Shown here piece by piece: positions 1 through 64,000 of a stretch of 64,000 nucleotides of DNA; positions within the stretch are counted from its first letter, which is position 1; each line of letters starts with the position of its first letter. A model generated the notes under the pieces. The model saw only the letters and a program-made list of their open reading frames with translations, was not told where the DNA came from and ran no database searches. Source of the stretch: Candidatus Gastranaerophilales bacterium (GTDB lineage: Bacteria; Cyanobacteriota; Vampirovibrionia; Gastranaerophilales; Gastranaerophilaceae). A program made the position numbers and the translations under genes. Location: the NCBI GenBank assembly GCA_944325575.1, contig CALVAR010000001.1:124001-188000 (forward strand), read 5' to 3'.

Positions 1-1080
<1,080 letters not shown>

Positions 1081-1081
1081 T

Positions 1082-1483
1082 ATGAATAAAAAATTTAGTG
1101 TAATTAAAATAAACGGAATAAAAGGCATTCTGCTTGCTGTATTTATTGTCGGTTGCCTTATTGCAGGATTTTTAACCTTCCCCGGCTGGGTATGCATGCA
1201 TATATGGAATTTTACTGCCGGTTATTTCAGTGCAATGCCTGAAATGTCTCTTACACACGGAATAATTCTGTGGTGTATAATTGCTTTATCAATGTATGCA
1301 CTAAATAAAGGTAACTTTGCAATATCTTTTGGATCAGCAGTTCAGCCTGCACCGAGTGAAGAAAGAATTAAAGAAATAATTAAGCAAATTAACGAAAAAA
1401 ATGCTCAAATATTACCAATTATGAAAAATAATGATAATATTGATGAAGATGTGCATAAAAATGATGATAAAATGATAAAATAA
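1082..1483 (+). CDS. Small membrane protein of unknown function
   Basis: About 133 residues. The ATG at 1082 follows the ligA stop by one base; a TTG twelve bases upstream is a less likely start. Two hydrophobic segments are visible (about residues 14-32 and 60-75), with Trp, Cys and Gly between them, then a charged, Asn/Lys/Asp-rich soluble tail. I do not recognise the family. The position suggests co-transcription with ligA, but nothing in the sequence links the functions. Confidence 0.7.
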   Translation: MNKKFSVIKINGIKGILLAVFIVGCLIAGFLTFPGWVCMHIWNFTAGYFSAMPEMSLTHGIILWCIIALSMYALNKGNFAISFGSAVQPAPSEERIKEIIKQINEKNAQILPIMKNNDNIDEDVHKNDDKMIK

Positions 1484-1533
1484 AATTTATTATGCTTAGA
1501 TAGTCTAAGTTATAGTTAAAATTAGGAGTAGGT

Positions 1534-2262
1534 ATGAAAAAATTATTAACTTTTTTGGTTGTTTGTTTATCTTTTTCTATGCTTTTGAAGGCTGATGCAG
1601 CTACTATAGTACATAAAGATATGGGGTATATATCTGTAAATGCGACAGCAGCAAAAGAAATTATACCGGATACAGCTTCTATCTATTTTTCGGTTGATAC
1701 ATCAGCACCTGATTCAAAATCAGCAGCAAATAAAAATAAAGAGGCATCCGAAAAATTGATTGATTCTCTTAAGCCTCTTCTTGCCTTAGAGAAAAGCGAT
1801 TCAATACAAACAAAAAGTTTTATTTTAAAGCCAAATTATAAATATGAAAAAAATGGTAAAAAGACTTTCATAAACTATACAGCTTCAAATGTAATTTATG
1901 TTAAGACAAAAAATCTTGCAAAAGTATCTGAGTTGATTGATACTGCTGTCGCAAACAATGCAACCAGTGTAAACGGTCTTGAATTTTTTGTAGAAAATGA
2001 GCAGCAATTTGCAGGTGAAATTGCACAGGAAGCTCTTTCTAAAGCAAAGGTAATAGCAGGCTTGGCTGCTTCAAATCTCGGACAAAAAGTAAAAGATATT
2101 AAGTCTCTCAGAGTGACTGTATATCCGCAGAATTCCGGTTCTCCATACAGAGCAATGGCCGCTGAACTTAAAACATCAAATTCTGTAAAAAAACAGTTAC
2201 CGGTTGAATTTGGGAAAATTAAGCTAGAAGCAAATGTTAATGCTGAATTTTATGTGAAATAA
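1534..2262 (+). CDS. SIMPL domain (DUF541) periplasmic protein
   Basis: 242 residues with a clear Sec signal peptide (MKKLL..., cleavage probably after ADA near residue 22). The mature part has the SIMPL/DUF541 layout: an N-terminal strand with VNATAAKEIIPD, a helix rich in Ala/Lys, the ALSKAKVIAGLAASNLGQKV helix and a C-terminal strand ending in LEANVNAEFYVK. Family members are periplasmic or outer-membrane associated and of poorly known role. An AGGAG ribosome site precedes the ATG. The stop codon abuts the start of the hisC fusion, so the genes are probably one transcript. Confidence 0.88.
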   Translation: MKKLLTFLVVCLSFSMLLKADAATIVHKDMGYISVNATAAKEIIPDTASIYFSVDTSAPDSKSAANKNKEASEKLIDSLKPLLALEKSDSIQTKSFILKPNYKYEKNGKKTFINYTASNVIYVKTKNLAKVSELIDTAVANNATSVNGLEFFVENEQQFAGEIAQEALSKAKVIAGLAASNLGQKVKDIKSLRVTVYPQNSGSPYRAMAAELKTSNSVKKQLPVEFGKIKLEANVNAEFYVK

Positions 2263-4008
2263 ATGCTAAAACCACGAAAAGAACTTATAGGATTAAATAC
2301 TTATGAAATCGCTTCATATCCCCAAAATTGGGATATGAAGCTTGATTCTAATGAAAATTATATAGGTCCTTCAACATCCGTTATAAGAACCATCAAAAAC
2401 ATTACAGCAGAGCAGATTTCTCAATACCCGTATTATGGCAGCTTCTATGATACGCTTTCTGAAATCTACGGCGTTAATAAAAACTGCATTGCAATAACAA
2501 ACGGTGCTGACGAAGCTCTTTGCGCTGTTATTAACACTTATTTGTCAAAGGGAGATTCTGTAGTAACTGTGTCGCCATCATTTTCTATGCCTAAGATATA
2601 CACAGCAATTACAGGTGCAGATTATATCGAGGTTCCTTATAAAGATAGATGGGTATATCCTTTTGAAGATATTATAAATGCGGTGTCTGATAATACAAAA
2701 ATTATTTTAATTACATCACCCAATAACCCTACAGGTGATATCGTACCTTTAGAACAAATTATAGAATTACTCAAGAAATTTCCGGATAAAGCTGTTGTAA
2801 TTGATGAGACATACGCCAGTTATGCGGGAGTATCTAATATTTGTTTAACAGATAAGTATGATAACCTTATTGTTGTAAAATCCTTTTCCAAAGATTATGC
2901 TCTGGCAGGCTTAAGGCTTGGTTGTATTGTTTCTAACAAAGCAAATATTGACAACATAAAGAGAGTTTTGCATCCCTATAATGTTAATAGTATTGCAGTT
3001 GCCGCTGCTAATGCAGCTATTAACGATAAAAAGTATATTAAACTGGTTAAAGATGAAATAACAAAATCTAAGAATTATCTGTACGATGAAATTAAAAAGC
3101 TTGGATTTACTCCGTATGACTCCTACGCAAACTTTATTCTTGCGGATTTCGGCAATTTATGTGAATTGATATATGAAAAGCTAAAATCAAACAGAATATG
3201 TGTAAAGTCATTTGATAAAACAACTGCACTTTGCAACTGCCTTCGCATTACTGTACCGACGCTAAGCGCAGCGTATAAAATTATAGATATTATAAAATCA
3301 AGAAATACGCTTGTTTTTGATATGGATGGCGTACTTGTTGACGTTAAACAGTCATATTATGAGGCAGTTAAATACACATACAACTATTTTACCGGTAAGG
3401 ATTTAACTGATGAGGAAATAATTGATGCACGCAAACAAGGCGGCCTGAATAATGATTGGGATCTGACATATCATTTGATTAAAAAATACGGTTTCAATTT
3501 TTCTTATGAAGATATAGTTTCTGTGTTTCAAAAGCATTACTGGAATGACGGTAACGGCTCTATTAATAATGAAAAGTTATTTATAGACAAATCAGTGCTG
3601 GAAATTTTAAAATCAAAATACAATTTGACTATATTTACAGGACGACCAAAGGAAGAGGCGTTATATACCCTTAAAAAATTTGATATCCTCGATTATTTTC
3701 AAAAAATTGTCACAATGAATGATCTGCCCAAAGATAAGCAAAAACCTCATACAGAAGGATTAAAATTAATTAAATCAGCTATGATTACGGATGAGCTTTT
3801 GTATTTTGGCGATACCGTCGATGATATGATTTGCGCATCTGCTTTTGGTGCATACGGAGTCGGTGTATTAAACGGAAACAATGATGATAATATGGAAAAA
3901 ACGTTGATAAATGCAGGTGCAAAAACAGTTTTAAGCTCAATAAATGATTTAGTTGAAATATTGGAGAAAACAGATGAGAACAGCAACAATTTGCCGAAAG
4001 ACCAATGA
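2263..4008 (+). CDS. hisC: Histidinol-phosphate aminotransferase fused to a HAD phosphatase
   Basis: Residues 1-345 are a class II PLP aminotransferase of the HisC type: SPNNPTGD at 152-159, DETYASY at 181-187 and the PLP lysine in SFSKDYALAGLRLG (K210). Residues 348-570 are a HAD subfamily IA hydrolase: DMDGVLVD at 353-360, TGRPKEEA in the middle and FGDTVDD near the end. The HAD part resembles the small TIGR01548 clade. HisC uses histidinol phosphate as product, and histidine synthesis then needs a phosphatase; the fused HAD domain is a natural candidate (inference). hisB follows and overlaps by 35 bases, and it lacks its own phosphatase domain, which supports the idea. Confidence 0.9.
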   Translation: MLKPRKELIGLNTYEIASYPQNWDMKLDSNENYIGPSTSVIRTIKNITAEQISQYPYYGSFYDTLSEIYGVNKNCIAITNGADEALCAVINTYLSKGDSVVTVSPSFSMPKIYTAITGADYIEVPYKDRWVYPFEDIINAVSDNTKIILITSPNNPTGDIVPLEQIIELLKKFPDKAVVIDETYASYAGVSNICLTDKYDNLIVVKSFSKDYALAGLRLGCIVSNKANIDNIKRVLHPYNVNSIAVAAANAAINDKKYIKLVKDEITKSKNYLYDEIKKLGFTPYDSYANFILADFGNLCELIYEKLKSNRICVKSFDKTTALCNCLRITVPTLSAAYKIIDIIKSRNTLVFDMDGVLVDVKQSYYEAVKYTYNYFTGKDLTDEEIIDARKQGGLNNDWDLTYHLIKKYGFNFSYEDIVSVFQKHYWNDGNGSINNEKLFIDKSVLEILKSKYNLTIFTGRPKEEALYTLKKFDILDYFQKIVTMNDLPKDKQKPHTEGLKLIKSAMITDELLYFGDTVDDMICASAFGAYGVGVLNGNNDDNMEKTLINAGAKTVLSSINDLVEILEKTDENSNNLPKDQ

Positions 4009-4552
4009 AACTGATATTGTCATAGATATTAATCTTGACGGTACAGGCAAATATGACATACAAACAGAACTTAAATTTTTTAAGCACATGCTGGAGCAAT
4101 TTGCCTGCCATTCAAAATTTGATCTTACTATTAAAGCTGTTTCATTGGATTCTGATGAACATCATCTTGTGGAAGATACAGCTTTAGCGCTTGGCAGTGC
4201 TATTATAAAGGCATTAAATGACAAAAAAGGTATAAATAGATACGGACAATCTATATTACCTATGGATGAGGCGCTGGTGCTCTGTGCAGTCGATTTATCG
4301 GGAAGACCCTTTTCAAAAGTTGATGTGCAAATAAATACAGAAAAAATTTCTGATTTTTCAACAATACTTTTGCCACATTTTTTTCAAAGTTTTGCTTCAA
4401 GTTCTAATACAACAGTACATATAAAGCAGCTGGACGGAGCGGATCCTCATCATATCGCAGAGGCTGCATTTAAATCTTTTGCCAGAGCAATAAGTTCAGC
4501 TGTAAAAATAGGTAACAGCAAAGATCTTCCGAGTACAAAAGGCACTTTGTAA
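3974..4552 (+). CDS. hisB: Imidazoleglycerol-phosphate dehydratase HisB (single domain)
   Basis: Dehydrates imidazole glycerol phosphate in histidine synthesis. The start ATG at 3974 gives MRTATICRKTNETDI, the usual IGPD beginning, and has GGAG just upstream inside the hisC fusion. Both metal-binding motifs are present: DEHHLVED (61-68) and DPHHIAEAAFKSFARA near the C-terminus, plus PMDEALV. One oddity is FFKHM, where most homologues have an Asp before HM. The protein is the monofunctional 192-residue form, without the histidinol phosphatase domain of the enterobacterial enzyme. Confidence 0.95.
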   Translation: MRTATICRKTNETDIVIDINLDGTGKYDIQTELKFFKHMLEQFACHSKFDLTIKAVSLDSDEHHLVEDTALALGSAIIKALNDKKGINRYGQSILPMDEALVLCAVDLSGRPFSKVDVQINTEKISDFSTILLPHFFQSFASSSNTTVHIKQLDGADPHHIAEAAFKSFARAISSAVKIGNSKDLPSTKGTL

Positions 4553-4605
4553 ACTTTTGGAACTTTTTTATTAAATATTAGTCTTATTCATTAAATAAGC
4601 AAAAA

Positions 4606-4632
4606 ATGCCCTCAACACAAGGCTAAGGGCAT
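4606..4632 (-). terminator. Intrinsic terminator of the microprotein unit
   Basis: ATGCCCT (4606-4612) pairs with AGGGCAT (4626-4632). On the minus strand the stem is followed at once by a run of six U. A weaker T tract lies on the plus side, so it may also stop transcripts leaving hisB. Confidence 0.8.
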
Positions 4633-4660
4633 GTAATTCTTTTTTGATTTGTCTGCGATA

Positions 4661-4756
4661 TTAATGTTGTGCTGCTTTCTTTTCCATAATTTCAGGAATT
4701 GTAATGAAGCATAAATACATTAAACCGCCGAAAGCTACTAAACTTAAAATTTCCAT
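4661..4756 (-). CDS. 31-residue single-pass membrane microprotein (new small gene)
   Basis: An ATG at 4756, preceded by AGGTGG at good spacing, opens a 31-codon frame. The peptide begins MEILSLVAFGGLMYLCFITI and ends PEIMEKKAAQH: one hydrophobic helix followed by a short charged tail. It sits alone between hisB and a zinc-ribbon gene on the opposite strand, with a promoter-like pair upstream and an intrinsic terminator downstream. That complete unit is the main evidence that it is real. I do not recognise the peptide; tiny helices like this often serve as subunits or regulators of membrane complexes (general knowledge, not shown here). Confidence 0.68.
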   Translation of the reverse strand: MEILSLVAFGGLMYLCFITIPEIMEKKAAQH

Positions 4757-4802
4757 GATGCCACCTACTTTATCTATTTAAACTACATTTAACTATCACA
4801 TT

Positions 4803-4832
4803 ATTATAATTCCCGTTTAAAATTTTTCTAAA
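4803..4832 (-). promoter_or_regulatory. Sigma-70-type promoter for the microprotein
   Basis: Read on the minus strand: TTTAGA as -35 (4827-4832), an 18-base spacer and a perfect TATAAT as -10 (4803-4808). The start point would be near 4796, giving a leader of about 40 bases. Confidence 0.6.
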
Positions 4833-4898
4833 CATCTTTTAGTATGAAAATTTTAAAATTTAATAAAAAATAGTATTTTATAGTATTATGAGGATTGT

Positions 4899-5240
4899 AT
4901 GAATAAGAAGATAATAGAAATGTTGTTCTCTGATATGTGTTGTTCAGAGTGTAAAGCCGATTTTACTGAGGATTCTGTATTTGTGTTAAGAAAAGAAAAA
5001 AATCTTAACGTTATACAGGTAATCTGCCAAAATTGCGGTAAGTCTTTCGGTATAGCTCTATTAGGGGAATGTGAAGAAAAATCTGATAAAAAATACTCTC
5101 CAAATGACCTTGCACTGCAAATTCAGGAAGGGCCGGACGCCATATGTTATGATGATGTACTGGATGCGCATAATTTCTTCAGCAATCTTGAAGATGATTG
5201 GCAAAAATATATCCCTGAAAACTTAAAAAAGGGTATATAA
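4899..5240 (+). CDS. Small zinc-ribbon protein, unknown function
   Basis: 113 residues. Two cysteine pairs, CCSEC near residue 14-18 and CQNC near 46-49, separated by about 30 residues of beta-like sequence, look like a zinc ribbon. The C-terminal half is acidic with a conserved-looking DVLDAHNFFSNLEDDWQKY stretch. The ATG has GAGG upstream. The gene ends directly against the convergent engB stop. The family is not known to me; a role in nucleic-acid or protein binding is only suggested by the ribbon. Confidence 0.75.
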   Translation: MNKKIIEMLFSDMCCSECKADFTEDSVFVLRKEKNLNVIQVICQNCGKSFGIALLGECEEKSDKKYSPNDLALQIQEGPDAICYDDVLDAHNFFSNLEDDWQKYIPENLKKGI

Positions 5241-5813
5241 CTATATAAGCGTTTCATCCAGATATTTTATTATTGCATCGTTATATCTTTTGTCAGTTGC
5301 AGAAAAAGGAAATACTTCTCTTTTTGTTACTTTCTTTAATTCATTTAACTTGGAAAATATTTTTGATTTGGAAGTTAAATCAATTTTTGTTGCAACTACG
5401 ATTGACGGGAGGTTGTGGTGCATAATCCACTCCTGCATTTGTAAATCATTTTTCTGGATTTCGTGTCTGGAGTCAATAAACTGGATAAGAAGCTTGAGAG
5501 TATCTCTGTTTAGAAGATATTCTTCAAGGTTCTTCTGCCAGTCGTTTTGCATTTCTCTTGATACCTGTGCATAGCCGTATCCTGGCAAATCAGCAACTAT
5601 GTATTTGGAATCAAAGTCAAAAAGGTTGATAAGACGTGTCTTACCTGGTTTATTACTAGTTTTTGCCAGCTTTGAGTTGTTAGTAATAGCATTGATAAAT
5701 GATGATTTGCCGACATTGGATCTGCCCAGCAGAGCAATCTCAGGTAAGCCCAAATTAGGACATTGTGAGAGTTTTTGTGCGCTTATCAGAAATTTTGCGT
5801 TCTTTATTATCAT
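5241..5813 (-). CDS. engB: Ribosome biogenesis GTPase EngB (YihA/YsxC)
   Basis: 190 residues, the usual EngB length. The GTPase motifs are G1 GRSNVGKS (30-37), G2 Thr in GKTR (57-60), G3 DLPGYG (75-80), G4 TKID (142-145) and G5 FSATD (170-174). EngB assists late assembly of the 50S subunit and is usually essential. The start MIIKNAKFLISAQ matches family N-termini. An unclear small reading frame overlaps its 5' end. Confidence 0.97.
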   Translation of the reverse strand: MIIKNAKFLISAQKLSQCPNLGLPEIALLGRSNVGKSSFINAITNNSKLAKTSNKPGKTRLINLFDFDSKYIVADLPGYGYAQVSREMQNDWQKNLEEYLLNRDTLKLLIQFIDSRHEIQKNDLQMQEWIMHHNLPSIVVATKIDLTSKSKIFSKLNELKKVTKREVFPFSATDKRYNDAIIKYLDETLI

Positions 5814-6042
5814 TATTTAATTCACTTAACTTCTTCTTTTTATATAAAACAGTAGACAATAAATTGTATAATTTGGGGCTGTTATAAACATTAATCTGTG
5901 CAGATTCATCGGAAAGATTAAACTGAATCTTGTTTAACGGTGCCGCAAACGGAGATTCGACATGACAAATTTGTATTATTCGATCTCGAATAATACTCAT
6001 AGGTTGGGACATAAATAATTCAAATGTTTTAAAAATATTCAT
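5755..6042 (-). CDS. Possible small protein overlapping the start of engB
   Basis: 95 codons from an ATG at 6042, ending 59 bases inside engB. The middle (VESPFAAPLNKIQFNLSD) looks protein-like and the tail is very Lys-rich. There is no good ribosome site and no recognised family, and a perfect inverted repeat (5973-5996) lies within it, so the stretch may instead be a regulatory leader of engB. Confidence 0.3.
   Translation of the reverse strand: MNIFKTFELFMSQPMSIIRDRIIQICHVESPFAAPLNKIQFNLSDESAQINVYNSPKLYNLLSTVLYKKKKLSELNNDNKERKISDKRTKTLTMS
5973..5996. repeat. Perfect 11-bp inverted repeat upstream of engB
   Basis: GTATTATTCGA (5973-5983) and TCGAATAATAC (5986-5996) are exact reverse complements, separated by TC. 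There is no U run, so it is not a terminator. An operator or a hairpin in the engB leader is possible. Confidence 0.6.
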
Positions 6043-6121
6043 CAAGCTTATATTAACAAATAAGCATATTAAATTCAATTAATACTTCATTTATAACTTA
6101 ATGCAAAATTCCCGGGATAGA

Positions 6122-6427
6122 TTATGCATTCAGGTTCAATGTAAAGTCTTTCTTGACGTTAGTATCAAGTATCTTCTGCATACTTTCAAGTTCGCTTGTA
6201 GCAGCCTTCTGCTGAGTTTCAAGGTTCTTTTGCTGCAATTCAAGGTATTGATCCATTGCCTGCAATTGTTGTACTCTCGGATCAGATTCCCAATCTGCAT
6301 CAGCAAGCTGCATAGTTTGATAAGCGATTTGCTGTCTTCTGTTGCTTATTGATGTAATGCTAAATTCAAGATTGCTCTTGTACATAGTTAAAGATAATAA
6401 TCTTGTGTTGATAGCCCCTATAGTCAT
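6122..6427 (-). CDS. Short member of the MGMA(A/T)SQ coiled-coil family
   Basis: 101 residues, mostly helical and Gln-rich. The N-terminus (MTIGAINTRLLSLTMYKSNL) is a degenerate form of the family start seen at 32154, 33484 and 35953. The middle (SDPRVQQLQAMDQYLELQQ) aligns with SDDPMVKKLEARKERLNQ in the 35953 protein. The end (MQKILDTNVKKDFTLN) aligns with the KKVIDKN...FKTF ending of the large members. It has no signal peptide or membrane segment. The function is unknown. It stands alone here, 26 kb from its relatives. Confidence 0.78.
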   Translation of the reverse strand: MTIGAINTRLLSLTMYKSNLEFSITSISNRRQQIAYQTMQLADADWESDPRVQQLQAMDQYLELQQKNLETQQKAATSELESMQKILDTNVKKDFTLNLNA

Positions 6428-6626
6428 TTTTGCTCTCCTTAAAACATTTGTCTAGTTGTACGGGTAAAAGTAAGTGGTATTTAAAATAGAATCGGTATTT
6501 ATTTTTTCTTTTTCTTTTTTCTCTCTGTATTTATATAAACAATTTTTAGTATAGAAAATTGCTATATTTGTTATATACTGTGTAACATTTCTTAACATAA
6601 GCTTCAAAATCATATATACAGATAAA

Positions 6627-6655
6627 TAGCAAGGATTTAAAACAAGTCCTTGCTA
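6627..6655 (-). terminator. Hairpin downstream of the two-TM/coiled-coil gene
   Basis: TAGCAAGGA (6627-6635) pairs perfectly with TCCTTGCTA (6647-6655). The minus-strand continuation is only moderately U-rich. It lies just after the gene ending at 6688. Confidence 0.6.
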
Positions 6656-6687
6656 TATAATTTTTGATTAGAGTATATACTTTATAT

Positions 6688-7050
6688 TTACTTATTATTT
6701 AAAGCCGATTCTAATGCAGCTTCCAGTGTGGCTATTTTTGCTTCCAGTGCCGAAATTTTAGCTTTGTCAGTGTCTTTTTCTATGGATATATTTTCATGTC
6801 TTTTTTGGTATGCATTGCAGAGATTATCCACTTTCATTTTGATAAAAGCGCACAGCGAATATCCTGCAGCAAATCCCGCTGCTAAAAACAAAACAGATAA
6901 GTACACGAGTTTTGTAATATATGTCTTTTGCATAACAAAGCAGAAGAACTCGGTTTTAATACTAAAGTTAAAACAGCAAAATATCACAAAACAGACTGCA
7001 ACCGCAACAAAAATTAGTATATACAAAAATTTTTCTATATTTTTATTCAT
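6688..7050 (-). CDS. Two-TM membrane protein with a coiled-coil tail (LapA-like layout)
   Basis: 120 residues: a TM helix at about 8-28, a second at about 45-68, then a soluble heptad-like helix (KAKISALEAKIATLEAALES). This order resembles LapA/DUF1049 proteins, but the similarity is in layout, not in a clear motif. The ATG overlaps the stop of the upstream pseudouridine synthase by four bases (ATGA), so translation is probably coupled. The function is unknown. Confidence 0.7.
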   Translation of the reverse strand: MNKNIEKFLYILIFVAVAVCFVIFCCFNFSIKTEFFCFVMQKTYITKLVYLSVLFLAAGFAAGYSLCAFIKMKVDNLCNAYQKRHENISIEKDTDKAKISALEAKIATLEAALESALNNK

Positions 7051-7973
7051 TTCTTACACCTTAAATAATTTAATGTCTTAATTATATCATTGTCAAAACC
7101 TGTTTCAATATGCTTTTGTGTATTATCGAACGGAGTTGCAAATTTTAAAGAAAAAGCTTGAAGAACCTGCTCATGTGTTTTTACAGGGAGTATTTTTCCA
7201 CCGTAAAAGCTGTCATTAACAATCGGGTGACCAATGTGAGACATATGAACACGTATCTGATGAGTTCTTCCTGTTTCTAAATTGATTTCAAGCAGCGAGT
7301 AATTGTCTATAACCTCTAAAACCTTATAGTGTGTAATAGATGGCTTACCGTTTATTACAACAGCCATTTTCTCAGGTTTTGTTGGATGTCTACCTATGTC
7401 AGCAGTAATCGTGCCCGTTGGCTCATCAAAAGTACCTGATACGATGGCGTAGTATTTTTTCTCAATACTTCTTTGCTGCATCTGCTTTTTAAGGTGTTCA
7501 TATGCATCATTTGTTTTTGCTATCATTAAAAGCCCTGATGTGTTTCTGTCAAGGCGGTGCACTATACCCGGTCTGTATAGGCCGTTACAATCGCATAGCA
7601 TGCCGTTTGTATAATATAGTAGAGCATTTACAAGAGTACCTGTTTTTTCAACTGACGTTTGATGTGTAAGCATACCGGAGGGTTTATTTACAACTAACAT
7701 CACATCGTCTTCATACTTTATATCAAGAGGTATATTCTCCGGTTCTATACGAAATTCTGACTCAAGCTCTATATTTACGGAAATTTCATCCTCATTTTTT
7801 AGTATTTGTGATGGTTTTAGCTCCGAATTATTAACAAGGATACTTCCGTTTTTAATTTGTTTTTGTATATATGATCGTGATAAATCAGAAAAAATGTTGG
7901 ACAAATATACATCCGCACGTATTCCTGAGTCTTCTTCATCAATATAAAATTTTTCAACTATGCTTCTTTTCAT
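7047..7973 (-). CDS. RluA/RluD-family 23S rRNA pseudouridine synthase
   Basis: About 308 residues from the ATG at 7973. A longer frame from 8036 would add a hydrophobic stretch that is lspA read in another frame. An S4-like RNA-binding domain occupies residues 10-70. The catalytic motif RPGIVHRLDRNTSGLL has the nucleophile Asp at 142, and the GRTHQIRVHM motif follows. Such enzymes isomerise uridines in large-subunit rRNA (RluD: the helix 69 loop). The exact target cannot be read here. It overlaps lspA by 20 bases, a pairing common in bacteria. Confidence 0.93.
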   Translation of the reverse strand: MKRSIVEKFYIDEEDSGIRADVYLSNIFSDLSRSYIQKQIKNGSILVNNSELKPSQILKNEDEISVNIELESEFRIEPENIPLDIKYEDDVMLVVNKPSGMLTHQTSVEKTGTLVNALLYYTNGMLCDCNGLYRPGIVHRLDRNTSGLLMIAKTNDAYEHLKKQMQQRSIEKKYYAIVSGTFDEPTGTITADIGRHPTKPEKMAVVINGKPSITHYKVLEVIDNYSLLEINLETGRTHQIRVHMSHIGHPIVNDSFYGGKILPVKTHEQVLQAFSLKFATPFDNTQKHIETGFDNDIIKTLNYLRCKK

Positions 7974-8421
7974 CACTAAAAAGTATATTACAAATAAGTA
8001 CAAAAGCACCAATACAGATAAATATGTCAGAGACATTGAATATCGGAAACATAACGAAATTCAGCCTTATATAATCCGTTACAAATCCGTCTACAATACG
8101 TTCTGAGAGGTTGCAGATAATACCTGCACACAAAATTGAAGAGAAAAATATATCAAGCGCCGAATACCTGCGTATATTTGAAAATATATAGTAAAAAGCA
8201 GCGATTAGTATTAATACGGAAACAAGCACAAGAAAAGCGGTGTGGGTATGAAAAAGGCTGAATGCTGCACCGTAATTCTTTATATAATCAATCTTAAATA
8301 AAAAACATTCAAAATTATTGTAACTTGAAATGACAACATTTCTTGTAAATAAAGAAATTGCACAAAATAATGCAGTTAATATAAAAAAACTAAGCATTTT
8401 TTTATACTTATTCATAGGCAT
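7954..8421 (-). CDS. lspA: Lipoprotein signal peptidase LspA, divergent active site
   Basis: 155 residues with four hydrophobic segments. Family landmarks: KNYGAAFSLF (48-57), CNLSERIVDGFVTDY (103-117) and FNVSD (128-132). LspA is an aspartyl protease of the inner membrane that cleaves prolipoproteins. The canonical pair of catalytic Asp lies in NxxDR and FNxAD. Here the second is kept (D132) but the first is Glu (E107 in NLSER), and the usual N-terminal conserved Asp is also absent. The gene may still be active, or may have changed. It overlaps the upstream gene by one base. Confidence 0.85.
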   Translation of the reverse strand: MPMNKYKKMLSFFILTALFCAISLFTRNVVISSYNNFECFLFKIDYIKNYGAAFSLFHTHTAFLVLVSVLILIAAFYYIFSNIRRYSALDIFFSSILCAGIICNLSERIVDGFVTDYIRLNFVMFPIFNVSDIFICIGAFVLICNILFSDEKKHS

Positions 8422-9374
8422 TATTTATTTCCGCCCGCTGCATTTACCTTGGCATCAACATTTTTTTCTGCTGTTAAAGGAATAAATTTTTCTGTTTTAT
8501 GGTTAATAACATTAACTCTGCTTGAAAGAAACGCAATTCCTATAATGTTTACGTTAATGTCATTTTCTTTTATATTAGGCTTAGCTATGCCTATTGAAGC
8601 AACGGCATTTTCATTTTTTTGATTATTGTTGCTCCTCAAAATCCTTTCCTGTATGCCTGACGCTTTTAGGCTTCTAAATACTTCCGTACTTTTTTGCAAA
8701 GGATATGTTATAGGCTCATTTGCAATAGAAATAAGAGCAAGGTAAGAACGAGGGACATTAAGCTTTAAAATTGCGGTATATTCCTCATTAGGCGATACTA
8801 AAGCCGGTGCATCAAGGTTCATCGGTATATATTTAGCTACGCCGTATCTCATTGATGTTTTTTCGCTTATAACAAAATCAGAAGTTATTTTCCATTCATT
8901 GGAAAATCTTTTTAAATAATAAATTGCTGTAGATTCAGAATCTATATAACCATTGCCCTTTACAAACTCTACAGTGGTATTTGTTGTACCGGAAAGACGT
9001 TCTTTTGTAATAACTGTAGCGTTGTCCAAATTTACGTCAATTGATAGAACTTTAATAGAATATTTGACATCGGGATATTCTTTCCAGGATTCCTTTGCAA
9101 GTTCTTTTAGACTGTCAATATTGTAACCGTCAGCACTTCTATAAGAAGAGTCATGCAGGTTTAAAAACTTGTCAAGTTGTTGAGTATTGCAGTATTTCTG
9201 GTAATTATCAAAAATTTGTTTTATTTGAACAGTCGGTTCAATATCAGATTTTTTGTGAAAGCCTATGTTAGAAAAATCAAATTTATCATCTGCAAAGACC
9301 GGAAAATTTATATTTATACAAAATGCAAATAATGTGATTATAAGTAAAAACTTTTTCATATCAATTCTCTTCAT
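8421..9374 (-). CDS. Exported protein with NTF2-like domain, unknown function
   Basis: About 317 residues from the ATG at 9374; an ATG at 9359 with AGAGA upstream is an equally good start. A signal peptide (MKKFLLIITLF..., cleavage after VFA) leads to the mature protein. Residues about 50-175 look like an NTF2/SnoaL fold: a helix (IFDNYQKYCNTQQLDKFLNLH), then alternating strands ending in FSNEWKITSDFVI. A second beta-rich part (NVPRSYLALISIANEPITYP) follows. Placed directly before lspA, it is a likely envelope protein. I cannot name it. Confidence 0.72.
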   Translation of the reverse strand: MKRIDMKKFLLIITLFAFCININFPVFADDKFDFSNIGFHKKSDIEPTVQIKQIFDNYQKYCNTQQLDKFLNLHDSSYRSADGYNIDSLKELAKESWKEYPDVKYSIKVLSIDVNLDNATVITKERLSGTTNTTVEFVKGNGYIDSESTAIYYLKRFSNEWKITSDFVISEKTSMRYGVAKYIPMNLDAPALVSPNEEYTAILKLNVPRSYLALISIANEPITYPLQKSTEVFRSLKASGIQERILRSNNNQKNENAVASIGIAKPNIKENDINVNIIGIAFLSSRVNVINHKTEKFIPLTAEKNVDAKVNAAGGNK

Positions 9375-9459
9375 TCTACCCAAGAAATATTATAACAAAA
9401 ATTAGCATAAACTAAATTACTAATTGATATTTTTTTGCTAAAATATCCTTGAGGTAAAA

Positions 9460-10233
9460 ATGTTATTAACACTTGATATTGGAAACACAACAACAACAAT
9501 AGGGCTATTTGACGGAGACAATCTTGTTGAAACATGGTCAATAGCTTCAGAAAAACATCGTTCTGAGGATGAAATAGGCATATTACTTATAAATCTGCTT
9601 AAAATACATAACTACGAGGACAAAGTTGATTCTGCTTGTCTTTGCAGTGTTGTGGTATGTTTAACTGAGCGATATAAAAATGCATTAAAAAGATATTTGG
9701 GCATAGAACCTTTCGTTGTTTCAAATAAAACAACAAATCTTCTGAACTATTGTGTTGATTATCCCGAGGAAGTCGGCGCTGACAGAATAGTAAATGCTTT
9801 TGCTGCTTACAGTATATATAAAAAGACCTGTATTGTAGTAGATATGGGGACGGCAACTTCTTTTGATATTGTAAGAGGCAATGGTGACTTTCTGGGCGGC
9901 ATAATTTGCGCCGGTATGAAAATTCAGGCAGAAAGTTTAAAAAAATTCACCTCAAAACTTCCGCTGATTAAAATAGAAGCACCTCAAAATGCTATAGGTG
10001 CTAACACTATTGATGCAATGCTATCAGGAATTGTAAGAGGTCATGCCTGTATGATAGACGGTCTTATAAAAGAATGTGAAAAAGAGCTTGGAGAAAAAGC
10101 CGTAATTATAGCAACAGGCGGATATTCTGACATGGTTGCTGAATATATGAACAGAAAATTTGATTCTATTAACCCGAATATCACGCTGGAAGGTCTGAAA
10201 ATAGTATATGACGCACATGTTTTACCTGTGTAG
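9460..10233 (+). CDS. coaX: Type III pantothenate kinase CoaX
   Basis: 257 residues. It phosphorylates pantothenate, the first step of coenzyme A synthesis. The ASKHA-fold signatures are clear: LDIGNTTTTIGLF at the N-terminus, EVGADRIVNAFAAY in the middle and VVDMGTATSFDIV after it, with GGIICAG and ATGGYSD further on. It diverges from the exported NTF2-like gene across a 76-bp gap. Confidence 0.96.
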   Translation: MLLTLDIGNTTTTIGLFDGDNLVETWSIASEKHRSEDEIGILLINLLKIHNYEDKVDSACLCSVVVCLTERYKNALKRYLGIEPFVVSNKTTNLLNYCVDYPEEVGADRIVNAFAAYSIYKKTCIVVDMGTATSFDIVRGNGDFLGGIICAGMKIQAESLKKFTSKLPLIKIEAPQNAIGANTIDAMLSGIVRGHACMIDGLIKECEKELGEKAVIIATGGYSDMVAEYMNRKFDSINPNITLEGLKIVYDAHVLPV

Positions 10234-10313
10234 TAAAATCCTCTTTTAAGCCGAGTAAAATAGCAGAATAATAGTTTATACTGTAACTAGGTTTTAAATA
10301 CGGGGGTATTGTT

Positions 10314-10553
10314 ATGTTGTCTGCTATTTCCGATTTATATACTCCGCAAACTAACGGAGAAATATCTGAGTCCATAATGCAGAACTGGACATTACAGGCC
10401 ATTGAATGCTATGAAATCAATTCAGACTGTAAAAGGTGTTCTCTTGCACACGGCAGTTATTCTTTTGTGTGTCAAATGCCTAAGATTGTTAAAGCACTAC
10501 TAAAGACATACGGTGCTCCAAATGATTGTTTGAAGAAGATTTCAAATTTCTAG
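10314..10553 (+). CDS. Small cysteine-containing protein, unknown
   Basis: 79 residues. A strong GGGGG stretch precedes the ATG. Four Cys occur in the middle (CYEINSDCKRCSLAHGSYSF then VCQM), a spacing that could bind a metal or cluster. The C-terminal helix (KIVKALLKTYGAP) looks conserved. I recall similar small proteins in related genomes but know no function. It converges with the next gene, overlapping by four bases. Confidence 0.7.
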   Translation: MLSAISDLYTPQTNGEISESIMQNWTLQAIECYEINSDCKRCSLAHGSYSFVCQMPKIVKALLKTYGAPNDCLKKISNF

Positions 10554-10891
10554 AATTTTTCTATGAAAAACTTTGTTGCCGCATCAATACTTTCCGGAGA
10601 GTTCAAGTTTTTCGATATATCAACAGGCTGTTTGGATGATTGATTGGTTTTTCTTGTTCTCTTGTATAAAAGCAAAAGCAAAAATATTGCAGCACATGAA
10701 CCGGCAACTAGAAACATAGACTTTAGAAATTTTTTTAAAACAATCTTTGCTTCTGTGTTGCCTGACAATTTAAGAGTTTTTGACACTATCGGAATATTTG
10801 CGACATTCTGCACAGAATAGCTTGGGGCCGCAGCACCAAGCAATAAAAATATAGATAAAAATACAGAAACAATTTTAGATTTAATACTCAT
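10550..10891 (-). CDS. Exported, membrane-anchored small protein
   Basis: 113 residues from the ATG at 10891 (AGGTG upstream). A signal peptide (residues about 5-27) is followed by about 35 external residues, a second hydrophobic helix (about 60-77) and a basic, Ser/Asn-rich cytoplasmic tail. The family is unknown. It follows the RNase E/G gene by 18 bases and probably shares its transcript. Confidence 0.65.
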   Translation of the reverse strand: MSIKSKIVSVFLSIFLLLGAAAPSYSVQNVANIPIVSKTLKLSGNTEAKIVLKKFLKSMFLVAGSCAAIFLLLLLYKRTRKTNQSSKQPVDISKNLNSPESIDAATKFFIEKF

Positions 10892-10909
10892 ATACACCTG
10901 CCAAACGTT

Positions 10910-12730
10910 TTATGACTCAGTTTTTTCAGTAGTTTTCTTTCTGGATCTTGATGCTTTTCTGGTTTTTGTTTTTTTGACAGGAGCTGCCGGTTCAGGCTGC
11001 TGTTCTTCACTTACAGGCTGTATAGTTTCTTGTACTGATTGTTCGATATTATTCTCTTCAACAGCTTTTTTCGATTTTCTGCTTGTACGTTTTCTGGCAG
11101 TTTTTTGCGGCTTTTCCTCTTTAACAACGGCTGCTTGTTCTTCTGTTTGCAACTCAGCCGTATTAACGGCAGTTTCTGCTTCCTGAACGATATTTTCGAC
11201 AGGAATAGACATTTCTGTTTCTTCTGAAATTACAGATTGTTGATTATTATTATCTTCTTTTTTATATCTGTTATTTTTCTTGTTCTTATTAAAACGTCTG
11301 TTTTTATTTTCCTGTCTTGTTTGTTCTTCATTTTGCTGTTGATTATCAGAAGGATTTTGTTCCTCATTATTGTGGTTTCTTCTGTCATAATCATTTTTAG
11401 GGGTAGTATTGTGCTGGTAGTTAAACACCTTATTATTTTTATCATTATGTTTGTTTTTTCCATTCATTGGAAGCTTTAATTTAGCAGCTTTTGAACGATT
11501 TTCGCCTTCGGATAATGATGAAGCAAAGCCGAAATCTTCCAGTATATGACCCGTACCGTTGCAGTGAGGACATTTTTTAGTAAATATTTCGGCAAGGCTT
11601 TGTCCTTGTCTGTGTCTTGTCATTTCAACAAGACCCAAGTCAGAAAGCTGACCAACCTGTGGTTTAGCCTTGTCTGTTTCCACAGCAAGTTCTAATTCTT
11701 CCATAATTGCAATTTTATCTGCACGGCTCAGCATATCAATGAAGTCAATAATTATCATGCCGCCGATATTACGAAGCTTTAGCTGTCTTGCTATTTCTAC
11801 AACTGCTTCTTTATTTGTTTTCAAAATAGTTTCATCCTGAGTAGCAGAGCTGATAAACTTGCCGCTGTTAACATCAATTACAGTCAGAGCCTCTGTTGTT
11901 TGAATAAACAGATATCCGCCTGAAGGCAGGTTAACTTTAATCTGCAGTGCCTGTTCAATTTCCTTCTTTACACCTGAAGCAACCAGAAGAGGCTCGCTGC
12001 CCTTGTATACAGAAATGTCTATATTTTTATTCAGATTCCAATTTTGAATAAGCTGTTGAGTCCTATGCATAGCATAAGGAGTATCAACAACTATTTCTTT
12101 TACATCCTCTGTGCATGCTTCTCTAATTACTCTGTAAAGTAAATCCTGATCTCTGTATAGAAGATTTGGTGCCTCAACAAGTTCAGCCTGAGTTACAATT
12201 GTATTCCATTTTTCAAGCAGAATTTCCAAATCTTCTTGAATTTCAGCTTCAGTCTGACCTTCTGCCTCTGTTCTTATAATTACGCCCAGACCTACCGGCT
12301 TAAGAAGGCTTACTATAGATTTTAGCCTTGCTCTTTCTTTTGAAGACATAATCTTTTTGCTTACACTGATGCCTGATTCTTGAGGCATCAGCACACAAAA
12401 ACGACCGGGAAGACTTATTGATGTTGTAACTCTTGGTCCTTTGTGGCCGGTAGGTTCTTTTACAACCTGTACAACAAGGTTCTGTTTAGGAGATAGTTTA
12501 TCTTGCAAACCGCCTTTACCGATAACATCAGCAGCGTGCAAAAATCCCATCTTGTCCGAACCTACATTTACAAATGCAGCTTCAATACTGGGTAATATAT
12601 TTTCTACTTTGCTTAAATATACGTCGCCAAGCAGTATTTCACCTCTGTGAATAAAAAATTCCGTAGCTTTATTGTCCTCAAAAACCGCTGCAATATTGTC
12701 ACGCTCTGCAATAACTATTGATTTTGACAT
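10910..12730 (-). CDS. rng: RNase E/G family endoribonuclease
   Basis: 606 residues. The catalytic half contains an S1-type RNA-binding domain (about 35-110), the DNase I-like domain with metal-binding Asp in VIDVNSGKF (D286) and IIIDFIDM (D329), and the zinc link CPHCNGTGH (C387, C390). These enzymes process rRNA and degrade mRNA. Residues 415-606 form a disordered tail: first Asn/Gln/Lys-rich, then Glu/Pro/Val-rich, ending in several basic TRKASRSRKK-like patches. Such tails in RNase E recruit partners or RNA. Length and tail lie between RNase G and RNase E. Confidence 0.94.
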   Translation of the reverse strand: MSKSIVIAERDNIAAVFEDNKATEFFIHRGEILLGDVYLSKVENILPSIEAAFVNVGSDKMGFLHAADVIGKGGLQDKLSPKQNLVVQVVKEPTGHKGPRVTTSISLPGRFCVLMPQESGISVSKKIMSSKERARLKSIVSLLKPVGLGVIIRTEAEGQTEAEIQEDLEILLEKWNTIVTQAELVEAPNLLYRDQDLLYRVIREACTEDVKEIVVDTPYAMHRTQQLIQNWNLNKNIDISVYKGSEPLLVASGVKKEIEQALQIKVNLPSGGYLFIQTTEALTVIDVNSGKFISSATQDETILKTNKEAVVEIARQLKLRNIGGMIIIDFIDMLSRADKIAIMEELELAVETDKAKPQVGQLSDLGLVEMTRHRQGQSLAEIFTKKCPHCNGTGHILEDFGFASSLSEGENRSKAAKLKLPMNGKNKHNDKNNKVFNYQHNTTPKNDYDRRNHNNEEQNPSDNQQQNEEQTRQENKNRRFNKNKKNNRYKKEDNNNQQSVISEETEMSIPVENIVQEAETAVNTAELQTEEQAAVVKEEKPQKTARKRTSRKSKKAVEENNIEQSVQETIQPVSEEQQPEPAAPVKKTKTRKASRSRKKTTEKTES

Positions 12731-12769
12731 AAATATATTCCTTTAAAACTGTAAAACTCTTTTTCGAAA

Positions 12770-15277
12770 TTACATTGCATTCATATTTTCATCAAAAAGT
12801 ACAAGTCTTGTAATTTCAAATTTATCTTCGGGATAGAAAATTTTCATCAAATCATCAGCACGAACAGACGGGATATCCTGATTTTGTCCCGTTTTCAAGG
12901 TTACATAAAGTTTATTATCCTTGAGTTCAACATCTTTTACTGATTGCTTAATGTTTATTAATTTGTCTATACCTTTTTTTGTCTTCTTCTTTAAGAATAT
13001 TTCATCTTCTGAAGTAAGCTTATCTTTAATATACATTAAATTCTCAAAATTTAAAACATTTTTTTCTAAAGGCTCTATTGAATATCTTGCCCACTGGGTT
13101 GTAATATCAAGAGATTTAACGCTTTTTTCAATTTCACATATATTAATAATTTGTGCTTTCGGGTCCAATGAAGCGTTTAAAGTTTCTTTTATTTCATTTA
13201 TATTGTGCTCACCGTATAGCTCAAAATCTATAAACTCAGTTTTGCTTTCTATAAATATCGGTAATGCAGCACCCAAAGATATTTTTGGAATCGGATTAAA
13301 ACCTTCTGTAAATACAACGGGAAGCCCGCTTCTAAACAGACCTTTTACGAGCGTATTTTGCCAATCTAGATGCGACAGGAATTTTAAATATCCTATTTTT
13401 GTAATCTTTGCTCTGTATTTTTTTACCGGAAGCATCGTATAATCAGTTTTTTTCTGTATTTTGGGCTCATATGGTTTATCAATATGCTTAGAAACTTTAT
13501 ATTCTGAGCAAATCCCGCAGTTAGAACAAGCGGTTTCACAAGGTACACTCGCTTTACTTTCAAGTGCTTTTTTATATTCCCCTTGAAGCCAGCTTTTTTT
13601 AATACCTACATTAATAAAATCCCATGGAAGCTCCTCATTGAGCGCAAATTCCTTTTGAGAAAGTTTTCCAACACTAAAACCGCATTTTTCAGCAAGATCA
13701 TACCATTTGTTTCTGTCAAAGTTTTCATCCCAGGTATCAAGATAACAGCCTGCTCTGTATAATTCTTCTATATATTTACACAGACTGCTGTCTCCTCTTG
13801 TAAGAACTGCTTCTATTTCCGAGATATATTTTTCATGGATTTTTATTCGTACACTTTTTAATGATTTTGACTTTTCTCTTATATAAGATATTTTTTGTGT
13901 AATTGTTTCAAGAGAATCATGACCAACCCACTGAAAAGGAGTAAAGGGTTTTGGCACAAAGATTGAAAGAGTACAATTAAGTTTTAAGTCATGTTTTAAA
14001 CCGAGCTCGTTTTTTATCTGTTTTGCTTTATATCTGATACCTGCGAGCAGTTCAATCATTTCGTCTATATCTTGATATGTTTCTGTGGGCAAACCAAGTA
14101 TAAAGTAATATTTTATGCTGTCATATCCGTTCTTGTAGCAATCCAGCGTTGTATTTACAATTTGTTCTTTTGATATATTTTTATTAATTACATCTCTTAA
14201 ACGCTGCGAGCCTGCCTCAGGTGCAAGAGTAATTGTTGTTTTTCTTACATCTTTTACAAGATTTGATAATCTTATGTTAAAACGGTCTATTCTCTGGCTG
14301 GGCAAAGAAGCTGAAACCTTTTTGTCATTAAAATAGCAGGTAAGTTCTTCCAGAACCGGTTCTATATTAGTATAATCGTTTGAAGATAAAGAAAGCATTG
14401 AAAATTCATCGTAGCCTGTATTTTTTACAAGATTTTTTGTAATTTCTATAATATCCTCTGCTTTTCTTTCACGTATAGGTAGGTTTACATGCCCGGGCTG
14501 GCAAAAACGGCACATTCTGCCGCAGCCTCTTCGTATTTCGGTAACCGCTCTGTCATGAATAGAAGCTGAGAAAGGCACAGGATGTTTGCGAGGCGCAGAG
14601 TCAGCAGAAAAATCATAGATTCTTTTATTTATTTTTGTACCTTTTTTGTAAAATTCAGGCACATACATTCCGTCAATTTCCGAAAACGCTTTTAAAATTT
14701 CTTTTCTTGCTTTTTTCTGTTTTTTTAGCCGTTTGTATACTTCAACAATTTCTTTGAGTATATCTTCGCCGTCACCTATTAAAAAGCCGTCTATAAAGTC
14801 TTTCATCGGCTCCGGGTTAAAACAACAAGGACCCCCGGCAAGAATTATAGGTGAATATTCATCTCTTTTAGAATTTAGGACAGGTATGCCGGACATATTT
14901 AACAATGCCAGCACTGTAGGATACGCCAGCTCGTATTGCAAGGAAAAGCCCAGTAAATCAAATTCTTTGAGCGGTATTTTGGATTCTACTCCGTAAAGCA
15001 AAAGATTCTGTTTCTGTAATTCTTCTTTGCAGTCAACATCCGGTGCATATGCTCTGTCGCACATACATCCATCTATGTTATTTAGAGTTTCATAGATGAT
15101 TCTGTGTCCGAGATTGCTTGCACCTACTTCGTATTTATCGGGAAATGCTATAGCAAAACGAACATCTGAAGACTCAAAATCTTTATTATAAGAATAAAGT
15201 TCGTGTCCTGCATATTGATAAGGCTTGTTTACACTATACAAAAGCCTGTCGAGAGTTTGTTTGTCCAACTTGTTCAT
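12770..15277 (-). CDS. Radical SAM protein (TIGR03960) fused to DUF2344 (TIGR03936)
   Basis: 835 residues. Residues 40-170 resemble the cobalamin-binding-like N-terminal region of TIGR03960. The radical SAM cluster is GCGRMCRFCQPG (C252, C256, C259). A Cys-rich linker (CETACSNCGIC) comes near 585. From about 620 a DUF2344 domain begins (KIGYLKFLSHLDWQNTL, then EGFNPIPKISLG). The two parts are separate genes in some bacteria and fused in others. The enzyme often lies next to RNase E/G, as here, which hints at a role in RNA or ribosome modification, but no substrate is established to my knowledge. Confidence 0.93.
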   Translation of the reverse strand: MNKLDKQTLDRLLYSVNKPYQYAGHELYSYNKDFESSDVRFAIAFPDKYEVGASNLGHRIIYETLNNIDGCMCDRAYAPDVDCKEELQKQNLLLYGVESKIPLKEFDLLGFSLQYELAYPTVLALLNMSGIPVLNSKRDEYSPIILAGGPCCFNPEPMKDFIDGFLIGDGEDILKEIVEVYKRLKKQKKARKEILKAFSEIDGMYVPEFYKKGTKINKRIYDFSADSAPRKHPVPFSASIHDRAVTEIRRGCGRMCRFCQPGHVNLPIRERKAEDIIEITKNLVKNTGYDEFSMLSLSSNDYTNIEPVLEELTCYFNDKKVSASLPSQRIDRFNIRLSNLVKDVRKTTITLAPEAGSQRLRDVINKNISKEQIVNTTLDCYKNGYDSIKYYFILGLPTETYQDIDEMIELLAGIRYKAKQIKNELGLKHDLKLNCTLSIFVPKPFTPFQWVGHDSLETITQKISYIREKSKSLKSVRIKIHEKYISEIEAVLTRGDSSLCKYIEELYRAGCYLDTWDENFDRNKWYDLAEKCGFSVGKLSQKEFALNEELPWDFINVGIKKSWLQGEYKKALESKASVPCETACSNCGICSEYKVSKHIDKPYEPKIQKKTDYTMLPVKKYRAKITKIGYLKFLSHLDWQNTLVKGLFRSGLPVVFTEGFNPIPKISLGAALPIFIESKTEFIDFELYGEHNINEIKETLNASLDPKAQIINICEIEKSVKSLDITTQWARYSIEPLEKNVLNFENLMYIKDKLTSEDEIFLKKKTKKGIDKLINIKQSVKDVELKDNKLYVTLKTGQNQDIPSVRADDLMKIFYPEDKFEITRLVLFDENMNAM

Positions 15278-15280
15278 AAA

Positions 15281-15625
15281 TTAAATTATATTTTTCGGCA
15301 AAAATTTATCTATTTCTATAATTGTACCGTTAAGCTCATTATTCCTAAACATCAACAGAAAATCAAGAAGCTTATCATTTGGCACATTATAGCTGTATAA
15401 AGATGGTGAACCGTTTTTATCACGCATTACCTTAACGATATAGTGGCATTCCTTTGCATAATCAAGAAGTTTTTTCTCTTTAAAGGGATAGCCGTTAACA
15501 TCTTTATCCATTCTGACATAGCTAAAACCAGCAAAAGTTTTTACTTTTTCATCAGGATTTGTAGCCTTGTGTTTTATGTGTTTGCTAAAAATATTTATTA
15601 CTTTTTTACTTATTTCTTCCGACAT
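15281..15625 (-). CDS. Small conserved-looking protein, unknown
   Basis: About 114 residues from the ATG at 15625; a TTG at 15643 is an alternative start. The sequence is mixed helix and strand and soluble, with a KTFAGFSYVRMDKDVNGYPF patch and a leucine-rich helix (KLLDFLLMFRNNELNG). No motif is recognised. It ends three bases before the radical SAM gene starts, so it likely heads the operon that runs through to RNase E/G. Confidence 0.6.
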   Translation of the reverse strand: MSEEISKKVINIFSKHIKHKATNPDEKVKTFAGFSYVRMDKDVNGYPFKEKKLLDYAKECHYIVKVMRDKNGSPSLYSYNVPNDKLLDFLLMFRNNELNGTIIEIDKFLPKNII

Positions 15626-15680
15626 ATTTTTATTAAAACGCAATTTTTGAAACCAGTCCAGATGTTTACAAATATTAAAA

Positions 15681-15711
15681 AAGAATCCCTGTCAGTTTAA
15701 CAGAGATTCTT
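15681..15711 (-). terminator. Intrinsic terminator of the Pro/Gln-rich HEAT-like gene
   Basis: AAGAATCCCTGT (15681-15692) pairs with ACAGAGATTCTT (15700-15711), with one mismatch. On the minus strand it runs straight into six U. Confidence 0.82.
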
Positions 15712-15734
15712 ATATTTTATAGAATTAGTAATTG

Positions 15735-16775
15735 CTATGCTGCTTGTGCAGGTACATCAGCTACTGTTGCCAGCTTAGCCAGGCCTTCTTCTGCAACTTT
15801 TCTTACATTTTCGTCTGCATCCTGCTTTGACAATTCGAATATTTCTGTCATAACAGGTTTGTATTCAGGTCTTGCATTGTATGCAAGTGCTGCCAGACCG
15901 CTGGCTCTTAACATAGGATTCGGGTTATCTTTAACTGTCAAAACTATTTGTTCCATACCCGGTAAATCCTTAATGTCAGGAGTTACATTATTAGTTTTCT
16001 TAAATTCATCAATCAATTGACCTTGTAAAATTGCTGTTGTAAATAAAGCATATTGTTTATTTCTTTCAGCCATTTCTAAAGGAGTGATTTTGTTAGCCTC
16101 AGCCATATCAGCTTCAGAAAGCTGTTTACCTTCAAGAACCTGCTGTCTTAATTCTTTTTGTCTTTCTGTAGGCGCTTCGAGAGTACTGCTGTCCTTGCCT
16201 ATTACACCTAACAGAGCTTCCATCAAATCTGTATCCAGTAATTCCGGAGCAGGTCTGGTTTGGGCAATATCAGCAACTTCTTCTATTGCTTTTCCTACAT
16301 CTTCAAGGTTGTCTGATTTAATACGCTGTGTAAATGATGGTACATCAACTGCTGCTACAGGAGCTGCTGTTGGTGCAGGTGCTTCGGGAGCAGATGTCTG
16401 AGCAGGAGCTTGTGCAGCGGGTTGTTCAATTACTGAAGGAGGTACCTGATTTACAGTCTGTTGATTAACAACTTGCGGAGCCGGTACCGGTGCAGGCTGT
16501 TGAGGAGCTGCCGGCTGCTGCATAATAACTTGACCTTGTTGTTGAACAGGTGTTGTTTGTACCTGCGGATAGTATACAGGAGCTTGCTGTGCCTGCGGAT
16601 AATTATATACTGATGCCTGCGGGTAATTATATACTGGTGCAGGAACCTGTGCACCCGGTGCATTAACTTTCGGGTCAACAATATTAATTTTAATTGCATT
16701 ATACTCAGGTGCAGGCTGCGTATAATAAGGCTGCTGCACTGGTGCTGCGTATGCTGTTGAAGGTGATTGTATCAT
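15735..16775 (-). CDS. Pro/Gln-rich protein with C-terminal HEAT-like helices
   Basis: 346 residues with no signal peptide. Residues 1-140 are low complexity (Pro, Gln, Ala, Tyr), with a short tandem repeat of VYNYPQA and the motif PAPEYNAIKINI near 21-32. Residues 145-346 are helical. The last part (NPMLRASGLAALAYNARPEY, then DADENVRKVAEEGLAKLA) reads like HEAT repeats, which usually bind proteins. The motif recurs in the 71-residue protein just upstream. The GGGGAA ribosome site supports the ATG at 16775. The function is unknown. Confidence 0.8.
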   Translation of the reverse strand: MIQSPSTAYAAPVQQPYYTQPAPEYNAIKINIVDPKVNAPGAQVPAPVYNYPQASVYNYPQAQQAPVYYPQVQTTPVQQQGQVIMQQPAAPQQPAPVPAPQVVNQQTVNQVPPSVIEQPAAQAPAQTSAPEAPAPTAAPVAAVDVPSFTQRIKSDNLEDVGKAIEEVADIAQTRPAPELLDTDLMEALLGVIGKDSSTLEAPTERQKELRQQVLEGKQLSEADMAEANKITPLEMAERNKQYALFTTAILQGQLIDEFKKTNNVTPDIKDLPGMEQIVLTVKDNPNPMLRASGLAALAYNARPEYKPVMTEIFELSKQDADENVRKVAEEGLAKLATVADVPAQAA

Positions 16776-16894
16776 TTTTTTCCCCTTTTAATTCTCTTGG
16801 TACTTATTTAATAGAACTCAAGATTAAAAATTGCTATTATTTAATATTTATTTAATAAAACTTAACAAATAGTTTTACAGTCTGACTTTATTAA

Positions 16895-16922
16895 GAGCAA
16901 CCGCTAATATTTACGGTTGCTC
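16895..16922 (-). terminator. Hairpin after the 71-residue protein
   Basis: GAGCAACCG (16895-16903) pairs perfectly with CGGTTGCTC (16914-16922) around a 10-base loop. The trailing U run is poor, so the stop may be partial and allow readthrough into the HEAT-like gene. Confidence 0.5.
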
Positions 16923-16928
16923 AATAAT

Positions 16929-17144
16929 TTATGCCATATAATTAATTTTTTGATCTTGTTGAGGTGCTGTTGCCTGTACAGGATAAGGGCTTTGAGACGG
17001 GGCACTTACATTAGCTCCCGTAATGTTAATTTTAATAGCATTAAATTCCGGTGCAGGCGCAATAGGATATGCGGGTACCTGATTCTGCTGTAATTGCTGT
17101 TGTACTGCAGTCTGCTGTACAGGCAATGTAGGTTGTTGTATCAT
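16929..17144 (-). CDS. 71-residue Gln/Pro-rich protein sharing the NAIKINI motif
   Basis: A GGAGG ribosome site precedes the ATG. The protein is a Gln/Val-rich lead (VQQTAVQQQLQQNQ), then PAPEFNAIKINI and ANVSAPSQSPYPVQ. This copies the N-terminal plan of the 346-residue neighbour (PAPEYNAIKINI followed by KVNAPGAQVPAPV) but lacks its helical domain. The motif, not a catalytic domain, is therefore what is shared. The function is unknown. Confidence 0.68.
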   Translation of the reverse strand: MIQQPTLPVQQTAVQQQLQQNQVPAYPIAPAPEFNAIKINITGANVSAPSQSPYPVQATAPQQDQKINYMA

Positions 17145-17558
17145 TTTTCCTCCGTTTTAGATGTAGGTCTCTGATTATATTTGCTTAATAACCGAATACA
17201 AAAAAATTTGTTAGTCATGCCAGCGATTATTAACAAAAGTTAACATATTAGATTTTTTGAGTATAAAACTTATATTTTTGAATAAAAAATTTATACGCAA
17301 CCCTGTTCATCTACAATATCTCTAACATTTACTAAATGCAAATAATTTGTCCGAAAAAATTTTGTAATAAGAATAACTCCGCTTTGAAATCACTAAATGT
17401 CAAGTCAAAACTGATGGGAAGAGCAAAATTTAGAGTGTTATTTAAAAAGGCATACGTGCTGCAACACTGAGACTAGGCTAGATTAGATATTATATGCCTC
17501 TACAAAGCTAGTAGTAAAAAATTAGTTTTTGTATTATTATTAAGTGAAGAGGTAAATC
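17145..17558. other. 414-bp intergenic region upstream of nadB
   Basis: No tRNA or convincing reading frame was found. The left part is A/T-rich. Near the right end, AGGCATA (17448-17454) can pair with TATGCCT (17493-17499), closing a 38-base interior that holds a small GTG/CAC hairpin. This may be a structured leader for nadB. It does not match a NAD riboswitch that I know. Confidence 0.4.
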
Positions 17559-19187
17559 ATGCCGATGAAACATTCAACTTATTCTGTAATTATTATAGGC
17601 AGTGGTATAGCAGGGCTATATGCAGCCATTAAACTTTCCGAAACTGTCAATCTTCCTGATGGGATTCTTTTATTAACAAAATCTCAACTTTCAGAATGCA
17701 ATTCAAGATATGCGCAGGGAGGTATTGTTGGTGTACTTCCTGAAAATAAGCCTGATTCAATAAGCTTGCATATTGCGGATACAATTAAGGCAGGATGCGG
17801 ATTATGTGACTTTAATGTAGTAAAGTTTATTTCCGAAAACAGCCAATATGCAATAAAAGATTTGATGAAATATGGCGTTGAATTTGACAGAAATGACAAA
17901 AACGAGCTTAATTTTACACTTGAAGGCGCTCACAGTGTAAGACGAATTTTGCATGTTGGTGGCGATGCTACAGGATACGGCATTGAAAAAGCCCTTGTTA
18001 ATAAGGTAAAAAATGACCCGGTAATCTCTTCCAATATTACAATATATGAGCAGACTCTGGCTGCAGATTTACTTGTCGATTCAAAAAATAAGTGCAGAGG
18101 TGTTATTTCCTATAATTCTGCCACAAAAGAATACGAAACTGTTTATGCACCAGTAACAATACTTGCAACCGGCGGAACGGGTCAGATTTACAAATACACA
18201 ACAAATCCTTCCGTAACGACAGGGGACGGTTTGGCTCTGGGTATAAGAGCTAACGCAAAAATAAAAGACATGGAGTTTATTCAGTTCCATCCTACAGCTC
18301 TGTCACTCGAAAATGATGATTCAAGATTTCTTATATCAGAATCTGTACGAGGAGAAGGCGCTAAACTTATAAATGACAAGGGTGAGTATTTTATGGAAAA
18401 TCACCCACAGAAAGATCTTGCACCTAGAGATGTGGTAGCACGTGCCATTTATTCACAGCTTTCCAGAGGCAACAGAGTATTTTTGGATGCGACTCTTATT
18501 GAGATATCAAAATTTAAGTCAAGATTCCCAAATATATATAAAAACTGTATGGACAACGGCATTGATGTTACAAAAGATTATATTCCGGTATCTCCTGCGG
18601 CTCACTATTGTATGGGCGGTATTAAAACGGAAATTAACGGAAAAACATCAATTGATAATTTATATGCAATAGGTGAAGTGGCTTGTACATCTTTACACGG
18701 TGCAAACAGACTGGCCAGCAATTCGCTTCTGGAATGTGTTGTTTCAGCTTATGAGCTTGTAAATACTCTTTCTAATGCTAATCTACAGCCCTCAAACCTT
18801 ATTGATGAAAAAATAATGAAAACAATAAAGAAATACACTGACGATGATTTAGAATCTAATGATGAAACAGACGCAGAAGAGCTAAAACAAAAACTTAAAA
18901 ATATTATGTGGGAAAATGTGGGAATAATCAGAACAGAGAGTTCCCTTTTAAGAGCTTTGTCTGAAGTTAATAAATTAAATGCAGTCTTTAATGAAAAAGA
19001 TAAATGTAATTCAATAGAGGAATATGAATTCAGAAATATGCTATATGTTGCCAAAAGTATTATATCTGCGGCTATGGCAAGAAAAGAATCTATCGGCGCA
19101 CATTACAGAGCCGATTCGATTAAACCTTTGCCTTTAAATGACAAGAAAATAGAGGATTCAGCTGATGGCGCAAAGGTTATTGCATGA
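17559..19187 (+). CDS. nadB: L-aspartate oxidase NadB
   Basis: 542 residues. It oxidises L-aspartate to iminoaspartate, which NadA turns into quinolinate. The FAD site IIIGSGIAGLYAA starts at residue 10. Family signatures include SRYAQGGIVGVL, FHPTAL, ESVRGEGAKLIN and HGANRLASNSLLECVV, and a C-terminal helical domain is present. GAAGAGG precedes the ATG. nadC overlaps its end by 23 bases and etfBA follow without a gap. NadA is not in the window. In an anaerobe the reduced flavin needs an acceptor other than O2. Confidence 0.97.
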   Translation: MPMKHSTYSVIIIGSGIAGLYAAIKLSETVNLPDGILLLTKSQLSECNSRYAQGGIVGVLPENKPDSISLHIADTIKAGCGLCDFNVVKFISENSQYAIKDLMKYGVEFDRNDKNELNFTLEGAHSVRRILHVGGDATGYGIEKALVNKVKNDPVISSNITIYEQTLAADLLVDSKNKCRGVISYNSATKEYETVYAPVTILATGGTGQIYKYTTNPSVTTGDGLALGIRANAKIKDMEFIQFHPTALSLENDDSRFLISESVRGEGAKLINDKGEYFMENHPQKDLAPRDVVARAIYSQLSRGNRVFLDATLIEISKFKSRFPNIYKNCMDNGIDVTKDYIPVSPAAHYCMGGIKTEINGKTSIDNLYAIGEVACTSLHGANRLASNSLLECVVSAYELVNTLSNANLQPSNLIDEKIMKTIKKYTDDDLESNDETDAEELKQKLKNIMWENVGIIRTESSLLRALSEVNKLNAVFNEKDKCNSIEEYEFRNMLYVAKSIISAAMARKESIGAHYRADSIKPLPLNDKKIEDSADGAKVIA

Positions 19188-20010
19188 CTTTATAATTGAA
19201 GAACATATAAAAAATTCTCTCAAAGAAGACATTGATTTTGGCGATATTACAACGGATTTTTTGTATTCCGAAAATGATACAATAACAGCTTATTTAAATA
19301 CACGTTGTGATGCTGTAGTTTGCGGTTTAGATGTGTTTAAGAAAGTATTTGACATACTTTCTAATGATGTAAAAATTGAATTTTTCTGTAAAGACGGCGA
19401 TTTTATTAAGACAGGTACCAATATTGCAAAGATAGAAGGACCGGCAAGAGCTGTATTAACAGGTGAAAGAACCGCTTTGAATTACGTACAAAGAATGTCC
19501 GGTATTGCTACTGAGACAAAACGTTATCAAGACGCAATTGCTCCATATAATGCATTTGTCACTGATACTCGTAAAAATACGCCTGGATTTAGAATGTTTG
19601 AAAAATATGCAGTCATGACAGGCGGAGCAAAACTTCACAGGTTTAACTTGAGTGATTGCGTTATGATAAAAGACAATCATATAAAGCATGCAGGTTCATT
19701 AACTAATGCGGTAAATAAAATAAAAGAGAATTTATCCCATACACACAAAATTGAAGTGGAATGCGATACTTATGCTCAGGTTGAAGAAGCACTTGCTGCA
19801 GGTTGCGACATAATAATGCTCGATAATATGACACCAAAAGAAATGAAAAAATGCGTAGACTTAATCAATCACAAGACTATTGTGGAAGCAAGCGGAAATG
19901 TTAAAATACATACTATAAATGAAATTGCTTCAACCGGAGTTGATGTTATTTCTACAAGCGCCATTGTTGCGCAGGCACCTGTACTAGATTTCGGATTGGA
20001 TATTTTATAA
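19165..20010 (+). CDS. nadC: Quinolinate phosphoribosyltransferase NadC
   Basis: 281 residues. It converts quinolinate and PRPP to nicotinate mononucleotide. Recognised by LKEDIDFGDITTDFLY near the N-terminus, GERTALNYVQRMSGIAT, DTRKNTPGFRMFEKYAV and the EVECDTYAQVEEAL and IMLDNM strands of the barrel. The start lies inside the end of nadB, so translation is coupled. Its stop codon touches the etfB ATG. Confidence 0.97.
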   Translation: MAQRLLHDFIIEEHIKNSLKEDIDFGDITTDFLYSENDTITAYLNTRCDAVVCGLDVFKKVFDILSNDVKIEFFCKDGDFIKTGTNIAKIEGPARAVLTGERTALNYVQRMSGIATETKRYQDAIAPYNAFVTDTRKNTPGFRMFEKYAVMTGGAKLHRFNLSDCVMIKDNHIKHAGSLTNAVNKIKENLSHTHKIEVECDTYAQVEEALAAGCDIIMLDNMTPKEMKKCVDLINHKTIVEASGNVKIHTINEIASTGVDVISTSAIVAQAPVLDFGLDIL

Positions 20011-20811
20011 ATGACATTTAAAATTGTTGTCTGCATAAAGCAGGTACCGGATACAACAGATATCAGATGGACAGAGCATAATACTATTCAAAGAGACGGA
20101 CTGGATTCTGTAATAAACCCTTATGATATAGGTGCAATAAATCTTGCAAACTATATAAAGTCATTAAACAGAGAAGTCCAAATAATAGTTGTTACAATGG
20201 GACCGTTTCAAGCACAGGATGCATTACGTGAAGCACTTGCAATGGGCTGCGATGAAGCGTATCTTCTGTCTGATAAGAAATTTTCCGGAGCTGATACACT
20301 TGCTACAGCATATACATTGTCACAGTTTATAAAAAATATCGTTCCGGATTTTAAACTTGTTATATGCGGACAACAGGCAGTTGACGGTGATACTGCACAA
20401 ACACCTTCAAGCCTGGCGGAAAAACTTGGTATAGCTCAGGCAACTAATATTACAGAGCTTATAAACCTTTCAAATGATTGCGTAATTTTGAAAAAAGAAA
20501 CACAGTTTTGCAGCCAGGAAATAAAACTTCCATTACCGTCATTAGTGGCTTGTAGTTGTAATAATATTGAAATTAATCCTGATATTAACAGTTACATACG
20601 TTCTCAAAAGAGCAGGATAAAAATATTAAACGCAGAAGAGCTTAGTGTATCTGAAGATAATATCGGTTTAAAGGGGTCTCCTACACAGGTAAAAAAAGCC
20701 TATCGACCTGTTATAACAAGAACCACAGAACTTCTTGAAGAAGCTTCTTCCGAAACATACGCAGACTTTATCCTTAGTGAAATAAATAAATGTAAGGCGG
20801 ACAATGGCTAA
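20011..20811 (+). CDS. etfB: Electron transfer flavoprotein subunit beta
   Basis: 266 residues. The N-terminus MTFKIVVCIKQVPDTTDIRW is typical of EtfB, as are NPYDIGAINLA, GPFQAQDALREALAMGCDEA and CGQQAVDGDTAQTPSSLAEK. EtfAB passes electrons between flavin dehydrogenases and other carriers. It overlaps etfA by eight bases. No acyl-CoA dehydrogenase or ETF-quinone reductase lies next to it. The neighbours are nadBC, which is unusual. Confidence 0.95.
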   Translation: MTFKIVVCIKQVPDTTDIRWTEHNTIQRDGLDSVINPYDIGAINLANYIKSLNREVQIIVVTMGPFQAQDALREALAMGCDEAYLLSDKKFSGADTLATAYTLSQFIKNIVPDFKLVICGQQAVDGDTAQTPSSLAEKLGIAQATNITELINLSNDCVILKKETQFCSQEIKLPLPSLVACSCNNIEINPDINSYIRSQKSRIKILNAEELSVSEDNIGLKGSPTQVKKAYRPVITRTTELLEEASSETYADFILSEINKCKADNG

Positions 20812-21778
20812 AAATGTACTTGTATATATAGAAATTGACTCGAACAAAGTCGCCAGAGTATCAAAAGAAATAATATCCCATGCTCTGTCCAATTTTTCTG
20901 ATTCGGACATTAACGGCGTAGTTATTGCAGATGAAAAAACTGTAAATCTTGCACTGGATGACTTAAAAAAATGCGGTGTAAAAAATCTCTATATTCTTAT
21001 TGACAATATCTTTGATACACACAGTACATGCTTATTTTCAGGAGTGCTTGAAAGATTTATTCTTGAAAATAAACCCGATATACTCCTTATAGGTGCCACT
21101 CCAGATGGGAGAGACTTAGCGCCCAGATTAGCTTCGAAATTAAATATAGGATTAACAGCAGATTGTACGGATTTGCAAATAGACGGTGACGGCAAACTTC
21201 TTGCTACTCGTCCGACTTACGGCGGGAAAATGATGGCGACAATAATATCAAAAACTGTACCTGATTTTGCAACAGTACGCCCCGGAGCATTTAAGTATAA
21301 TTCGGAAATTGTCCACGATGAACCTGAATTAGTTTACATTAACCCTGATATTTCAGGCTTGTCAAGCTTAATGGAAATTATTTCATCAGAAAATAAGCCT
21401 AAGGCTGAAGATTGGACTTGTTCAGAAATTATAATTGCAGGGGGATTGGGCTTAAAAACAAAGGAAAATTTTGATTTAATATATAAACTTGCAGAATTAC
21501 TAAAAGCAAAACCTGCTGCATCCAGAGCAGCTGTTGAGCAAGGCTGGGCTCAGCAAAATATTCAAGTGGGTCAGACCGGAAACTCTATATCACCCAAATT
21601 ATATATTGCATTCGGCATTTCAGGAGCAATGCAACATACAGTAGGCATTACAAATTCGGATAAGATAATAGCCGTAAATATTGATAAAGATGCACCTATT
21701 ATGCATCTTGCTGATTTTGCAATACGTGACGATGCAGTTAATGTTATAAATTCTTTAATACAAAAGTTATCAAACTAG
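20804..21778 (+). CDS. etfA: Electron transfer flavoprotein subunit alpha
   Basis: 324 residues. The N-terminal domain is followed by the C-terminal FAD-binding domain: AGGLGLKTKENF, SRAAVEQGWAQQNIQVGQTG, PKLYIAFGISGAMQHTVGI and NIDKDAPIMHLADFAI, all classic EtfA segments. It forms a dimer with EtfB. Its end overlaps the convergent response regulator by nine bases. Confidence 0.96.
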   Translation: MAKNVLVYIEIDSNKVARVSKEIISHALSNFSDSDINGVVIADEKTVNLALDDLKKCGVKNLYILIDNIFDTHSTCLFSGVLERFILENKPDILLIGATPDGRDLAPRLASKLNIGLTADCTDLQIDGDGKLLATRPTYGGKMMATIISKTVPDFATVRPGAFKYNSEIVHDEPELVYINPDISGLSSLMEIISSENKPKAEDWTCSEIIIAGGLGLKTKENFDLIYKLAELLKAKPAASRAAVEQGWAQQNIQVGQTGNSISPKLYIAFGISGAMQHTVGITNSDKIIAVNIDKDAPIMHLADFAIRDDAVNVINSLIQKLSN

Positions 21779-22432
21779 ACCTTCTTTAATGGCTTTGACA
21801 GCAGCCTGTGTTCTGTCATCAACAACAAGTTTTTGTATAATATTGCAGACATGTGCTTTTGCAGTATGTTCACTGATAGTCAAGGTTTCAGCTATTTCGG
21901 CATTGGACTGACCATCTACTACAAGCTTTAGAACCTCATATTCTCTTTCGGTCAAATTTGCATGCTGTGCCCTGAAAGCAGCTCTGGAGTTCTGTTTTTG
22001 AGGTATAAAACAGGATGATTTATCCCTTATAAGAGGTACAATTTGAGGATCTAGCCATATAGCACCCTTATTTACTGATTTTATAACCATTGTAAGAAAT
22101 TCTGTATTTATATCTTTTAGTACATAGGCATAGGCCCCGGCGCTTAAAGAGTCCATAACTTCCTTTTCATCGATATGAGAGGTTAACATCATTATTTTTT
22201 GTTCTATATTGTTTGCAAGGATGCGTTTTACAGCTTCTATACCTGATATATCGGGCAACCCTATATCCATAAGAATAACGTCAGGATTCATTACCTTTGC
22301 CTTTTCAATAGCATCTTTGCCGTTGTCAGCTTCTGCAATAACCTTTATGTCATCGGTATCATTAAAAAGTGATCTCAATCCAACCCTTAATAACTTATGA
22401 TCTTCAACCATAAGAATAGATATAGATTTCAT
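21770..22432 (-). CDS. NarL/LuxR-type response regulator (orphan)
   Basis: 220 residues. A receiver domain (1-120) carries the acidic pair at D11, the phosphoacceptor D56 in VILMDIGLP and a Thr/Ser switch in MLTSH. A LuxR-type helix-turn-helix occupies about 155-215 (LTEREYEVLKLVVDGQSNAE, then SEHTAKAHVCNIIQKL). No histidine kinase is adjacent. It is transcribed away from the MnmC-like gene across a 254-bp gap with repeated, dyad-like elements that it might bind (inference). Confidence 0.93.
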   Translation of the reverse strand: MKSISILMVEDHKLLRVGLRSLFNDTDDIKVIAEADNGKDAIEKAKVMNPDVILMDIGLPDISGIEAVKRILANNIEQKIMMLTSHIDEKEVMDSLSAGAYAYVLKDINTEFLTMVIKSVNKGAIWLDPQIVPLIRDKSSCFIPQKQNSRAAFRAQHANLTEREYEVLKLVVDGQSNAEIAETLTISEHTAKAHVCNIIQKLVVDDRTQAAVKAIKEGLV

Positions 22433-22560
22433 AAAACTGTTCCTTCTCGTAATTTTTTCTAATTAAAATATAATTTAAGCCTAATAAAACTACATCACCG
22501 AAAAATAAATTTGAATAACATATTTTTTTAATTTAAAAATTTAATTAATTTATATTACGA

Positions 22561-22635
22561 ATCGATATATAACGATAATACAAATTTGCTCCAAATATTT
22601 TTATCACTATGTATCGTCCAGATATATAACGATAA
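22561..22635. repeat. Two copies of a 15-bp element in a divergent promoter region
   Basis: GATATATAACGATAA occurs at 22564-22578 and again at 22621-22635. The first sits in a near-palindrome, ATCGATATATAACGAT (22561-22576, seven of eight pairs). The second is the right part of TATCGT-N11-ACGATA (22612-22634). The arrangement suggests two operator sites between the regulator and the MnmC-like gene. Confidence 0.55.
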
Positions 22636-22686
22636 GATGTTTGTTAACAATTATCATTTTATACAAATAATATTTATAATAAATTT

Positions 22687-23799
22687 ATGAATAACGAAGA
22701 AAAACTCAACAACAATTCACAACGTTACAAATTTATATCCACAAATGACGGCTCAGTCGGACTGTATAATTACATAGTCGACGACATCTACCACTCCATA
22801 TACGGCGCCAGAGAAGAAGCCGAAGATAAATTTGTGCGTCCATTAGAATTTAAGAAAAATTTTTCCAACAAAGATAATCTGAAAATTCTTGATATATGCT
22901 ACGGAATCGGATATAACAGCAAAGCATTATTAAAAAAAATTATCCAAACAAAATACAAAGGAAAGGTTTCGCTTGATATCGTTGAGATTGACAAAGAACT
23001 AGTGCTGCTATCCCCTTTTGTAAAAGATGGATTTTTTAAACTCTATCCCGAAATATCATATCTGTTACTACATTCATTTGGGCAGGAATTAGTGAGTAAT
23101 GAGCCTCTATATAATGACTTGCACAGAGTATTAACTTCTGATGATAACAAAAAATATATTGAGCCTTTTTACAGGCCTTTAATTAAAAAACTAAAAAAAT
23201 GGAGGTATATAAATACCTCCAGAAGAACAATGAAGGCCTTCTTACATAATATATATTATCACTGTATATCGCAGCGTAATAAAAAGCCATATAAATGCCT
23301 TAAATTAAACAATTTTTCTATCAAGACGTATTTTGAAGATGCAAGAGTTGTAGTGCAAAGTTTATCAAATCAATACGATATTATATTTTTGGATGCATTT
23401 ACTCCGTCCAAACTCCCTACTTTATGGTCACTTGAATTTTTTAGAGAGCTATACAGACTTGCATCGGATAACTGCATGCTGCTGACATATTCAAATTCAG
23501 CATCGGTAAGACACGCAATGATTGAATCAGGGTTTACTGTCGGAAAACTGTTTGATAAATGCGGAAGACATTGCGGGACTGCAGCGTCAAAAAATCCTGA
23601 ATTAATTAAAAATAAACTTGATGAATATGACTTAGGATTAATCAAAACAAATGCAGGAGTATATTATAGAGATAAAAATTTAAATCAAACACCGGAAGAA
23701 ATTTTGGAAGAACAAAAGACGAGAAAACTGTCTTCTAATCTGGAATCATCAAGCCACTATATAAAGAGATATAAAAAGGAGCTAGAGCATCATGCATAA
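22687..23799 (+). CDS. MnmC-like tRNA methyltransferase (DUF752)
   Basis: 370 residues. The SAM-binding loop is ILDICYGIGYNSKALL (about 68-83). The DUF752 signature follows: IIFLDAFTPSKLPTLWSLEF, then LLTYSNSASVRHAMIESGFT. This is the MnmC methyltransferase half, which makes mnm5 at the wobble uridine of several tRNAs. A region of about 110 residues between the motifs is longer than I expect. The usual fused MnmC oxidase half is absent, but a different FAD oxidoreductase overlaps by eight bases. The start codon lacks a clear ribosome site. Confidence 0.85.
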   Translation: MNNEEKLNNNSQRYKFISTNDGSVGLYNYIVDDIYHSIYGAREEAEDKFVRPLEFKKNFSNKDNLKILDICYGIGYNSKALLKKIIQTKYKGKVSLDIVEIDKELVLLSPFVKDGFFKLYPEISYLLLHSFGQELVSNEPLYNDLHRVLTSDDNKKYIEPFYRPLIKKLKKWRYINTSRRTMKAFLHNIYYHCISQRNKKPYKCLKLNNFSIKTYFEDARVVVQSLSNQYDIIFLDAFTPSKLPTLWSLEFFRELYRLASDNCMLLTYSNSASVRHAMIESGFTVGKLFDKCGRHCGTAASKNPELIKNKLDEYDLGLIKTNAGVYYRDKNLNQTPEEILEEQKTRKLSSNLESSSHYIKRYKKELEHHA

Positions 23800-25063
23800 A
23801 TATGACCTTGTTGTATGCGGAGGAGGCACAGCTGGCATAGCCGCCGGATATATTGCGGCAAAACATGGTTTAAAAACACTTATAGTAGAAAAAAATATAC
23901 ATCTTGGCGGGAGTATAACATCTGCTCTGGTTATTCCGGCGATGAAATCAAATACACAAAATATAAACTGCGAATTTTATAACGATTTTATAAACGAATT
24001 AAGAGAATATAACGGGCAAATAACCTATGCTGACGGCAATCAGGGGTGGTTTAACCCTGAGTTGTCTAAAATAGCTTTTGATTCGATGATGGAAAAAGCA
24101 GGATGTGATATTTTATATGATACTGAGGTAACAGATGCCCAAACAGACAAAAATCTTGTTAAATCTATTATAATTGCCTCAAAAACTTTATCACTATATA
24201 TCGAGTCGTTATATTTTTTAGACACTACAGGCGATGGAAATTTATCAAAAATTTTAAATAATAAAATTTTAGAAAATAAAGAACCAAGACAGCCAATGAC
24301 TCTGCGTTTTCATGTTTCAGGAATTGATATGAAAAAATTTGCTGATTGGATTATGAATTTTGACAAAGACAGAAATGTAACTACATCCTGCAATATAGAA
24401 AATCAAATCCATCTCTCAACTGCCTGCACATGGGACAAAGACAGAAACTGGGCATTATGGCCATTATTTGAAGACGCTATTAACAAGGGCATAATACGGG
24501 AATCAGATGCCTCATACTTTCAGCTGTTTACAATCCCGGGTATGCCAGGCACTGTGTCTTTAAACTGCCCGAGAATAGTGTCAGACAAGGATATAGACCC
24601 TATTGACATGTTTGGCAAATCTATAGCTTTAATGACTGCCAGAAAGCAAATTTGGCGATTATACAGCTTTATGAAACAGTATTTTCCGGGATTTGAAGAG
24701 TCTTATATCTCTAACATTGCTGATATGCTTGGTGTTAGAGAGTCAAGGAGGGTTGAATGTCTTAAAGTTTATACAAAAGAGGATATACTAAGCGGCGAAC
24801 AATATGCAAATCCTGTTCTTCATGCGGATTATCCTATTGATATCCATTCATACAAAAAGGATTCATCAACATTACAGCATACAAAAGTTGACTATGAACT
24901 GCCAATAGAATGCCTTAAATCTGCGGATTATGACAATTTGTATGTTGCCGGCAGAAATGTTTCTGCAGATTTCAGCGCACAGGCTGCATTACGTATTCAG
25001 ACATCCTGTTTTTCAATGGGAGAAGCGGTTGCAAAAGATATAGCAAAAATTTTAAGGACGTAA
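23792..25063 (+). CDS. FAD-dependent oxidoreductase (FAD_oxidored family)
   Basis: 423 residues. The dinucleotide fold starts at VVCGGGTAGIAAGYIAA (7-23), with EKNIHLGGSITSALV after it and LDTTGDGNLSKIL mid-protein. The ending YVAGRNVSADFSAQAALRIQ is typical of PF12831-type enzymes. The substrate is unknown. This is not the D-amino-acid-oxidase type fold of MnmC, yet the overlap with an MnmC-like methyltransferase suggests that the pair act on the same tRNA modification (inference). Confidence 0.88.
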   Translation: MHKYDLVVCGGGTAGIAAGYIAAKHGLKTLIVEKNIHLGGSITSALVIPAMKSNTQNINCEFYNDFINELREYNGQITYADGNQGWFNPELSKIAFDSMMEKAGCDILYDTEVTDAQTDKNLVKSIIIASKTLSLYIESLYFLDTTGDGNLSKILNNKILENKEPRQPMTLRFHVSGIDMKKFADWIMNFDKDRNVTTSCNIENQIHLSTACTWDKDRNWALWPLFEDAINKGIIRESDASYFQLFTIPGMPGTVSLNCPRIVSDKDIDPIDMFGKSIALMTARKQIWRLYSFMKQYFPGFEESYISNIADMLGVRESRRVECLKVYTKEDILSGEQYANPVLHADYPIDIHSYKKDSSTLQHTKVDYELPIECLKSADYDNLYVAGRNVSADFSAQAALRIQTSCFSMGEAVAKDIAKILRT

Positions 25064-25084
25064 TTTTTGTGTTAAATTAATAGT

Positions 25085-25738
25085 ATGTTCACAGGCTTAA
25101 TAGAAGATACAGGCAAAGTTACAGCAGCTAAGATATCAGACAATGCATTGCTTTTAGAAATTGAATCTAAAAAGCTTGCTTCTGAATTGAAAATTGGCGA
25201 TAGCATAGCGATTAACGGTGCGTGCCAGACAGTAACTGAAATCACAAACAATTCTTTTAAAGTTTATGCTTCACCTGAGACAATGAAAATTACCACCTTT
25301 AATGAATTAAAAGCGGGCATGTATGTTAATCTTGAGAGACCGCTTAAACTTTCAGACAGATTAGACGGTCATCTTGTGACAGGTCATGTAGATTCGACTG
25401 CAGTTGTGTCTGATATAGCCAATGACAGCGGGTCAACAGTAATTTCATTTGAGACATCAAACAAAATTGCACGACAAATTGTAAAAAAAGGTTCAATTAC
25501 CATAGATGGCATAAGTCTTACGGTTTGCGATATAAAAAATAATATATTTAGTGTATCTGTTATCCCGCATACTCGTGATAATACGTGCATAAGATTTTAC
25601 ACAAAAGGTACAAAGGTTAATATAGAGACTGATTTGATTGCAAAATATATTGAAAAATATTTATTATCGAATGATAATATTAACAATGAAGTATCTGCTA
25701 TAGATATGAATTTGCTAGAAAAGAACGGATTTATTTAA
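25085..25738 (+). CDS. ribE: Riboflavin synthase alpha chain
   Basis: 217 residues built from two similar lumazine-binding halves. Signatures are MFTGLIEDTGKV at the start, SIAINGACQTVTEI, LSDRLDGHLVTGHVDSTA and the second half with KGSITIDGISLTVCDI. It dismutates two dimethyl-ribityllumazines into riboflavin. ribBA begins directly at its stop codon. No FMN riboswitch is visible in the 21-bp gap upstream. ribD and ribH are not in the window. Confidence 0.96.
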   Translation: MFTGLIEDTGKVTAAKISDNALLLEIESKKLASELKIGDSIAINGACQTVTEITNNSFKVYASPETMKITTFNELKAGMYVNLERPLKLSDRLDGHLVTGHVDSTAVVSDIANDSGSTVISFETSNKIARQIVKKGSITIDGISLTVCDIKNNIFSVSVIPHTRDNTCIRFYTKGTKVNIETDLIAKYIEKYLLSNDNINNEVSAIDMNLLEKNGFI

Positions 25739-27009
25739 TGTCATTACTTGAAAATATAAAGGATGTATTCACAAAAGACAGTACATTTCGCTTTGATAGC
25801 GTGGAAGAAGCTATAGAAACCATTAAAAAGGGCGGAATGGTAATAGTAGCCGATGACGAATCAAGAGAAAATGAAGGCGACCTAATATGTGCAGCAGAAT
25901 TTGCAACTCCGGAAAACGTTAATTTTATGATTACGGAGGCAAAGGGCGTACTTTGTGCTCCGATAAGCAGAGAAAGAGCCAAAAAACTGGGTCTTGATTT
26001 TATGGTAAAAAACAACACTGATGTAAAAGGTACAGCTTTTACGCAAAGTGTGGATGCAGACCCTAAATACGGTGTTACAACCGGTGTTTCGGCTTACGAC
26101 CGTTCTATAACCTTAAAATTAATTGCTGATGACAACACATTGCCGTCAGATTTAAGGCAGCCGGGTCACATTTTTCCGTTAATTGCAAAAGACGGCGGGG
26201 TACTAGAGAGAGTCGGACATACAGAAGCTTCAGTGGATTTATGCAGATTTGCAGGTCTGAAGGACGCTGCTGTTTGTTGTGAAATAGTTAATCCTGACGG
26301 ATCTATGGCCAGAAGAGATGATTTGCGCAAATTTGCTGATAAACATAATATAAAATTTATAACCGTAGCCCAGTTAATTGCACATAGGCTTAAAAATGAG
26401 AAATTGATGATAAGAGAAGCCGAAGTTAATCTTCCGACTGCTTTTGGCACATTCAGACTTATTGGCTACAGGCATGCATTAACAGGGCAAGAGCACGTAG
26501 CTCTTTTAAAAGATGACGGTTCGGACAAAATACCTCTTGTCAGAATGCACAGTATATGCCTTACGGGAGATACATTCCACAGCCTCAGATGTGACTGTAA
26601 CAGCCAGCTTCAAAACTCAATGAAAATGATTGATGACTATGGAAAAGGCGCTGTTGTCTACCTTATGAATCATGAGGGCAGAGGCATAGGAATTGTTAAT
26701 AAAATAAAGGCTTATGCTCTGCAGGATAAGGGAGAAGATACAATTCAGGCGAATTTGTCACTGGGATTCAATTCTGACTTAAGAGACTACGGAGACGGTG
26801 CGCAAATTCTTTTGGATTTAGGTTTCAAAAAATTTAAATTAATTACCAACAATCCTCAAAAAATTATCGGCCTTGAAGGCTATGGACTGGAAATTTTAGA
26901 ACGTGTACAGGTAGAATCGGAATGTACTAAATACAATTACAGATATCTCTGTACAAAAGCTAATAAAATGCATCACATGCTTGATATAAACAAATTGGAG
27001 CAACAATAA
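25738..27009 (+). CDS. ribBA: Bifunctional DHBP synthase / GTP cyclohydrolase II
   Basis: 423 residues. The N-terminal RibB domain (about 15-215) has DDESRENEGDLI and the glycine-rich HIFPLIAKDGGVLERVGHTE. The C-terminal RibA domain (about 220-415) has RMHSICLTGDTFHSLRCDC, with the three zinc Cys, and NHEGRGIGIVNKIKAYALQD. It makes both precursors of the riboflavin pathway. It is tightly packed between ribE and a GNAT gene. Confidence 0.97.
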   Translation: MSLLENIKDVFTKDSTFRFDSVEEAIETIKKGGMVIVADDESRENEGDLICAAEFATPENVNFMITEAKGVLCAPISRERAKKLGLDFMVKNNTDVKGTAFTQSVDADPKYGVTTGVSAYDRSITLKLIADDNTLPSDLRQPGHIFPLIAKDGGVLERVGHTEASVDLCRFAGLKDAAVCCEIVNPDGSMARRDDLRKFADKHNIKFITVAQLIAHRLKNEKLMIREAEVNLPTAFGTFRLIGYRHALTGQEHVALLKDDGSDKIPLVRMHSICLTGDTFHSLRCDCNSQLQNSMKMIDDYGKGAVVYLMNHEGRGIGIVNKIKAYALQDKGEDTIQANLSLGFNSDLRDYGDGAQILLDLGFKKFKLITNNPQKIIGLEGYGLEILERVQVESECTKYNYRYLCTKANKMHHMLDINKLEQQ

Positions 27010-27995
27010 TGCCGGAAATTTTATCATATAAGGTTCAGGAATACACTGACGAAATAAAAAACATTTTTAGAGGCGTGTATAACGACTTTAAAAGCAAAGC
27101 ATTTTCAGAATATAAATTCGAGCTAGAACCGCTTGATTACGAGGAATTTACTGCAAGTGTAAATGAAGGGCTTATAAAATGCCTTATACTTCTTGAAGAT
27201 GAAATTCCAACGGCTTTTATGGTGTATACGACTGAAATAAGCGAAGCTCTTGAGCTTAATATGATACACTGCATTGGTGATGAAAAATTAAACGAAAAAA
27301 GAAAACTTCTTATGGAAAAGTTCCTTGAAGTAAACAAAGAGCTTTTAAAGGAAAAAGTTGTTACATATCCGATGCTTGGTTCCCAGGAGCAGTTCACACC
27401 GGAAATAACAAAATACGGTTTTAAACTTATTGGTCTTGCTGTAGAGCGTTTCGAGTTTGGAAATATCAAATCAATTGAAATTTTTAAAGCATATAAGCAG
27501 CGTACATTGCCGGAAGACTACAAAATTGTAAAATGGGATGAAAAATATAGCGAAGATATTATAAATATCATAAATACCTCGTTTAAAGAGACTTCAGACG
27601 CTTTATTTGACCCGAGATTTTTGTCTTCAGAGGGCAGCAGAGATATATTAACAAAAATTGTCACAGGAATATACGGCAAATTTTTGCCGGATTGTACAAG
27701 CGTACTGCTATACAAGGACAAACCTGTCGGCATCTGTTTTGCAAATATAACTGCAGGAAGAATTGCCAATGTTCCTATAATCGGAATGGGCAAGGAACAC
27801 TGTTCAAAAGGACTTGGTGAAGCAATGCTTTATAACACGGTAAAATCTCTTACTGATAAACATTTAAGTATGCTTTCCGAGGTTAATGCAAGTACAGAAA
27901 CAGATAACTATCCAGCACTAAAAATGTACCGCAGACTTGGTTTTAAAGAAGATTATTACTATACACAGGCATATAAACCGATAAATTCAGATTAA
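27009..27995 (+). CDS. GNAT-family N-acetyltransferase, probably two GNAT halves
   Basis: 328 residues. The C-terminal half (about 175-320) is a clear GNAT: PVGICFANITAGRIANVPII, then GMGKEHCSKGLGEAMLYNTV for acetyl-CoA binding and PALKMYRRLGFKED. The N-terminal half has weaker GNAT-like features (KCLILLEDEIPTAFMVYTTE). Its start overlaps the ribBA stop (TAATG), so it is translated with the riboflavin genes, but no link to flavin chemistry can be read from the sequence. The substrate is unknown. Confidence 0.82.
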   Translation: MPEILSYKVQEYTDEIKNIFRGVYNDFKSKAFSEYKFELEPLDYEEFTASVNEGLIKCLILLEDEIPTAFMVYTTEISEALELNMIHCIGDEKLNEKRKLLMEKFLEVNKELLKEKVVTYPMLGSQEQFTPEITKYGFKLIGLAVERFEFGNIKSIEIFKAYKQRTLPEDYKIVKWDEKYSEDIINIINTSFKETSDALFDPRFLSSEGSRDILTKIVTGIYGKFLPDCTSVLLYKDKPVGICFANITAGRIANVPIIGMGKEHCSKGLGEAMLYNTVKSLTDKHLSMLSEVNASTETDNYPALKMYRRLGFKEDYYYTQAYKPINSD

Positions 27996-28064
27996 TTATA
28001 CTTAACATACTATAAAGTAAATTGTGAACCTGCCGATATATATCATATATGCTTGGAGGTCACT

Positions 28065-28880
28065 ATGAATATAAAAGGGGTGTCTGCGTACAGTTTTTCA
28101 ACTAAAAAAGTCGATAAACCAAACAATGCAGAAACAGTTGCTACAGAAAATCTATTTGAAACTGACAATACGTCTTCTCAATTTAGTACACAAACTAAAT
28201 CTGAAGAGTATTTAGTTGAAATGTCAACAATGATAGATTTGGGATCAAGAATGCGTGACAATGTAAATATTGTCACAAAGTTAAATGCGCACGAGCTTGC
28301 CGGTATAATAATCAGCGCAACGTCAAAAGCGTACAGCATTATAAGCTCTGTAAAATCAACAATTTCCGGATATGCATCGCAAATATCAATGCTCCTGAAT
28401 AATCCTTTTCTCAGCGATTCAGAAATCAATGCGCGTATTAATTTACTAAAGGATAAAATTAATGCTGCAATTGATGAAGGCGAATCAAAGATTATGACGC
28501 TCTATTCTGTATCAGAAATACTGATGGCTCTGGCACCGTCATTTGGGGCAATGAATAAAAAGGATTTCGGAACAAATGACGCAATGAGTGTGCTAAAACA
28601 GCTAATTGAAGGTACAAATACAAAGCCGTCCGATTTTAGTAATGCCGAAGACAAAAGCGACCTATATGACATAATTGACAACAATGAAAGCCTCTTATTC
28701 GGGAAAAACGGTGCAAGCCGCATTAACGAAACAAAGACTAAAGTAAATGATAGAATAAAAGATATTGAAGAAAAATTGAAAAACAAAACTCTTCCAAAAG
28801 ACGAAGAAAAGCAGCTCAGACTTGAACTCCTGGTCTGCAAGGCAGAAAAAAGAATATTCGACATTTTATCTGCAAGCTAG
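28065..28880 (+). CDS. Helical protein of unknown function
   Basis: 271 residues from an ATG with an excellent GGAGGT at 28055-28060. The N-terminus MNIKGVSAYSFSTKKVDKPN is Ser/Lys-rich, followed by long amphipathic helices and a Lys/Glu-rich coiled-coil end (INETKTKVNDRIKDIEEKLK). It has no membrane segment, signal peptide or recognised domain. The short leading IKGVSAYSF recalls the short N-terminal tags on other unknown proteins of this window, but the match is weak. Confidence 0.68.
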   Translation: MNIKGVSAYSFSTKKVDKPNNAETVATENLFETDNTSSQFSTQTKSEEYLVEMSTMIDLGSRMRDNVNIVTKLNAHELAGIIISATSKAYSIISSVKSTISGYASQISMLLNNPFLSDSEINARINLLKDKINAAIDEGESKIMTLYSVSEILMALAPSFGAMNKKDFGTNDAMSVLKQLIEGTNTKPSDFSNAEDKSDLYDIIDNNESLLFGKNGASRINETKTKVNDRIKDIEEKLKNKTLPKDEEKQLRLELLVCKAEKRIFDILSAS

Positions 28881-28898
28881 CATAAAAAGGTTATGCTA
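28878..28898. terminator. Hairpin spanning both convergent stop codons
   Basis: TAGCATAA (28878-28885) pairs perfectly with TTATGCTA (28891-28898). The left arm contains the plus-strand stop and the right arm the minus-strand stop. There is no U run, so a bidirectional end or RNA 3' protection is possible. Confidence 0.45.
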
Positions 28899-30348
28899 CT
28901 CTTCCTTTAAAGCTTTGCTCCAATTGTCTTTCTATTTCTGACTGTACATGAAATTCTTTTTTACCGTTTTGATGTGCTTCTCTGTACTTCATCATTGCGT
29001 AAGGTACAATTAAACCTAAACACAGGCAAGAAATTCCCATATTTGCAGCCACAGATGCTATTTTCATATTTCTGCATTTCTTTAAGAAATCTGTAATATT
29101 ATCGTGTTTTGCCGCAAATTTAGCAAGTTTAGACACATTATTTGTAACATCTTCGATATCTCCGACTTTTATGAATTGCATCGGATCAATAAGATTAGTA
29201 TTCTTTGCCCTGTTAAACAGTTTATCTGACCAGCTGCCGTCTACAATAGTTTTAATGATTTTAGACTGCTTAGCAGCTTTAATAACAGTGTTATCCTGAT
29301 TCTTTTCATTATATATAAATTCAAATAAAGCCTTCTTGCTTTCTTCCAATGCCGTCTTATTAGCCTGAGACTTATTGGCATTGAATGTTTTTTGTGCATT
29401 ATTTACGGAATCTATTAACGTTTTTAGAGCATTAACATCGCTATTTACCTTGCCTGACTTAATAGCATTATTCATATAGTCAGATGATAAAACTTCTGCG
29501 TGAAGACCTATTGGTTTTCCTAATTTTTCGCTAACTTTTTCAATACCTTGTTGAACATATCTGCCTGCTATATACAAGAAGAACAATAAACTTCCTTCTT
29601 TTATGGCTGTTTCAGCAAATTCTGTTTTTGTTCTGGAATTTACAAGTCTTTCGCCGGAAATGCCGACATCAACAAGAAACAGGTTTTGAACAGGATCGAA
29701 CATTACATCTTTTAATTTTGCTGCCATAGAGCCAAGCCCTTTAAAGGAAACATTTTTGTTATTAATAGGGGCTTTATCAGCATTATTTTCCGGTAAAAAC
29801 GCTTTAAATGCCGGACTTTGCGCAAATGAATTCATATACTGCATTTGAGCAGATTTTTTTGCCCAGAATTGCTTTTCAATCTCTTTTTTAGTGTAGTGCT
29901 GTTTTACTTTAACAAGAGTAAAGAAAGAAGCCAGAGTCAAAGCTGTTGCAGAGGCGAATTTGCCTAAAAACAGTGCTTTTGTTTTAGTAGTGTTAGAGAC
30001 AGCTTTTGCTATAGATTGTGCAATGTCGGCTCTGTCAGTAAGTGATTGAGCATATTTTTGTGCAACTGAAAGCTGTGCGGTATCCTTTAAAAGTCTATAA
30101 TCGACATCAGGATTAATTTTTGCCAATTTATAAGCAGTATTGTTATATATCCATTTAAAGAAAGGCAATCCGCCCATCCAAAGGGCCATTGTGCCAAATT
30201 CGTCGAGACATCTGTCTTTTGCTTCTATTTTTCCGCCGGCGTCGTAAGAAAAAGCTGTCATACCGGCACTATTAACTACATCTTTTGCAAACAGGGGTAA
30301 TAATGAAGAGTGATCGCCAAATGCTGTTGTAAGTTTATTAATTAACAT
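28891..30348 (-). CDS. Large membrane-associated protein with NVSFKG motif
   Basis: 485 residues from the ATG at 30348 (AAGGAAA upstream). The N-terminal part (LTTAFGDHSSLLPLFAKDVV, DRCLDEFGTMALWM) looks conserved. Hydrophobic helices lie near 125-147, 245-265 and 440-460. NVSFKG is at 199-204, in a linker after a Pro/Asn stretch. The C-terminus is basic and helical. Several other unknown proteins here carry the same NVSFKG-like motif. The function is unknown; I recall similar proteins in related gut genomes. Confidence 0.75.
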   Translation of the reverse strand: MLINKLTTAFGDHSSLLPLFAKDVVNSAGMTAFSYDAGGKIEAKDRCLDEFGTMALWMGGLPFFKWIYNNTAYKLAKINPDVDYRLLKDTAQLSVAQKYAQSLTDRADIAQSIAKAVSNTTKTKALFLGKFASATALTLASFFTLVKVKQHYTKKEIEKQFWAKKSAQMQYMNSFAQSPAFKAFLPENNADKAPINNKNVSFKGLGSMAAKLKDVMFDPVQNLFLVDVGISGERLVNSRTKTEFAETAIKEGSLLFFLYIAGRYVQQGIEKVSEKLGKPIGLHAEVLSSDYMNNAIKSGKVNSDVNALKTLIDSVNNAQKTFNANKSQANKTALEESKKALFEFIYNEKNQDNTVIKAAKQSKIIKTIVDGSWSDKLFNRAKNTNLIDPMQFIKVGDIEDVTNNVSKLAKFAAKHDNITDFLKKCRNMKIASVAANMGISCLCLGLIVPYAMMKYREAHQNGKKEFHVQSEIERQLEQSFKGRVA

Positions 30349-30351
30349 CAA

Positions 30352-30820
30352 ATTTTCCTTTATACACAGGGGCAGTGTATTATAAGCCCCATACCAAGTT
30401 CATAACTAATACAATTTTTCCGTTTGTTCTTGATTGTGTATTTCGTCGGTTATTAAACATTTAATTTTCTCCTTAGAATATTTTGATTTTTTAACGTTTG
30501 TAAATAAGAATATGTGCTATTTTTTTAAGAGTTATTTATAATTTGTAACATTGATTTTGCATAAATTAGAGACAAAAAAGCCTTCCGAATTTACAGAAGA
30601 CTTCACAAATTCTTTCTATGCTCATGCAGAACTACTGCAATCTTTTCAATTTAATTGCGAAGACTTCTAATTTGTATAAAATTGTCGCTTCTGGTATTTT
30701 CTGATTCTCATAACTAAATTGCCTCATGACAAAATTGTTAACATTACACTTATATTTATACACAAAGAAATCGAATTGTCCAGTGTTTATTACAAAAGTA
30801 GAACAAATTTCAAACATTTA
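30352..30820. other. Intergenic region between the NVSFKG membrane gene and ilvC
   Basis: Mostly A/T-rich. On the minus strand, a stretch from about 30730 to 30578 carries GAGG followed by a short frame and ends in a good terminator hairpin. AAGTCTTC also occurs twice, at about 30657 and within the hairpin. A small RNA or leader transcript is possible; no firm gene is called. Confidence 0.3.
30578..30603 (-). terminator. Intrinsic terminator, minus strand
   Basis: On the minus strand AAGTCTTC pairs with GAAGGCTT (one G-U) and continues into six U. No certain gene precedes it, which suggests an unannotated short transcript. Confidence 0.6.
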
Positions 30821-30849
30821 TTGGACTGCCATTAAAAATATGCTAAAAT
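30821..30849 (+). promoter_or_regulatory. Sigma-70-type promoter of ilvC
   Basis: TTGGAC (30821-30826), a 17-base spacer and TAAAAT (30844-30849). The start point is predicted near 30856, about 29 bases before the ilvC ATG. Confidence 0.68.
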
Positions 30850-30884
30850 ACTTGCACACGGGGTACATAATAAAGGAGAGAAAA

Positions 30885-31913
<1,029 letters not shown>

Positions 31914-31935
31914 TCTGGTTATTATATTGGGTTTT

Positions 31936-31966
31936 AAAAGAGCAGGAATACACCTGCTCTTTTTTA
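31936..31966 (+). terminator. Intrinsic terminator of ilvC
   Basis: AAAAGAGCAGG (31936-31946) pairs with CCTGCTCTTTT from 31953, followed by more T. The stem is strong and the loop short. Confidence 0.9.
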
Positions 31967-32153
31967 TAAAAAGATTGACAATATCAAAATAAACATTAAA
32001 TACTCTATAGGTTAGTTGTGCAAATCGTGCATTATAATTGGCATTTAAATACTAATGTAAAGATTTTGTAACATTTTAAACAAGATTCCTAAAGTTTTTA
32101 TATAGAAATGTCGAATACAAAAACAGATATGCAAAACCAAAGGAGTATTAGCA

Positions 32154-33236
32154 ATGGGAATGGCAGCTTCTCAAGCCAGATATTTAAGTTTAACGGCTAG
32201 AAAAACAAATACTGAATATCAAGGTCAACAGGTAAACCAGGAAAGAACTGCATTAGCAAACCAGAGCGCAGGCCTGTTTAATCAAATGTTGTCATTAGAG
32301 GTGCCAACTCCTCCTGTAGCAACTGATTATACAAAAACTTATTATACATATGTAAATCCTGCTAACAGCGAAACTGTTACGATTGACAATATCACTATTG
32401 ATGATGAACGTACAGCTCAGGGCAGTGGAAGTATATATGCATCAATTAGCATTACAGAAAAATATTCAATTTTGCAGGCATCTTCAGTATTATTTGATAC
32501 ACAAGCAGGCGGCATAAACAGCATAATAGAATGTTTTGAACCGACCGGCGAGAGCCTGAATTATACAGCTTCAATTAACGGACAGGGCAGATATACTATT
32601 ACGGGCCCTTCTCCGAACAGAGCTATGACAGAAAAGTTTAATGCAGCAGCAAAAGAAGCAGGCGGCACAGATACAGAATACACAGACAATACTTGTTATT
32701 ATTCATTTACTGTTCCGTCAACAGGCATTGTTTATTACATTCCAGCAGGTGAAGGTACATATGACGAAAGCGGTAATTTTGTAAGACCTACCGTAACTCC
32801 AACAGAACTTCTTGCACAAGCAGGTGCAAATGGAATCAATATACTTGCAACAGAAAGTGCAACAAAAACAGAATCAGATACAAAAAATGCAATTTTAAAT
32901 ACAGCTAATGACGGTACAGGAAGATATGAATCCGTATCAATTTTAGACGATGTTACAGGTGAAATAGTCGCAACTTATAATCTTACACAGCAAACAGTTC
33001 AAGATGATGAAGCATATGATGCTGCTATGGCTACATATACTGCACAAAAAGCAATATATGATAAACAGGTTGCAGACATAAACGCAGAAACAACAGTTAT
33101 CCAGCAACAAGATAAAACTCTTGAATTGCACCTTGACCAGTTAGATACTGAACAACAGGCAATTCAAACAGAAATGGACGCAGTTAAGAAGGTAATTGAT
33201 AAGAACATAGAAGAAACATTTAAAACATTTGCATAA
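32154..33236 (+). CDS. Large MGMAASQ-family protein with variable middle (paralogue 1)
   Basis: 360 residues, no signal peptide. Residues 1-50 (MGMAASQARYLSLTARKTN, then EYQGQQVNQERTALANQSAG) and about 290-360 (LELHLDQLDTEQQAIQTEMD, then KKVIDKNIEETFKTF) are helical and nearly identical to the next gene. The middle 240 residues are Thr/Asn/Ser-rich, beta-like and hardly conserved. Helical ends around a variable core are the plan of flagellins and related secreted polymers, though no flagellin sequence signature is present. AAGGAG precedes the ATG and a terminator follows. The function is unknown. Confidence 0.85.
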   Translation: MGMAASQARYLSLTARKTNTEYQGQQVNQERTALANQSAGLFNQMLSLEVPTPPVATDYTKTYYTYVNPANSETVTIDNITIDDERTAQGSGSIYASISITEKYSILQASSVLFDTQAGGINSIIECFEPTGESLNYTASINGQGRYTITGPSPNRAMTEKFNAAAKEAGGTDTEYTDNTCYYSFTVPSTGIVYYIPAGEGTYDESGNFVRPTVTPTELLAQAGANGINILATESATKTESDTKNAILNTANDGTGRYESVSILDDVTGEIVATYNLTQQTVQDDEAYDAAMATYTAQKAIYDKQVADINAETTVIQQQDKTLELHLDQLDTEQQAIQTEMDAVKKVIDKNIEETFKTFA

Positions 33237-33249
33237 TACTCCGATTTTT

Positions 33250-33306
33250 AACAGGCTTTCAAAATGAGTTTTTTAAAGAAAGTCTCACAGAAAGCCTGTT
33301 TTTTAT
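33250..33306 (+). terminator. Intrinsic terminator between the two large paralogues
   Basis: AACAGGCTTTC (33250-33260) pairs perfectly with GAAAGCCTGTT (33290-33300), followed by a T run. The paralogues are therefore probably transcribed separately. Confidence 0.85.
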
Positions 33307-33483
33307 TAAAAAATCGTATACATCAAACAGAGTATTTTTGTATGCATAGGCTTTAAAAAAGGATAAATAACCCATTATAATAATGGTAACAAATCTTAAT
33401 ATTAAATGGAAAAATAATGACTTTTACACAAGGATAATTAAATTTTAATAGGTTAGTAAGAAGCAAGAAACGGAGACAAATAT

Positions 33484-34458
33484 ATGGGTATGGCAGCATC
33501 TCAGGCCAGATACTTAGGCTTGACAGCAAGAAAAACTAATGTTGAGTATGAAGGTCAACAGGTCAACCAACAAAGAACAGCTCTTGCAAATGAGAGTGCA
33601 GGATTATTCAGGAGAATGCTATCTCTTGATGCACCGGTAGCTCCGACACAAAATGACTACTATACTGACGTTTACCAGTACAGTGATCCTACATCATCTG
33701 ACGGAAACGTAACTGTTAAGGACATTCGTGCAAACGGTACATCTCCGGAAACTTATACAGTAGATATATCCTACACAAGAAATGTTACAAATTATGCCTG
33801 CTCCGATAATCAGGAGATATCTGTATTTAAATCCGGTGATCAACTTAAAATACAATTGAGTAACGGTACAATATACAATTTGGATGAAACAACAGTATCT
33901 CAAACACTTATAGATAATTTGAACAAAACAGCAAATTATCCTTACGGTGAAGAAATGAATACCGGTGATACTTATTATACTTTTACAAATCCAACAAACG
34001 GATGCACATATTATATAAATGCAACAAAATCCGGTTTTGATACAGAGTCAACCAGTATACAAAATCTTGCATTATTCACAACAATGTCAAGCACTGAAAC
34101 GGTAAATGACACAATAGAAAATGCAACTCTGGGCGAATCTGAAGGCGGTATTTATAACTCTATGTATTGGACTGATTCAACCGGAAATCAGCGCAATGTA
34201 TCCCTTACTCCAGCTCAGGAATATGACGAACAAGGTTATAATAATGCAATGGATCAATACAATGTTGATAAAGCAAATTATGAAAAAGAAATTGCTGATA
34301 TCAATGCTAAGACTGAAGAACTACAGCAAACAGACAGAACACTGGAATTGCGTTTAAAACAGCTTGATACAGAGCAAGAGGCTCTCCAGACAGAGCTGGA
34401 TTCAGTTAAAAAGGTTATTGATAAAAACGTTGAAAATGTATTTAAGACATTTCAATAA
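33484..34458 (+). CDS. Large MGMAASQ-family protein with variable middle (paralogue 2)
   Basis: 324 residues. The first 50 match paralogue 1 at most positions (ARYLGLTARKTNVEYEGQQV, RTALANESAGLF), as does the last part (LELRLKQLDTEQEALQTELD, then KKVIDKNVENVFKTF). The middle has a different length and sequence and is rich in Thr, Asn and Tyr. No signal peptide or membrane helix is present. The AACGGAG site lies 7-13 bases before the ATG. The following Gly/Ala-rich gene starts 32 bases after its stop. Confidence 0.85.
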   Translation: MGMAASQARYLGLTARKTNVEYEGQQVNQQRTALANESAGLFRRMLSLDAPVAPTQNDYYTDVYQYSDPTSSDGNVTVKDIRANGTSPETYTVDISYTRNVTNYACSDNQEISVFKSGDQLKIQLSNGTIYNLDETTVSQTLIDNLNKTANYPYGEEMNTGDTYYTFTNPTNGCTYYINATKSGFDTESTSIQNLALFTTMSSTETVNDTIENATLGESEGGIYNSMYWTDSTGNQRNVSLTPAQEYDEQGYNNAMDQYNVDKANYEKEIADINAKTEELQQTDRTLELRLKQLDTEQEALQTELDSVKKVIDKNVENVFKTFQ

Positions 34459-34490
34459 TTAAACGTTATATAAAGATATGCGAGGTTACA

Positions 34491-35318
34491 ATGTCTTATA
34501 AAAATGATGGATACCTGGTAATAGCAAATAAGTTCAGTAAGGCTAGCTCTGACGCAAAAGCACAGCTTTTTGAAACTTATGACAGATTGAGAGATATAAC
34601 CGTGAGCGGTTCATCTCTTGACGGTGCAGGTTTTGGTACTGCCGGAAGTTTCTTGTGGCAGATTGCAAGATTAATTTCACCAAGTGCTTTTATGCCGGTA
34701 CTGGGCGGTAATACTACAATGAACATACCCGGTACGTCATACTGGTCACCAATAAGCGGTGGTAACTCCATTCTTGACAGTGGTTCTGCTGCGTTTGGTA
34801 TCACGGATTTAGGCAATTATCCGGGATTTCCAAGCGGTGCTGCGCCGATAGCATGGGGCTTCGGAATGGATACAAGTTATTCAGGAGGAACAATTACAGG
34901 CGGTGCATCCAGTCTATATTCCGCCAGCAGTATAGGCGGCTCTGTAGGACTTAATGCCGCGGCATACGGCGCAGGTGTTGCAACGGGCTTTGGCGTTCCC
35001 GGTACAAGCTGGCTGCTTCCTACTGCAGGTGTTGTTTCGGGTTTTGCGGGTGTTGTTCAGGCAATGGCACCTTATATGGGCAGCTTTGGACTCGGTGCTA
35101 CTGTTCTTGGAAACTTACTGCAAGGTACTACATCCGCCGGGCTTGCAGCATATCAAAATATTTCGGGTAATATTTTATCAAATGCTGATACAGTGCTTTC
35201 TAACAAAGTAAGAAATATAGAAACTGTTGTAAAAATGCTTGATACACAGGGCGATATCGTTAAGAAAATGCTCAAAAATGATATCGAAGGCGATAGCAAA
35301 CAAGTACAAAATATGTAA
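34491..35318 (+). CDS. Gly/Ala/Ser-rich hydrophobic protein with helical ends
   Basis: 275 residues. Residues 1-40 form a charged helix (SKASSDAKAQLFETYDRLRD). Residues 45-225 are very rich in Gly, Ala and Ser with hydrophobic stretches (SWLLPTAGVVSGFAGVVQAM, then LGATVLGNLLQ). The last 45 residues form another charged helix (KVRNIETVVKMLDTQGDIVK). There is no signal peptide. The plan, helical ends around a hydrophobic core, is seen in pore-forming translocators, but no family is recognised. It lies in one run with paralogue 2. Confidence 0.75.
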   Translation: MSYKNDGYLVIANKFSKASSDAKAQLFETYDRLRDITVSGSSLDGAGFGTAGSFLWQIARLISPSAFMPVLGGNTTMNIPGTSYWSPISGGNSILDSGSAAFGITDLGNYPGFPSGAAPIAWGFGMDTSYSGGTITGGASSLYSASSIGGSVGLNAAAYGAGVATGFGVPGTSWLLPTAGVVSGFAGVVQAMAPYMGSFGLGATVLGNLLQGTTSAGLAAYQNISGNILSNADTVLSNKVRNIETVVKMLDTQGDIVKKMLKNDIEGDSKQVQNM

Positions 35319-35625
35319 TAGCAGGAATTCGATGAATCGTACATATATAAGAACTTTTAACTCAACAATTTTTGACAAAGTATTTATTCTTTCATTAATA
35401 AAAAGAATTGTAACTTTTTATTACAATTCCTTTATTTTTCACCCTAATATATTCAAGAATTATAAAAATGTGTCGACTAATACAACAGAACACAAGAATT
35501 GTCTGGCATTCTTAAAAGCCGCTGATAATTCAAATATAAACTTTATATATTAAGAAATATTAATTTTTTTTCTTATATAAGGCAATTAAACAGGGTGTTC
35601 TGTTTTTATAGTTATGTAGGTCCAA
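35319..35625. other. 307-bp intergenic region in the MGMAASQ locus
   Basis: It holds a terminator-like hairpin (35405-35440) near its start and A/T-rich sequence beyond. An open frame from 35332 runs through the hairpin and is not called as a gene. Confidence 0.5.
35405..35440 (+). terminator. Intrinsic terminator after the Gly/Ala-rich gene
   Basis: GAATTGTAA (35405-35413) pairs with TTACAATTC (35421-35429), followed by CTTTATTTTTC. Confidence 0.7.
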
Positions 35626-35919
35626 ATGGTGGACAAGGAGTCAACATTGTTTCAAGATGCGATAATGTTAAATTTGCAAAAAATAGTGAACTTCTTCGGC
35701 TACTTAATGGCGTACTTTAGAAGACACAATCCTCTGCAAGCGTTTGTGAATCAGATAGTAAGTATGATAAAAGATTATTTGACCATGAACAGAAAATTAA
35801 AAATGGCCAAATACAGAGTTAATTATCAAATGTACAAACTGAACCAGATGGAGCAGCTGATTGCAGAAAACAATGAGCACGTTTTCTTAAGAGGAAACAA
35901 ACTCAATATCCAAAGATAA
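35626..35919 (+). CDS. Small helical protein of the MGMAASQ locus
   Basis: 97 residues from the ATG at 35626. A TTG at 35647, in frame, has a better AAGGAG six bases upstream and would give 90 residues. The protein is almost all helix: a hydrophobic first part (IVNFFGYLMAYFRRHNPLQA) and a basic coiled-coil second part (RKLKMAKYRVNYQMYKLNQM). No family is recognised. It is followed after 33 bases by a short MGMATSQ member, so the two are probably co-expressed and might form a pair. Confidence 0.65.
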   Translation: MVDKESTLFQDAIMLNLQKIVNFFGYLMAYFRRHNPLQAFVNQIVSMIKDYLTMNRKLKMAKYRVNYQMYKLNQMEQLIAENNEHVFLRGNKLNIQR

Positions 35920-35952
35920 CTATAAATACAGCTAGATAGGGGTAGGCCAGCT

Positions 35953-36276
35953 ATGGGAATGGCAACGTCACAATTAAGACTAATGTATTTAAATGCTTAC
36001 AGGCTTGATCTGGAGTATAAAATACAGCTGATTACTGAGGCAAAAATGAATCTGTCCAAGACATGTACGGATTTATTAAACGTCGGTACAGATCTTGATT
36101 CGGACGACCCTATGGTTAAAAAGCTGGAAGCAAGAAAAGAACGCCTAAACCAGATGGAAAAGAAACTCGATATGCAAATGCAGCAGTATCAAAATAAACT
36201 TAAAATGATTGATACTGAATATCAGTCCTGCGACCAAATGCTGCAAAAGAATATCGAGCGGTCATTCAAATATTAA
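35953..36276 (+). CDS. Short MGMATSQ coiled-coil protein
   Basis: 107 residues. It begins MGMATSQLRLMYLNAYRLDL, the same start as the large paralogues, and ends in QMLQKNIERSFKY, matching their KKVIDKN...FKTF end. The variable middle is absent and a short SDDPMVKKLEARKERLNQ linker replaces it. It is therefore a minimal form of the family, like the 6122-6427 protein. The protein is wholly helical, with heptad-like Leu/Met/Gln spacing. Confidence 0.8.
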   Translation: MGMATSQLRLMYLNAYRLDLEYKIQLITEAKMNLSKTCTDLLNVGTDLDSDDPMVKKLEARKERLNQMEKKLDMQMQQYQNKLKMIDTEYQSCDQMLQKNIERSFKY

Positions 36277-36277
36277 A

Positions 36278-36991
36278 TCAATTAGCAGATGATTTCATTT
36301 GTTTTGAATTAGACATAGAAAGTTTTATAAAGTTTTTAGCCTCATTTATCGGCACGGCAAACCCGATGCCGATATTTGATATATTATTATCGGGATTGTA
36401 AATTGATTGGCTTATGCCGATTACTTCACCATGAATGTTTATAATCGGACCTCCGGAGTTACCCGGATTAATAGCTGCATCAGTCTGTAGTTTATTTTTT
36501 GCATAATCTATTCTCGATATTATACCCGTTGTCAAAGTATTGTTAAAGCCGAACGGATTGCCTATAGCCAGAACCTTTTGTCCTACTTTGACCTTTTCGG
36601 AATCGCCCAATGATATAACAGGCAAAGGTTTCTTAGCATTGATTTTTATAAGAGCAAGATCATTATCTTTACCCATGACAGAAATTGTCTCACCCTTAAA
36701 CACTTCTCCTGTGGAGATAGTAACCTGCACTGACGGTGCTCCTGAAATCACATGGGAACTAGTCAAGATAACGCCATTAGAATCAATAATACATCCCGTT
36801 CCGCTTGAAAGACCATCCTTTAAGTCAGCTTCAATAAGAACAATAGCCGGTGACATTTTTTCATAAATTTCAGTTATAGTTGCATCCTCGTCATATCTGA
36901 CAACGTTATCCAGGATACCGCATTCAGCCTTTTGAATAGGCGTACAAGCAATAACAATAATAGACACAATCCCCACAAAAACCCTGCGCAT
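36278..36991 (-). CDS. Trypsin-like (HtrA-type) serine protease without PDZ, possible lipoprotein
   Basis: 237 residues. The catalytic triad is complete: H80 in LTSSHVIS, D111 in KDNDLALIKI and S179 in NPGNSGGPI. The N-terminus is hydrophobic with VIAC at 13-16, a plausible lipobox, so it may be anchored by Cys16; cleavage by signal peptidase I is the alternative. The PDZ domain of DegP/HtrA is missing. It converges on the MGMAASQ locus with a one-base gap and may process envelope or exported proteins (inference). Confidence 0.88.
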   Translation of the reverse strand: MRRVFVGIVSIIVIACTPIQKAECGILDNVVRYDEDATITEIYEKMSPAIVLIEADLKDGLSSGTGCIIDSNGVILTSSHVISGAPSVQVTISTGEVFKGETISVMGKDNDLALIKINAKKPLPVISLGDSEKVKVGQKVLAIGNPFGFNNTLTTGIISRIDYAKNKLQTDAAINPGNSGGPIINIHGEVIGISQSIYNPDNNISNIGIGFAVPINEAKNFIKLSMSNSKQMKSSAN

Positions 36992-37125
36992 AAATAACTC
37001 CTCTCATCTCATTTATTCTGTTACGAGAGAATTATTGTTGGAAATTTCAAATAAATTAATACAATATTGGAGAAATAATGCAGTTATAAAAATAAATATG
37101 AAAATAGTAAAACCAATTTATATAA

Positions 37126-37494
37126 CTAATTTTTATTAAATCTGTCAGCAATAAAAGTAAGAAGCTCTAAATCTTCTTTACTGAGATTTTTTGCGATATT
37201 CATAAGTTTTTTTAAATTAATATTGTCACATAATTCTTGTGCAAGCTTTGTAATGGATCTGTCAATATAAAAAGGAGTTGAAGGTTCAGTATCATACTCC
37301 AAAAAATCATCAATACTGCAGTCAAGCACCTTAGCAATCTTTTGCAGGCTGTCTATAGTCGGATTCTTATTGAAACCGCCAAATATCTTTTCTATTGTGC
37401 TTTTAGGTATACCCGTTTCGTCAGCAATTTTCTTAGAGGTATAATTTCTGCTGCGTTTTAATTCATTAAGTCTTTCTTTGCTTAATCTCGGCAT
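37126..37494 (-). CDS. XRE-family transcriptional regulator
   Basis: 122 residues. The N-terminal helix-turn-helix spans about 5-65 (RNYTSKKIADETGIPKSTIE, then IDSLQKIAKVLDCSIDDFLE), typical of Cro/CI-like DNA binding. The C-terminal 50 residues are helical with no sensor domain recognised. It points away from the glycan cluster, and its targets are unknown. Confidence 0.85.
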   Translation of the reverse strand: MPRLSKERLNELKRSRNYTSKKIADETGIPKSTIEKIFGGFNKNPTIDSLQKIAKVLDCSIDDFLEYDTEPSTPFYIDRSITKLAQELCDNINLKKLMNIAKNLSKEDLELLTFIADRFNKN

Positions 37495-37668
37495 TATAGA
37501 TCCTTACAATTTACTATATTATCTTACAATTTTTTTTAATGTTTTACAAAATAATGCTAAAATTTTAATTTTATTTTAAAGATTCTTCGTTATTTAGATA
37601 TTCGTTCTTGCATGTTTCTATTTATAGATATATAATCATTAAGTTATTAAAACAGGGATATTATTTTT

Positions 37669-37863
37669 GTGTACAAAAATCTACTTTTAGAAATGAAAAG
37701 GTTTAAAATGACAAATTCCGAACTTGCAGAACTCCTGCAGATAACTGACGCTGAATTTGAAAAAAGAATTAAAGGCACAAAATCATTCAAATTAAATGAA
37801 GCATTGATAATAAGCAATTTTTTTGCTCAAAAAATTGCCAGCATTGAATATTTATTTAAGTAA
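37669..37863 (+). CDS. Short XRE-like helix-turn-helix protein
   Basis: 64 residues with a GTG start preceded by AGGGA. The whole protein is one small helix-turn-helix: LLLEMKRFKMTNSELAELLQ, then ITDAEFEKRIKGTKSFKLNE and a final helix. It lies directly before the glycosyltransferase cluster and could regulate it, though this rests on position alone. Confidence 0.6.
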   Translation: MYKNLLLEMKRFKMTNSELAELLQITDAEFEKRIKGTKSFKLNEALIISNFFAQKIASIEYLFK

Positions 37864-37887
37864 TTTTATGACTGCGGGTAAAGACAC

Positions 37888-38856
37888 ATGAACGATTGCA
37901 AAGAAGAGAGAAAAACACCTATAACATTTGTTGCGCTTGTCGTTTGCACATGCAAAAGAACAAAGATGCTGAAAGATTGCATTTTATCAGCAAACGAACT
38001 TATTTTACCAAGTGATATAAAAGTTCAGCTAATAGTTATAGACAACGACCCGGAGTGCAGCGCAAGAGAAATTGTAAACGAGAATGCACAGCATATACGG
38101 ATTCCAATCGTCTATGCATCAGAGCCCAGAAGGGGAATTTCAAACGCAAGAAATAAAGGTCTTAAAGAAGCAATCAGAATCGGGGCATCACATATTTTAT
38201 TTTTTGATGATGACGAAATACTAACACCTGATACACTAATTGCCCATATAAATTTATACAACAAAAACAAAACAGCATTGATAAGTTCAGGGCCTACCAT
38301 AAGCAAGTTTGATGAGAAATATCCCGATTATATAAAAAAACACATGGTATTCAAACAAAGAACGACTAAAAAAACCGGAGACATAAGAACAAACTGTGCC
38401 GCAGGGAACGTATTTTTTCCGGTGGCACTTGTAAAAGAGAACGGTTTAAAATTTTCAGACGAATATGTTTTTATGGGAGGCGAAGACGGAGATTTCTTCC
38501 ACAAAGCATCAGAGCTGGGATTTACCATTGTATGGAACAATGAAGCCGTGATATATGAAACAGTTCCGGAGGCAAGAGCAAACATGAAATACATACTAAA
38601 AAAATGCTATTACAACGGTTATGCAGGTGCATATTACAAATTTAAAAATAACAAAAAGATATTAAAAAAGTCCTTTTACATACTTAAAACAATTTTAGTT
38701 TTGTTTGCAAATTTATTTTGCCTGATATTGTCACTATTTTGCGGAACGGTTATGTTTTTTAACACACTGGGGACAGCTGCAAGAACCAAAGGAAAAATAG
38801 ACGGAGCAATAAAAAATACTCCTTACAATTTTTACGAAGAAATATACGGTGAGTAA
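37888..38856 (+). CDS. Family 2 glycosyltransferase with C-terminal membrane helix
   Basis: 322 residues. The GT-A fold is shown by TFVALVVCTCKRTKMLKDCI at the N-terminus, the nucleotide-sugar stretch VIDNDPECS and the metal-binding HILFFDDDEIL. A GGEDGDF motif follows in the acceptor region. Residues about 265-295 are one hydrophobic segment, so the enzyme is probably attached to the inner membrane. It starts the surface-glycan cluster. Sugar and acceptor are unknown. Confidence 0.9.
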   Translation: MNDCKEERKTPITFVALVVCTCKRTKMLKDCILSANELILPSDIKVQLIVIDNDPECSAREIVNENAQHIRIPIVYASEPRRGISNARNKGLKEAIRIGASHILFFDDDEILTPDTLIAHINLYNKNKTALISSGPTISKFDEKYPDYIKKHMVFKQRTTKKTGDIRTNCAAGNVFFPVALVKENGLKFSDEYVFMGGEDGDFFHKASELGFTIVWNNEAVIYETVPEARANMKYILKKCYYNGYAGAYYKFKNNKKILKKSFYILKTILVLFANLFCLILSLFCGTVMFFNTLGTAARTKGKIDGAIKNTPYNFYEEIYGE

Positions 38857-38860
38857 CAAA

Positions 38861-39469
38861 ATGAATATAATTAAATCCTGTCTTTCAAGACTCCTGAGCG
38901 TAAGGATTAAAAATAACGGCAAAAATAATGTAATAAAAATTAGTCCAAAAGCATATTTAAGAAAAGTAAAAATTAAAATATACGGTGATAACAATTATAT
39001 TGAAATAAATAACGGCACATACTTACATAATGTCTATATTAGAATAGGTTTTCCCGACTGTTATGCAGACAACACAAGCCTAAAAATCGGGGAGAATACG
39101 ACATTTAACTCTGCAGATATTCAACTTGGTGAGGATAACAGTTTTATTCATATAGGCAATGATTGCATGTTTTCATTCAATGTAGAGCTATGCTGCAGTG
39201 ACACTCATGCTGTATTAAACAATAATGGAGAAATAAGCAATATAGGGAAGTCGATAATTATAGGCAACCACTGTTGGATTTGTAAAAATGCAAAGATCTT
39301 AAAAAACACTGCAATAGGAAATAACAATATTGTTGCACAGGATAGTATTATAACAAAGGAATTTAAAGATTCCAATCAAATCCTTGGCGGAAATCCCGCA
39401 AAAATACTAAAGGAAAATATAAACTGGTCAAGAAAACGTCCAAACAGCTTTATCCCAAAAAGGAGATAG
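38861..39469 (+). CDS. Hexapeptide-repeat acyltransferase
   Basis: About 202 residues from the ATG at 38861. Isoleucine-led hexapeptide repeats form the left-handed beta-helix (SLKIGENTTFNSADIQLGED, then IGKSIIIGNHCWICKNAKIL). The ending NQILGGNPAKILKENI is typical of the O-acetyltransferase (WbbJ/LacA-like) group. It probably acetylates a sugar in the polysaccharide made by the flanking glycosyltransferases. It is in one run with them. Confidence 0.88.
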   Translation: MNIIKSCLSRLLSVRIKNNGKNNVIKISPKAYLRKVKIKIYGDNNYIEINNGTYLHNVYIRIGFPDCYADNTSLKIGENTTFNSADIQLGEDNSFIHIGNDCMFSFNVELCCSDTHAVLNNNGEISNIGKSIIIGNHCWICKNAKILKNTAIGNNNIVAQDSIITKEFKDSNQILGGNPAKILKENINWSRKRPNSFIPKRR

Positions 39470-39472
39470 AAA

Positions 39473-40306
39473 ATGCCTAAAGTTTCTGTACTAACGCCAA
39501 TGTATAACAGTACACCACAGTATTTAAAAGATCATATAGAATCTATTCTCAAGCAGACCTTCAAAGATTTTGAATACATATTGCTAAATGATTCGCCAGA
39601 TAACAAAAAACTAGAAAAAATTGTTAAATCATACAATGACAACAGGATTATCTACATTGAAAATCCTAAAAACCTCGGCATTGCAGCGTCAAGAAATGTA
39701 TTACTTGAAAAAGCTCAAGGTGAATATATAGCAATGTGTGACCACGATGATGTATCATACCCCGACAGACTTGAAAAAGAAGTTGCATATTTGGACACAC
39801 ATCCTGAAACAGGAGTTGTTTCAAGTAACTTTATCGTAAATTTTAATAAAAGAGATATTAGTAATTATCCGCTAAACAGCTATGATATAAAAACAAATTT
39901 GATTGTAAGAGGCTGTGTAGTTTTGCATACAGCATCAATGATAAGAAAATCCGTACTTGTTAAAAATAATATAGGATGGGAGCCCGAATATGAACCGAGT
40001 GACGATTACAGGTTATGGACAAGACTTATTGATAAAACAGAATTTCATAATATAAAAGAGCCGCTTGTTGTATACCGCGTGCACTCAAATAATACAACAT
40101 TCAGAACTGAAGATAAAATGAAAGCCATGGAAACAAGAATAAAAAATGAATTATACAGAATATACCCTTATACAGCACAATTAAGCAGCAGTTCATCCTG
40201 TATCAAGCTATTCGGAATACTTCCAATAATAAAGAAAAAGGCATATGGGAATAACGTAAAATACCTTTTATTTGGTTTTATACCACTGTTAAAAATTATA
40301 AAATAA
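39473..40306 (+). CDS. Family 2 glycosyltransferase
   Basis: 277 residues. It begins MPKVSVLTPMYNSTPQYLKD, the classic GT2 start, with FEYILLNDSPDN, NLGIAASRNVLLEKA and the metal site MCDHDDVSYPDRLE. The EPSDDYRLW motif is in the acceptor part. No membrane helix is apparent. AGGAG lies just before the ATG, within the previous gene's end. It builds an unknown surface glycan. Confidence 0.93.
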   Translation: MPKVSVLTPMYNSTPQYLKDHIESILKQTFKDFEYILLNDSPDNKKLEKIVKSYNDNRIIYIENPKNLGIAASRNVLLEKAQGEYIAMCDHDDVSYPDRLEKEVAYLDTHPETGVVSSNFIVNFNKRDISNYPLNSYDIKTNLIVRGCVVLHTASMIRKSVLVKNNIGWEPEYEPSDDYRLWTRLIDKTEFHNIKEPLVVYRVHSNNTTFRTEDKMKAMETRIKNELYRIYPYTAQLSSSSSCIKLFGILPIIKKKAYGNNVKYLLFGFIPLLKIIK

Positions 40307-40315
40307 GAAGAGAAA

Positions 40316-41177
40316 ATGTATATAATTAAGATTATTAATGCACAAGTTAATATACTGTATATAAAATTGAAGCTCTTATTTGTAAAAAACAAAAAATTAA
40401 GAACAAGATATAAAAAATTTGCCCTCTATTCAATTTCGAATAAATTAAGCAATTCACTAAAATGGGGAATATCTTATTCTGTATATGACGGCGAAGAACT
40501 GCTGGAAAAATCTCTCAGAAGCATTAGGAAACAGGCCGACTACATAAATGTCGTGTATCAAACTAAATCCTGGTATAAAGAGCCATGTTCCGAAAATTTA
40601 GTTGATGTACTCAATCATTGTAAAAAACTCGGACTTATTGATGAGCTTATAGAATACAAACCTGATTTTCATTTGTCAGCCGGTAAACAAGAGCTAAAAA
40701 AAAGAAATTTGGGATTAAAACATGCTAAAATAGCACATTGCGACTATTTTATGCCAATGGATACAGATGAATTTTATTTTGACACGGAAATTGAAAAAAT
40801 AAAAAGAGAAATTTGTATAAAAAAATATAACAAATTCGTTCTGTCTTCAAAAAATATACAAAAGTCCAACAGAACAATTTGTGCATATACCTAAAAATGC
40901 AGTTACATTATTTTGCAAAATAAACGTATTTTCTAAAATGAAACCGGACAAAAATAATATAATACTTGTGGATCCTACCCGGCAGATACATAGAATATTC
41001 AACAAAAAATATCAAGTATTTTTAGATATTTATATGCACCACTATTCACATCTGAGAAAAGATTTATCGAAAAAATTAAGAAATTCATCTGGCCGAGCAA
41101 CTGAAGCAGTGAAAAAATCAGATAATACAACAATAAAAGTAAAAGATTATTTTAAATTAAATGAAATATTTAAATAA
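40316..41177 (+). pseudogene. Glycosyltransferase broken by a +1 frameshift at an A7 tract
   Basis: Frame 1 runs from the ATG at 40316 (AGAAGAG upstream) to a stop at 40892. It includes WGISYSVYDGEELLEKSLRS and the metal motif FMPMDTDEFYFD. The C-terminal half continues in the next frame: LQKIYKSPTEQFVHIPKNAV onward to 41177. That frame opens only after a stop at 40818, so the shift lies between 40818 and 40892. An A7 run at 40819-40825 is the best site; with one A less the gene would encode about 286 residues. The cause may be a true mutation, a phase-variable tract or a sequencing error. Confidence 0.8.
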
Positions 41178-41218
41178 TAATTCTTTCAATTTAATTTTAT
41201 ATAGTTTATAATCCAAAT

Positions 41219-42631
41219 ATGATTACACAGGAAAAAGCCGTTACACCAACATTTGGAAATGAAATAATCAGCAAGCTTGAATCAATTGCAGGTAGAAATA
41301 ATGTAATATCTGATGCAGAAGGATTGTATGCATACTCATTTGACTGTGCGCATGTACCTTTTTCAAAAAATTACCCCAGAGTCGTTGTATTCCCGCAAAA
41401 TACCGGACAGGTAAGTGAAATATTAAAACTTGCGAACAAACACAGAATACCGGTAATAGAACGAGGTGCAGCTACAAACCACGCAGGCGGCTGCAGTCCT
41501 GTTAAAGGCGGAATAATTCTCCATTTTTCAAAAATGAATAAAATTTTGGAGATTAATAACCAGGATTTAACGTGTAAAGTGCAGCCGGGAGTCGTTGTCG
41601 GTGAACTCCAGCAAGAAGTTTCAAAACTCGGGTTATTTTTTCCTCCGGATCCGTCTAACCTTGCAGTATCCACTGTAGGCGGTGGGGTTGCACTATCTTC
41701 CGGCGGTCCGAGAGCTTTTAAATATGGAACATTTAAAGATTATGTCCTTGATTTGGAAGTTGTTCTAGCAGACGGCAGTGTAATAAGGACAGGGGCTCAG
41801 ACAGTAAAAAATGTTACGGGCTACAACCTTACACAATTGATAGTTGGTTCTGAAGGCACGCTTGCAGTAATAACGGAAGCAACTCTCAGGTTAATTCCAA
41901 AGCCGGAAACTTCAAATGTGCTAATGGCATATTTTAATACTATTGAAGATGCCGTAGACGCTGTAAGCGCTATTATCAACAACCACCTTACCCCTTCTGT
42001 TGTCGATTTAATTGACAAAAAAACAGTACAAACAATTGAGGCATTTTATCCTACAGGCATGTTATGCGACAAAGAAGCTGCACTGCTAATTGAAGTTGAC
42101 GGAGATGACGAATCTGTTAAACATCAGCAGGAAAAAATTATTTCTCTGTGTAAAGAACATAAAGCGGAATATATAGATTGCGCACAGGATGAAACACAAA
42201 AAAACAGAATATGGACATCACGCCGCTCTGCATTTGGCGCATGCGCTCAGCTGGCACCAAATGTAATTACTGAGGATGTAGTTGTTCCACGGTCTAAAAT
42301 AACGGAATTATCTAAGGGAATTATTGAAATAAGTAAAAAATACAACCTAATAACCATGGTAATGGGGCATATTGGCGACGGAAATATTCATCCGAATTTT
42401 GCATTAGACTTACGTGATAAAAAGCAGAAAGACAACTTTGAAAAAGCAAAAGCAGAACTTTTTCGTCTGGCAATAAATCTTGGCGGAACTCTTTCAGGTG
42501 AACATGGTATTGGCTGCCAAAAAGCAAACTTTCTTCCGGCAGCACTTGATAAAACAACGTTGAATTTAATGCTTCAAATAAAGAAAGTTTTTGATCCCAA
42601 TTACATTTTAAATCCTGAAAAAATGTTGTAA
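41219..42631 (+). CDS. glcD: FAD-linked oxidase, GlcD type
   Basis: 470 residues. A PCMH-type FAD-binding domain (about 45-225: PVIERGAATNHAGGCSPVKG, then DPSNLAVSTVGGGVALSSGG and VGSEGTLAVITEATL) is followed by the FAD-oxidase C-terminal domain (MGHIGDGNIHPNF, then GGTLSGEHGIGCQK). This matches glycolate or lactate dehydrogenase subunit D. GlcE and GlcF partners are not adjacent, so the electron acceptor and exact substrate are open. Confidence 0.92.
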   Translation: MITQEKAVTPTFGNEIISKLESIAGRNNVISDAEGLYAYSFDCAHVPFSKNYPRVVVFPQNTGQVSEILKLANKHRIPVIERGAATNHAGGCSPVKGGIILHFSKMNKILEINNQDLTCKVQPGVVVGELQQEVSKLGLFFPPDPSNLAVSTVGGGVALSSGGPRAFKYGTFKDYVLDLEVVLADGSVIRTGAQTVKNVTGYNLTQLIVGSEGTLAVITEATLRLIPKPETSNVLMAYFNTIEDAVDAVSAIINNHLTPSVVDLIDKKTVQTIEAFYPTGMLCDKEAALLIEVDGDDESVKHQQEKIISLCKEHKAEYIDCAQDETQKNRIWTSRRSAFGACAQLAPNVITEDVVVPRSKITELSKGIIEISKKYNLITMVMGHIGDGNIHPNFALDLRDKKQKDNFEKAKAELFRLAINLGGTLSGEHGIGCQKANFLPAALDKTTLNLMLQIKKVFDPNYILNPEKML

Positions 42632-42658
42632 TATATTAAAAACAGCAAGGAGAATAAA

Positions 42659-42982
42659 ATGAAAAATTGTGTAATATATTGTACTGTACCAAATGAATTT
42701 AATGCCAATCTTATTGCAACAACACTGGTAGAAGATAATCTTGCAGCATGTGTAAATATTATTCCTTCCGTTACGTCAATTTACAAATGGGAAGGCATAG
42801 TTCAAACGGATAATGAACTTCTAATGATAATTAAAACTCAGGAAGATAAGTTTTCTGAAATAGAAGCTAAAATTAAGGAATTGCATGAAAATACACTTCC
42901 TGAAATCATTGCACTTCCAATTACACAAGGAAGCCAAGAATACCAGAACTGGATTGTAAAAGAGACATCAGAAGTAAGATGA
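42659..42982 (+). CDS. cutA: CutA-like divalent-cation tolerance protein
   Basis: 107 residues, the family length. Signatures are YCTVPNEFNANLIATTLVED, LAACVNIIPSVTSIYKWEG and ELLMIIKTQEDKF. CutA forms a ferredoxin-like trimer; its role in metal tolerance is debated. AAGGAG precedes the ATG. The next gene begins within its last four bases. Confidence 0.95.
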   Translation: MKNCVIYCTVPNEFNANLIATTLVEDNLAACVNIIPSVTSIYKWEGIVQTDNELLMIIKTQEDKFSEIEAKIKELHENTLPEIIALPITQGSQEYQNWIVKETSEVR

Positions 42983-43806
42983 TAACCCAAGATGAAAAAG
43001 CATACAGCCAAATTTTTGATGAAATGGTATCTTTTTTGCGTTCTCTTGGCATAACCGTAAATACAAAGACCAAAGCAAGAGGACATCAGGGTTTTTACCT
43101 AAAAAACAGAATAGATATTTCTGCAAATATTGATTACAAAAGAAAAATTGAAGTACTTATACACGAATTTACTCACTATATCCATTCAAAAATTGATACG
43201 GATATCCACAAAACACACGGAACGCTTGATAAACTTTTTCCAAATGCTGATATAAAAAAAATTGAGGAAGAACTTCTAAAAGTAACAAGATTTGTTGACA
43301 AAAATAAAGGATACAGCCTTTTAATGCAAAAAAGGCAAGATGCCTGCACTGAGATTAAAAACCTTGATAAGTCAATAAAGGAAACTTATCCTGATTTTAA
43401 ACGCTCATACCCTTATCCGGCTTTTGACAAAATAGTAAAGAAATCAGATGCAAAATATTTGCTAAAATATGACAGAGTAATTGTTAAAACAACTTTTTTC
43501 GGCAAAACAAAAGAATACTCCATAAAAAATATTGATGAGGATTTTCCTGAACTTTCACAGGAAATCAGAACTTACATAAAAATAAAATCAGGACAAAGAG
43601 CCTTAAAGAGAATTTCTTCACGTCTGAACAGACTCGATGCTTATTATAAGAGACCTACAGAACTGTTTGCACGATTTGTAGAGGGGTTATTTATAGATAC
43701 AAACAAAATCTCAGAAATCGCCCCGTATACATATCTTGTTTTTTGCAAAGAGCTTGCCTGCAACAGATACCTCGAACTGGCAGACTTTATTAACAAGTTC
43801 TTTTAA
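42979..43806 (+). CDS. Putative zincin metalloprotein (HExxH)
   Basis: 275 residues, no signal peptide. IEVLIHEFTHYIHSK carries HEFTH at 62-66, a zincin-type zinc site. A second acidic motif, RPTELFARFVEGLF near 235, could supply the third ligand, as in some polyvalent or toxin-associated peptidases. The middle is basic and helical. It is translated from within the end of cutA. Substrate and family are not known to me. Confidence 0.7.
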   Translation: MITQDEKAYSQIFDEMVSFLRSLGITVNTKTKARGHQGFYLKNRIDISANIDYKRKIEVLIHEFTHYIHSKIDTDIHKTHGTLDKLFPNADIKKIEEELLKVTRFVDKNKGYSLLMQKRQDACTEIKNLDKSIKETYPDFKRSYPYPAFDKIVKKSDAKYLLKYDRVIVKTTFFGKTKEYSIKNIDEDFPELSQEIRTYIKIKSGQRALKRISSRLNRLDAYYKRPTELFARFVEGLFIDTNKISEIAPYTYLVFCKELACNRYLELADFINKFF

Positions 43807-43844
43807 AATTTATAAAAATAAAAAAATAATGTATAATTAATAAC

Positions 43845-44456
43845 ATGAAAAAACGTACAATTTGGCTTACGGAATTGATAATTTGGGGATTAATAATATT
43901 CTCTGCAATTTTTGTAAGCATGTTTATATACACAAAAAATATCAGAGAAAAATACACCTACTACGTCTTTTTTAACGATGTAGACGGGCTTATAAAAGGG
44001 TCACCGGTAAAAATTCAGGGATATCAGATAGGATATGTTTCAAACATTTCCATCGTAAATGATGATGTTTTTGTTACCTTCATTATTACTGATAAAGAGA
44101 TAAAAATGCCTGATAACATGACGGCAACAGTCGCTTTTACTGGCATGGGCGGTTCAAAATCGCTTGAATTATTTGTACCTCCCGAAGGTTCAAAAGCAGG
44201 GAATTACATAACAACAATTGAACCGAGGCGTCTTCAGGACTTTTATGTATATCAAAACCAGATTGCAAACAATATAGTTTCAATGACAGCAGCATTTATG
44301 GAACTTGCTGACGAAGATAGAGTAAACTGGTTGAAAAACTTTATAAAAGAGCCTACAATGCTCAAATATATAGGCACAACACTGGATAATGTACAACAAA
44401 AAGAACAATCCTTTATGAACAAAAGGAGCAAAAATGATGATACAAACAAAAAATAA
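43845..44456 (+). CDS. MlaD/MCE-domain membrane protein
   Basis: 203 residues. One N-terminal TM helix (about 8-30) is followed by an MCE domain (about 38-118: DVDGLIKGSPVKIQGYQIGY, then VAFTGMGGSKSLELFVPP) and a helical tail. MCE proteins form periplasmic hexamers that move lipids with an ABC permease and ATPase (MlaE/MlaF). Neither partner is adjacent here. It overlaps upp by 23 bases. Confidence 0.9.
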   Translation: MKKRTIWLTELIIWGLIIFSAIFVSMFIYTKNIREKYTYYVFFNDVDGLIKGSPVKIQGYQIGYVSNISIVNDDVFVTFIITDKEIKMPDNMTATVAFTGMGGSKSLELFVPPEGSKAGNYITTIEPRRLQDFYVYQNQIANNIVSMTAAFMELADEDRVNWLKNFIKEPTMLKYIGTTLDNVQQKEQSFMNKRSKNDDTNKK

Positions 44457-45102
44457 TGTAACAATTGTCAGTCATCCATTATGCGAACATAATCTCGGAG
44501 TCATAAGAGATAAAGATATAAACTCTGACGGTTTTAAAAATTCGATGAAAAGATTGGCAACAATACTTGTCCTTGAAGCAACAAAGAATCTGCCTCTAAA
44601 AGAATATACGGTTCAAACACCTATTACAACTTGCAAAGTAAATAAAATAAGTAATGACTACAAAATTATATTTGCGCCGATATTAAGAGCTGGATTAGCT
44701 ATCTCAGACGTAGCAAGTGAAATTGTGCCTGACGCAAGTATTCAGCACGTAGGAATGTATAGAGATGAGACAACACTTGAACCGGTGTGGTATTATGACA
44801 AAACTCCCGTTAGTTATGAAAATCCGGAAAGAATAAAAGTTTTTATACTTGATCCTATGCTTGCAACTGGAAATTCAGCCCATGCGGCAGTCTCGTTGTT
44901 TCTTAAAAAGGGCATATCCATAGAAAATATGGTATTTGTCTCTATCCTCAGCTCTCCTCAGGGTATTGGCCTTTTGACTAAAGATTTTCCTGATTTAAGA
45001 ATTATAACAGCCAAAATAGATGAAGGACTCAACAACAAAGGTTATATTGTACCGGGGCTAGGCGATGCCGGTGACAGACTGTTCAATACATTCGAGAAAT
45101 AA
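44434..45102 (+). CDS. upp: Uracil phosphoribosyltransferase
   Basis: 222 residues; an ATG three bases downstream is an alternative start. It salvages uracil to UMP using PRPP. Motifs are SHPLCEHNLGVIRD, IFAPILRAGLAI, FILDPMLATGNSAHAAVS (PRPP loop) and the C-terminal YIVPGLGDAGDRLFNT for uracil binding. It is coupled to the MCE gene upstream and followed two bases later by pgeF. Confidence 0.96.
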   Translation: MMIQTKNNVTIVSHPLCEHNLGVIRDKDINSDGFKNSMKRLATILVLEATKNLPLKEYTVQTPITTCKVNKISNDYKIIFAPILRAGLAISDVASEIVPDASIQHVGMYRDETTLEPVWYYDKTPVSYENPERIKVFILDPMLATGNSAHAAVSLFLKKGISIENMVFVSILSSPQGIGLLTKDFPDLRIITAKIDEGLNNKGYIVPGLGDAGDRLFNTFEK

Positions 45103-45104
45103 AT

Positions 45105-45851
45105 ATGTTTTACTTTGAAACTATTAATAACAAGAAGATATTAAAATCAGATCTTCTTACTAAAGCACAACATTTATTTACAACAAGAGAGTCTGTTGTC
45201 ACGCCTAAAGATATTGACTCACTAAAAACGCTTTGCAAAATAAATACAGAAGAAATTTGCAAATATCTGAAAGTTTCAAAGGAAAATATAATTTCACCTG
45301 TACAAACACATTCAAGCAACATAAAAATTGCAAAAAAAGGACAAACATATCCGGATACTGATGCTCTTATTGTCGAAGATAAAGATATTGCAGTATTGCT
45401 GAATTTTGCAGATTGCACACCTGTAATTTTATATGATGAAAAGAATAATACAGGAGCAGTTGTTCATGCAGGTTGGAGAGGCACGGCCTCATCAATAGCA
45501 GCAAAAACAATTCAATACATGCAAAAAATCTACTCAACAGAACCGCAAAATGTCACTGCACTAATCGGTCCCGCGATATCCGGTATAAACTATCAGGTTG
45601 ATAAAGATGTTTTTGAGCAAATAGAAAAAACTTTAAAAAAGAATTATGGCGACTACTATTCTTATGATGAAAAATCAAATAAATATAATCTGGATTTAAA
45701 GACAGTTAATTATCATCAGCTTGAAGAACTAGGCGTATTGAGAATTGACAAGTGTAATTATTGTACTTATGATTCGGTTGATGTATTCTTTTCTTACAGA
45801 AGAGAACACGGAAACACTGCCAGACACAGTGCAATTTTAAAATTAAATTAG
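45105..45851 (+). CDS. pgeF: Multicopper-like laccase domain protein PgeF (YfiH)
   Basis: 248 residues. Signatures are SPVQTHSSNI, VLLNFADCTPVILYDEKN, VVHAGWRGTASSIAAK and the ending YCTYDSVDVFFSYRREHGNT, with the conserved zinc-binding His and Cys. Family members are described as purine nucleoside phosphorylases and as peptidoglycan-editing factors. It is downstream of upp, a nucleobase-salvage gene, which fits the first role. Confidence 0.93.
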   Translation: MFYFETINNKKILKSDLLTKAQHLFTTRESVVTPKDIDSLKTLCKINTEEICKYLKVSKENIISPVQTHSSNIKIAKKGQTYPDTDALIVEDKDIAVLLNFADCTPVILYDEKNNTGAVVHAGWRGTASSIAAKTIQYMQKIYSTEPQNVTALIGPAISGINYQVDKDVFEQIEKTLKKNYGDYYSYDEKSNKYNLDLKTVNYHQLEELGVLRIDKCNYCTYDSVDVFFSYRREHGNTARHSAILKLN

Positions 45852-45869
45852 TGACAAAGGGAGTTTCAA

Positions 45870-47192
45870 ATGTCAGTTATAGATAAATTATCTTCAATAA
45901 GCGATACATTAAGCAGTATTTTTCAATATGCACAGCAAAATCCGGAGATAAAAGAAGATTTTGATGAGTACCTAAAAACAATCGGTGCTTACAATGCACC
46001 TGCCTCGGAGCTGAGTGCAATACTTGTGACATACGTATTTGAAAGATATTTTCACAAAGGTGTTGACTCAGTATTTTCAATGTATCTAAAAGATAAAACT
46101 GACATTGATTCAAATACAAAAAATATTGTTCAAGCGCTTCAAAATTCTATTGATGCACTTTTTGAAGTGAAAAGTGTACAAAAAAACGGGTTTGATTTAT
46201 ACAGTCTCGTTAACGAAAAAAAATATTTTGCAATGCCCCTTGTAAAAATGAGTCACCTGAAAGGTATTTACAAGGGCAACTACATACTTGCCAGAATATT
46301 CCCTTATGAAAACGAATATTACATAATTGAAATAAGAGAAACTTATTCATCTCTTGATAAAGATAGAGTTTTAAAATACGCTGTAGCAAAAATCATTGAA
46401 CAGCCGGAGAATCTCTATAAGGACAATGAGCCCAAATTAGCAGAAATTGAAGACCAAATAGCAAAATTTACCGAAAAGTTTGAAAGCTGTTTCGGTACAG
46501 ACGAGATTGTAACAACAAATGAATATGTTGATAAACTTATCAGTGATTTCAATGACTATTACTTTGATTCGTCAAAGAATGCAGCTGAAATAAAAGAGCT
46601 TGTAAAACCGATTGAAAAATTTGGCTATTTTAAAGTTCCGGAATTTAACAGCAGCTATGACAACTATATAGAATCATCAATGGCAGGCTTTGCAAGCCAT
46701 AGCTCAAGATATGACGTAGGAGTAATATTTGATAAAGAACTAGGTATGTTTATTGTTCCTTTTTACGGAACACTCTGCCACATTCTTGAAACAGAAAATT
46801 ATAAAGAAATACAGGGCTGGGATGAATGCATAAAAGCATTTATGGAAAACGATAAAATCCCGGCAAGCCTTGTTCAAAGAATTGCGCAAAAGTATCCTTC
46901 ATTCATTGATAAATTAAATGAGGTATACGGCACTGAGAGAACGCTGAATGAATTTTTGGAAGAATATAAGCTTCATTACCTCAAAAACAAAATTTATTCG
47001 CCTACAAGCGTGCTATATGCCTCAAAATCATTCAGTGACCTAATGGGATTTATTCCTAACGAAGAACAAATTAAAGCCAAAGAAATTCAACAGGAATATG
47101 GAAAAACAATAGGCAGAAATGATCCTTGTCCTTGCGGAAGCGGTAAAAAATATAAAAAATGCTGCGGAGCTATAAGTGTACAAACAGTATAA
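45870..47192 (+). CDS. SEC-C motif protein with unknown N-terminal region
   Basis: 440 residues. The last 20 form a SEC-C zinc motif ([18 protein letters not shown]), as at the end of SecA. The preceding 415 residues are soluble and acidic and do not match a family I know; [20 protein letters not shown] and [19 protein letters not shown] suggest a beta-barrel-like part near 110-170. SEC-C motifs often bind zinc and ribosomes or other proteins. AAGGGAG precedes the ATG. Confidence 0.78.
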
Positions 47193-47210
47193 TCAGAGTA
47201 TGTGACGTAA

Positions 47211-48389
47211 TTAGATGACATATTTCATCGGTACACATATACCGATAATACCTATATTTTCAGATCTTAACCCTTTACTGTTTGCCAATGAAAAAATTTC
47301 ATCAAACAGAGCATTTACATCCTTAGTACTGCCATTTTTAATAACATTATTTATTTTATCATTAAGTTCAGGAAGCTTGCCGCTGTTTTTGATGTTTTGT
47401 AAAAGTGATTTACCAACATTAACATTATAATGTACAGTTAAATCATCTACAAAATTTACTTTATATCCCATTTTATTGTGGAACATATGAGAACCGTAAG
47501 CAGCCTCTATATTTATAGATTTACAGCCATTTTCTATTGCAGATTGTTTTATAATTGACTTTAGCTGCGACCCCAGACCAAGCCCTCTTCTGAAACTTTG
47601 TATACCGTGTCCCTTCATAACTAATTCACCATCAATTTTTTCGATCATACCATCGCACTCTGCAATACGTCTCCCTTGAGTGTCCTTAATTGTGTATGTA
47701 TACTCCTTGCGCTTGCCAAACAGACCGTCAGAAATCGTTTCTTTTTTAATTAAAGTAGCGTGATGTTTTTTACCGTCTTTAGAGAGAAGTTCCAAAGGTT
47801 CTTCAACTATTCTTGTATTGCCATTTACGGTAACTTTTTTAGGATTTGCGTTTTTTAAAGATACAGCAGCCTTCAAATCCGAAGCATTAGTATTCTTTTG
47901 AGTAACAACACTTTCTGCATTTGCATTTGCTGATAATCCCGAAGTCTCCTTACTAACTGTGCCAGCAGATTTAGTTGATACGGAAGTCCTTGAAGCATTA
48001 GACGCGTTTTGCGTAAGTAATTCCGATTTGCTTTTTTGTATTGCTGCTTTTGAAGTTTCTTTATTTACAGGCGAGATTGTCGAATTTGAAGTTTTTTCAG
48101 GCGTAACTTTTGGTAAATTTTGTTTTACTTTCCCAATTATGTTATTTATTTTATTTTTTAATTTATTAACAAAATTTGAATTAAAATATTTTCTGCCCTT
48201 TGTAATTCCATAGACACCAAGAGCGAGTAATCCAAGCTTTAAGAGTGTAGAAGAAAAATCATTCTTTTCTTCTGCAGGTTTTTGTAGTTGTTTTCCCCAA
48301 ATATTAACAGGCTCAGCAGAATATCGACCATACTGAGTGTATGTCGGCTGAAAATAGAATGACGAAAAATCGTTTTTTAAAGGATACAT
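47211..48389 (-). CDS. Membrane-anchored protein with C-terminal GNAT-like domain
   Basis: About 392 residues from the ATG at 48389. The N-terminal part is Tyr/Phe-rich (MYPLKNDFSSFYFQPTYTQY), then a TM helix (about 50-65), a Ser/Thr/Asn-rich linker (about 95-180) and a C-terminal domain. The latter has GHGIQSFRRGLGLGSQLKSI, like an acetyl-CoA loop, then SINIEAAYGSHMFHNKMGY, as in GNAT folds. The assignment of GNAT is moderate; activity is unknown. The Tyr-rich lead recalls the zincin at 55837. Confidence 0.65.
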   Translation of the reverse strand: MYPLKNDFSSFYFQPTYTQYGRYSAEPVNIWGKQLQKPAEEKNDFSSTLLKLGLLALGVYGITKGRKYFNSNFVNKLKNKINNIIGKVKQNLPKVTPEKTSNSTISPVNKETSKAAIQKSKSELLTQNASNASRTSVSTKSAGTVSKETSGLSANANAESVVTQKNTNASDLKAAVSLKNANPKKVTVNGNTRIVEEPLELLSKDGKKHHATLIKKETISDGLFGKRKEYTYTIKDTQGRRIAECDGMIEKIDGELVMKGHGIQSFRRGLGLGSQLKSIIKQSAIENGCKSINIEAAYGSHMFHNKMGYKVNFVDDLTVHYNVNVGKSLLQNIKNSGKLPELNDKINNVIKNGSTKDVNALFDEIFSLANSKGLRSENIGIIGICVPMKYVI

Positions 48390-48603
48390 ATTCCTACCAT
48401 AACCTTTCAAGTACCTATATATATTAAAAACAACTAGGATAAATTATTGACTCATAAAATCCGAATAATCCCCGATTATTCAACGGTATAAGAAGTTCCG
48501 CCATTGTAAAGATTTGTGTACATCATTAAAATTGCGTAAAATCAATATAATATCGGTTATATGTTATAATAATACTATAATCAGTTTAGGGGTAGGGTAA
48601 TAA

Positions 48604-49230
48604 ATGGATCATTTGCTTACTGCAATTAATTGTCGCAATACAGAAATAAAAATTGCATCATTAAAAGAGCTAAAAAATGTCTGTGAACAATGTATGGCTT
48701 GTGATCTTGGGAAAACAAGAACAAGCATAGTGTTTTCAGATGGCTTTGCAGGTGCTCCTGTTATGCTTATCGGCGAAGCACCCGGTGCTGATGAAGATGC
48801 CACAGGCATTCCGTTTGTCGGCAGAGCAGGCCAATTATTAAACCAATTCTTGGCAGATGCCGGCCTTGACAGAAAAAAAGATTTGTATATTTGTAATACT
48901 ATAAAATGCCGCCCTCCGCAAAACAGAATACCGACAAATGAGGAAAAACTTGCTTGCAGTGCATATCTTTTCGGGCAAATTTCAATTATAAAACCCAGAA
49001 TAATTTTGTTATGCGGGAGTACAGCCGCTCAAACATTTATAAATCAGGAAATAAAAATTTCGACAATCAGGGGCAAATGGCTTAATATTTTTGAAGATAT
49101 CGATGTTATGGCTATTTTTCATCCTTCATATTTGCTTCGCAATCATTCAACAGAGCCGGGCAGCCCCAGATGGCTTATGAAAAAAGATTTAGAGACAGTG
49201 AAAAACAGATTACAAGAAATAGATAACTAA
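48604..49230 (+). CDS. Uracil-DNA glycosylase, family 4 (Fe-S)
   Basis: 208 residues. It removes uracil from DNA. The 4Fe-4S ligands appear as CEQCMAC near residue 28 and in ICNTIKCRPPQNR. Motif A is GEAPGADEDATGIPFVGRAG and motif B is FHPSYLLRN. The ATG follows a GGGGTAGGG stretch. The stop overlaps the convergent MATE gene by four bases. Confidence 0.94.
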   Translation: MDHLLTAINCRNTEIKIASLKELKNVCEQCMACDLGKTRTSIVFSDGFAGAPVMLIGEAPGADEDATGIPFVGRAGQLLNQFLADAGLDRKKDLYICNTIKCRPPQNRIPTNEEKLACSAYLFGQISIIKPRIILLCGSTAAQTFINQEIKISTIRGKWLNIFEDIDVMAIFHPSYLLRNHSTEPGSPRWLMKKDLETVKNRLQEIDN

Positions 49231-50561
49231 TTCTTGTAAACTCTTTTTAGCTGTATAAATTTTTTAGAAATAACTGCAATAAAAATAATGGTCATAAATA
49301 AAAATGATGTTGCAAGACCTATCCAGAAGCCCCTCAACGACATATGATAATGATATGCAAGAAAGTATCCGAATGGGAGTCCAAAAAGCCAATATCCGGC
49401 AATCAGAGATACTGACGCAATTTTGGTCATCTTAAGACCTTTTAAAATACCGCTCAAACTAACCTGACAACCGTCAAACATCAAATAAAATGCAGCAATA
49501 TGCAAAATCGGAAGACCGAGAGACAACATTTCGGGGTTTGAAGTAAATATTTTAAAGATTTTTTCAGGGAATGCGAGAAGCAAAACGGAACACATCGCCA
49601 TAAACGCAACAGACATAGCCGTACCCGACAATGAGAATCTTTTTATCTCTCTGAGGTTTTTTGCGCCGTTAAAATATCCGACTTTAATTGCTATTGCAGC
49701 AGAAATTGACATAGGAATTACGTATGCACTGGATGTAATTGTCACTCCTATATTATGTGTAGCTGCAAGTATACCTGCTTCTCTTCCGACAAGAATCGTA
49801 ATCAAATTAAAGCCTAAAAACTCCAAAAACATTGCTATGCCTATAGGATATCCTATTTTAAGCAGCTGTTTTACAAGACTTGTATCAAAAGGATTTTTAA
49901 ATCTTATCAAATCAAAGCAATAAACAAGCAATGTCAACCCCATAAGCATTCTTACAATAAAAGCGGCAAGAGCAAGACCAATTACCCCAAGACCTTGTAT
50001 AGGCCCCACCCCAAAAACCAACGCATATGCAAGAATAAAGTTTAATATTAACGCAAATACCAATATGAGATTCGGAAATTTCACAATCTCATAAGCCATC
50101 AAAAATTCTCTTAAAGACTGATACAGATACATTCCAAATAATGAAAAGGCACATATAAAGATATACTCTTTTATCATAGGAACAAGTGCATCATCAAATC
50201 CCATTTTGGGAACTAACGGTACCATCAAAAGACAAATTGCACAAAAGATTACAGCCAGTATCATGGAATAATTTAAGACTGTAATAAGAAATTTTTTTGT
50301 AGGTTTTCTGTTACCTCTCATATTTGACATTTGAATGGAAATCGCAGACATAAGGCCCATTCCCATAATCAAAACACAAAATATTATTGAATTTGCAATA
50401 CTTATTGCCGCAAGAGTGTTTGTAGAATGTTTCGCCGCAATAAATACATCTGTCGCACCAATCAAGACCTGTCCTAAATTACCAATGATTAAAGGAATAG
50501 AAAGGTTTATGATATCAGTAAAATATTTTTTATAAGATTTAAATTTTTCGACTAGCTGCAT
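49227..50561 (-). CDS. MATE-family multidrug/Na+ antiporter
   Basis: 444 residues from the ATG at 50561 (a TTG four codons earlier is also possible). About twelve hydrophobic helices in two similar halves are seen, with MATE features such as IINLSIPLIIGNLGQVLIGA in helix 1 and GLGVIGLALAAFIVRMLMGL. Likely exports cationic compounds or metabolites in exchange for Na+ or H+. Its substrates are not predictable. It diverges from rfbC. Confidence 0.92.
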   Translation of the reverse strand: MQLVEKFKSYKKYFTDIINLSIPLIIGNLGQVLIGATDVFIAAKHSTNTLAAISIANSIIFCVLIMGMGLMSAISIQMSNMRGNRKPTKKFLITVLNYSMILAVIFCAICLLMVPLVPKMGFDDALVPMIKEYIFICAFSLFGMYLYQSLREFLMAYEIVKFPNLILVFALILNFILAYALVFGVGPIQGLGVIGLALAAFIVRMLMGLTLLVYCFDLIRFKNPFDTSLVKQLLKIGYPIGIAMFLEFLGFNLITILVGREAGILAATHNIGVTITSSAYVIPMSISAAIAIKVGYFNGAKNLREIKRFSLSGTAMSVAFMAMCSVLLLAFPEKIFKIFTSNPEMLSLGLPILHIAAFYLMFDGCQVSLSGILKGLKMTKIASVSLIAGYWLFGLPFGYFLAYHYHMSLRGFWIGLATSFLFMTIIFIAVISKKFIQLKRVYKN

Positions 50562-50679
50562 AATAAAAACCAATTTAGCATAACCAAACTATTAAGCAAA
50601 GTTATACATTTTAACAAATTATATCTAAAAATACTTAGTTATTATATAATTTTGTATGATAGATATACGGATAAAATAT

Positions 50680-51237
50680 ATGCCATTTAGTTTCAAAAAA
50701 TTGGAAATAGAGGATGTTATTCTTGTTACGCCAAAGGTTTTTGGAGACTCACGCGGATTTTTTATGGAATCTTACCAAAAATCCGCTTTTGAGAAAAACG
50801 GAATTAGCAATGATTTTAGTCAGGATAACCATTCTAAATCAACAAAAGGTGTCTTAAGAGGTTTACATTACCAGACAAATCCAAAAGCACAGGCAAAACT
50901 TGTAAGATGTTCCAGAGGAAAAATACTTGATGTAGCGGTAGATATAAGAAAAGACTCTCCGACATTCGGAAAATGGGTCGGAGAAGTTCTCTCTGAAGAA
51001 AACAAAAATATGCTCTATATCCCGGCAGGATTCGCTCATGGCTTTGTTGTTTTAAGTGATGAGGCAGAACTTTTATATAAGGCTTCGAACGAATACTCTC
51101 CGGAAAATGACAGGGGCGTAAGATGGAATGATCCTGATATTAATGTAAAGTGGGGTATAGATTTTGAACCGTTAATAAGCGAAAAGGACTCTAAACAACC
51201 ATTTTTAAAAGACATCAAAGAGGAGGATTTATTTTGA
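50680..51237 (+). CDS. rfbC: dTDP-4-dehydrorhamnose 3,5-epimerase
   Basis: 185 residues from the ATG at 50680; an ATG eight codons upstream exists but family members begin MPFxFKKLEI. The cupin core has QDNHSKSTKGVLRGLHYQ with the catalytic His, AKLVRCSRGKILDVAVDIR and IPAGFAHGFVVLSD. It is the third step of dTDP-L-rhamnose synthesis. rfbB begins in its stop codon. Confidence 0.96.
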   Translation: MPFSFKKLEIEDVILVTPKVFGDSRGFFMESYQKSAFEKNGISNDFSQDNHSKSTKGVLRGLHYQTNPKAQAKLVRCSRGKILDVAVDIRKDSPTFGKWVGEVLSEENKNMLYIPAGFAHGFVVLSDEAELLYKASNEYSPENDRGVRWNDPDINVKWGIDFEPLISEKDSKQPFLKDIKEEDLF

Positions 51238-52220
51238 AATTACTTGTAACCGGCGGAGCCGGCTTTATTGGAAGCTGTTTTGTAAGACACATCCTTAATA
51301 AATATAAGGACTACAAAGTAATAAACCTTGATGCACTTACATATGCAGGTAATATCGAAAACCTCGATGATTTAAAAAATAATCCAAATTACAGCTTTGT
51401 ACACGGAAATATTTGTGACAAAAAACTTGTAAGAGAACTTGTCAATGAAGTTGATGCGGTAATAAACTTCGCTGCTGAAAGCCATGTCGATCGTTCTATT
51501 ACAGGACCCGAAATTTTTATAGAAACAAATGTACAGGGCACTTTAAATCTCTTACAAGCATCTAAAGAAGCTAATATACAGAGATTTTTACAGGTTTCAA
51601 CTGATGAAGTCTACGGAACTCTCGGCAAGGATGGATATTTTTATGAAACAACTCCTCTTGCGCCGAACTCTCCGTACTCAGCATCAAAAGCCAGTGCAGA
51701 CTTGCTTGTACGAGCATACTATGAGACCTATAAAATGCCTGTACTAAATACAAGATGCTCAAACAACTACGGGCCTTATCAGTACCCTGAAAAACTTATA
51801 CCATTCTTTATTTCTAAACTTTTAAGGAACGAAAAAGTTCCTGTATATGGCGACGGGCTAAATGTCAGGGATTGGTTGTATGTTTATGACCACTGCAGTG
51901 CAATAGATACTGTCCTGCACAAAGGCAGAGTAGGAGAGGTCTACAACATTGGCGGACATAATGAAAAGACTAACCTTGAGATAACAAAAATAATCTTAGA
52001 GGCAATGGGCAAAGATGAAAGTTCTATTGAATATGTTCAGGATCGTTTGGGTCATGACAGACGCTATGCAATTGACAATCATAAGATACAGACGGAGCTT
52101 GGATGGCAGCCGTCTTTAACTTTTGAAGAAGGCATAAAATTAACTATAGACTGGTATCTAAACAATCAGGACTGGATAAAATCGATTGAAGCTAAAAAAC
52201 TGAAAGCGGAGGCCGTATAA
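51234..52220 (+). CDS. rfbB: dTDP-glucose 4,6-dehydratase
   Basis: 328 residues with a TTG start overlapping the rfbC stop (GGAGG at 51222-51227 supports it). The NAD fold starts KLLVTGGAGFIGSCFVRHI, and STDEVYGTL and the YxxxK pair SPYSASKAS give the catalytic residues. AESHVDRSITGP is also typical. Second step of dTDP-L-rhamnose synthesis. It is immediately followed by rfbD. Confidence 0.97.
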   Translation: MKLLVTGGAGFIGSCFVRHILNKYKDYKVINLDALTYAGNIENLDDLKNNPNYSFVHGNICDKKLVRELVNEVDAVINFAAESHVDRSITGPEIFIETNVQGTLNLLQASKEANIQRFLQVSTDEVYGTLGKDGYFYETTPLAPNSPYSASKASADLLVRAYYETYKMPVLNTRCSNNYGPYQYPEKLIPFFISKLLRNEKVPVYGDGLNVRDWLYVYDHCSAIDTVLHKGRVGEVYNIGGHNEKTNLEITKIILEAMGKDESSIEYVQDRLGHDRRYAIDNHKIQTELGWQPSLTFEEGIKLTIDWYLNNQDWIKSIEAKKLKAEAV

Positions 52221-53044
52221 TGAAGGTTCTTGTCACAGGCGCAACAGGCATGCTCGGTTCTGATTTATGCCCGATGCTTGAAGATGCTGGTTTTGACGTA
52301 ATTGAAACAACAATAGAAGAATTGGATATAACGGACGAACAAAACGTTAAGGATCTTTTAAACGATGTAAAACCTGATTATGTCATACACTGCGCAGCAT
52401 ATACAAATGTTGACAAAGCAGAAGAAGAACCGGACAAAGCAGAGCTTGTTAACGGCGTAGCAACAAAATATATTGCAACCGCTTGCAAAGAAAATGAATC
52501 TGTTTTGATTTATATCTCAACAGACTACGTATTTGATGGCACAAAAAATACACCTTACGAACCGGAAGATCAGACAAACCCCGTGAACTCTTACGGATTA
52601 TCTAAACTCCATGGAGAACAGGCCGTTGAAGAAAATTGTGACAGATACTACATATTGCGCACAAGCTGGCTGTACGGACACCACGGCAAAAATTTTGTGG
52701 AAACAATGATTTCTCTTGCTGACAAACCTGAAGTTATGGTTGTTAATGATCAGATAGGCTGCCCAACCTGGACTGTAGATTTGGCGGATGCGATTATCAG
52801 TTTTATTGATGAAGATCCTGAATACGGAATATACCATGCCTGCGGTGGAGGAAGCACAACGTGGTACGATTTTGCAAAAGAAATATATAATCAAGCGGGG
52901 TTGAATGTGAACTTAAAACCGTGCACTACAGAAGAGTTCCCACGTCAGGCAAAGCGGCCTAAATACAGTATAATGGACAATGATGGATTGCTAAGAGACT
53001 GGAAACTTGCACTTAAAGAATATTTAGAATTGAGGGTGGACTAA
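52220..53044 (+). CDS. rfbD: dTDP-4-dehydrorhamnose reductase
   Basis: 274 residues. It makes dTDP-L-rhamnose in the last step. The NADPH-binding start is [44 protein letters not shown] and [12 protein letters not shown] (catalytic Tyr/Lys) follow, then RTSWLYG. It overlaps both neighbours by one base. Confidence 0.96.
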
Positions 53045-53922
53045 TGAAAGGGATTGTATTAGCAGGCGGAGCAGGCACAAGACTTTACCCGAGCACAATG
53101 GTTGTATCAAAGCAGCTTTTGCCGATTTATGACAAACCTATGATTTTTCACCCTATATCTGTGTTAATGCTTGCGGGAATAAAGGATATTTTAATCATTT
53201 CTACACCGCAGGATTTACCTAACTTTAAGAAGCTGCTTGGAGACGGTTCACAATATGGTATAAAATTCAGTTATAAAGAACAGCATTCTCCTGACGGGCT
53301 GGCACAAGCTTTTATCCTCGGTGAAGAATTTATAGGAGACGATTGTGCCGCTTTAATTCTCGGAGACAATATCTTTTACGGCCCCGGATTTTCAGGCACA
53401 TTGCGTAATGTTGTAAATCGCACACAAACATTAGGCGGAGCAACTGTTTTCGGTTATCAGGTAAAAGATCCCGAAAGATTTGGCGTCGTATCTTTTGACA
53501 AAAACGGCATCGCTGAATCCATTGAAGAAAAACCGGTAAATCCAAAATCCAATTACGCTGTAACAGGCTTATACTTCTACGATAATTCTGTCGTGGAAAA
53601 GGCCAAAAATCTTAAACCATCAGCTCGAGGAGAACTTGAAATTACCGACCTCAACAGACTTTACCTTGATAAAGGTATATTGAATGTTGAAATACTCGGA
53701 AGAGGATTTGCGTGGCTTGATACAGGAACACATCACTCATTGCTGCAGGCAAGTCAGTATGTACATACAATAGAAGAGAATCAGGGCATAAAAATTGCCT
53801 GTTTAGAGGAAGTTGCATACAGAATGGGGTTTGTTACAAAAGAACAGCTGCAAAAACAAGCTGAAGAATATAAGAATAATGAATACTTTAATTATGTAAA
53901 AAGAATAATCTCGCAGGTATAA
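53044..53922 (+). CDS. rfbA: Glucose-1-phosphate thymidylyltransferase
   Basis: 292 residues. It makes dTDP-glucose from dTTP, the first step for rhamnose. Motifs are [49 protein letters not shown] and [13 protein letters not shown]. Completes an rfbCBDA set with no gaps. A permease gene starts six bases after its stop. Confidence 0.97.
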
Positions 53923-53928
53923 AGGTAA

Positions 53929-54894
53929 ATGCAAACATTAATAATAAAAATTTTAGCTTTTTTTAATGCAATAAATACATGGTTTTTCACTCCTATAGAT
54001 TCATTAATAGAAAAGCTTCCTTTTAATGAATGGATATTAGATGCAATTATTGACAGTCTGCATATGCTGCCTTTTTTGTTCTTTATATTCGTATTTATAG
54101 AAGTTATAGAATATTTTTATTCTGAAAAAATGACAGAGCTAGCAAAATATTCAAAAAAAGCGGGGCCGCTTGCGGGCAGTCTTGCTGCATCTTTTCCGCA
54201 GTGCGGGTTTTCCGTAATAGCAAGTACCTTATACACAAAAAGACTCATCACAAAAGGAACACTGCTTGCAGTTTACCTATCTACATCAGATGAAGCAATA
54301 CCTGTTATAATGTCAGATCCTTCCAAGATTCATCTTGTTGTTCCTCTTCTTATAACAAAAATCATAATAGCGCTCATAGCCGGATACACAATTGACCTTA
54401 TACCAAATATCAATAAGGAAACAGGAGATACTGCCGGTTGCGTTGATGATCACATAGATGAAGAAGGCTGCTGCAAACACCATATTAATAAAAAGAGAAA
54501 AAGGGATTTATTTTTACACCCGCTGGAGCATACAATAAATGTATTTATTTTTATATTAGTAATAACATTGGGTTTAAATTATCTTGTTGAAATAATAGGC
54601 GGAGAAGAACATCTCGGAGAATATTTCCTGAACGATTCCATACTCCAGCCGATAATCACTGCAATAATAGGACTAATACCCAATTGCGCAATTTCAATAG
54701 CAATTACACTGATGTATCTAAAAGGCGCAATTGGCTTCGGGGCCGTAATTTCAGGATTATGTTCGAGTGCAGGACTCGGATTATTAGTACTGTTAAAAAG
54801 GAATAAACCATTTAAAGACACAATAGCAATTATATCTATGCTTTTATCTATCAGTATAATCTCTGGTATAATAATCCACATTGTATATAACTAG
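53929..54894 (+). CDS. ArsP_2-like putative heavy-metal/arsenic exporter
   Basis: 321 residues with about ten hydrophobic helices. The repeat-like ASFPQCGFSVIASTLYTKRL and GLIPNCAISIAITLMYLKGA segments are typical of PF11449 (putative 10-TM exporters). A cytoplasmic loop between the halves carries CVDDHIDEEGCCKHH, rich in Cys, His and acids, which could bind metal. It is six bases behind rfbA, with no obvious link to rhamnose; sharing a transcript is likely. Confidence 0.8.
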   Translation: MQTLIIKILAFFNAINTWFFTPIDSLIEKLPFNEWILDAIIDSLHMLPFLFFIFVFIEVIEYFYSEKMTELAKYSKKAGPLAGSLAASFPQCGFSVIASTLYTKRLITKGTLLAVYLSTSDEAIPVIMSDPSKIHLVVPLLITKIIIALIAGYTIDLIPNINKETGDTAGCVDDHIDEEGCCKHHINKKRKRDLFLHPLEHTINVFIFILVITLGLNYLVEIIGGEEHLGEYFLNDSILQPIITAIIGLIPNCAISIAITLMYLKGAIGFGAVISGLCSSAGLGLLVLLKRNKPFKDTIAIISMLLSISIISGIIIHIVYN

Positions 54895-54951
54895 CAGATA
54901 TTAATAATCAAAAATTATTATAGAATATAACTGTACGAAACGGAGAATTAT

Positions 54952-55284
54952 ATGCTTAGAACACTTATAAGATGGGTATGTTATGCACTTGCACTGATTT
55001 TTACGGCCTGGATTATACCCGGTATAGAAGTAAGCAGCTTTTTAACAGCAATGCTTGCTTGCGTTATCATTGCGTTAATAAACAGCTTTATAAAACCTGT
55101 GCTTGAATTAATCACATTGCCTATAAACATTATAACAATAGGCCTGTTTTCATTCGTACTAAATGCTTTTTTATTTATGCTGGCAGGCTGGTTGACACCC
55201 GGACTTGAGGTAGAAGGTTTTTTAAGCGCACTGCTGGGGTCTATTGTATTTTCTTTAATAAGCCTTGGAATCAGCAAAATTTAA
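54952..55284 (+). CDS. YvlD / phage-holin-4 superfamily small membrane protein
   Basis: 110 residues with four hydrophobic helices in two similar halves: TAWIIPGIEVSSFLTAMLAC and LAGWLTPGLEVEGFLSALLG. This repeat with P-G-(I/L)-E-V is characteristic of PF04020 proteins. Chromosomal copies are widespread and unrelated to lysis. ACGGAG precedes the ATG. It overlaps the convergent gene by four bases. Confidence 0.88.
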   Translation: MLRTLIRWVCYALALIFTAWIIPGIEVSSFLTAMLACVIIALINSFIKPVLELITLPINIITIGLFSFVLNAFLFMLAGWLTPGLEVEGFLSALLGSIVFSLISLGISKI

Positions 55285-55769
55285 GGCTTTTTATAAGTAT
55301 TTAAGTGTGTTCCGTCCATGTCATATTTTTTCACAAGACCGTTAGAATCCGGCGTAAAATATCCTAAAGCATTGCCGTTTTTATCATAAAAAACTGTTCT
55401 TGTAGGCGTAACCGGTTGAAAATAACCTGCAATGTGCCCGTATTTGTCATAGACATAAGTTTTGCCTTTCTGGTTTGTTTTATATTTTGACAAAACATTT
55501 CCGTTTTTATCATATTTAGTCGTCATTCCAAAAGAATCTTCAATGTAATATCCTGTTTCGGCACCGTATGTATCATACTCAATGACTGATATATTAGACT
55601 TAGTATTATATTGCCCTACTCTTACACCTGTTTTTTGTATCGGGTTAACACTTGCTCCAATATTATTATATGAATACCCCTGAGTGTAATTAGAGGCAGC
55701 ATTTGCTACACAAAATAAAACTGATTGTAAAAGCAGAAAACCAATTATGGGCAAATATCTTTTTTTCAT
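55281..55769 (-). CDS. Exported protein with YD-x-x-G repeats
   Basis: 162 residues. A signal peptide (MKKRYLPIIGFLLLQSVLF, cleavage near ANA) leads to a domain of five to six short repeats: YDTYGAETGYYIE, YDKNGNVLSKYK, YDKYGHIAGYFQ, YDKNGNALGYFT and YDMDGTHLNTYK. These resemble the beta-strand units of RHS/YD-repeat or carbohydrate-binding proteins, but the protein is much shorter. It is probably periplasmic or on the surface. Confidence 0.72.
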   Translation of the reverse strand: MKKRYLPIIGFLLLQSVLFCVANAASNYTQGYSYNNIGASVNPIQKTGVRVGQYNTKSNISVIEYDTYGAETGYYIEDSFGMTTKYDKNGNVLSKYKTNQKGKTYVYDKYGHIAGYFQPVTPTRTVFYDKNGNALGYFTPDSNGLVKKYDMDGTHLNTYKKP

Positions 55770-55836
55770 GAAAATCCCCTTATCTATAGGGATATTCTAC
55801 ATTAAAATCAGAAAAAAGAAAATTAATTAAAAATTC

Positions 55837-56676
55837 TTATGAATTTTCTATTATAGTCTGCTTTGAGGCAATTCCGAGGCCGACACCTGCAAGTATGTAT
55901 GTAGCCAGTGCACATAAATAATTTCTTTTTAGAATATTTGTATTCAGTGCTCCATTCAAAAGATTTTTTGGAACGTGCTTAACAGCATTTATACCCTTCA
56001 AAGAAGCTGCGCCTTCTTCAATAATAGTAGGCAAAAATGCGGCAAAGCCGAGTACGCCTGCATTTCTTTCAATAAAGTTTTTATCTCTATCTTGAGGCTT
56101 GCCAATAACCTTAGATGCCAACAGAAGAGCCATTGGTGCATATACTGCATATCTTCTTGATTTTTGAAGCAATTTCAAAATCGGATTTTTAGTATTAGTT
56201 GCGTGTCCCAATTCATGGAGTATCAAAGACGGCTTAGACTTTGGAGCAACAGCAAGTTTATATTGATCAGCATAAAAAGCATTCTGACCCTTTGCAACAT
56301 CCTCAAGCTCGTTGTAAAGAGCAGGATTAGAGGCATATCTTGCTCTGTTTTGCGGAGTAATATAATCTACAGTAACATTTAACTTATTACGCTTAATCAT
56401 AGAATCCGCTATTTTATGCACATTATCAGAAGAAGTAAACTCTTTTCCCGCCTCTAATTTTTTTGCAAACCATTGCGAGCCCTTTTGTATACCTATAGCA
56501 AGCGCCTGGAGCATAGCTGCAAGCCCGACCGTCTTTGCGGCATTATCTGCACCGTTATTTTCAGGCTCGGTATAGTATACCTGCTGACCTTGCCAGTAAG
56601 GTGCGGAATATGAGCCATTGTAATATGAATATGGTGTATTAAATGCTGAATAATTATTTACACTAAAAGAGTTCAT
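55837..56676 (-). CDS. Membrane zincin-like protein (HELGH)
   Basis: 279 residues. A Tyr/Ser/Asn-rich head (about 1-42: NNYSAFNTPYSYYNGSYSAP) leads to a short hydrophobic helix and a domain with SLILHELGHATNT (H154, E155, H158), a gluzincin-type zinc site. Three hydrophobic helices follow (about 176-195, 208-222, 255-272). The layout resembles M48-like membrane peptidases, but no third ligand is certain. The head's Tyr-rich composition is like the protein at 47211. Confidence 0.68.
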   Translation of the reverse strand: MNSFSVNNYSAFNTPYSYYNGSYSAPYWQGQQVYYTEPENNGADNAAKTVGLAAMLQALAIGIQKGSQWFAKKLEAGKEFTSSDNVHKIADSMIKRNKLNVTVDYITPQNRARYASNPALYNELEDVAKGQNAFYADQYKLAVAPKSKPSLILHELGHATNTKNPILKLLQKSRRYAVYAPMALLLASKVIGKPQDRDKNFIERNAGVLGFAAFLPTIIEEGAASLKGINAVKHVPKNLLNGALNTNILKRNYLCALATYILAGVGLGIASKQTIIENS

Positions 56677-56778
56677 GCCTTCATACCTTCATGTATTATA
56701 AAACATTTAATCTGAAAAATTTGCTATTTAACAAAAATAAAAATACAATTTTTAATATATATGGTGTAAAAAAATTAA

Positions 56779-56815
56779 TTGTTATTATGATAACATTATG
56801 TTATTATGCTAACAA
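56779..56815. promoter_or_regulatory. Large dyad upstream of tolC, probable operator
   Basis: ATAACAT-T-ATGTTAT (56790-56804) is a perfect palindrome centred at 56797. TTGTTA (56779-56784) and TAACAA (56810-56815) are symmetric about the same base, so fifteen of eighteen arm positions match. It ends 20 bases before the tolC ATG. Confidence 0.6.
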
Positions 56816-56835
56816 TAATCCATCAGGAGAAAATA

Positions 56836-58236
56836 ATGAAATACAAGAAATTAGCTGCAACAATAATAATGACAAGCTTTTTGGCAACAAATTTCATGCC
56901 TGTGGCATGCCTCGCCAAAGCAAATAAAAAAGAAACCAAAGACAAGCAAACTAAAAAATCAAAACTAATAAAATCACATGTTTCCGAATACAGATTTGAT
57001 TATATAAATTCGGAATGGTGGAATACCTTTGATGACGAATATCTTAATCAATACATTGTAAAAGCCATTGAGAATAATCATGACCTAAAAATAGCCACAC
57101 TAAGGGTAGAACAGTATAGGCAGATGGAGAAAATGCAGCTGGCAAATGAACTGCCAACAGTGGGGGTAGGATTCGCACCGACAGGCATGAAATTACCCGG
57201 CGTAACTAACACAAGCGGGATGTGGGCTTTCCCGATTGTAGTAAGTTATGAAGCCGATATATTTCTGAAGAACAGAGACAAAACCCGTTCTGCTAAAAAA
57301 GATTGGGAAAAATCGAAAATAGAAGAGAGGGCATCATATATTACGATTGCTTCTGCAGTAGGTTCAACTTACATGAATATAGTAAGAGCAGATAAGTTGA
57401 TTGAATTACAAAAAGAAATAATTCAATCAAGAAAAGAAATATACGAACTAATGTCAGAACGTAATAAAGTAGGACTAACGTCAACAGCAGATGTTGTAAG
57501 GGCAAATAAAGCATATGTCGCTGCAACCGCAGATCTTAATGATCTTGAAAAATCAAGAGATACTTTGCTGAACAGTCTGGCTGTTTTGATAGGAGAAAGT
57601 CCTGCTAATGCACACCAACTAAAAAGAAAAGCCTATGATGATTCTTACCTTGTAAAAGTTCCTGAATCGATCTCCTCGGAAATCATTGACCAGCGTCCTG
57701 ATTATCTGGCGGCAGAAATATCCGTAGAAAAAGCCGGTATTGATGTAAGAGTTGCAAAAAAAGAATTTTTACCCAAAATTAACTTGATAGGATTAATGGC
57801 ATTCGGCTCATCAGCATTGAGTACTGCCTTTAACTGGAGCAATGTAGTCGGGCTTCTTGGAGCAAGTGCAATGCTTGATTTGTTTTCCGGCGGACGCAAA
57901 GTTGCCAATTTAAAACTTAAGAAAAATCAGTATGAGCAAATTTTGCATAATTATTACAATACCAACCTGAAAGCTATTCAGGAAGTTAATGACTCTCTTG
58001 TTTCCCTAAAACAGGATGACAAAAAATACAAAACAAACTTAAATGTTTATAATCTAGAGGAAAAAGATTTTGATTACAGCACAATTAAATATGAAGAAGG
58101 TCTTATATCATATCTGGATCTTCTGCAAAGAAAAGAAAATCTTTTGAGTTTAAATAAACAGGTAGTTTCTGATAAAGTAGACTGCAATATAGACTATATA
58201 GGTCTATATAAAGCTACGGGCGCAAGACTTCAATAA
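56836..58236 (+). CDS. TolC-type outer-membrane efflux protein
   Basis: 466 residues from the ATG at 56836 (CAGGAG upstream). A signal peptide with a Cys near 29 (VACLAKA) allows either normal cleavage or lipidation. The mature part has the OEP repeats: WNTFDDEYLNQYIVKAIENN, TVGVGFAPTG, GLTSTADVVRANKAYVAATA, RPDYLAAEISVEKAGIDVRV and KYEEGLISYLDLLQRKENLL. It forms the exit duct of a tripartite pump; no adaptor or inner-membrane pump is adjacent. Confidence 0.93.
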   Translation: MKYKKLAATIIMTSFLATNFMPVACLAKANKKETKDKQTKKSKLIKSHVSEYRFDYINSEWWNTFDDEYLNQYIVKAIENNHDLKIATLRVEQYRQMEKMQLANELPTVGVGFAPTGMKLPGVTNTSGMWAFPIVVSYEADIFLKNRDKTRSAKKDWEKSKIEERASYITIASAVGSTYMNIVRADKLIELQKEIIQSRKEIYELMSERNKVGLTSTADVVRANKAYVAATADLNDLEKSRDTLLNSLAVLIGESPANAHQLKRKAYDDSYLVKVPESISSEIIDQRPDYLAAEISVEKAGIDVRVAKKEFLPKINLIGLMAFGSSALSTAFNWSNVVGLLGASAMLDLFSGGRKVANLKLKKNQYEQILHNYYNTNLKAIQEVNDSLVSLKQDDKKYKTNLNVYNLEEKDFDYSTIKYEEGLISYLDLLQRKENLLSLNKQVVSDKVDCNIDYIGLYKATGARLQ

Positions 58237-58260
58237 ACCACACTTCTTATATAAGATTTT

Positions 58261-58300
58261 ATACCGTTATAACAGTGCATTGTTTAACGGTATTTTTTTA
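58261..58300 (+). terminator. Intrinsic terminator of tolC
   Basis: ATACCGTTA (58261-58269) pairs perfectly with TAACGGTAT (58285-58293), followed by seven T. Confidence 0.9.
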
Positions 58301-58408
58301 TTTATTTTTTAACATTATCTCCTACAATTGTAATCATTTGTAAATTTTAAACTACAATTATAACAAATTAATTTTTTACGAAATATGATTAATAAAAAGG
58401 AGAAAAAT

Positions 58409-58966
58409 ATGGAAGTAAGAAGTCTCACTATGTATGCATCCAAAAGCAACATTAACACTGCATCTAAAAAAAATGTTTCCTTTGGCGATGATTGCGGTTA
58501 CACACCTGATTGGTACAAGCCATCTAACGCAATGACTGATATGAGAAATAGAGGTTATATCATACAAGGTTACGACAACAGAGATGCATTTGAAAGATTT
58601 TATGATGATGTAAGCAAAGAACTCGCAATCAGAGCAAAGCAACCCGGTGCGGTATGGTTTAGCGAATATCAAAAGAATCCTGCCTATCAAGATAACAGAG
58701 CAATAAAACGCACCGTACACAACTGGAATTTTTCAAGAGAAGATGTAACAGTTTTACTGTCAAAATTTTGGGATAGAAATAAAAATAACACATTCAACGA
58801 TACAAAAGGAGCGGTTACAAATTTCCTTACAAATTCAGAAGGAATGAAAAAACCTAACTTTTTCCAGATGTTTTTACCCAAATTTACACCTTACATTGAA
58901 AAGGATTCATTACTTACTGATGTCGTACAATTATTCTTAAAAGACGGAAGACATAGGCTAAGATAA
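58409..58966 (+). CDS. Unknown protein with N-terminal NVSFG motif
   Basis: 185 residues; AAAGGAG sits seven bases before the ATG at 58409. A short basic, Ser/Asn-rich lead (KSNINTASKKNVSFGDDCGY) carries NVSFG at 22-26. The rest is a soluble, aromatic-rich domain (DWYKPSNAMTDMRNRGYIIQ, then PGAVWFSEYQKNPAYQDNRA). No family is recognised. The lead motif is shared with other unknown proteins of the window. Confidence 0.72.
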   Translation: MEVRSLTMYASKSNINTASKKNVSFGDDCGYTPDWYKPSNAMTDMRNRGYIIQGYDNRDAFERFYDDVSKELAIRAKQPGAVWFSEYQKNPAYQDNRAIKRTVHNWNFSREDVTVLLSKFWDRNKNNTFNDTKGAVTNFLTNSEGMKKPNFFQMFLPKFTPYIEKDSLLTDVVQLFLKDGRHRLR

Positions 58967-58992
58967 GAATTATTTAAATTGAAATAATAATT

Positions 58993-59023
58993 AAAGGGTA
59001 AGCTGAAGCTGCTTACCCTTTAA
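58993..59023. terminator. Strong hairpin between an unknown gene and tRNA-Arg
   Basis: AAAGGGTAAGC (58993-59003) pairs with GCTTACCCTTT (59011-59021). The arms are perfect and T/A-rich tails lie on both sides, so it can end transcripts from either direction. Confidence 0.7.
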
Positions 59024-59057
59024 TAATTTAAAGAACAATTGATTTTGTCAAAAAAAA

Positions 59058-59131
<74 letters not shown>

Positions 59132-59271
59132 ATAATAAAGTATTCAAACTATATCTTATTTATAGCATATAAAAATTTTCATGCAACTTATATTTATAGA
59201 AAGTTTAGACTTTACATTTAAATATTTTTCTATTAATATAATCTTACTCAAATCAATATATGATACTCCTT

Positions 59272-59362
59272 GGAGGAGTGCCAGAGCGGTTGATTGGAGC
59301 AGTCTTGAAAACTGTCGTACGTTTGTAGCGTACCGTGGGTTCGAATCCCACCTCCTCCTCCA
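59272..59362 (+). tRNA. tRNA-Ser (anticodon TGA)
   Basis: GGAGGAG pairs with CTCCTCC; the anticodon loop is CTTGAAA; a long variable arm (TACG...CGTA) is typical of tRNA-Ser. CCA is encoded at the 3' end. The base before CCA is T, where serine tRNAs usually have G. A TATAAT lies about 30 bases upstream (59237-59242). Confidence 0.95.
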
Positions 59363-59365
59363 TTT

Positions 59366-59397
59366 AAAAAGCCTTTTGCAAATAGCAAAAGGCTTTT
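59366..59397. terminator. Bidirectional terminator after tRNA-Ser
   Basis: AAAAAGCCTTTTGC (59366-59379) pairs with GCAAAAGGCTTTT (59385-59397). U-rich tails occur on both strands. It serves tRNA-Ser and the minus-strand gene ending at 59416. Confidence 0.85.
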
Positions 59398-59415
59398 AAT
59401 TTATGATTATTCATA

Positions 59416-59913
59416 TTAAACTCTTAATTTGCATAATGCAGGTAAATATTCTCTAAGAGGCTTATCAACTGTACCTCTATCAAGTTCATTTATCATAAAC
59501 GATGCTGTCGGTGTATACCATGTAACAGCCTCCTCATCAGTCATAATTCCGAGTCTGTTGTAACCGTATTTTTCTTTAAAACTTTTTGATGGATTATCCA
59601 AATCAACGGATATTCCTCTTTTTAACACTTCATATCGTATTAAAGTACCATCTTCGCAAAGTGTTGTACCTTTTTTCTTACCAAGTGCGAGAAGATTTTC
59701 TCTCGCTTTATTTACAAGAGCGACCGTATCATCATACAGTACATCTCCACCGTTGTCCCCGCCAAATATATCTGCCCAAAAGCCTTTAAATGAGACATTA
59801 GACTGTTGCGTTTGGATAGATTGAGCTGCAACCGACTCAACCGGTTGAGATGCATTTCTTTTGATTTTCGTTTGGTAAGCTGCAGGTGCAGCAAAATTAA
59901 TTCTTTGAATCAT
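59416..59913 (-). CDS. Unknown protein with NVSFKG motif
   Basis: 165 residues from the ATG at 59913 (AGGGAG upstream). A Gln/Ala/Ser-rich lead (MIQRINFAAPAAYQTKIKRN) ends with SNVSFKGFWADIFGGDNGGD (NVSFKG at 39-44). The domain after it is mixed helix and strand (LVNKARENLLALGKKKGTTL, then SVDLDNPSKSFKEKYGYNRL). The function is unknown. The MIQ start and low-complexity lead resemble the proteins at 15735 and 16929. Confidence 0.72.
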   Translation of the reverse strand: MIQRINFAAPAAYQTKIKRNASQPVESVAAQSIQTQQSNVSFKGFWADIFGGDNGGDVLYDDTVALVNKARENLLALGKKKGTTLCEDGTLIRYEVLKRGISVDLDNPSKSFKEKYGYNRLGIMTDEEAVTWYTPTASFMINELDRGTVDKPLREYLPALCKLRV

Positions 59914-60050
59914 ACACAATTCTCCCTATTCTTTTTCTTATACAAAACTCCTAAAAAAATTTTTTGCCAGAAAACTAATATTATTTTAAATTATATTAAC
60001 ACTTTTGATAAGTTGCAAAATTGTTAACAAAAATAAAAAAGAATAGATTT

Positions 60051-60899
60051 TTATAATTTTTTTTTAATATTTAATGATTTTGGTGATATACAACATAATA
60101 GAATAACAATGTATATAATTAACCATAAATAAAACACAAAAGAGTTAGCACAGCTATGAATCTTATATCCGTTTTTCGGGTTCTTTTTATATGCCAGCAA
60201 TTTATTAAATTCATTTTGATAGAACTCATTGAGTTCACTGTCTAATATCAGGGTTGAACTTAAAACATAAAAAATAAACGGATCTTTGCCATCATATTTT
60301 ATTCTGGCATGATCGTGTTTGGATAAATCCATTGACTTATTAAGTTCTATATTTGAATATAAATTTAGTTTCAAATATCTTGTAAAAACAAATTTGTTGA
60401 AAAATTCGTGTTCAATTCTGCAATTAAATTGTTCATTACATACCATAGTCTCTCTGGTAGGATGAAAATAAACTATCCAGAAAAAACTTAATAAAACAAC
60501 TATTATTTGTACAGCACGTATTTTTAATAAATTAAAGATACCTAAATCTGATTGATCAGCTAATTTAAGTATTCTACGGATATGTTTATTTTTGGGATCA
60601 GCTAAAAGAAGCTGATTGCAAAGTTTTATGCATTCATTATACTTATTTAACCCCAACAAAATTTCCGCCTTAGCTGTCAAAAATTCTATATCTTGGCTGT
60701 ATTTTAAACAATGATTGCACAACTCCATTGCATCATTGTATTTACCTGAGCAGCTAAGCACATCAATTTTAAATTTTAAGGCGTATTTATTATCAGGCTC
60801 TTCTTGCAAAATAGAATTCAATTTTGATAATACAACTTCATAATTTTCTTTTTCATAATCATCAAAAAGCATATCATTTAATTCATTTTCGCTGTACAT
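60051..60899 (-). CDS. TPR-like protein with two membrane helices
   Basis: 282 residues. The N-terminal 130 are TPR-like helical repeats (ENYEVVLSKLNSILQEEPDN, then GKYNDAMELCNHCL and NKYNECIKLCNQLLLADPKN). A TM helix lies near 131-147, a presumably external domain with two Cys follows, and a second TM helix is near 252-272. The TPR part should be cytoplasmic and bind proteins. No known family is assigned. Confidence 0.75.
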   Translation of the reverse strand: MYSENELNDMLFDDYEKENYEVVLSKLNSILQEEPDNKYALKFKIDVLSCSGKYNDAMELCNHCLKYSQDIEFLTAKAEILLGLNKYNECIKLCNQLLLADPKNKHIRRILKLADQSDLGIFNLLKIRAVQIIVVLLSFFWIVYFHPTRETMVCNEQFNCRIEHEFFNKFVFTRYLKLNLYSNIELNKSMDLSKHDHARIKYDGKDPFIFYVLSSTLILDSELNEFYQNEFNKLLAYKKNPKNGYKIHSCANSFVFYLWLIIYIVILLCCISPKSLNIKKKL

Positions 60900-61012
60900 C
60901 TTCTATACCTGTATTATTAGAAACCAATGTAGTGATTATATATAAAAAGCTTTATATTTACAAATAATGCAAAATATTTAAATATAAATATTTTTATAAT
61001 AATATGTAGCAT

Positions 61013-62362
61013 ATGACTGATGATTTAAAAAGAACACTATCTCTCCCCGATGCAATATCTATAGTAGCAGGCTCAATGATAGGCTGCGGTATATTTATCG
61101 TATCATCTGACATTGCGAGACAGGTAAATTCAGGATTGCTTCTGATTTTAATCTGGGCTATAGCAGGATTTATAACGCTATGCGGCGGTCTTTCTTTATG
61201 CGAGCTTGCCTCCGGTATAACTGATGAAGGCGGGCAATATGTGTATTTAAAAAAGATATTTAACGAGTTAATTGCTTTTTTATACGGATGGACTCTTTTT
61301 CTTGTAATACAAACAGGAACAATTGCTGCTGTGTGTGTGGCTTTTGCAAAGTTTTTCGGAATAATTGCACCTGCCATAAGCACAACAAATATCCTATTCC
61401 ATATAGGAAGTTTTAATTTTTCTACACAGCAGTTATTTGCTATTTTAACAGTAATTTTTTTAAGCTTCCTAAACTCAAGAGGTATAAAATACGGCGTAGT
61501 AACACAAAACATCTTTACGGTAACAAAGGTTTTATCACTCAGTGCAATAGTTGTTATAGGATTGATTTTTGGTTTTAAATTTCCGGTTTTATTTAATAAT
61601 TTAAGAATGCCTGTTGAATTAAATTTTTCCACAATCAATACAATAGCCGTGGCAATTGTAGGAGCGTTGTTTGCATCCATAACCTGGAACAATATAACAT
61701 TCATAGCAGGAGAAGTAAAAAATCCTCAAAAAAACATACCAAGGGCACTAATATACGGTGTTGCTCTTGTAGTTTCTTTATATCTTCTGATAAATCTAAT
61801 TTACATAGGAGTTTTGCCGATAGAAGAAATTAAAAATGCTCCTCAGGATATAGTTGCAGCAAGAACTGTCGCAGAAATTTTCGGCACAATAGGCAAAGAC
61901 ATAATTGCAGTAATTATTATGATATCGGCATTCGGTTGTGCAAACGGAATGATACTCACAGGCTCACGTGTATATTACAAAATGGCCAAAGACAGAGCAT
62001 TTTTCCGGCCGCTTGCTGTAATAAACAGGAAAACGAAAGTTCCTGTAAATTCTCTTTGGGCACAGTGTATATGGATTTGTGTACTAATATTATGGGGAAA
62101 TTATTCAGAGCTTCTTGATTTTGTTATTTATGCTTCACTAATATTTTATATACTTGTTACGGCAGGAGTATTTGTATACAGAAAAAAATTCAGCAGTAAC
62201 AGTGGATTTAAAATAAATAATTTTTTCCCCGTAACATTTTTAATTCTTGCAACATATATTGTTATATGCCTTACAATATATAAACCGCTATACACAATAC
62301 CGGGATTGTTTATAACAATCGCCGGCATACCTGTGTTTTATGTTTGGAAAAAACTTTCCTAA
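61013..62362 (+). CDS. APC-superfamily amino-acid permease
   Basis: 449 residues, about twelve TM helices. The start LSLPDAISIVAGSMIGCGIF is the typical helix 1 with the broken GSMIGCGIF. GGLSLCELASGITDEGGQYV, ITWNNITFIAGEVKNPQKNI and AFGCANGMILTGSRVYYKMA fit the APC (LAT-like) family. The substrate is unknown. It overlaps the convergent gene by four bases. Confidence 0.92.
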   Translation: MTDDLKRTLSLPDAISIVAGSMIGCGIFIVSSDIARQVNSGLLLILIWAIAGFITLCGGLSLCELASGITDEGGQYVYLKKIFNELIAFLYGWTLFLVIQTGTIAAVCVAFAKFFGIIAPAISTTNILFHIGSFNFSTQQLFAILTVIFLSFLNSRGIKYGVVTQNIFTVTKVLSLSAIVVIGLIFGFKFPVLFNNLRMPVELNFSTINTIAVAIVGALFASITWNNITFIAGEVKNPQKNIPRALIYGVALVVSLYLLINLIYIGVLPIEEIKNAPQDIVAARTVAEIFGTIGKDIIAVIIMISAFGCANGMILTGSRVYYKMAKDRAFFRPLAVINRKTKVPVNSLWAQCIWICVLILWGNYSELLDFVIYASLIFYILVTAGVFVYRKKFSSNSGFKINNFFPVTFLILATYIVICLTIYKPLYTIPGLFITIAGIPVFYVWKKLS

Positions 62363-62715
62363 ATATAATCGCAACTGTCATCATACAATTCGCCTAAAGC
62401 CTCATAATCATCATAATCAATGGGCTCAGGTTTTTCGTAAAAGTCTCTTATATCAAGACATGCCGGATCGAGGCCATGGTCTCTGGCATAATGGACCTTT
62501 CTGTTAAAAGCATCAAAGCGGGCACGTTCTTCCTGTGCCTTTCTGATGTTTTCAAAGTATTCTCTTTCAGCACGTGCTTCAGCAGATTCATATTTTCTTG
62601 AAGGATTACCAGCAAAACTTTGATGTGAAGTTCTAATATTACTGTTGATTTTGTTCGGTTTAGAATTTTTATTATATGTAAAATTCATACCCGAATAGAT
62701 TGGCAATATAGACAT
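62359..62715 (-). CDS. Small acidic protein, unknown (QSFAG lead)
   Basis: 118 residues. A short lead (MNFTYNKNSKPNKINSNIRT) carries QSFAG at 32-36, similar in place and composition to NVSFKG in its neighbours. The rest is a charged helix (EARAEREYFENIRKAQEERA) and an acidic, Tyr-rich tail (YDDYEALGELYDDSCDYI). No signal peptide or known domain. Confidence 0.65.
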   Translation of the reverse strand: MSILPIYSGMNFTYNKNSKPNKINSNIRTSHQSFAGNPSRKYESAEARAEREYFENIRKAQEERARFDAFNRKVHYARDHGLDPACLDIRDFYEKPEPIDYDDYEALGELYDDSCDYI

Positions 62716-62743
62716 ATAGTGCTCCTTAGGTGTTTTGGGGTAA

Positions 62744-63487
62744 CTATTTTTTAAAATTGACAGGTTTAGTAATTATTTTATCAAATTTATCAAACGTAGT
62801 CGAATCTATTATATAAATAGGAGGATTTTTCGCAATAGCCTGATTATCAGAGACATCAGAATTATTTACATTCGTCTTGTTATTAGTATTCTGTTGTACA
62901 TTTTCTTTTGTATCAGATTTATTTGCTTTTCTTGCCTCCATTTTCTCCAACTGTTTTTTAAATACATCAGCAAGAGGAGTAGCAACACTCGGAGTGATAA
63001 TACGTTTGCATATTATCTGTGAAAATACCAATACTGATATTACTGCAAAACCGGCATTTGCCCATTTAAATGCTTTATTGCTAAGAATATGTTCAACAGC
63101 CTTTTGTGTTGTTTTAACACCGTTTTTAGAAAGAGTTTCATACATTCTTTCAGCAGCATTATTATTGAATAATTTTCCAAACCACTTATTAAAAAGCATA
63201 GGAGAATATTTCTTTACGACAGGTGCAGATAATAAAGGAACAACAACATTCATAATGCCATTCGATAAGTCTAAAGAAGTTACAAAATTTCTTTTATCAT
63301 CAGGAATTTTTTTATTATGATAACTCTGCGTCGTATAATAATAACAATTTACAATATCTTTAGTGATTGTAGAAATTAAAGCAAGATTCGCAGCAGCAGC
63401 AGTCGGGTTATCCGGAATCATTTTCTTTAATAACTTAGTATTAAAAAGATTGTTATATAGATTTTTACCGCTAATTACAGGAGCCAT
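62744..63487 (-). CDS. Membrane-associated protein of unknown function
   Basis: 247 residues. It begins MAPVISGKNLYNNLFNTKLL. Two hydrophobic stretches (about 78-95 and 140-165) and a basic Asn/Lys-rich C-terminus (ARKANKSDTKENVQQNTNNK) are visible. Phrases such as AANLALISTITKDIVNCYYY recall the N-terminal part of the large protein at 28891 (LPLFAKDVV, then GMTAFSYD), so the two may be distantly related. It overlaps the upstream gene by one base. Confidence 0.68.
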   Translation of the reverse strand: MAPVISGKNLYNNLFNTKLLKKMIPDNPTAAAANLALISTITKDIVNCYYYTTQSYHNKKIPDDKRNFVTSLDLSNGIMNVVVPLLSAPVVKKYSPMLFNKWFGKLFNNNAAERMYETLSKNGVKTTQKAVEHILSNKAFKWANAGFAVISVLVFSQIICKRIITPSVATPLADVFKKQLEKMEARKANKSDTKENVQQNTNNKTNVNNSDVSDNQAIAKNPPIYIIDSTTFDKFDKIITKPVNFKK

Positions 63488-64000
63488 TATTTAGCCTCCT
63501 TTACTTTGTCAGTCTGTTCTTGTAGAGCATTTGCCTTTTCTTTTTTTGCAGCACTTAAATTAGGGAAGAATTTTTCCATTATTCTCGGATAAGACCAGTT
63601 AAGAATTCCACAGGCAATAGGAAGAATTGCCAAACCGACCAGAACACCGCTTCTATCTTTCCAACCCTTTAATTTTGCTTCGGATTTATTAATTCTTGTA
63701 TTCAACCATTTTTTGATTTTTACACTTCTTTCAGCATCTTCAAGAGTGTCACCGTGGAATTTTATATTTTCTATGCTGCCGGCTTTAAAAATTTTATTGT
63801 ACGCATATTCTGTTATTTTTTCAGCTTCCGTTTTAAGTTCTTCTGATTTTGCAACAATTTCATCGTATTTTACTTTCAACTTTTGCAGTTTAGCATCATA
63901 AATTTTCTTTGATAATTCTTGAATTTCCTTTTCAATTGCTTCAACTGCCTTATGATTAGCTTCTGCATCATTTGTTAATTTATATTTTTCTCTAATTTGA
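63487..64000 (-). CDS. Coiled-coil/membrane protein, 5' end outside window
   Basis: At least 171 residues, open to the right edge; the real start lies beyond 64000 and the TTG at 63879 is internal. The N-terminal visible part is a long Lys/Glu/Ala coiled coil (NHKAVEAIEKEIQELSKKIY), followed by a basic stretch and one hydrophobic helix (SGVLVGLAILPIACGILNWS). It is translated together with the membrane gene that follows. The function is unknown. Confidence 0.72.
   Translation of the reverse strand, partial: QIREKYKLTNDAEANHKAVEAIEKEIQELSKKIYDAKLQKLKVKYDEIVAKSEELKTEAEKITEYAYNKIFKAGSIENIKFHGDTLEDAERSVKIKKWLNTRINKSEAKLKGWKDRSGVLVGLAILPIACGILNWSYPRIMEKFFPNLSAAKKEKANALQEQTDKVKEAK

What the first reader, a model, noticed from the sequence alone, without database searches (positions are those of the whole stretch)
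32154..36276. A paralogous protein family with constant helical ends and a variable middle
The proteins at 32154 and 33484 share nearly identical first 50 and last 70 residues but have different middles of about 240 and 200 residues. Two short versions (35953 and, 26 kb away, 6122) keep only the ends. None has a signal peptide. This is the plan of flagellin-like or exported filament proteins: helical ends polymerise, a variable core is exposed. No known family signature is seen, so I propose an undescribed family with motif MGMA(A/T)SQxR(Y/L) at the start and KNxExxFKxF at the end. Filament or secretion is inference.
Basis: partly seen in the sequence, partly recalled or inferred. Interest (0 to 1): 0.78.

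Follow-up and report, generated by a model that had tools for sequence, protein, structure and literature searches.

The report
Flagellin-like proteins of second export machine
Gut bacteria related to cyanobacteria carry an undescribed protein family built like flagellin (constant helical ends, variable middle), switched on by flagellum-type promoters, and kept in species that have lost flagella but retain a second flagellum-like export machine, which suggests an unrecognised surface structure or secretion system.

Summary
The family is real. The genome belongs to Gastranaerophilales and carries at least eight members. It occurs in 40/40 relatives and in three Vampirovibrionales-type genomes, but not in the other 161 genomes sampled across the phylum. 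Length is 101-736 aa. Ends are conserved (79% and 66% identity) and the middle is not (28%). No Pfam, NCBIfam or PHROG model matches over its cut-off.

AlphaFold2 gives long N- and C-terminal helices flanking a beta domain. The 24 best structural matches are all flagellar axial proteins, although sequence comparison with flagellin is negative. Sigma-28 promoters (TAAAGTTT-N11/12-GCCGATAA) precede 56/121 family genes against 15/895 control genes. Most relatives also have a second flagellar-type export gate (FlhA, FliP) besides the true flagellum; in this genome that system has rods and a full export core. Three genomes without flagellin or flagellar FlhA keep this machine, sigma-28 and the family.

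Best reading: late, sigma-28-driven export substrates of that second machine, probably its axial filament. Export and polymerisation are inferred. One sister lineage has the machine but not the family.

The parts
32090..32117 (+). Candidate sigma-28 promoter of gene A: TAAAGTTT-N12-GTCGAATA, 64 nt before the start codon
   Evidence: score 20 of 24.5. Weak alone (9 sites of 19.5 or more in the window, both strands), but orthologues have perfect sites at the same place
32154..33236 (+). Family member A, 360 aa: N helix, long variable beta middle, C helix
33484..34458 (+). Family member B, 324 aa: helix 2-47, beta domain 60-247, helix 249-323 in the model (mean pLDDT 88)
34491..35318 (+). Partner X, 275 aa, Gly-rich middle with conserved N- and C-terminal segments; starts 33 nt after B
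   Evidence: Found in 34 of 40 relatives. All 43 distinct copies lie 12-136 nt downstream of a family member. No Pfam match
35626..35919 (+). Partner Y, 97 aa, conserved between X and C
   Evidence: Homologues in 30 loci. No Pfam match over cut-off
35953..36276 (+). Short family member C, 107 aa, ends only; predicted two-helix hairpin (H2-45, H53-105)
6122..6427 (-). Short family member D, 101 aa, ends only
28013..28039 (+). Candidate sigma-28 promoter TAAAGTAA-N11-GCCGATAT upstream of the 28053 gene
   Evidence: score 21.5; orthologues in L022 and L018 score 23.5 and 21.5
28053..28880 (+). Unrelated 275-aa protein with a sigma-28 site; possible further member of the same regulon
   Evidence: Inference only; not a family member

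Best explanation
The family is a set of late, sigma-28-transcribed proteins exported by a flagellar-type type III apparatus. The most likely apparatus is the second, non-flagellar one (FliE/F/H/I, FlhA2, FlhB2, FliM/N-like, FliP/Q/R2 and short rod proteins) kept throughout Gastranaerophilales. Outside the inner membrane the constant helical ends would pack as in flagellin, FlgL or rod proteins, to build an axial filament or rod extension. Short members would give a bare shaft and long members would expose a variable beta domain. X and Y, encoded directly downstream of long members, would be cap, tip or export partners. Shown here: the family, its fold prediction, its promoters, its distribution and the second machine. 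Inferred: export through that machine, assembly, exposure, and the roles of X and Y.
For: Fold: helix-beta-helix at mean pLDDT 88. The first 24 structural matches by VIA-align are flagellar axial proteins (FliC, FliD, FlgL, rod, hook; Z 9.5-6.3; for example 8sug_A 1.6 A over 109 residues, 5yti FlgL 2.1 A over 119). Ends only gives a helical hairpin. Regulation: sigma-28 sites score 20 or more upstream of 56/121 non-redundant family genes vs 15/895 control ORFs (Fisher 6e-44), mostly 55-83 nt before the start among the top sites; unbiased 8-mer enrichment recovered TAAAGTTT and TGCCGATA; flagellins score likewise in 4 of 15. True FliA over its cut-off is present in every Gastranaerophilales-type genome tested. 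Distribution: family in 40/40 relatives. A second FlhA clade, FlhA and FliP in 40/40, second FlhB, rods, FliE and SLT. G023 (99% complete), G024 (98%) and G037 have no flagellin and only the second-type FlhA and FliP, yet keep rods, FliA and 22, 7 and 10 family hits, with sigma-28 sites on some of their family genes. Variable middle: mean identity 79/28/66% (N/middle/C); dN/dS of A about 0.12-0.38 in the middle vs 0-0.04 in the ends.
Against: No sequence homology to flagellin or rod proteins by hhalign. Foldseek E-values are weak (0.024 at best), and two-helix matches are common, so the fold evidence is suggestive only. No family gene lies in an operon with apparatus genes; in G322 a member plus X lies 5.7 kb from a rod/FliE cluster, but a gene on the other strand intervenes. 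Lineage f8 (G115, G134, G144, G265, G269) has a diverged FlhA of this type; in G115 and G144 the rods and other parts of the machine were also seen. No family member was detected in any of them, so the machine does not need the family. Several own-genome members (B, C, D, F, G, H) have no sigma-28 site. Sigma-28 also drives non-exported genes in other bacteria.
Confidence: 0.55

Rival explanations
1. Minor components of the ordinary flagellum (hook-associated, sheath or alternative filament proteins), exported by the flagellar FlhA.
For: 37 of 40 relatives have flagellins, and some flagellins share the sigma-28 promoter. The fold resembles FlgL and flagellin.
Against: G023, G024 and G037 have no flagellin, no flagellar-type FlhA and a single FliP but keep 22, 7 and 10 family hits.
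Confidence: 0.15
2. Type III-exported effectors, adhesins or translocator-like proteins that do not polymerise. The constant ends are export and chaperone-binding regions, the variable middle is the active part, and X acts as a pore or translocator.
For: High copy number (up to 22 hits) and fast-evolving middles. X has a Gly-rich middle and is always paired with a member. Foldseek's best match for the short member is the coiled coil of the type III translocator IpaB (E 0.037).
Against: Both ends are conserved and predicted to pack as one helical pair, unlike an N-terminal-only export signal. Short members of about 107 aa have no effector part at all, yet are the only form detected in G320-322. 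The hairpin match to IpaB is a common coiled-coil arrangement.
Confidence: 0.17
3. Intracellular coiled-coil proteins that happen to belong to the sigma-28 regulon (regulators, chaperones or scaffold proteins).
For: No cleavable signal; the short members are generic coiled-coil hairpins.
Against: Large beta middles with relaxed constraint between conserved ends fit exposed surface proteins better, and the best-matching folds are exported axial proteins.
Confidence: 0.08
4. Export by another route (type IV pilus/type II, type I) without link to type III machinery.
For: A PilT-like ATPase gene lies next to the second FliM/N-FliP operon in G024.
Against: No signal peptide or pilin motif; the sigma-28 promoters and axial fold point elsewhere.
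Confidence: 0.05

Closest known systems
Bacterial flagellin FliC and hook-associated protein FlgL (HAP3)
   Same: Constant N- and C-terminal helices that pack together, inserted variable domain, no signal peptide, sigma-28 promoter, several copies per genome. Best solved-structure matches.
   Different: No Pfam flagellin match and no profile-profile similarity to the same order's flagellins. True flagellins are present separately. The family persists where flagellins are gone.
Flagellar rod and hook proteins (FlgB/C/F/G/E)
   Same: Terminal helix pair with inserted beta domain; matched (FlgG Z about 7.8, hook 7.5).
   Different: No rod signature in the family. The second machine already has its own FlgB/C/F/G-like rods.
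Type III needle/translocator proteins (SctF, IpaB-type)
   Same: Short members are about 100-aa two-helix hairpins like SctF; IpaB coiled coil is Foldseek's top hit for the hairpin. SctF has published sequence similarity to FliC/FlgL (PMC3459982).
   Different: No Pfam needle-family match; the C helix is longer, and long members carry an inserted domain.
Non-flagellar T3SS of Myxococcales (PMC3459982)
   Same: A flagellum-derived apparatus without motility function and once read as a relic; the present machine was likewise probably read as an incomplete flagellar gene set (PMC4040986).
   Different: The Myxococcales system lacks FlgB, FlgC and FliE; the present one has FliE and FlgB/C/F/G-like rods.

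Membership tests
Bacterial flagellin (PF00669/PF00700) | Sequence match to flagellin N/C domains | tested here: not met
   No Pfam match; hhalign against flagellins of the same order, probability under 1%
Bacterial flagellin (PF00669/PF00700) | Conserved N- and C-terminal helices packing together with a variable inserted domain | tested here: met
   Predicted model, 24 best VIA rows flagellar, region identities; a prediction, not a solved structure
Bacterial flagellin (PF00669/PF00700) | Sigma-28 (FliA) transcription | tested here: met
   56/121 vs 15/895; FliA present. Promoter motif only; not every member has a site
Bacterial flagellin (PF00669/PF00700) | Export through a type III gate and polymerisation into a filament | not testable with these tools
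   Needs secretion assay and microscopy
Type III needle protein SctF | Two-helix hairpin of about 80-100 aa | tested here: met
   Members C and D are 107 and 101 aa; model of C is H2-45, H53-105. Long members exceed this
Type III needle protein SctF | Sequence match to the needle family | tested here: not met
   No Pfam needle match at E up to 1
NF-T3SS (Abby and Rocha definition) for the second machine | At least 7 of 8 core genes (SctJNQRSTUV) | tested here: met
   Second-type FliF, FliI, FliM/N-like, FliP, FliQ, FliR, FlhB and FlhA; FliQ and FliR assigned from operon position and sequence reading
NF-T3SS (Abby and Rocha definition) for the second machine | Lacks flgB, flgC, fliE | tested here: not met
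   FliE and FlgB/FlgC-type rods present; definition from PMC3459982
NF-T3SS (Abby and Rocha definition) for the second machine | Secretin | not tested
   No secretin search was run
Flagellum, for the second machine | Flagellin filament | tested here: not met
   No flagellin in G023, G024, G037, which keep the machine

The most novel reading that the evidence does not exclude
Non-photosynthetic relatives of cyanobacteria build a second, non-motile appendage on a rod-only flagellar machine. Its filament is made of this family rather than of flagellin, with a bare hairpin shaft in the ancestral form and a variable, rapidly evolving beta coat in gut lineages. It would be an independent conversion of the flagellum into another surface device.
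Probability: 0.4. Interest if true: 0.9.

Novelty: new variant of a known kind. Interest (0 to 1): 0.77.

Why it matters
Earlier genome papers read these bacteria as having incomplete flagellar gene sets and losing motility (PMC4040986, PMC5877343). The data here say that part of that set is a separate, conserved second export machine with its own candidate axial proteins and regulon. If so, this is another exaptation of the flagellum and a likely interface between uncultured gut bacteria and their surroundings. It also gives a directly testable protein target in Vampirovibrionales relatives. For the predator Vampirovibrio, the observed attachment pad and spike were assigned to a type IV system (PMC4451040), and a type III-type device would be an alternative to test.

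Tried and rejected
Known enzyme or domain family: rejected; no Pfam, NCBIfam or PHROG model reached its cut-off (weak coiled-coil hits only). PDB sequence search with the family profile: only coiled-coil noise (best E 0.021). Sequence homology to flagellin, rods or X: hhalign negative for flagellin and rods, and only a weak tail match to X (E 0.008, probability 5%). Operon linkage to the apparatus: searched all fetched loci, none convincing. Structural search with the short hairpin: uninformative, 503 chains at Z of 8 or more. Family as a strict companion of the second machine: rejected, because lineage f8 has the machine without the family. Unrelated middles in A and B: rejected. FlgE/hook, secretin and motor proteins of the second machine were not searched separately.

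Full report
Observation. BLAST confirms the family: A (32154) and B (33484) align end to end at 40% identity (E 4.6e-68), and the short proteins C (35953) and D (6122, minus strand) match both ends separately. Identity of A to B is 82% over the first 50 residues, 64% over the last 70 and 25% between, so the middles are diverged homologues, not unrelated blocks. The same genome holds at least four more members: 225 and 131 aa on contig C8, 267 aa on C12, and 179 aa on C1. Over all loci 151 distinct sequences were collected; the 149 that cover both ends are 101 to 736 aa long. Mean identity to B is 79% in residues 1-47, 28% in 48-248 and 66% in 249-323. For A the middle shows dN/dS of about 0.12-0.38 against 0-0.04 in the ends (dS is high, so ratios are rough).

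Novelty of the family. No Pfam, NCBIfam or PHROG model reaches its cut-off, and PDB sequence search gives only coiled-coil noise. In whole genomes the family is in 40 of 40 relatives with 3-22 hits each. In the phylum sample it is in 131 of 292 genomes, all of them in the same family or order, and in none of the five f8 genomes or the other phylum members. Three genomes reached through Vampirovibrio- or Cyanobacteria-labelled loci (G320-322) hold about 6-8 hits each, and the strong hits there all lie in short open frames, about 110-150 aa. The bare hairpin is therefore the likely ancestral form and the beta middle a later insertion (inference).

Structure. AlphaFold2 with 54 family sequences predicts B as helix 2-47, beta domain 60-247 and helix 249-323, mean pLDDT 87.9, pTM 0.55. 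C is a two-helix hairpin, pLDDT 89, pTM 0.70. Foldseek has no significant hit (best 0.024, a Salmonella flagellar cap-filament chain). Re-alignment of its 1000 candidates puts flagellar axial proteins in all 24 top rows: FliD, flagellin, FlgL, rod and hook, Z 9.5-6.3, rmsd 1.6 A over 109 residues for the P. aeruginosa filament. Long-helix matches at this Z can be a common arrangement, so I treat this as strong only together with the regulatory evidence. Profile-profile comparison with flagellins and rods of the same order finds no sequence homology.

Regulation. Without any prior model, the 8-mers enriched upstream of family genes include TAAAGTTT (44 of 155 vs 3.8 expected) and TGCCGATA (18 vs 0.2), the halves of the sigma-28/FliA promoter TAAAGTTT-N11-GCCGATAA (both halves occur in papers on FliA promoters, PMC7286023, PMC2859248, PMC4866697; the full consensus is from my own knowledge). 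With a fixed score, 56 of 121 non-redundant family upstreams reach 20 of 24.5 against 15 of 895 other ORFs from the same loci (Fisher 6e-44), with sites typically 55-83 nt before the start among the top-scoring genes. Some top 'controls' are themselves unannotated putative regulon members, including the window gene at 28053. Flagellins reach the same score in 4 of 15 parsed cases. In the window, A has a site at 32090 (score 20) and the 28053 gene one at 28013 (21.5); B, C, D and three other members have none, so B, X, Y and C may depend on A's promoter or another one. A FliA over its curated cut-off occurs in all eleven Gastranaerophilales-, Vampirovibrionales- and f8-type genomes tested, including flagellin-less ones, and not in G041, a same-phylum genome without FlhA.

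Export machine. All 40 relatives have the export gate FlhA and FliP; most have two copies of each. A tree separates a flagellar clade (own copy at C23, over the TIGR01398 cut-off) from a second clade (own copy at C5) with full support. In the own genome the second set comprises FliF-, FliH- and FlhA-like genes with an unclassified gene in the FliG position and FliI (C5), FliM/N-FliO-FliP-FliQ-FliR (C21; O, Q and R by position and reading), a second FlhB (C12), and an operon of FlgF/G-like, FlgB-like, FlgC-like, lytic transglycosylase and FliE genes (C30). In G037 rods, FliE, FliF, FliH and FlhA2 are contiguous. G023 (99% complete), G024 (98%) and G037 (87%) have no flagellin and only FlhA and FliP of the second type, yet hold 22, 7 and 10 family hits and some sigma-28 sites before them. 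This argues that the family serves the second machine. Published genome papers describe some Gastranaerophilales as having an incomplete flagellar set (PMC4040986, PMC5877343); that this set is the machine described here is my inference.

Partners. X (34491) is found in 34 of 40 relatives, and all 43 distinct copies start 12-136 nt after a family member. Y is conserved in 30 loci. Their roles (cap, tip, chaperone) are guesses.

What speaks against. Lineage f8 has a diverged version of the second machine (FlhA and FliI in G115 and G269; rods and FliF in G115 and G144; FliE and FliH in G144) but no detectable family member, so the machine predates or does without the family. No family gene is in an apparatus operon. 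Sigma-28 control and a flagellin-like plan do not prove export, and export does not prove a filament.

Verdict. A real, undescribed, order-wide family with flagellin-like architecture and flagellar-class promoters, best explained as exported axial proteins of a second flagellum-derived machine (about 0.55). It works like a flagellin by plan; by sequence it is not one. The second machine does not meet the published NF-T3SS definition, because it keeps FliE and rod proteins, and without flagellin it is not a flagellum either.

Noticed in passing
G000:C12:15788-17514 and equivalents in other genomes: The second FlhB gene is followed within about 100-400 nt by a diverged, FliA/WhiG-like sigma factor (about 220-270 aa frames) in most of the genomes listed, including f8 and G320-322 (read). 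It may be a dedicated sigma factor of the second machine.
   Followed up: no
L129:7473-8933 (G000:C8): A 486-aa protein carrying the cytosolic half of FlhA without its membrane part (TIGR01398 E 1.7e-45, match from profile position 318). A similar short FlhA C-terminal match occurs in most relatives.
   Followed up: partly
window:28053-28880: 275-aa unannotated protein with a good sigma-28 site. Orthologues in L018 and L022 also have sites: a second candidate export substrate.
   Followed up: partly
window:28891-30351, L009:2890-3180, L010:5065-5559: Unrelated unannotated proteins share a short [VIL]SF[KS]G motif (e.g. NVSFKG, RNLSFKG, SISFSG), possibly a sorting or processing signal typical of this order.
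   Followed up: no
L088:4051-6177, L090:3955-6165: Giant family members of 708 and 736 aa with several profile matches, as if the middle were duplicated.
   Followed up: no
L198:7222-8022 and L199:9299-10120 (f8 lineage): A 266-273-aa unannotated protein sits between rod genes in the f8 version of the machine. It could be the functional counterpart of the family or of X there.
   Followed up: no
G000:C9:76675-76737: The end of contig C9 repeats the last 23 codons of the C12 member at protein level, so that gene may be duplicated or broken by the assembly.
   Followed up: no
L133:11820-12197: Small secreted-looking 125-aa protein inside the second FliP-FliQ-FliR operon of G000, with no Pfam match.
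   Followed up: no
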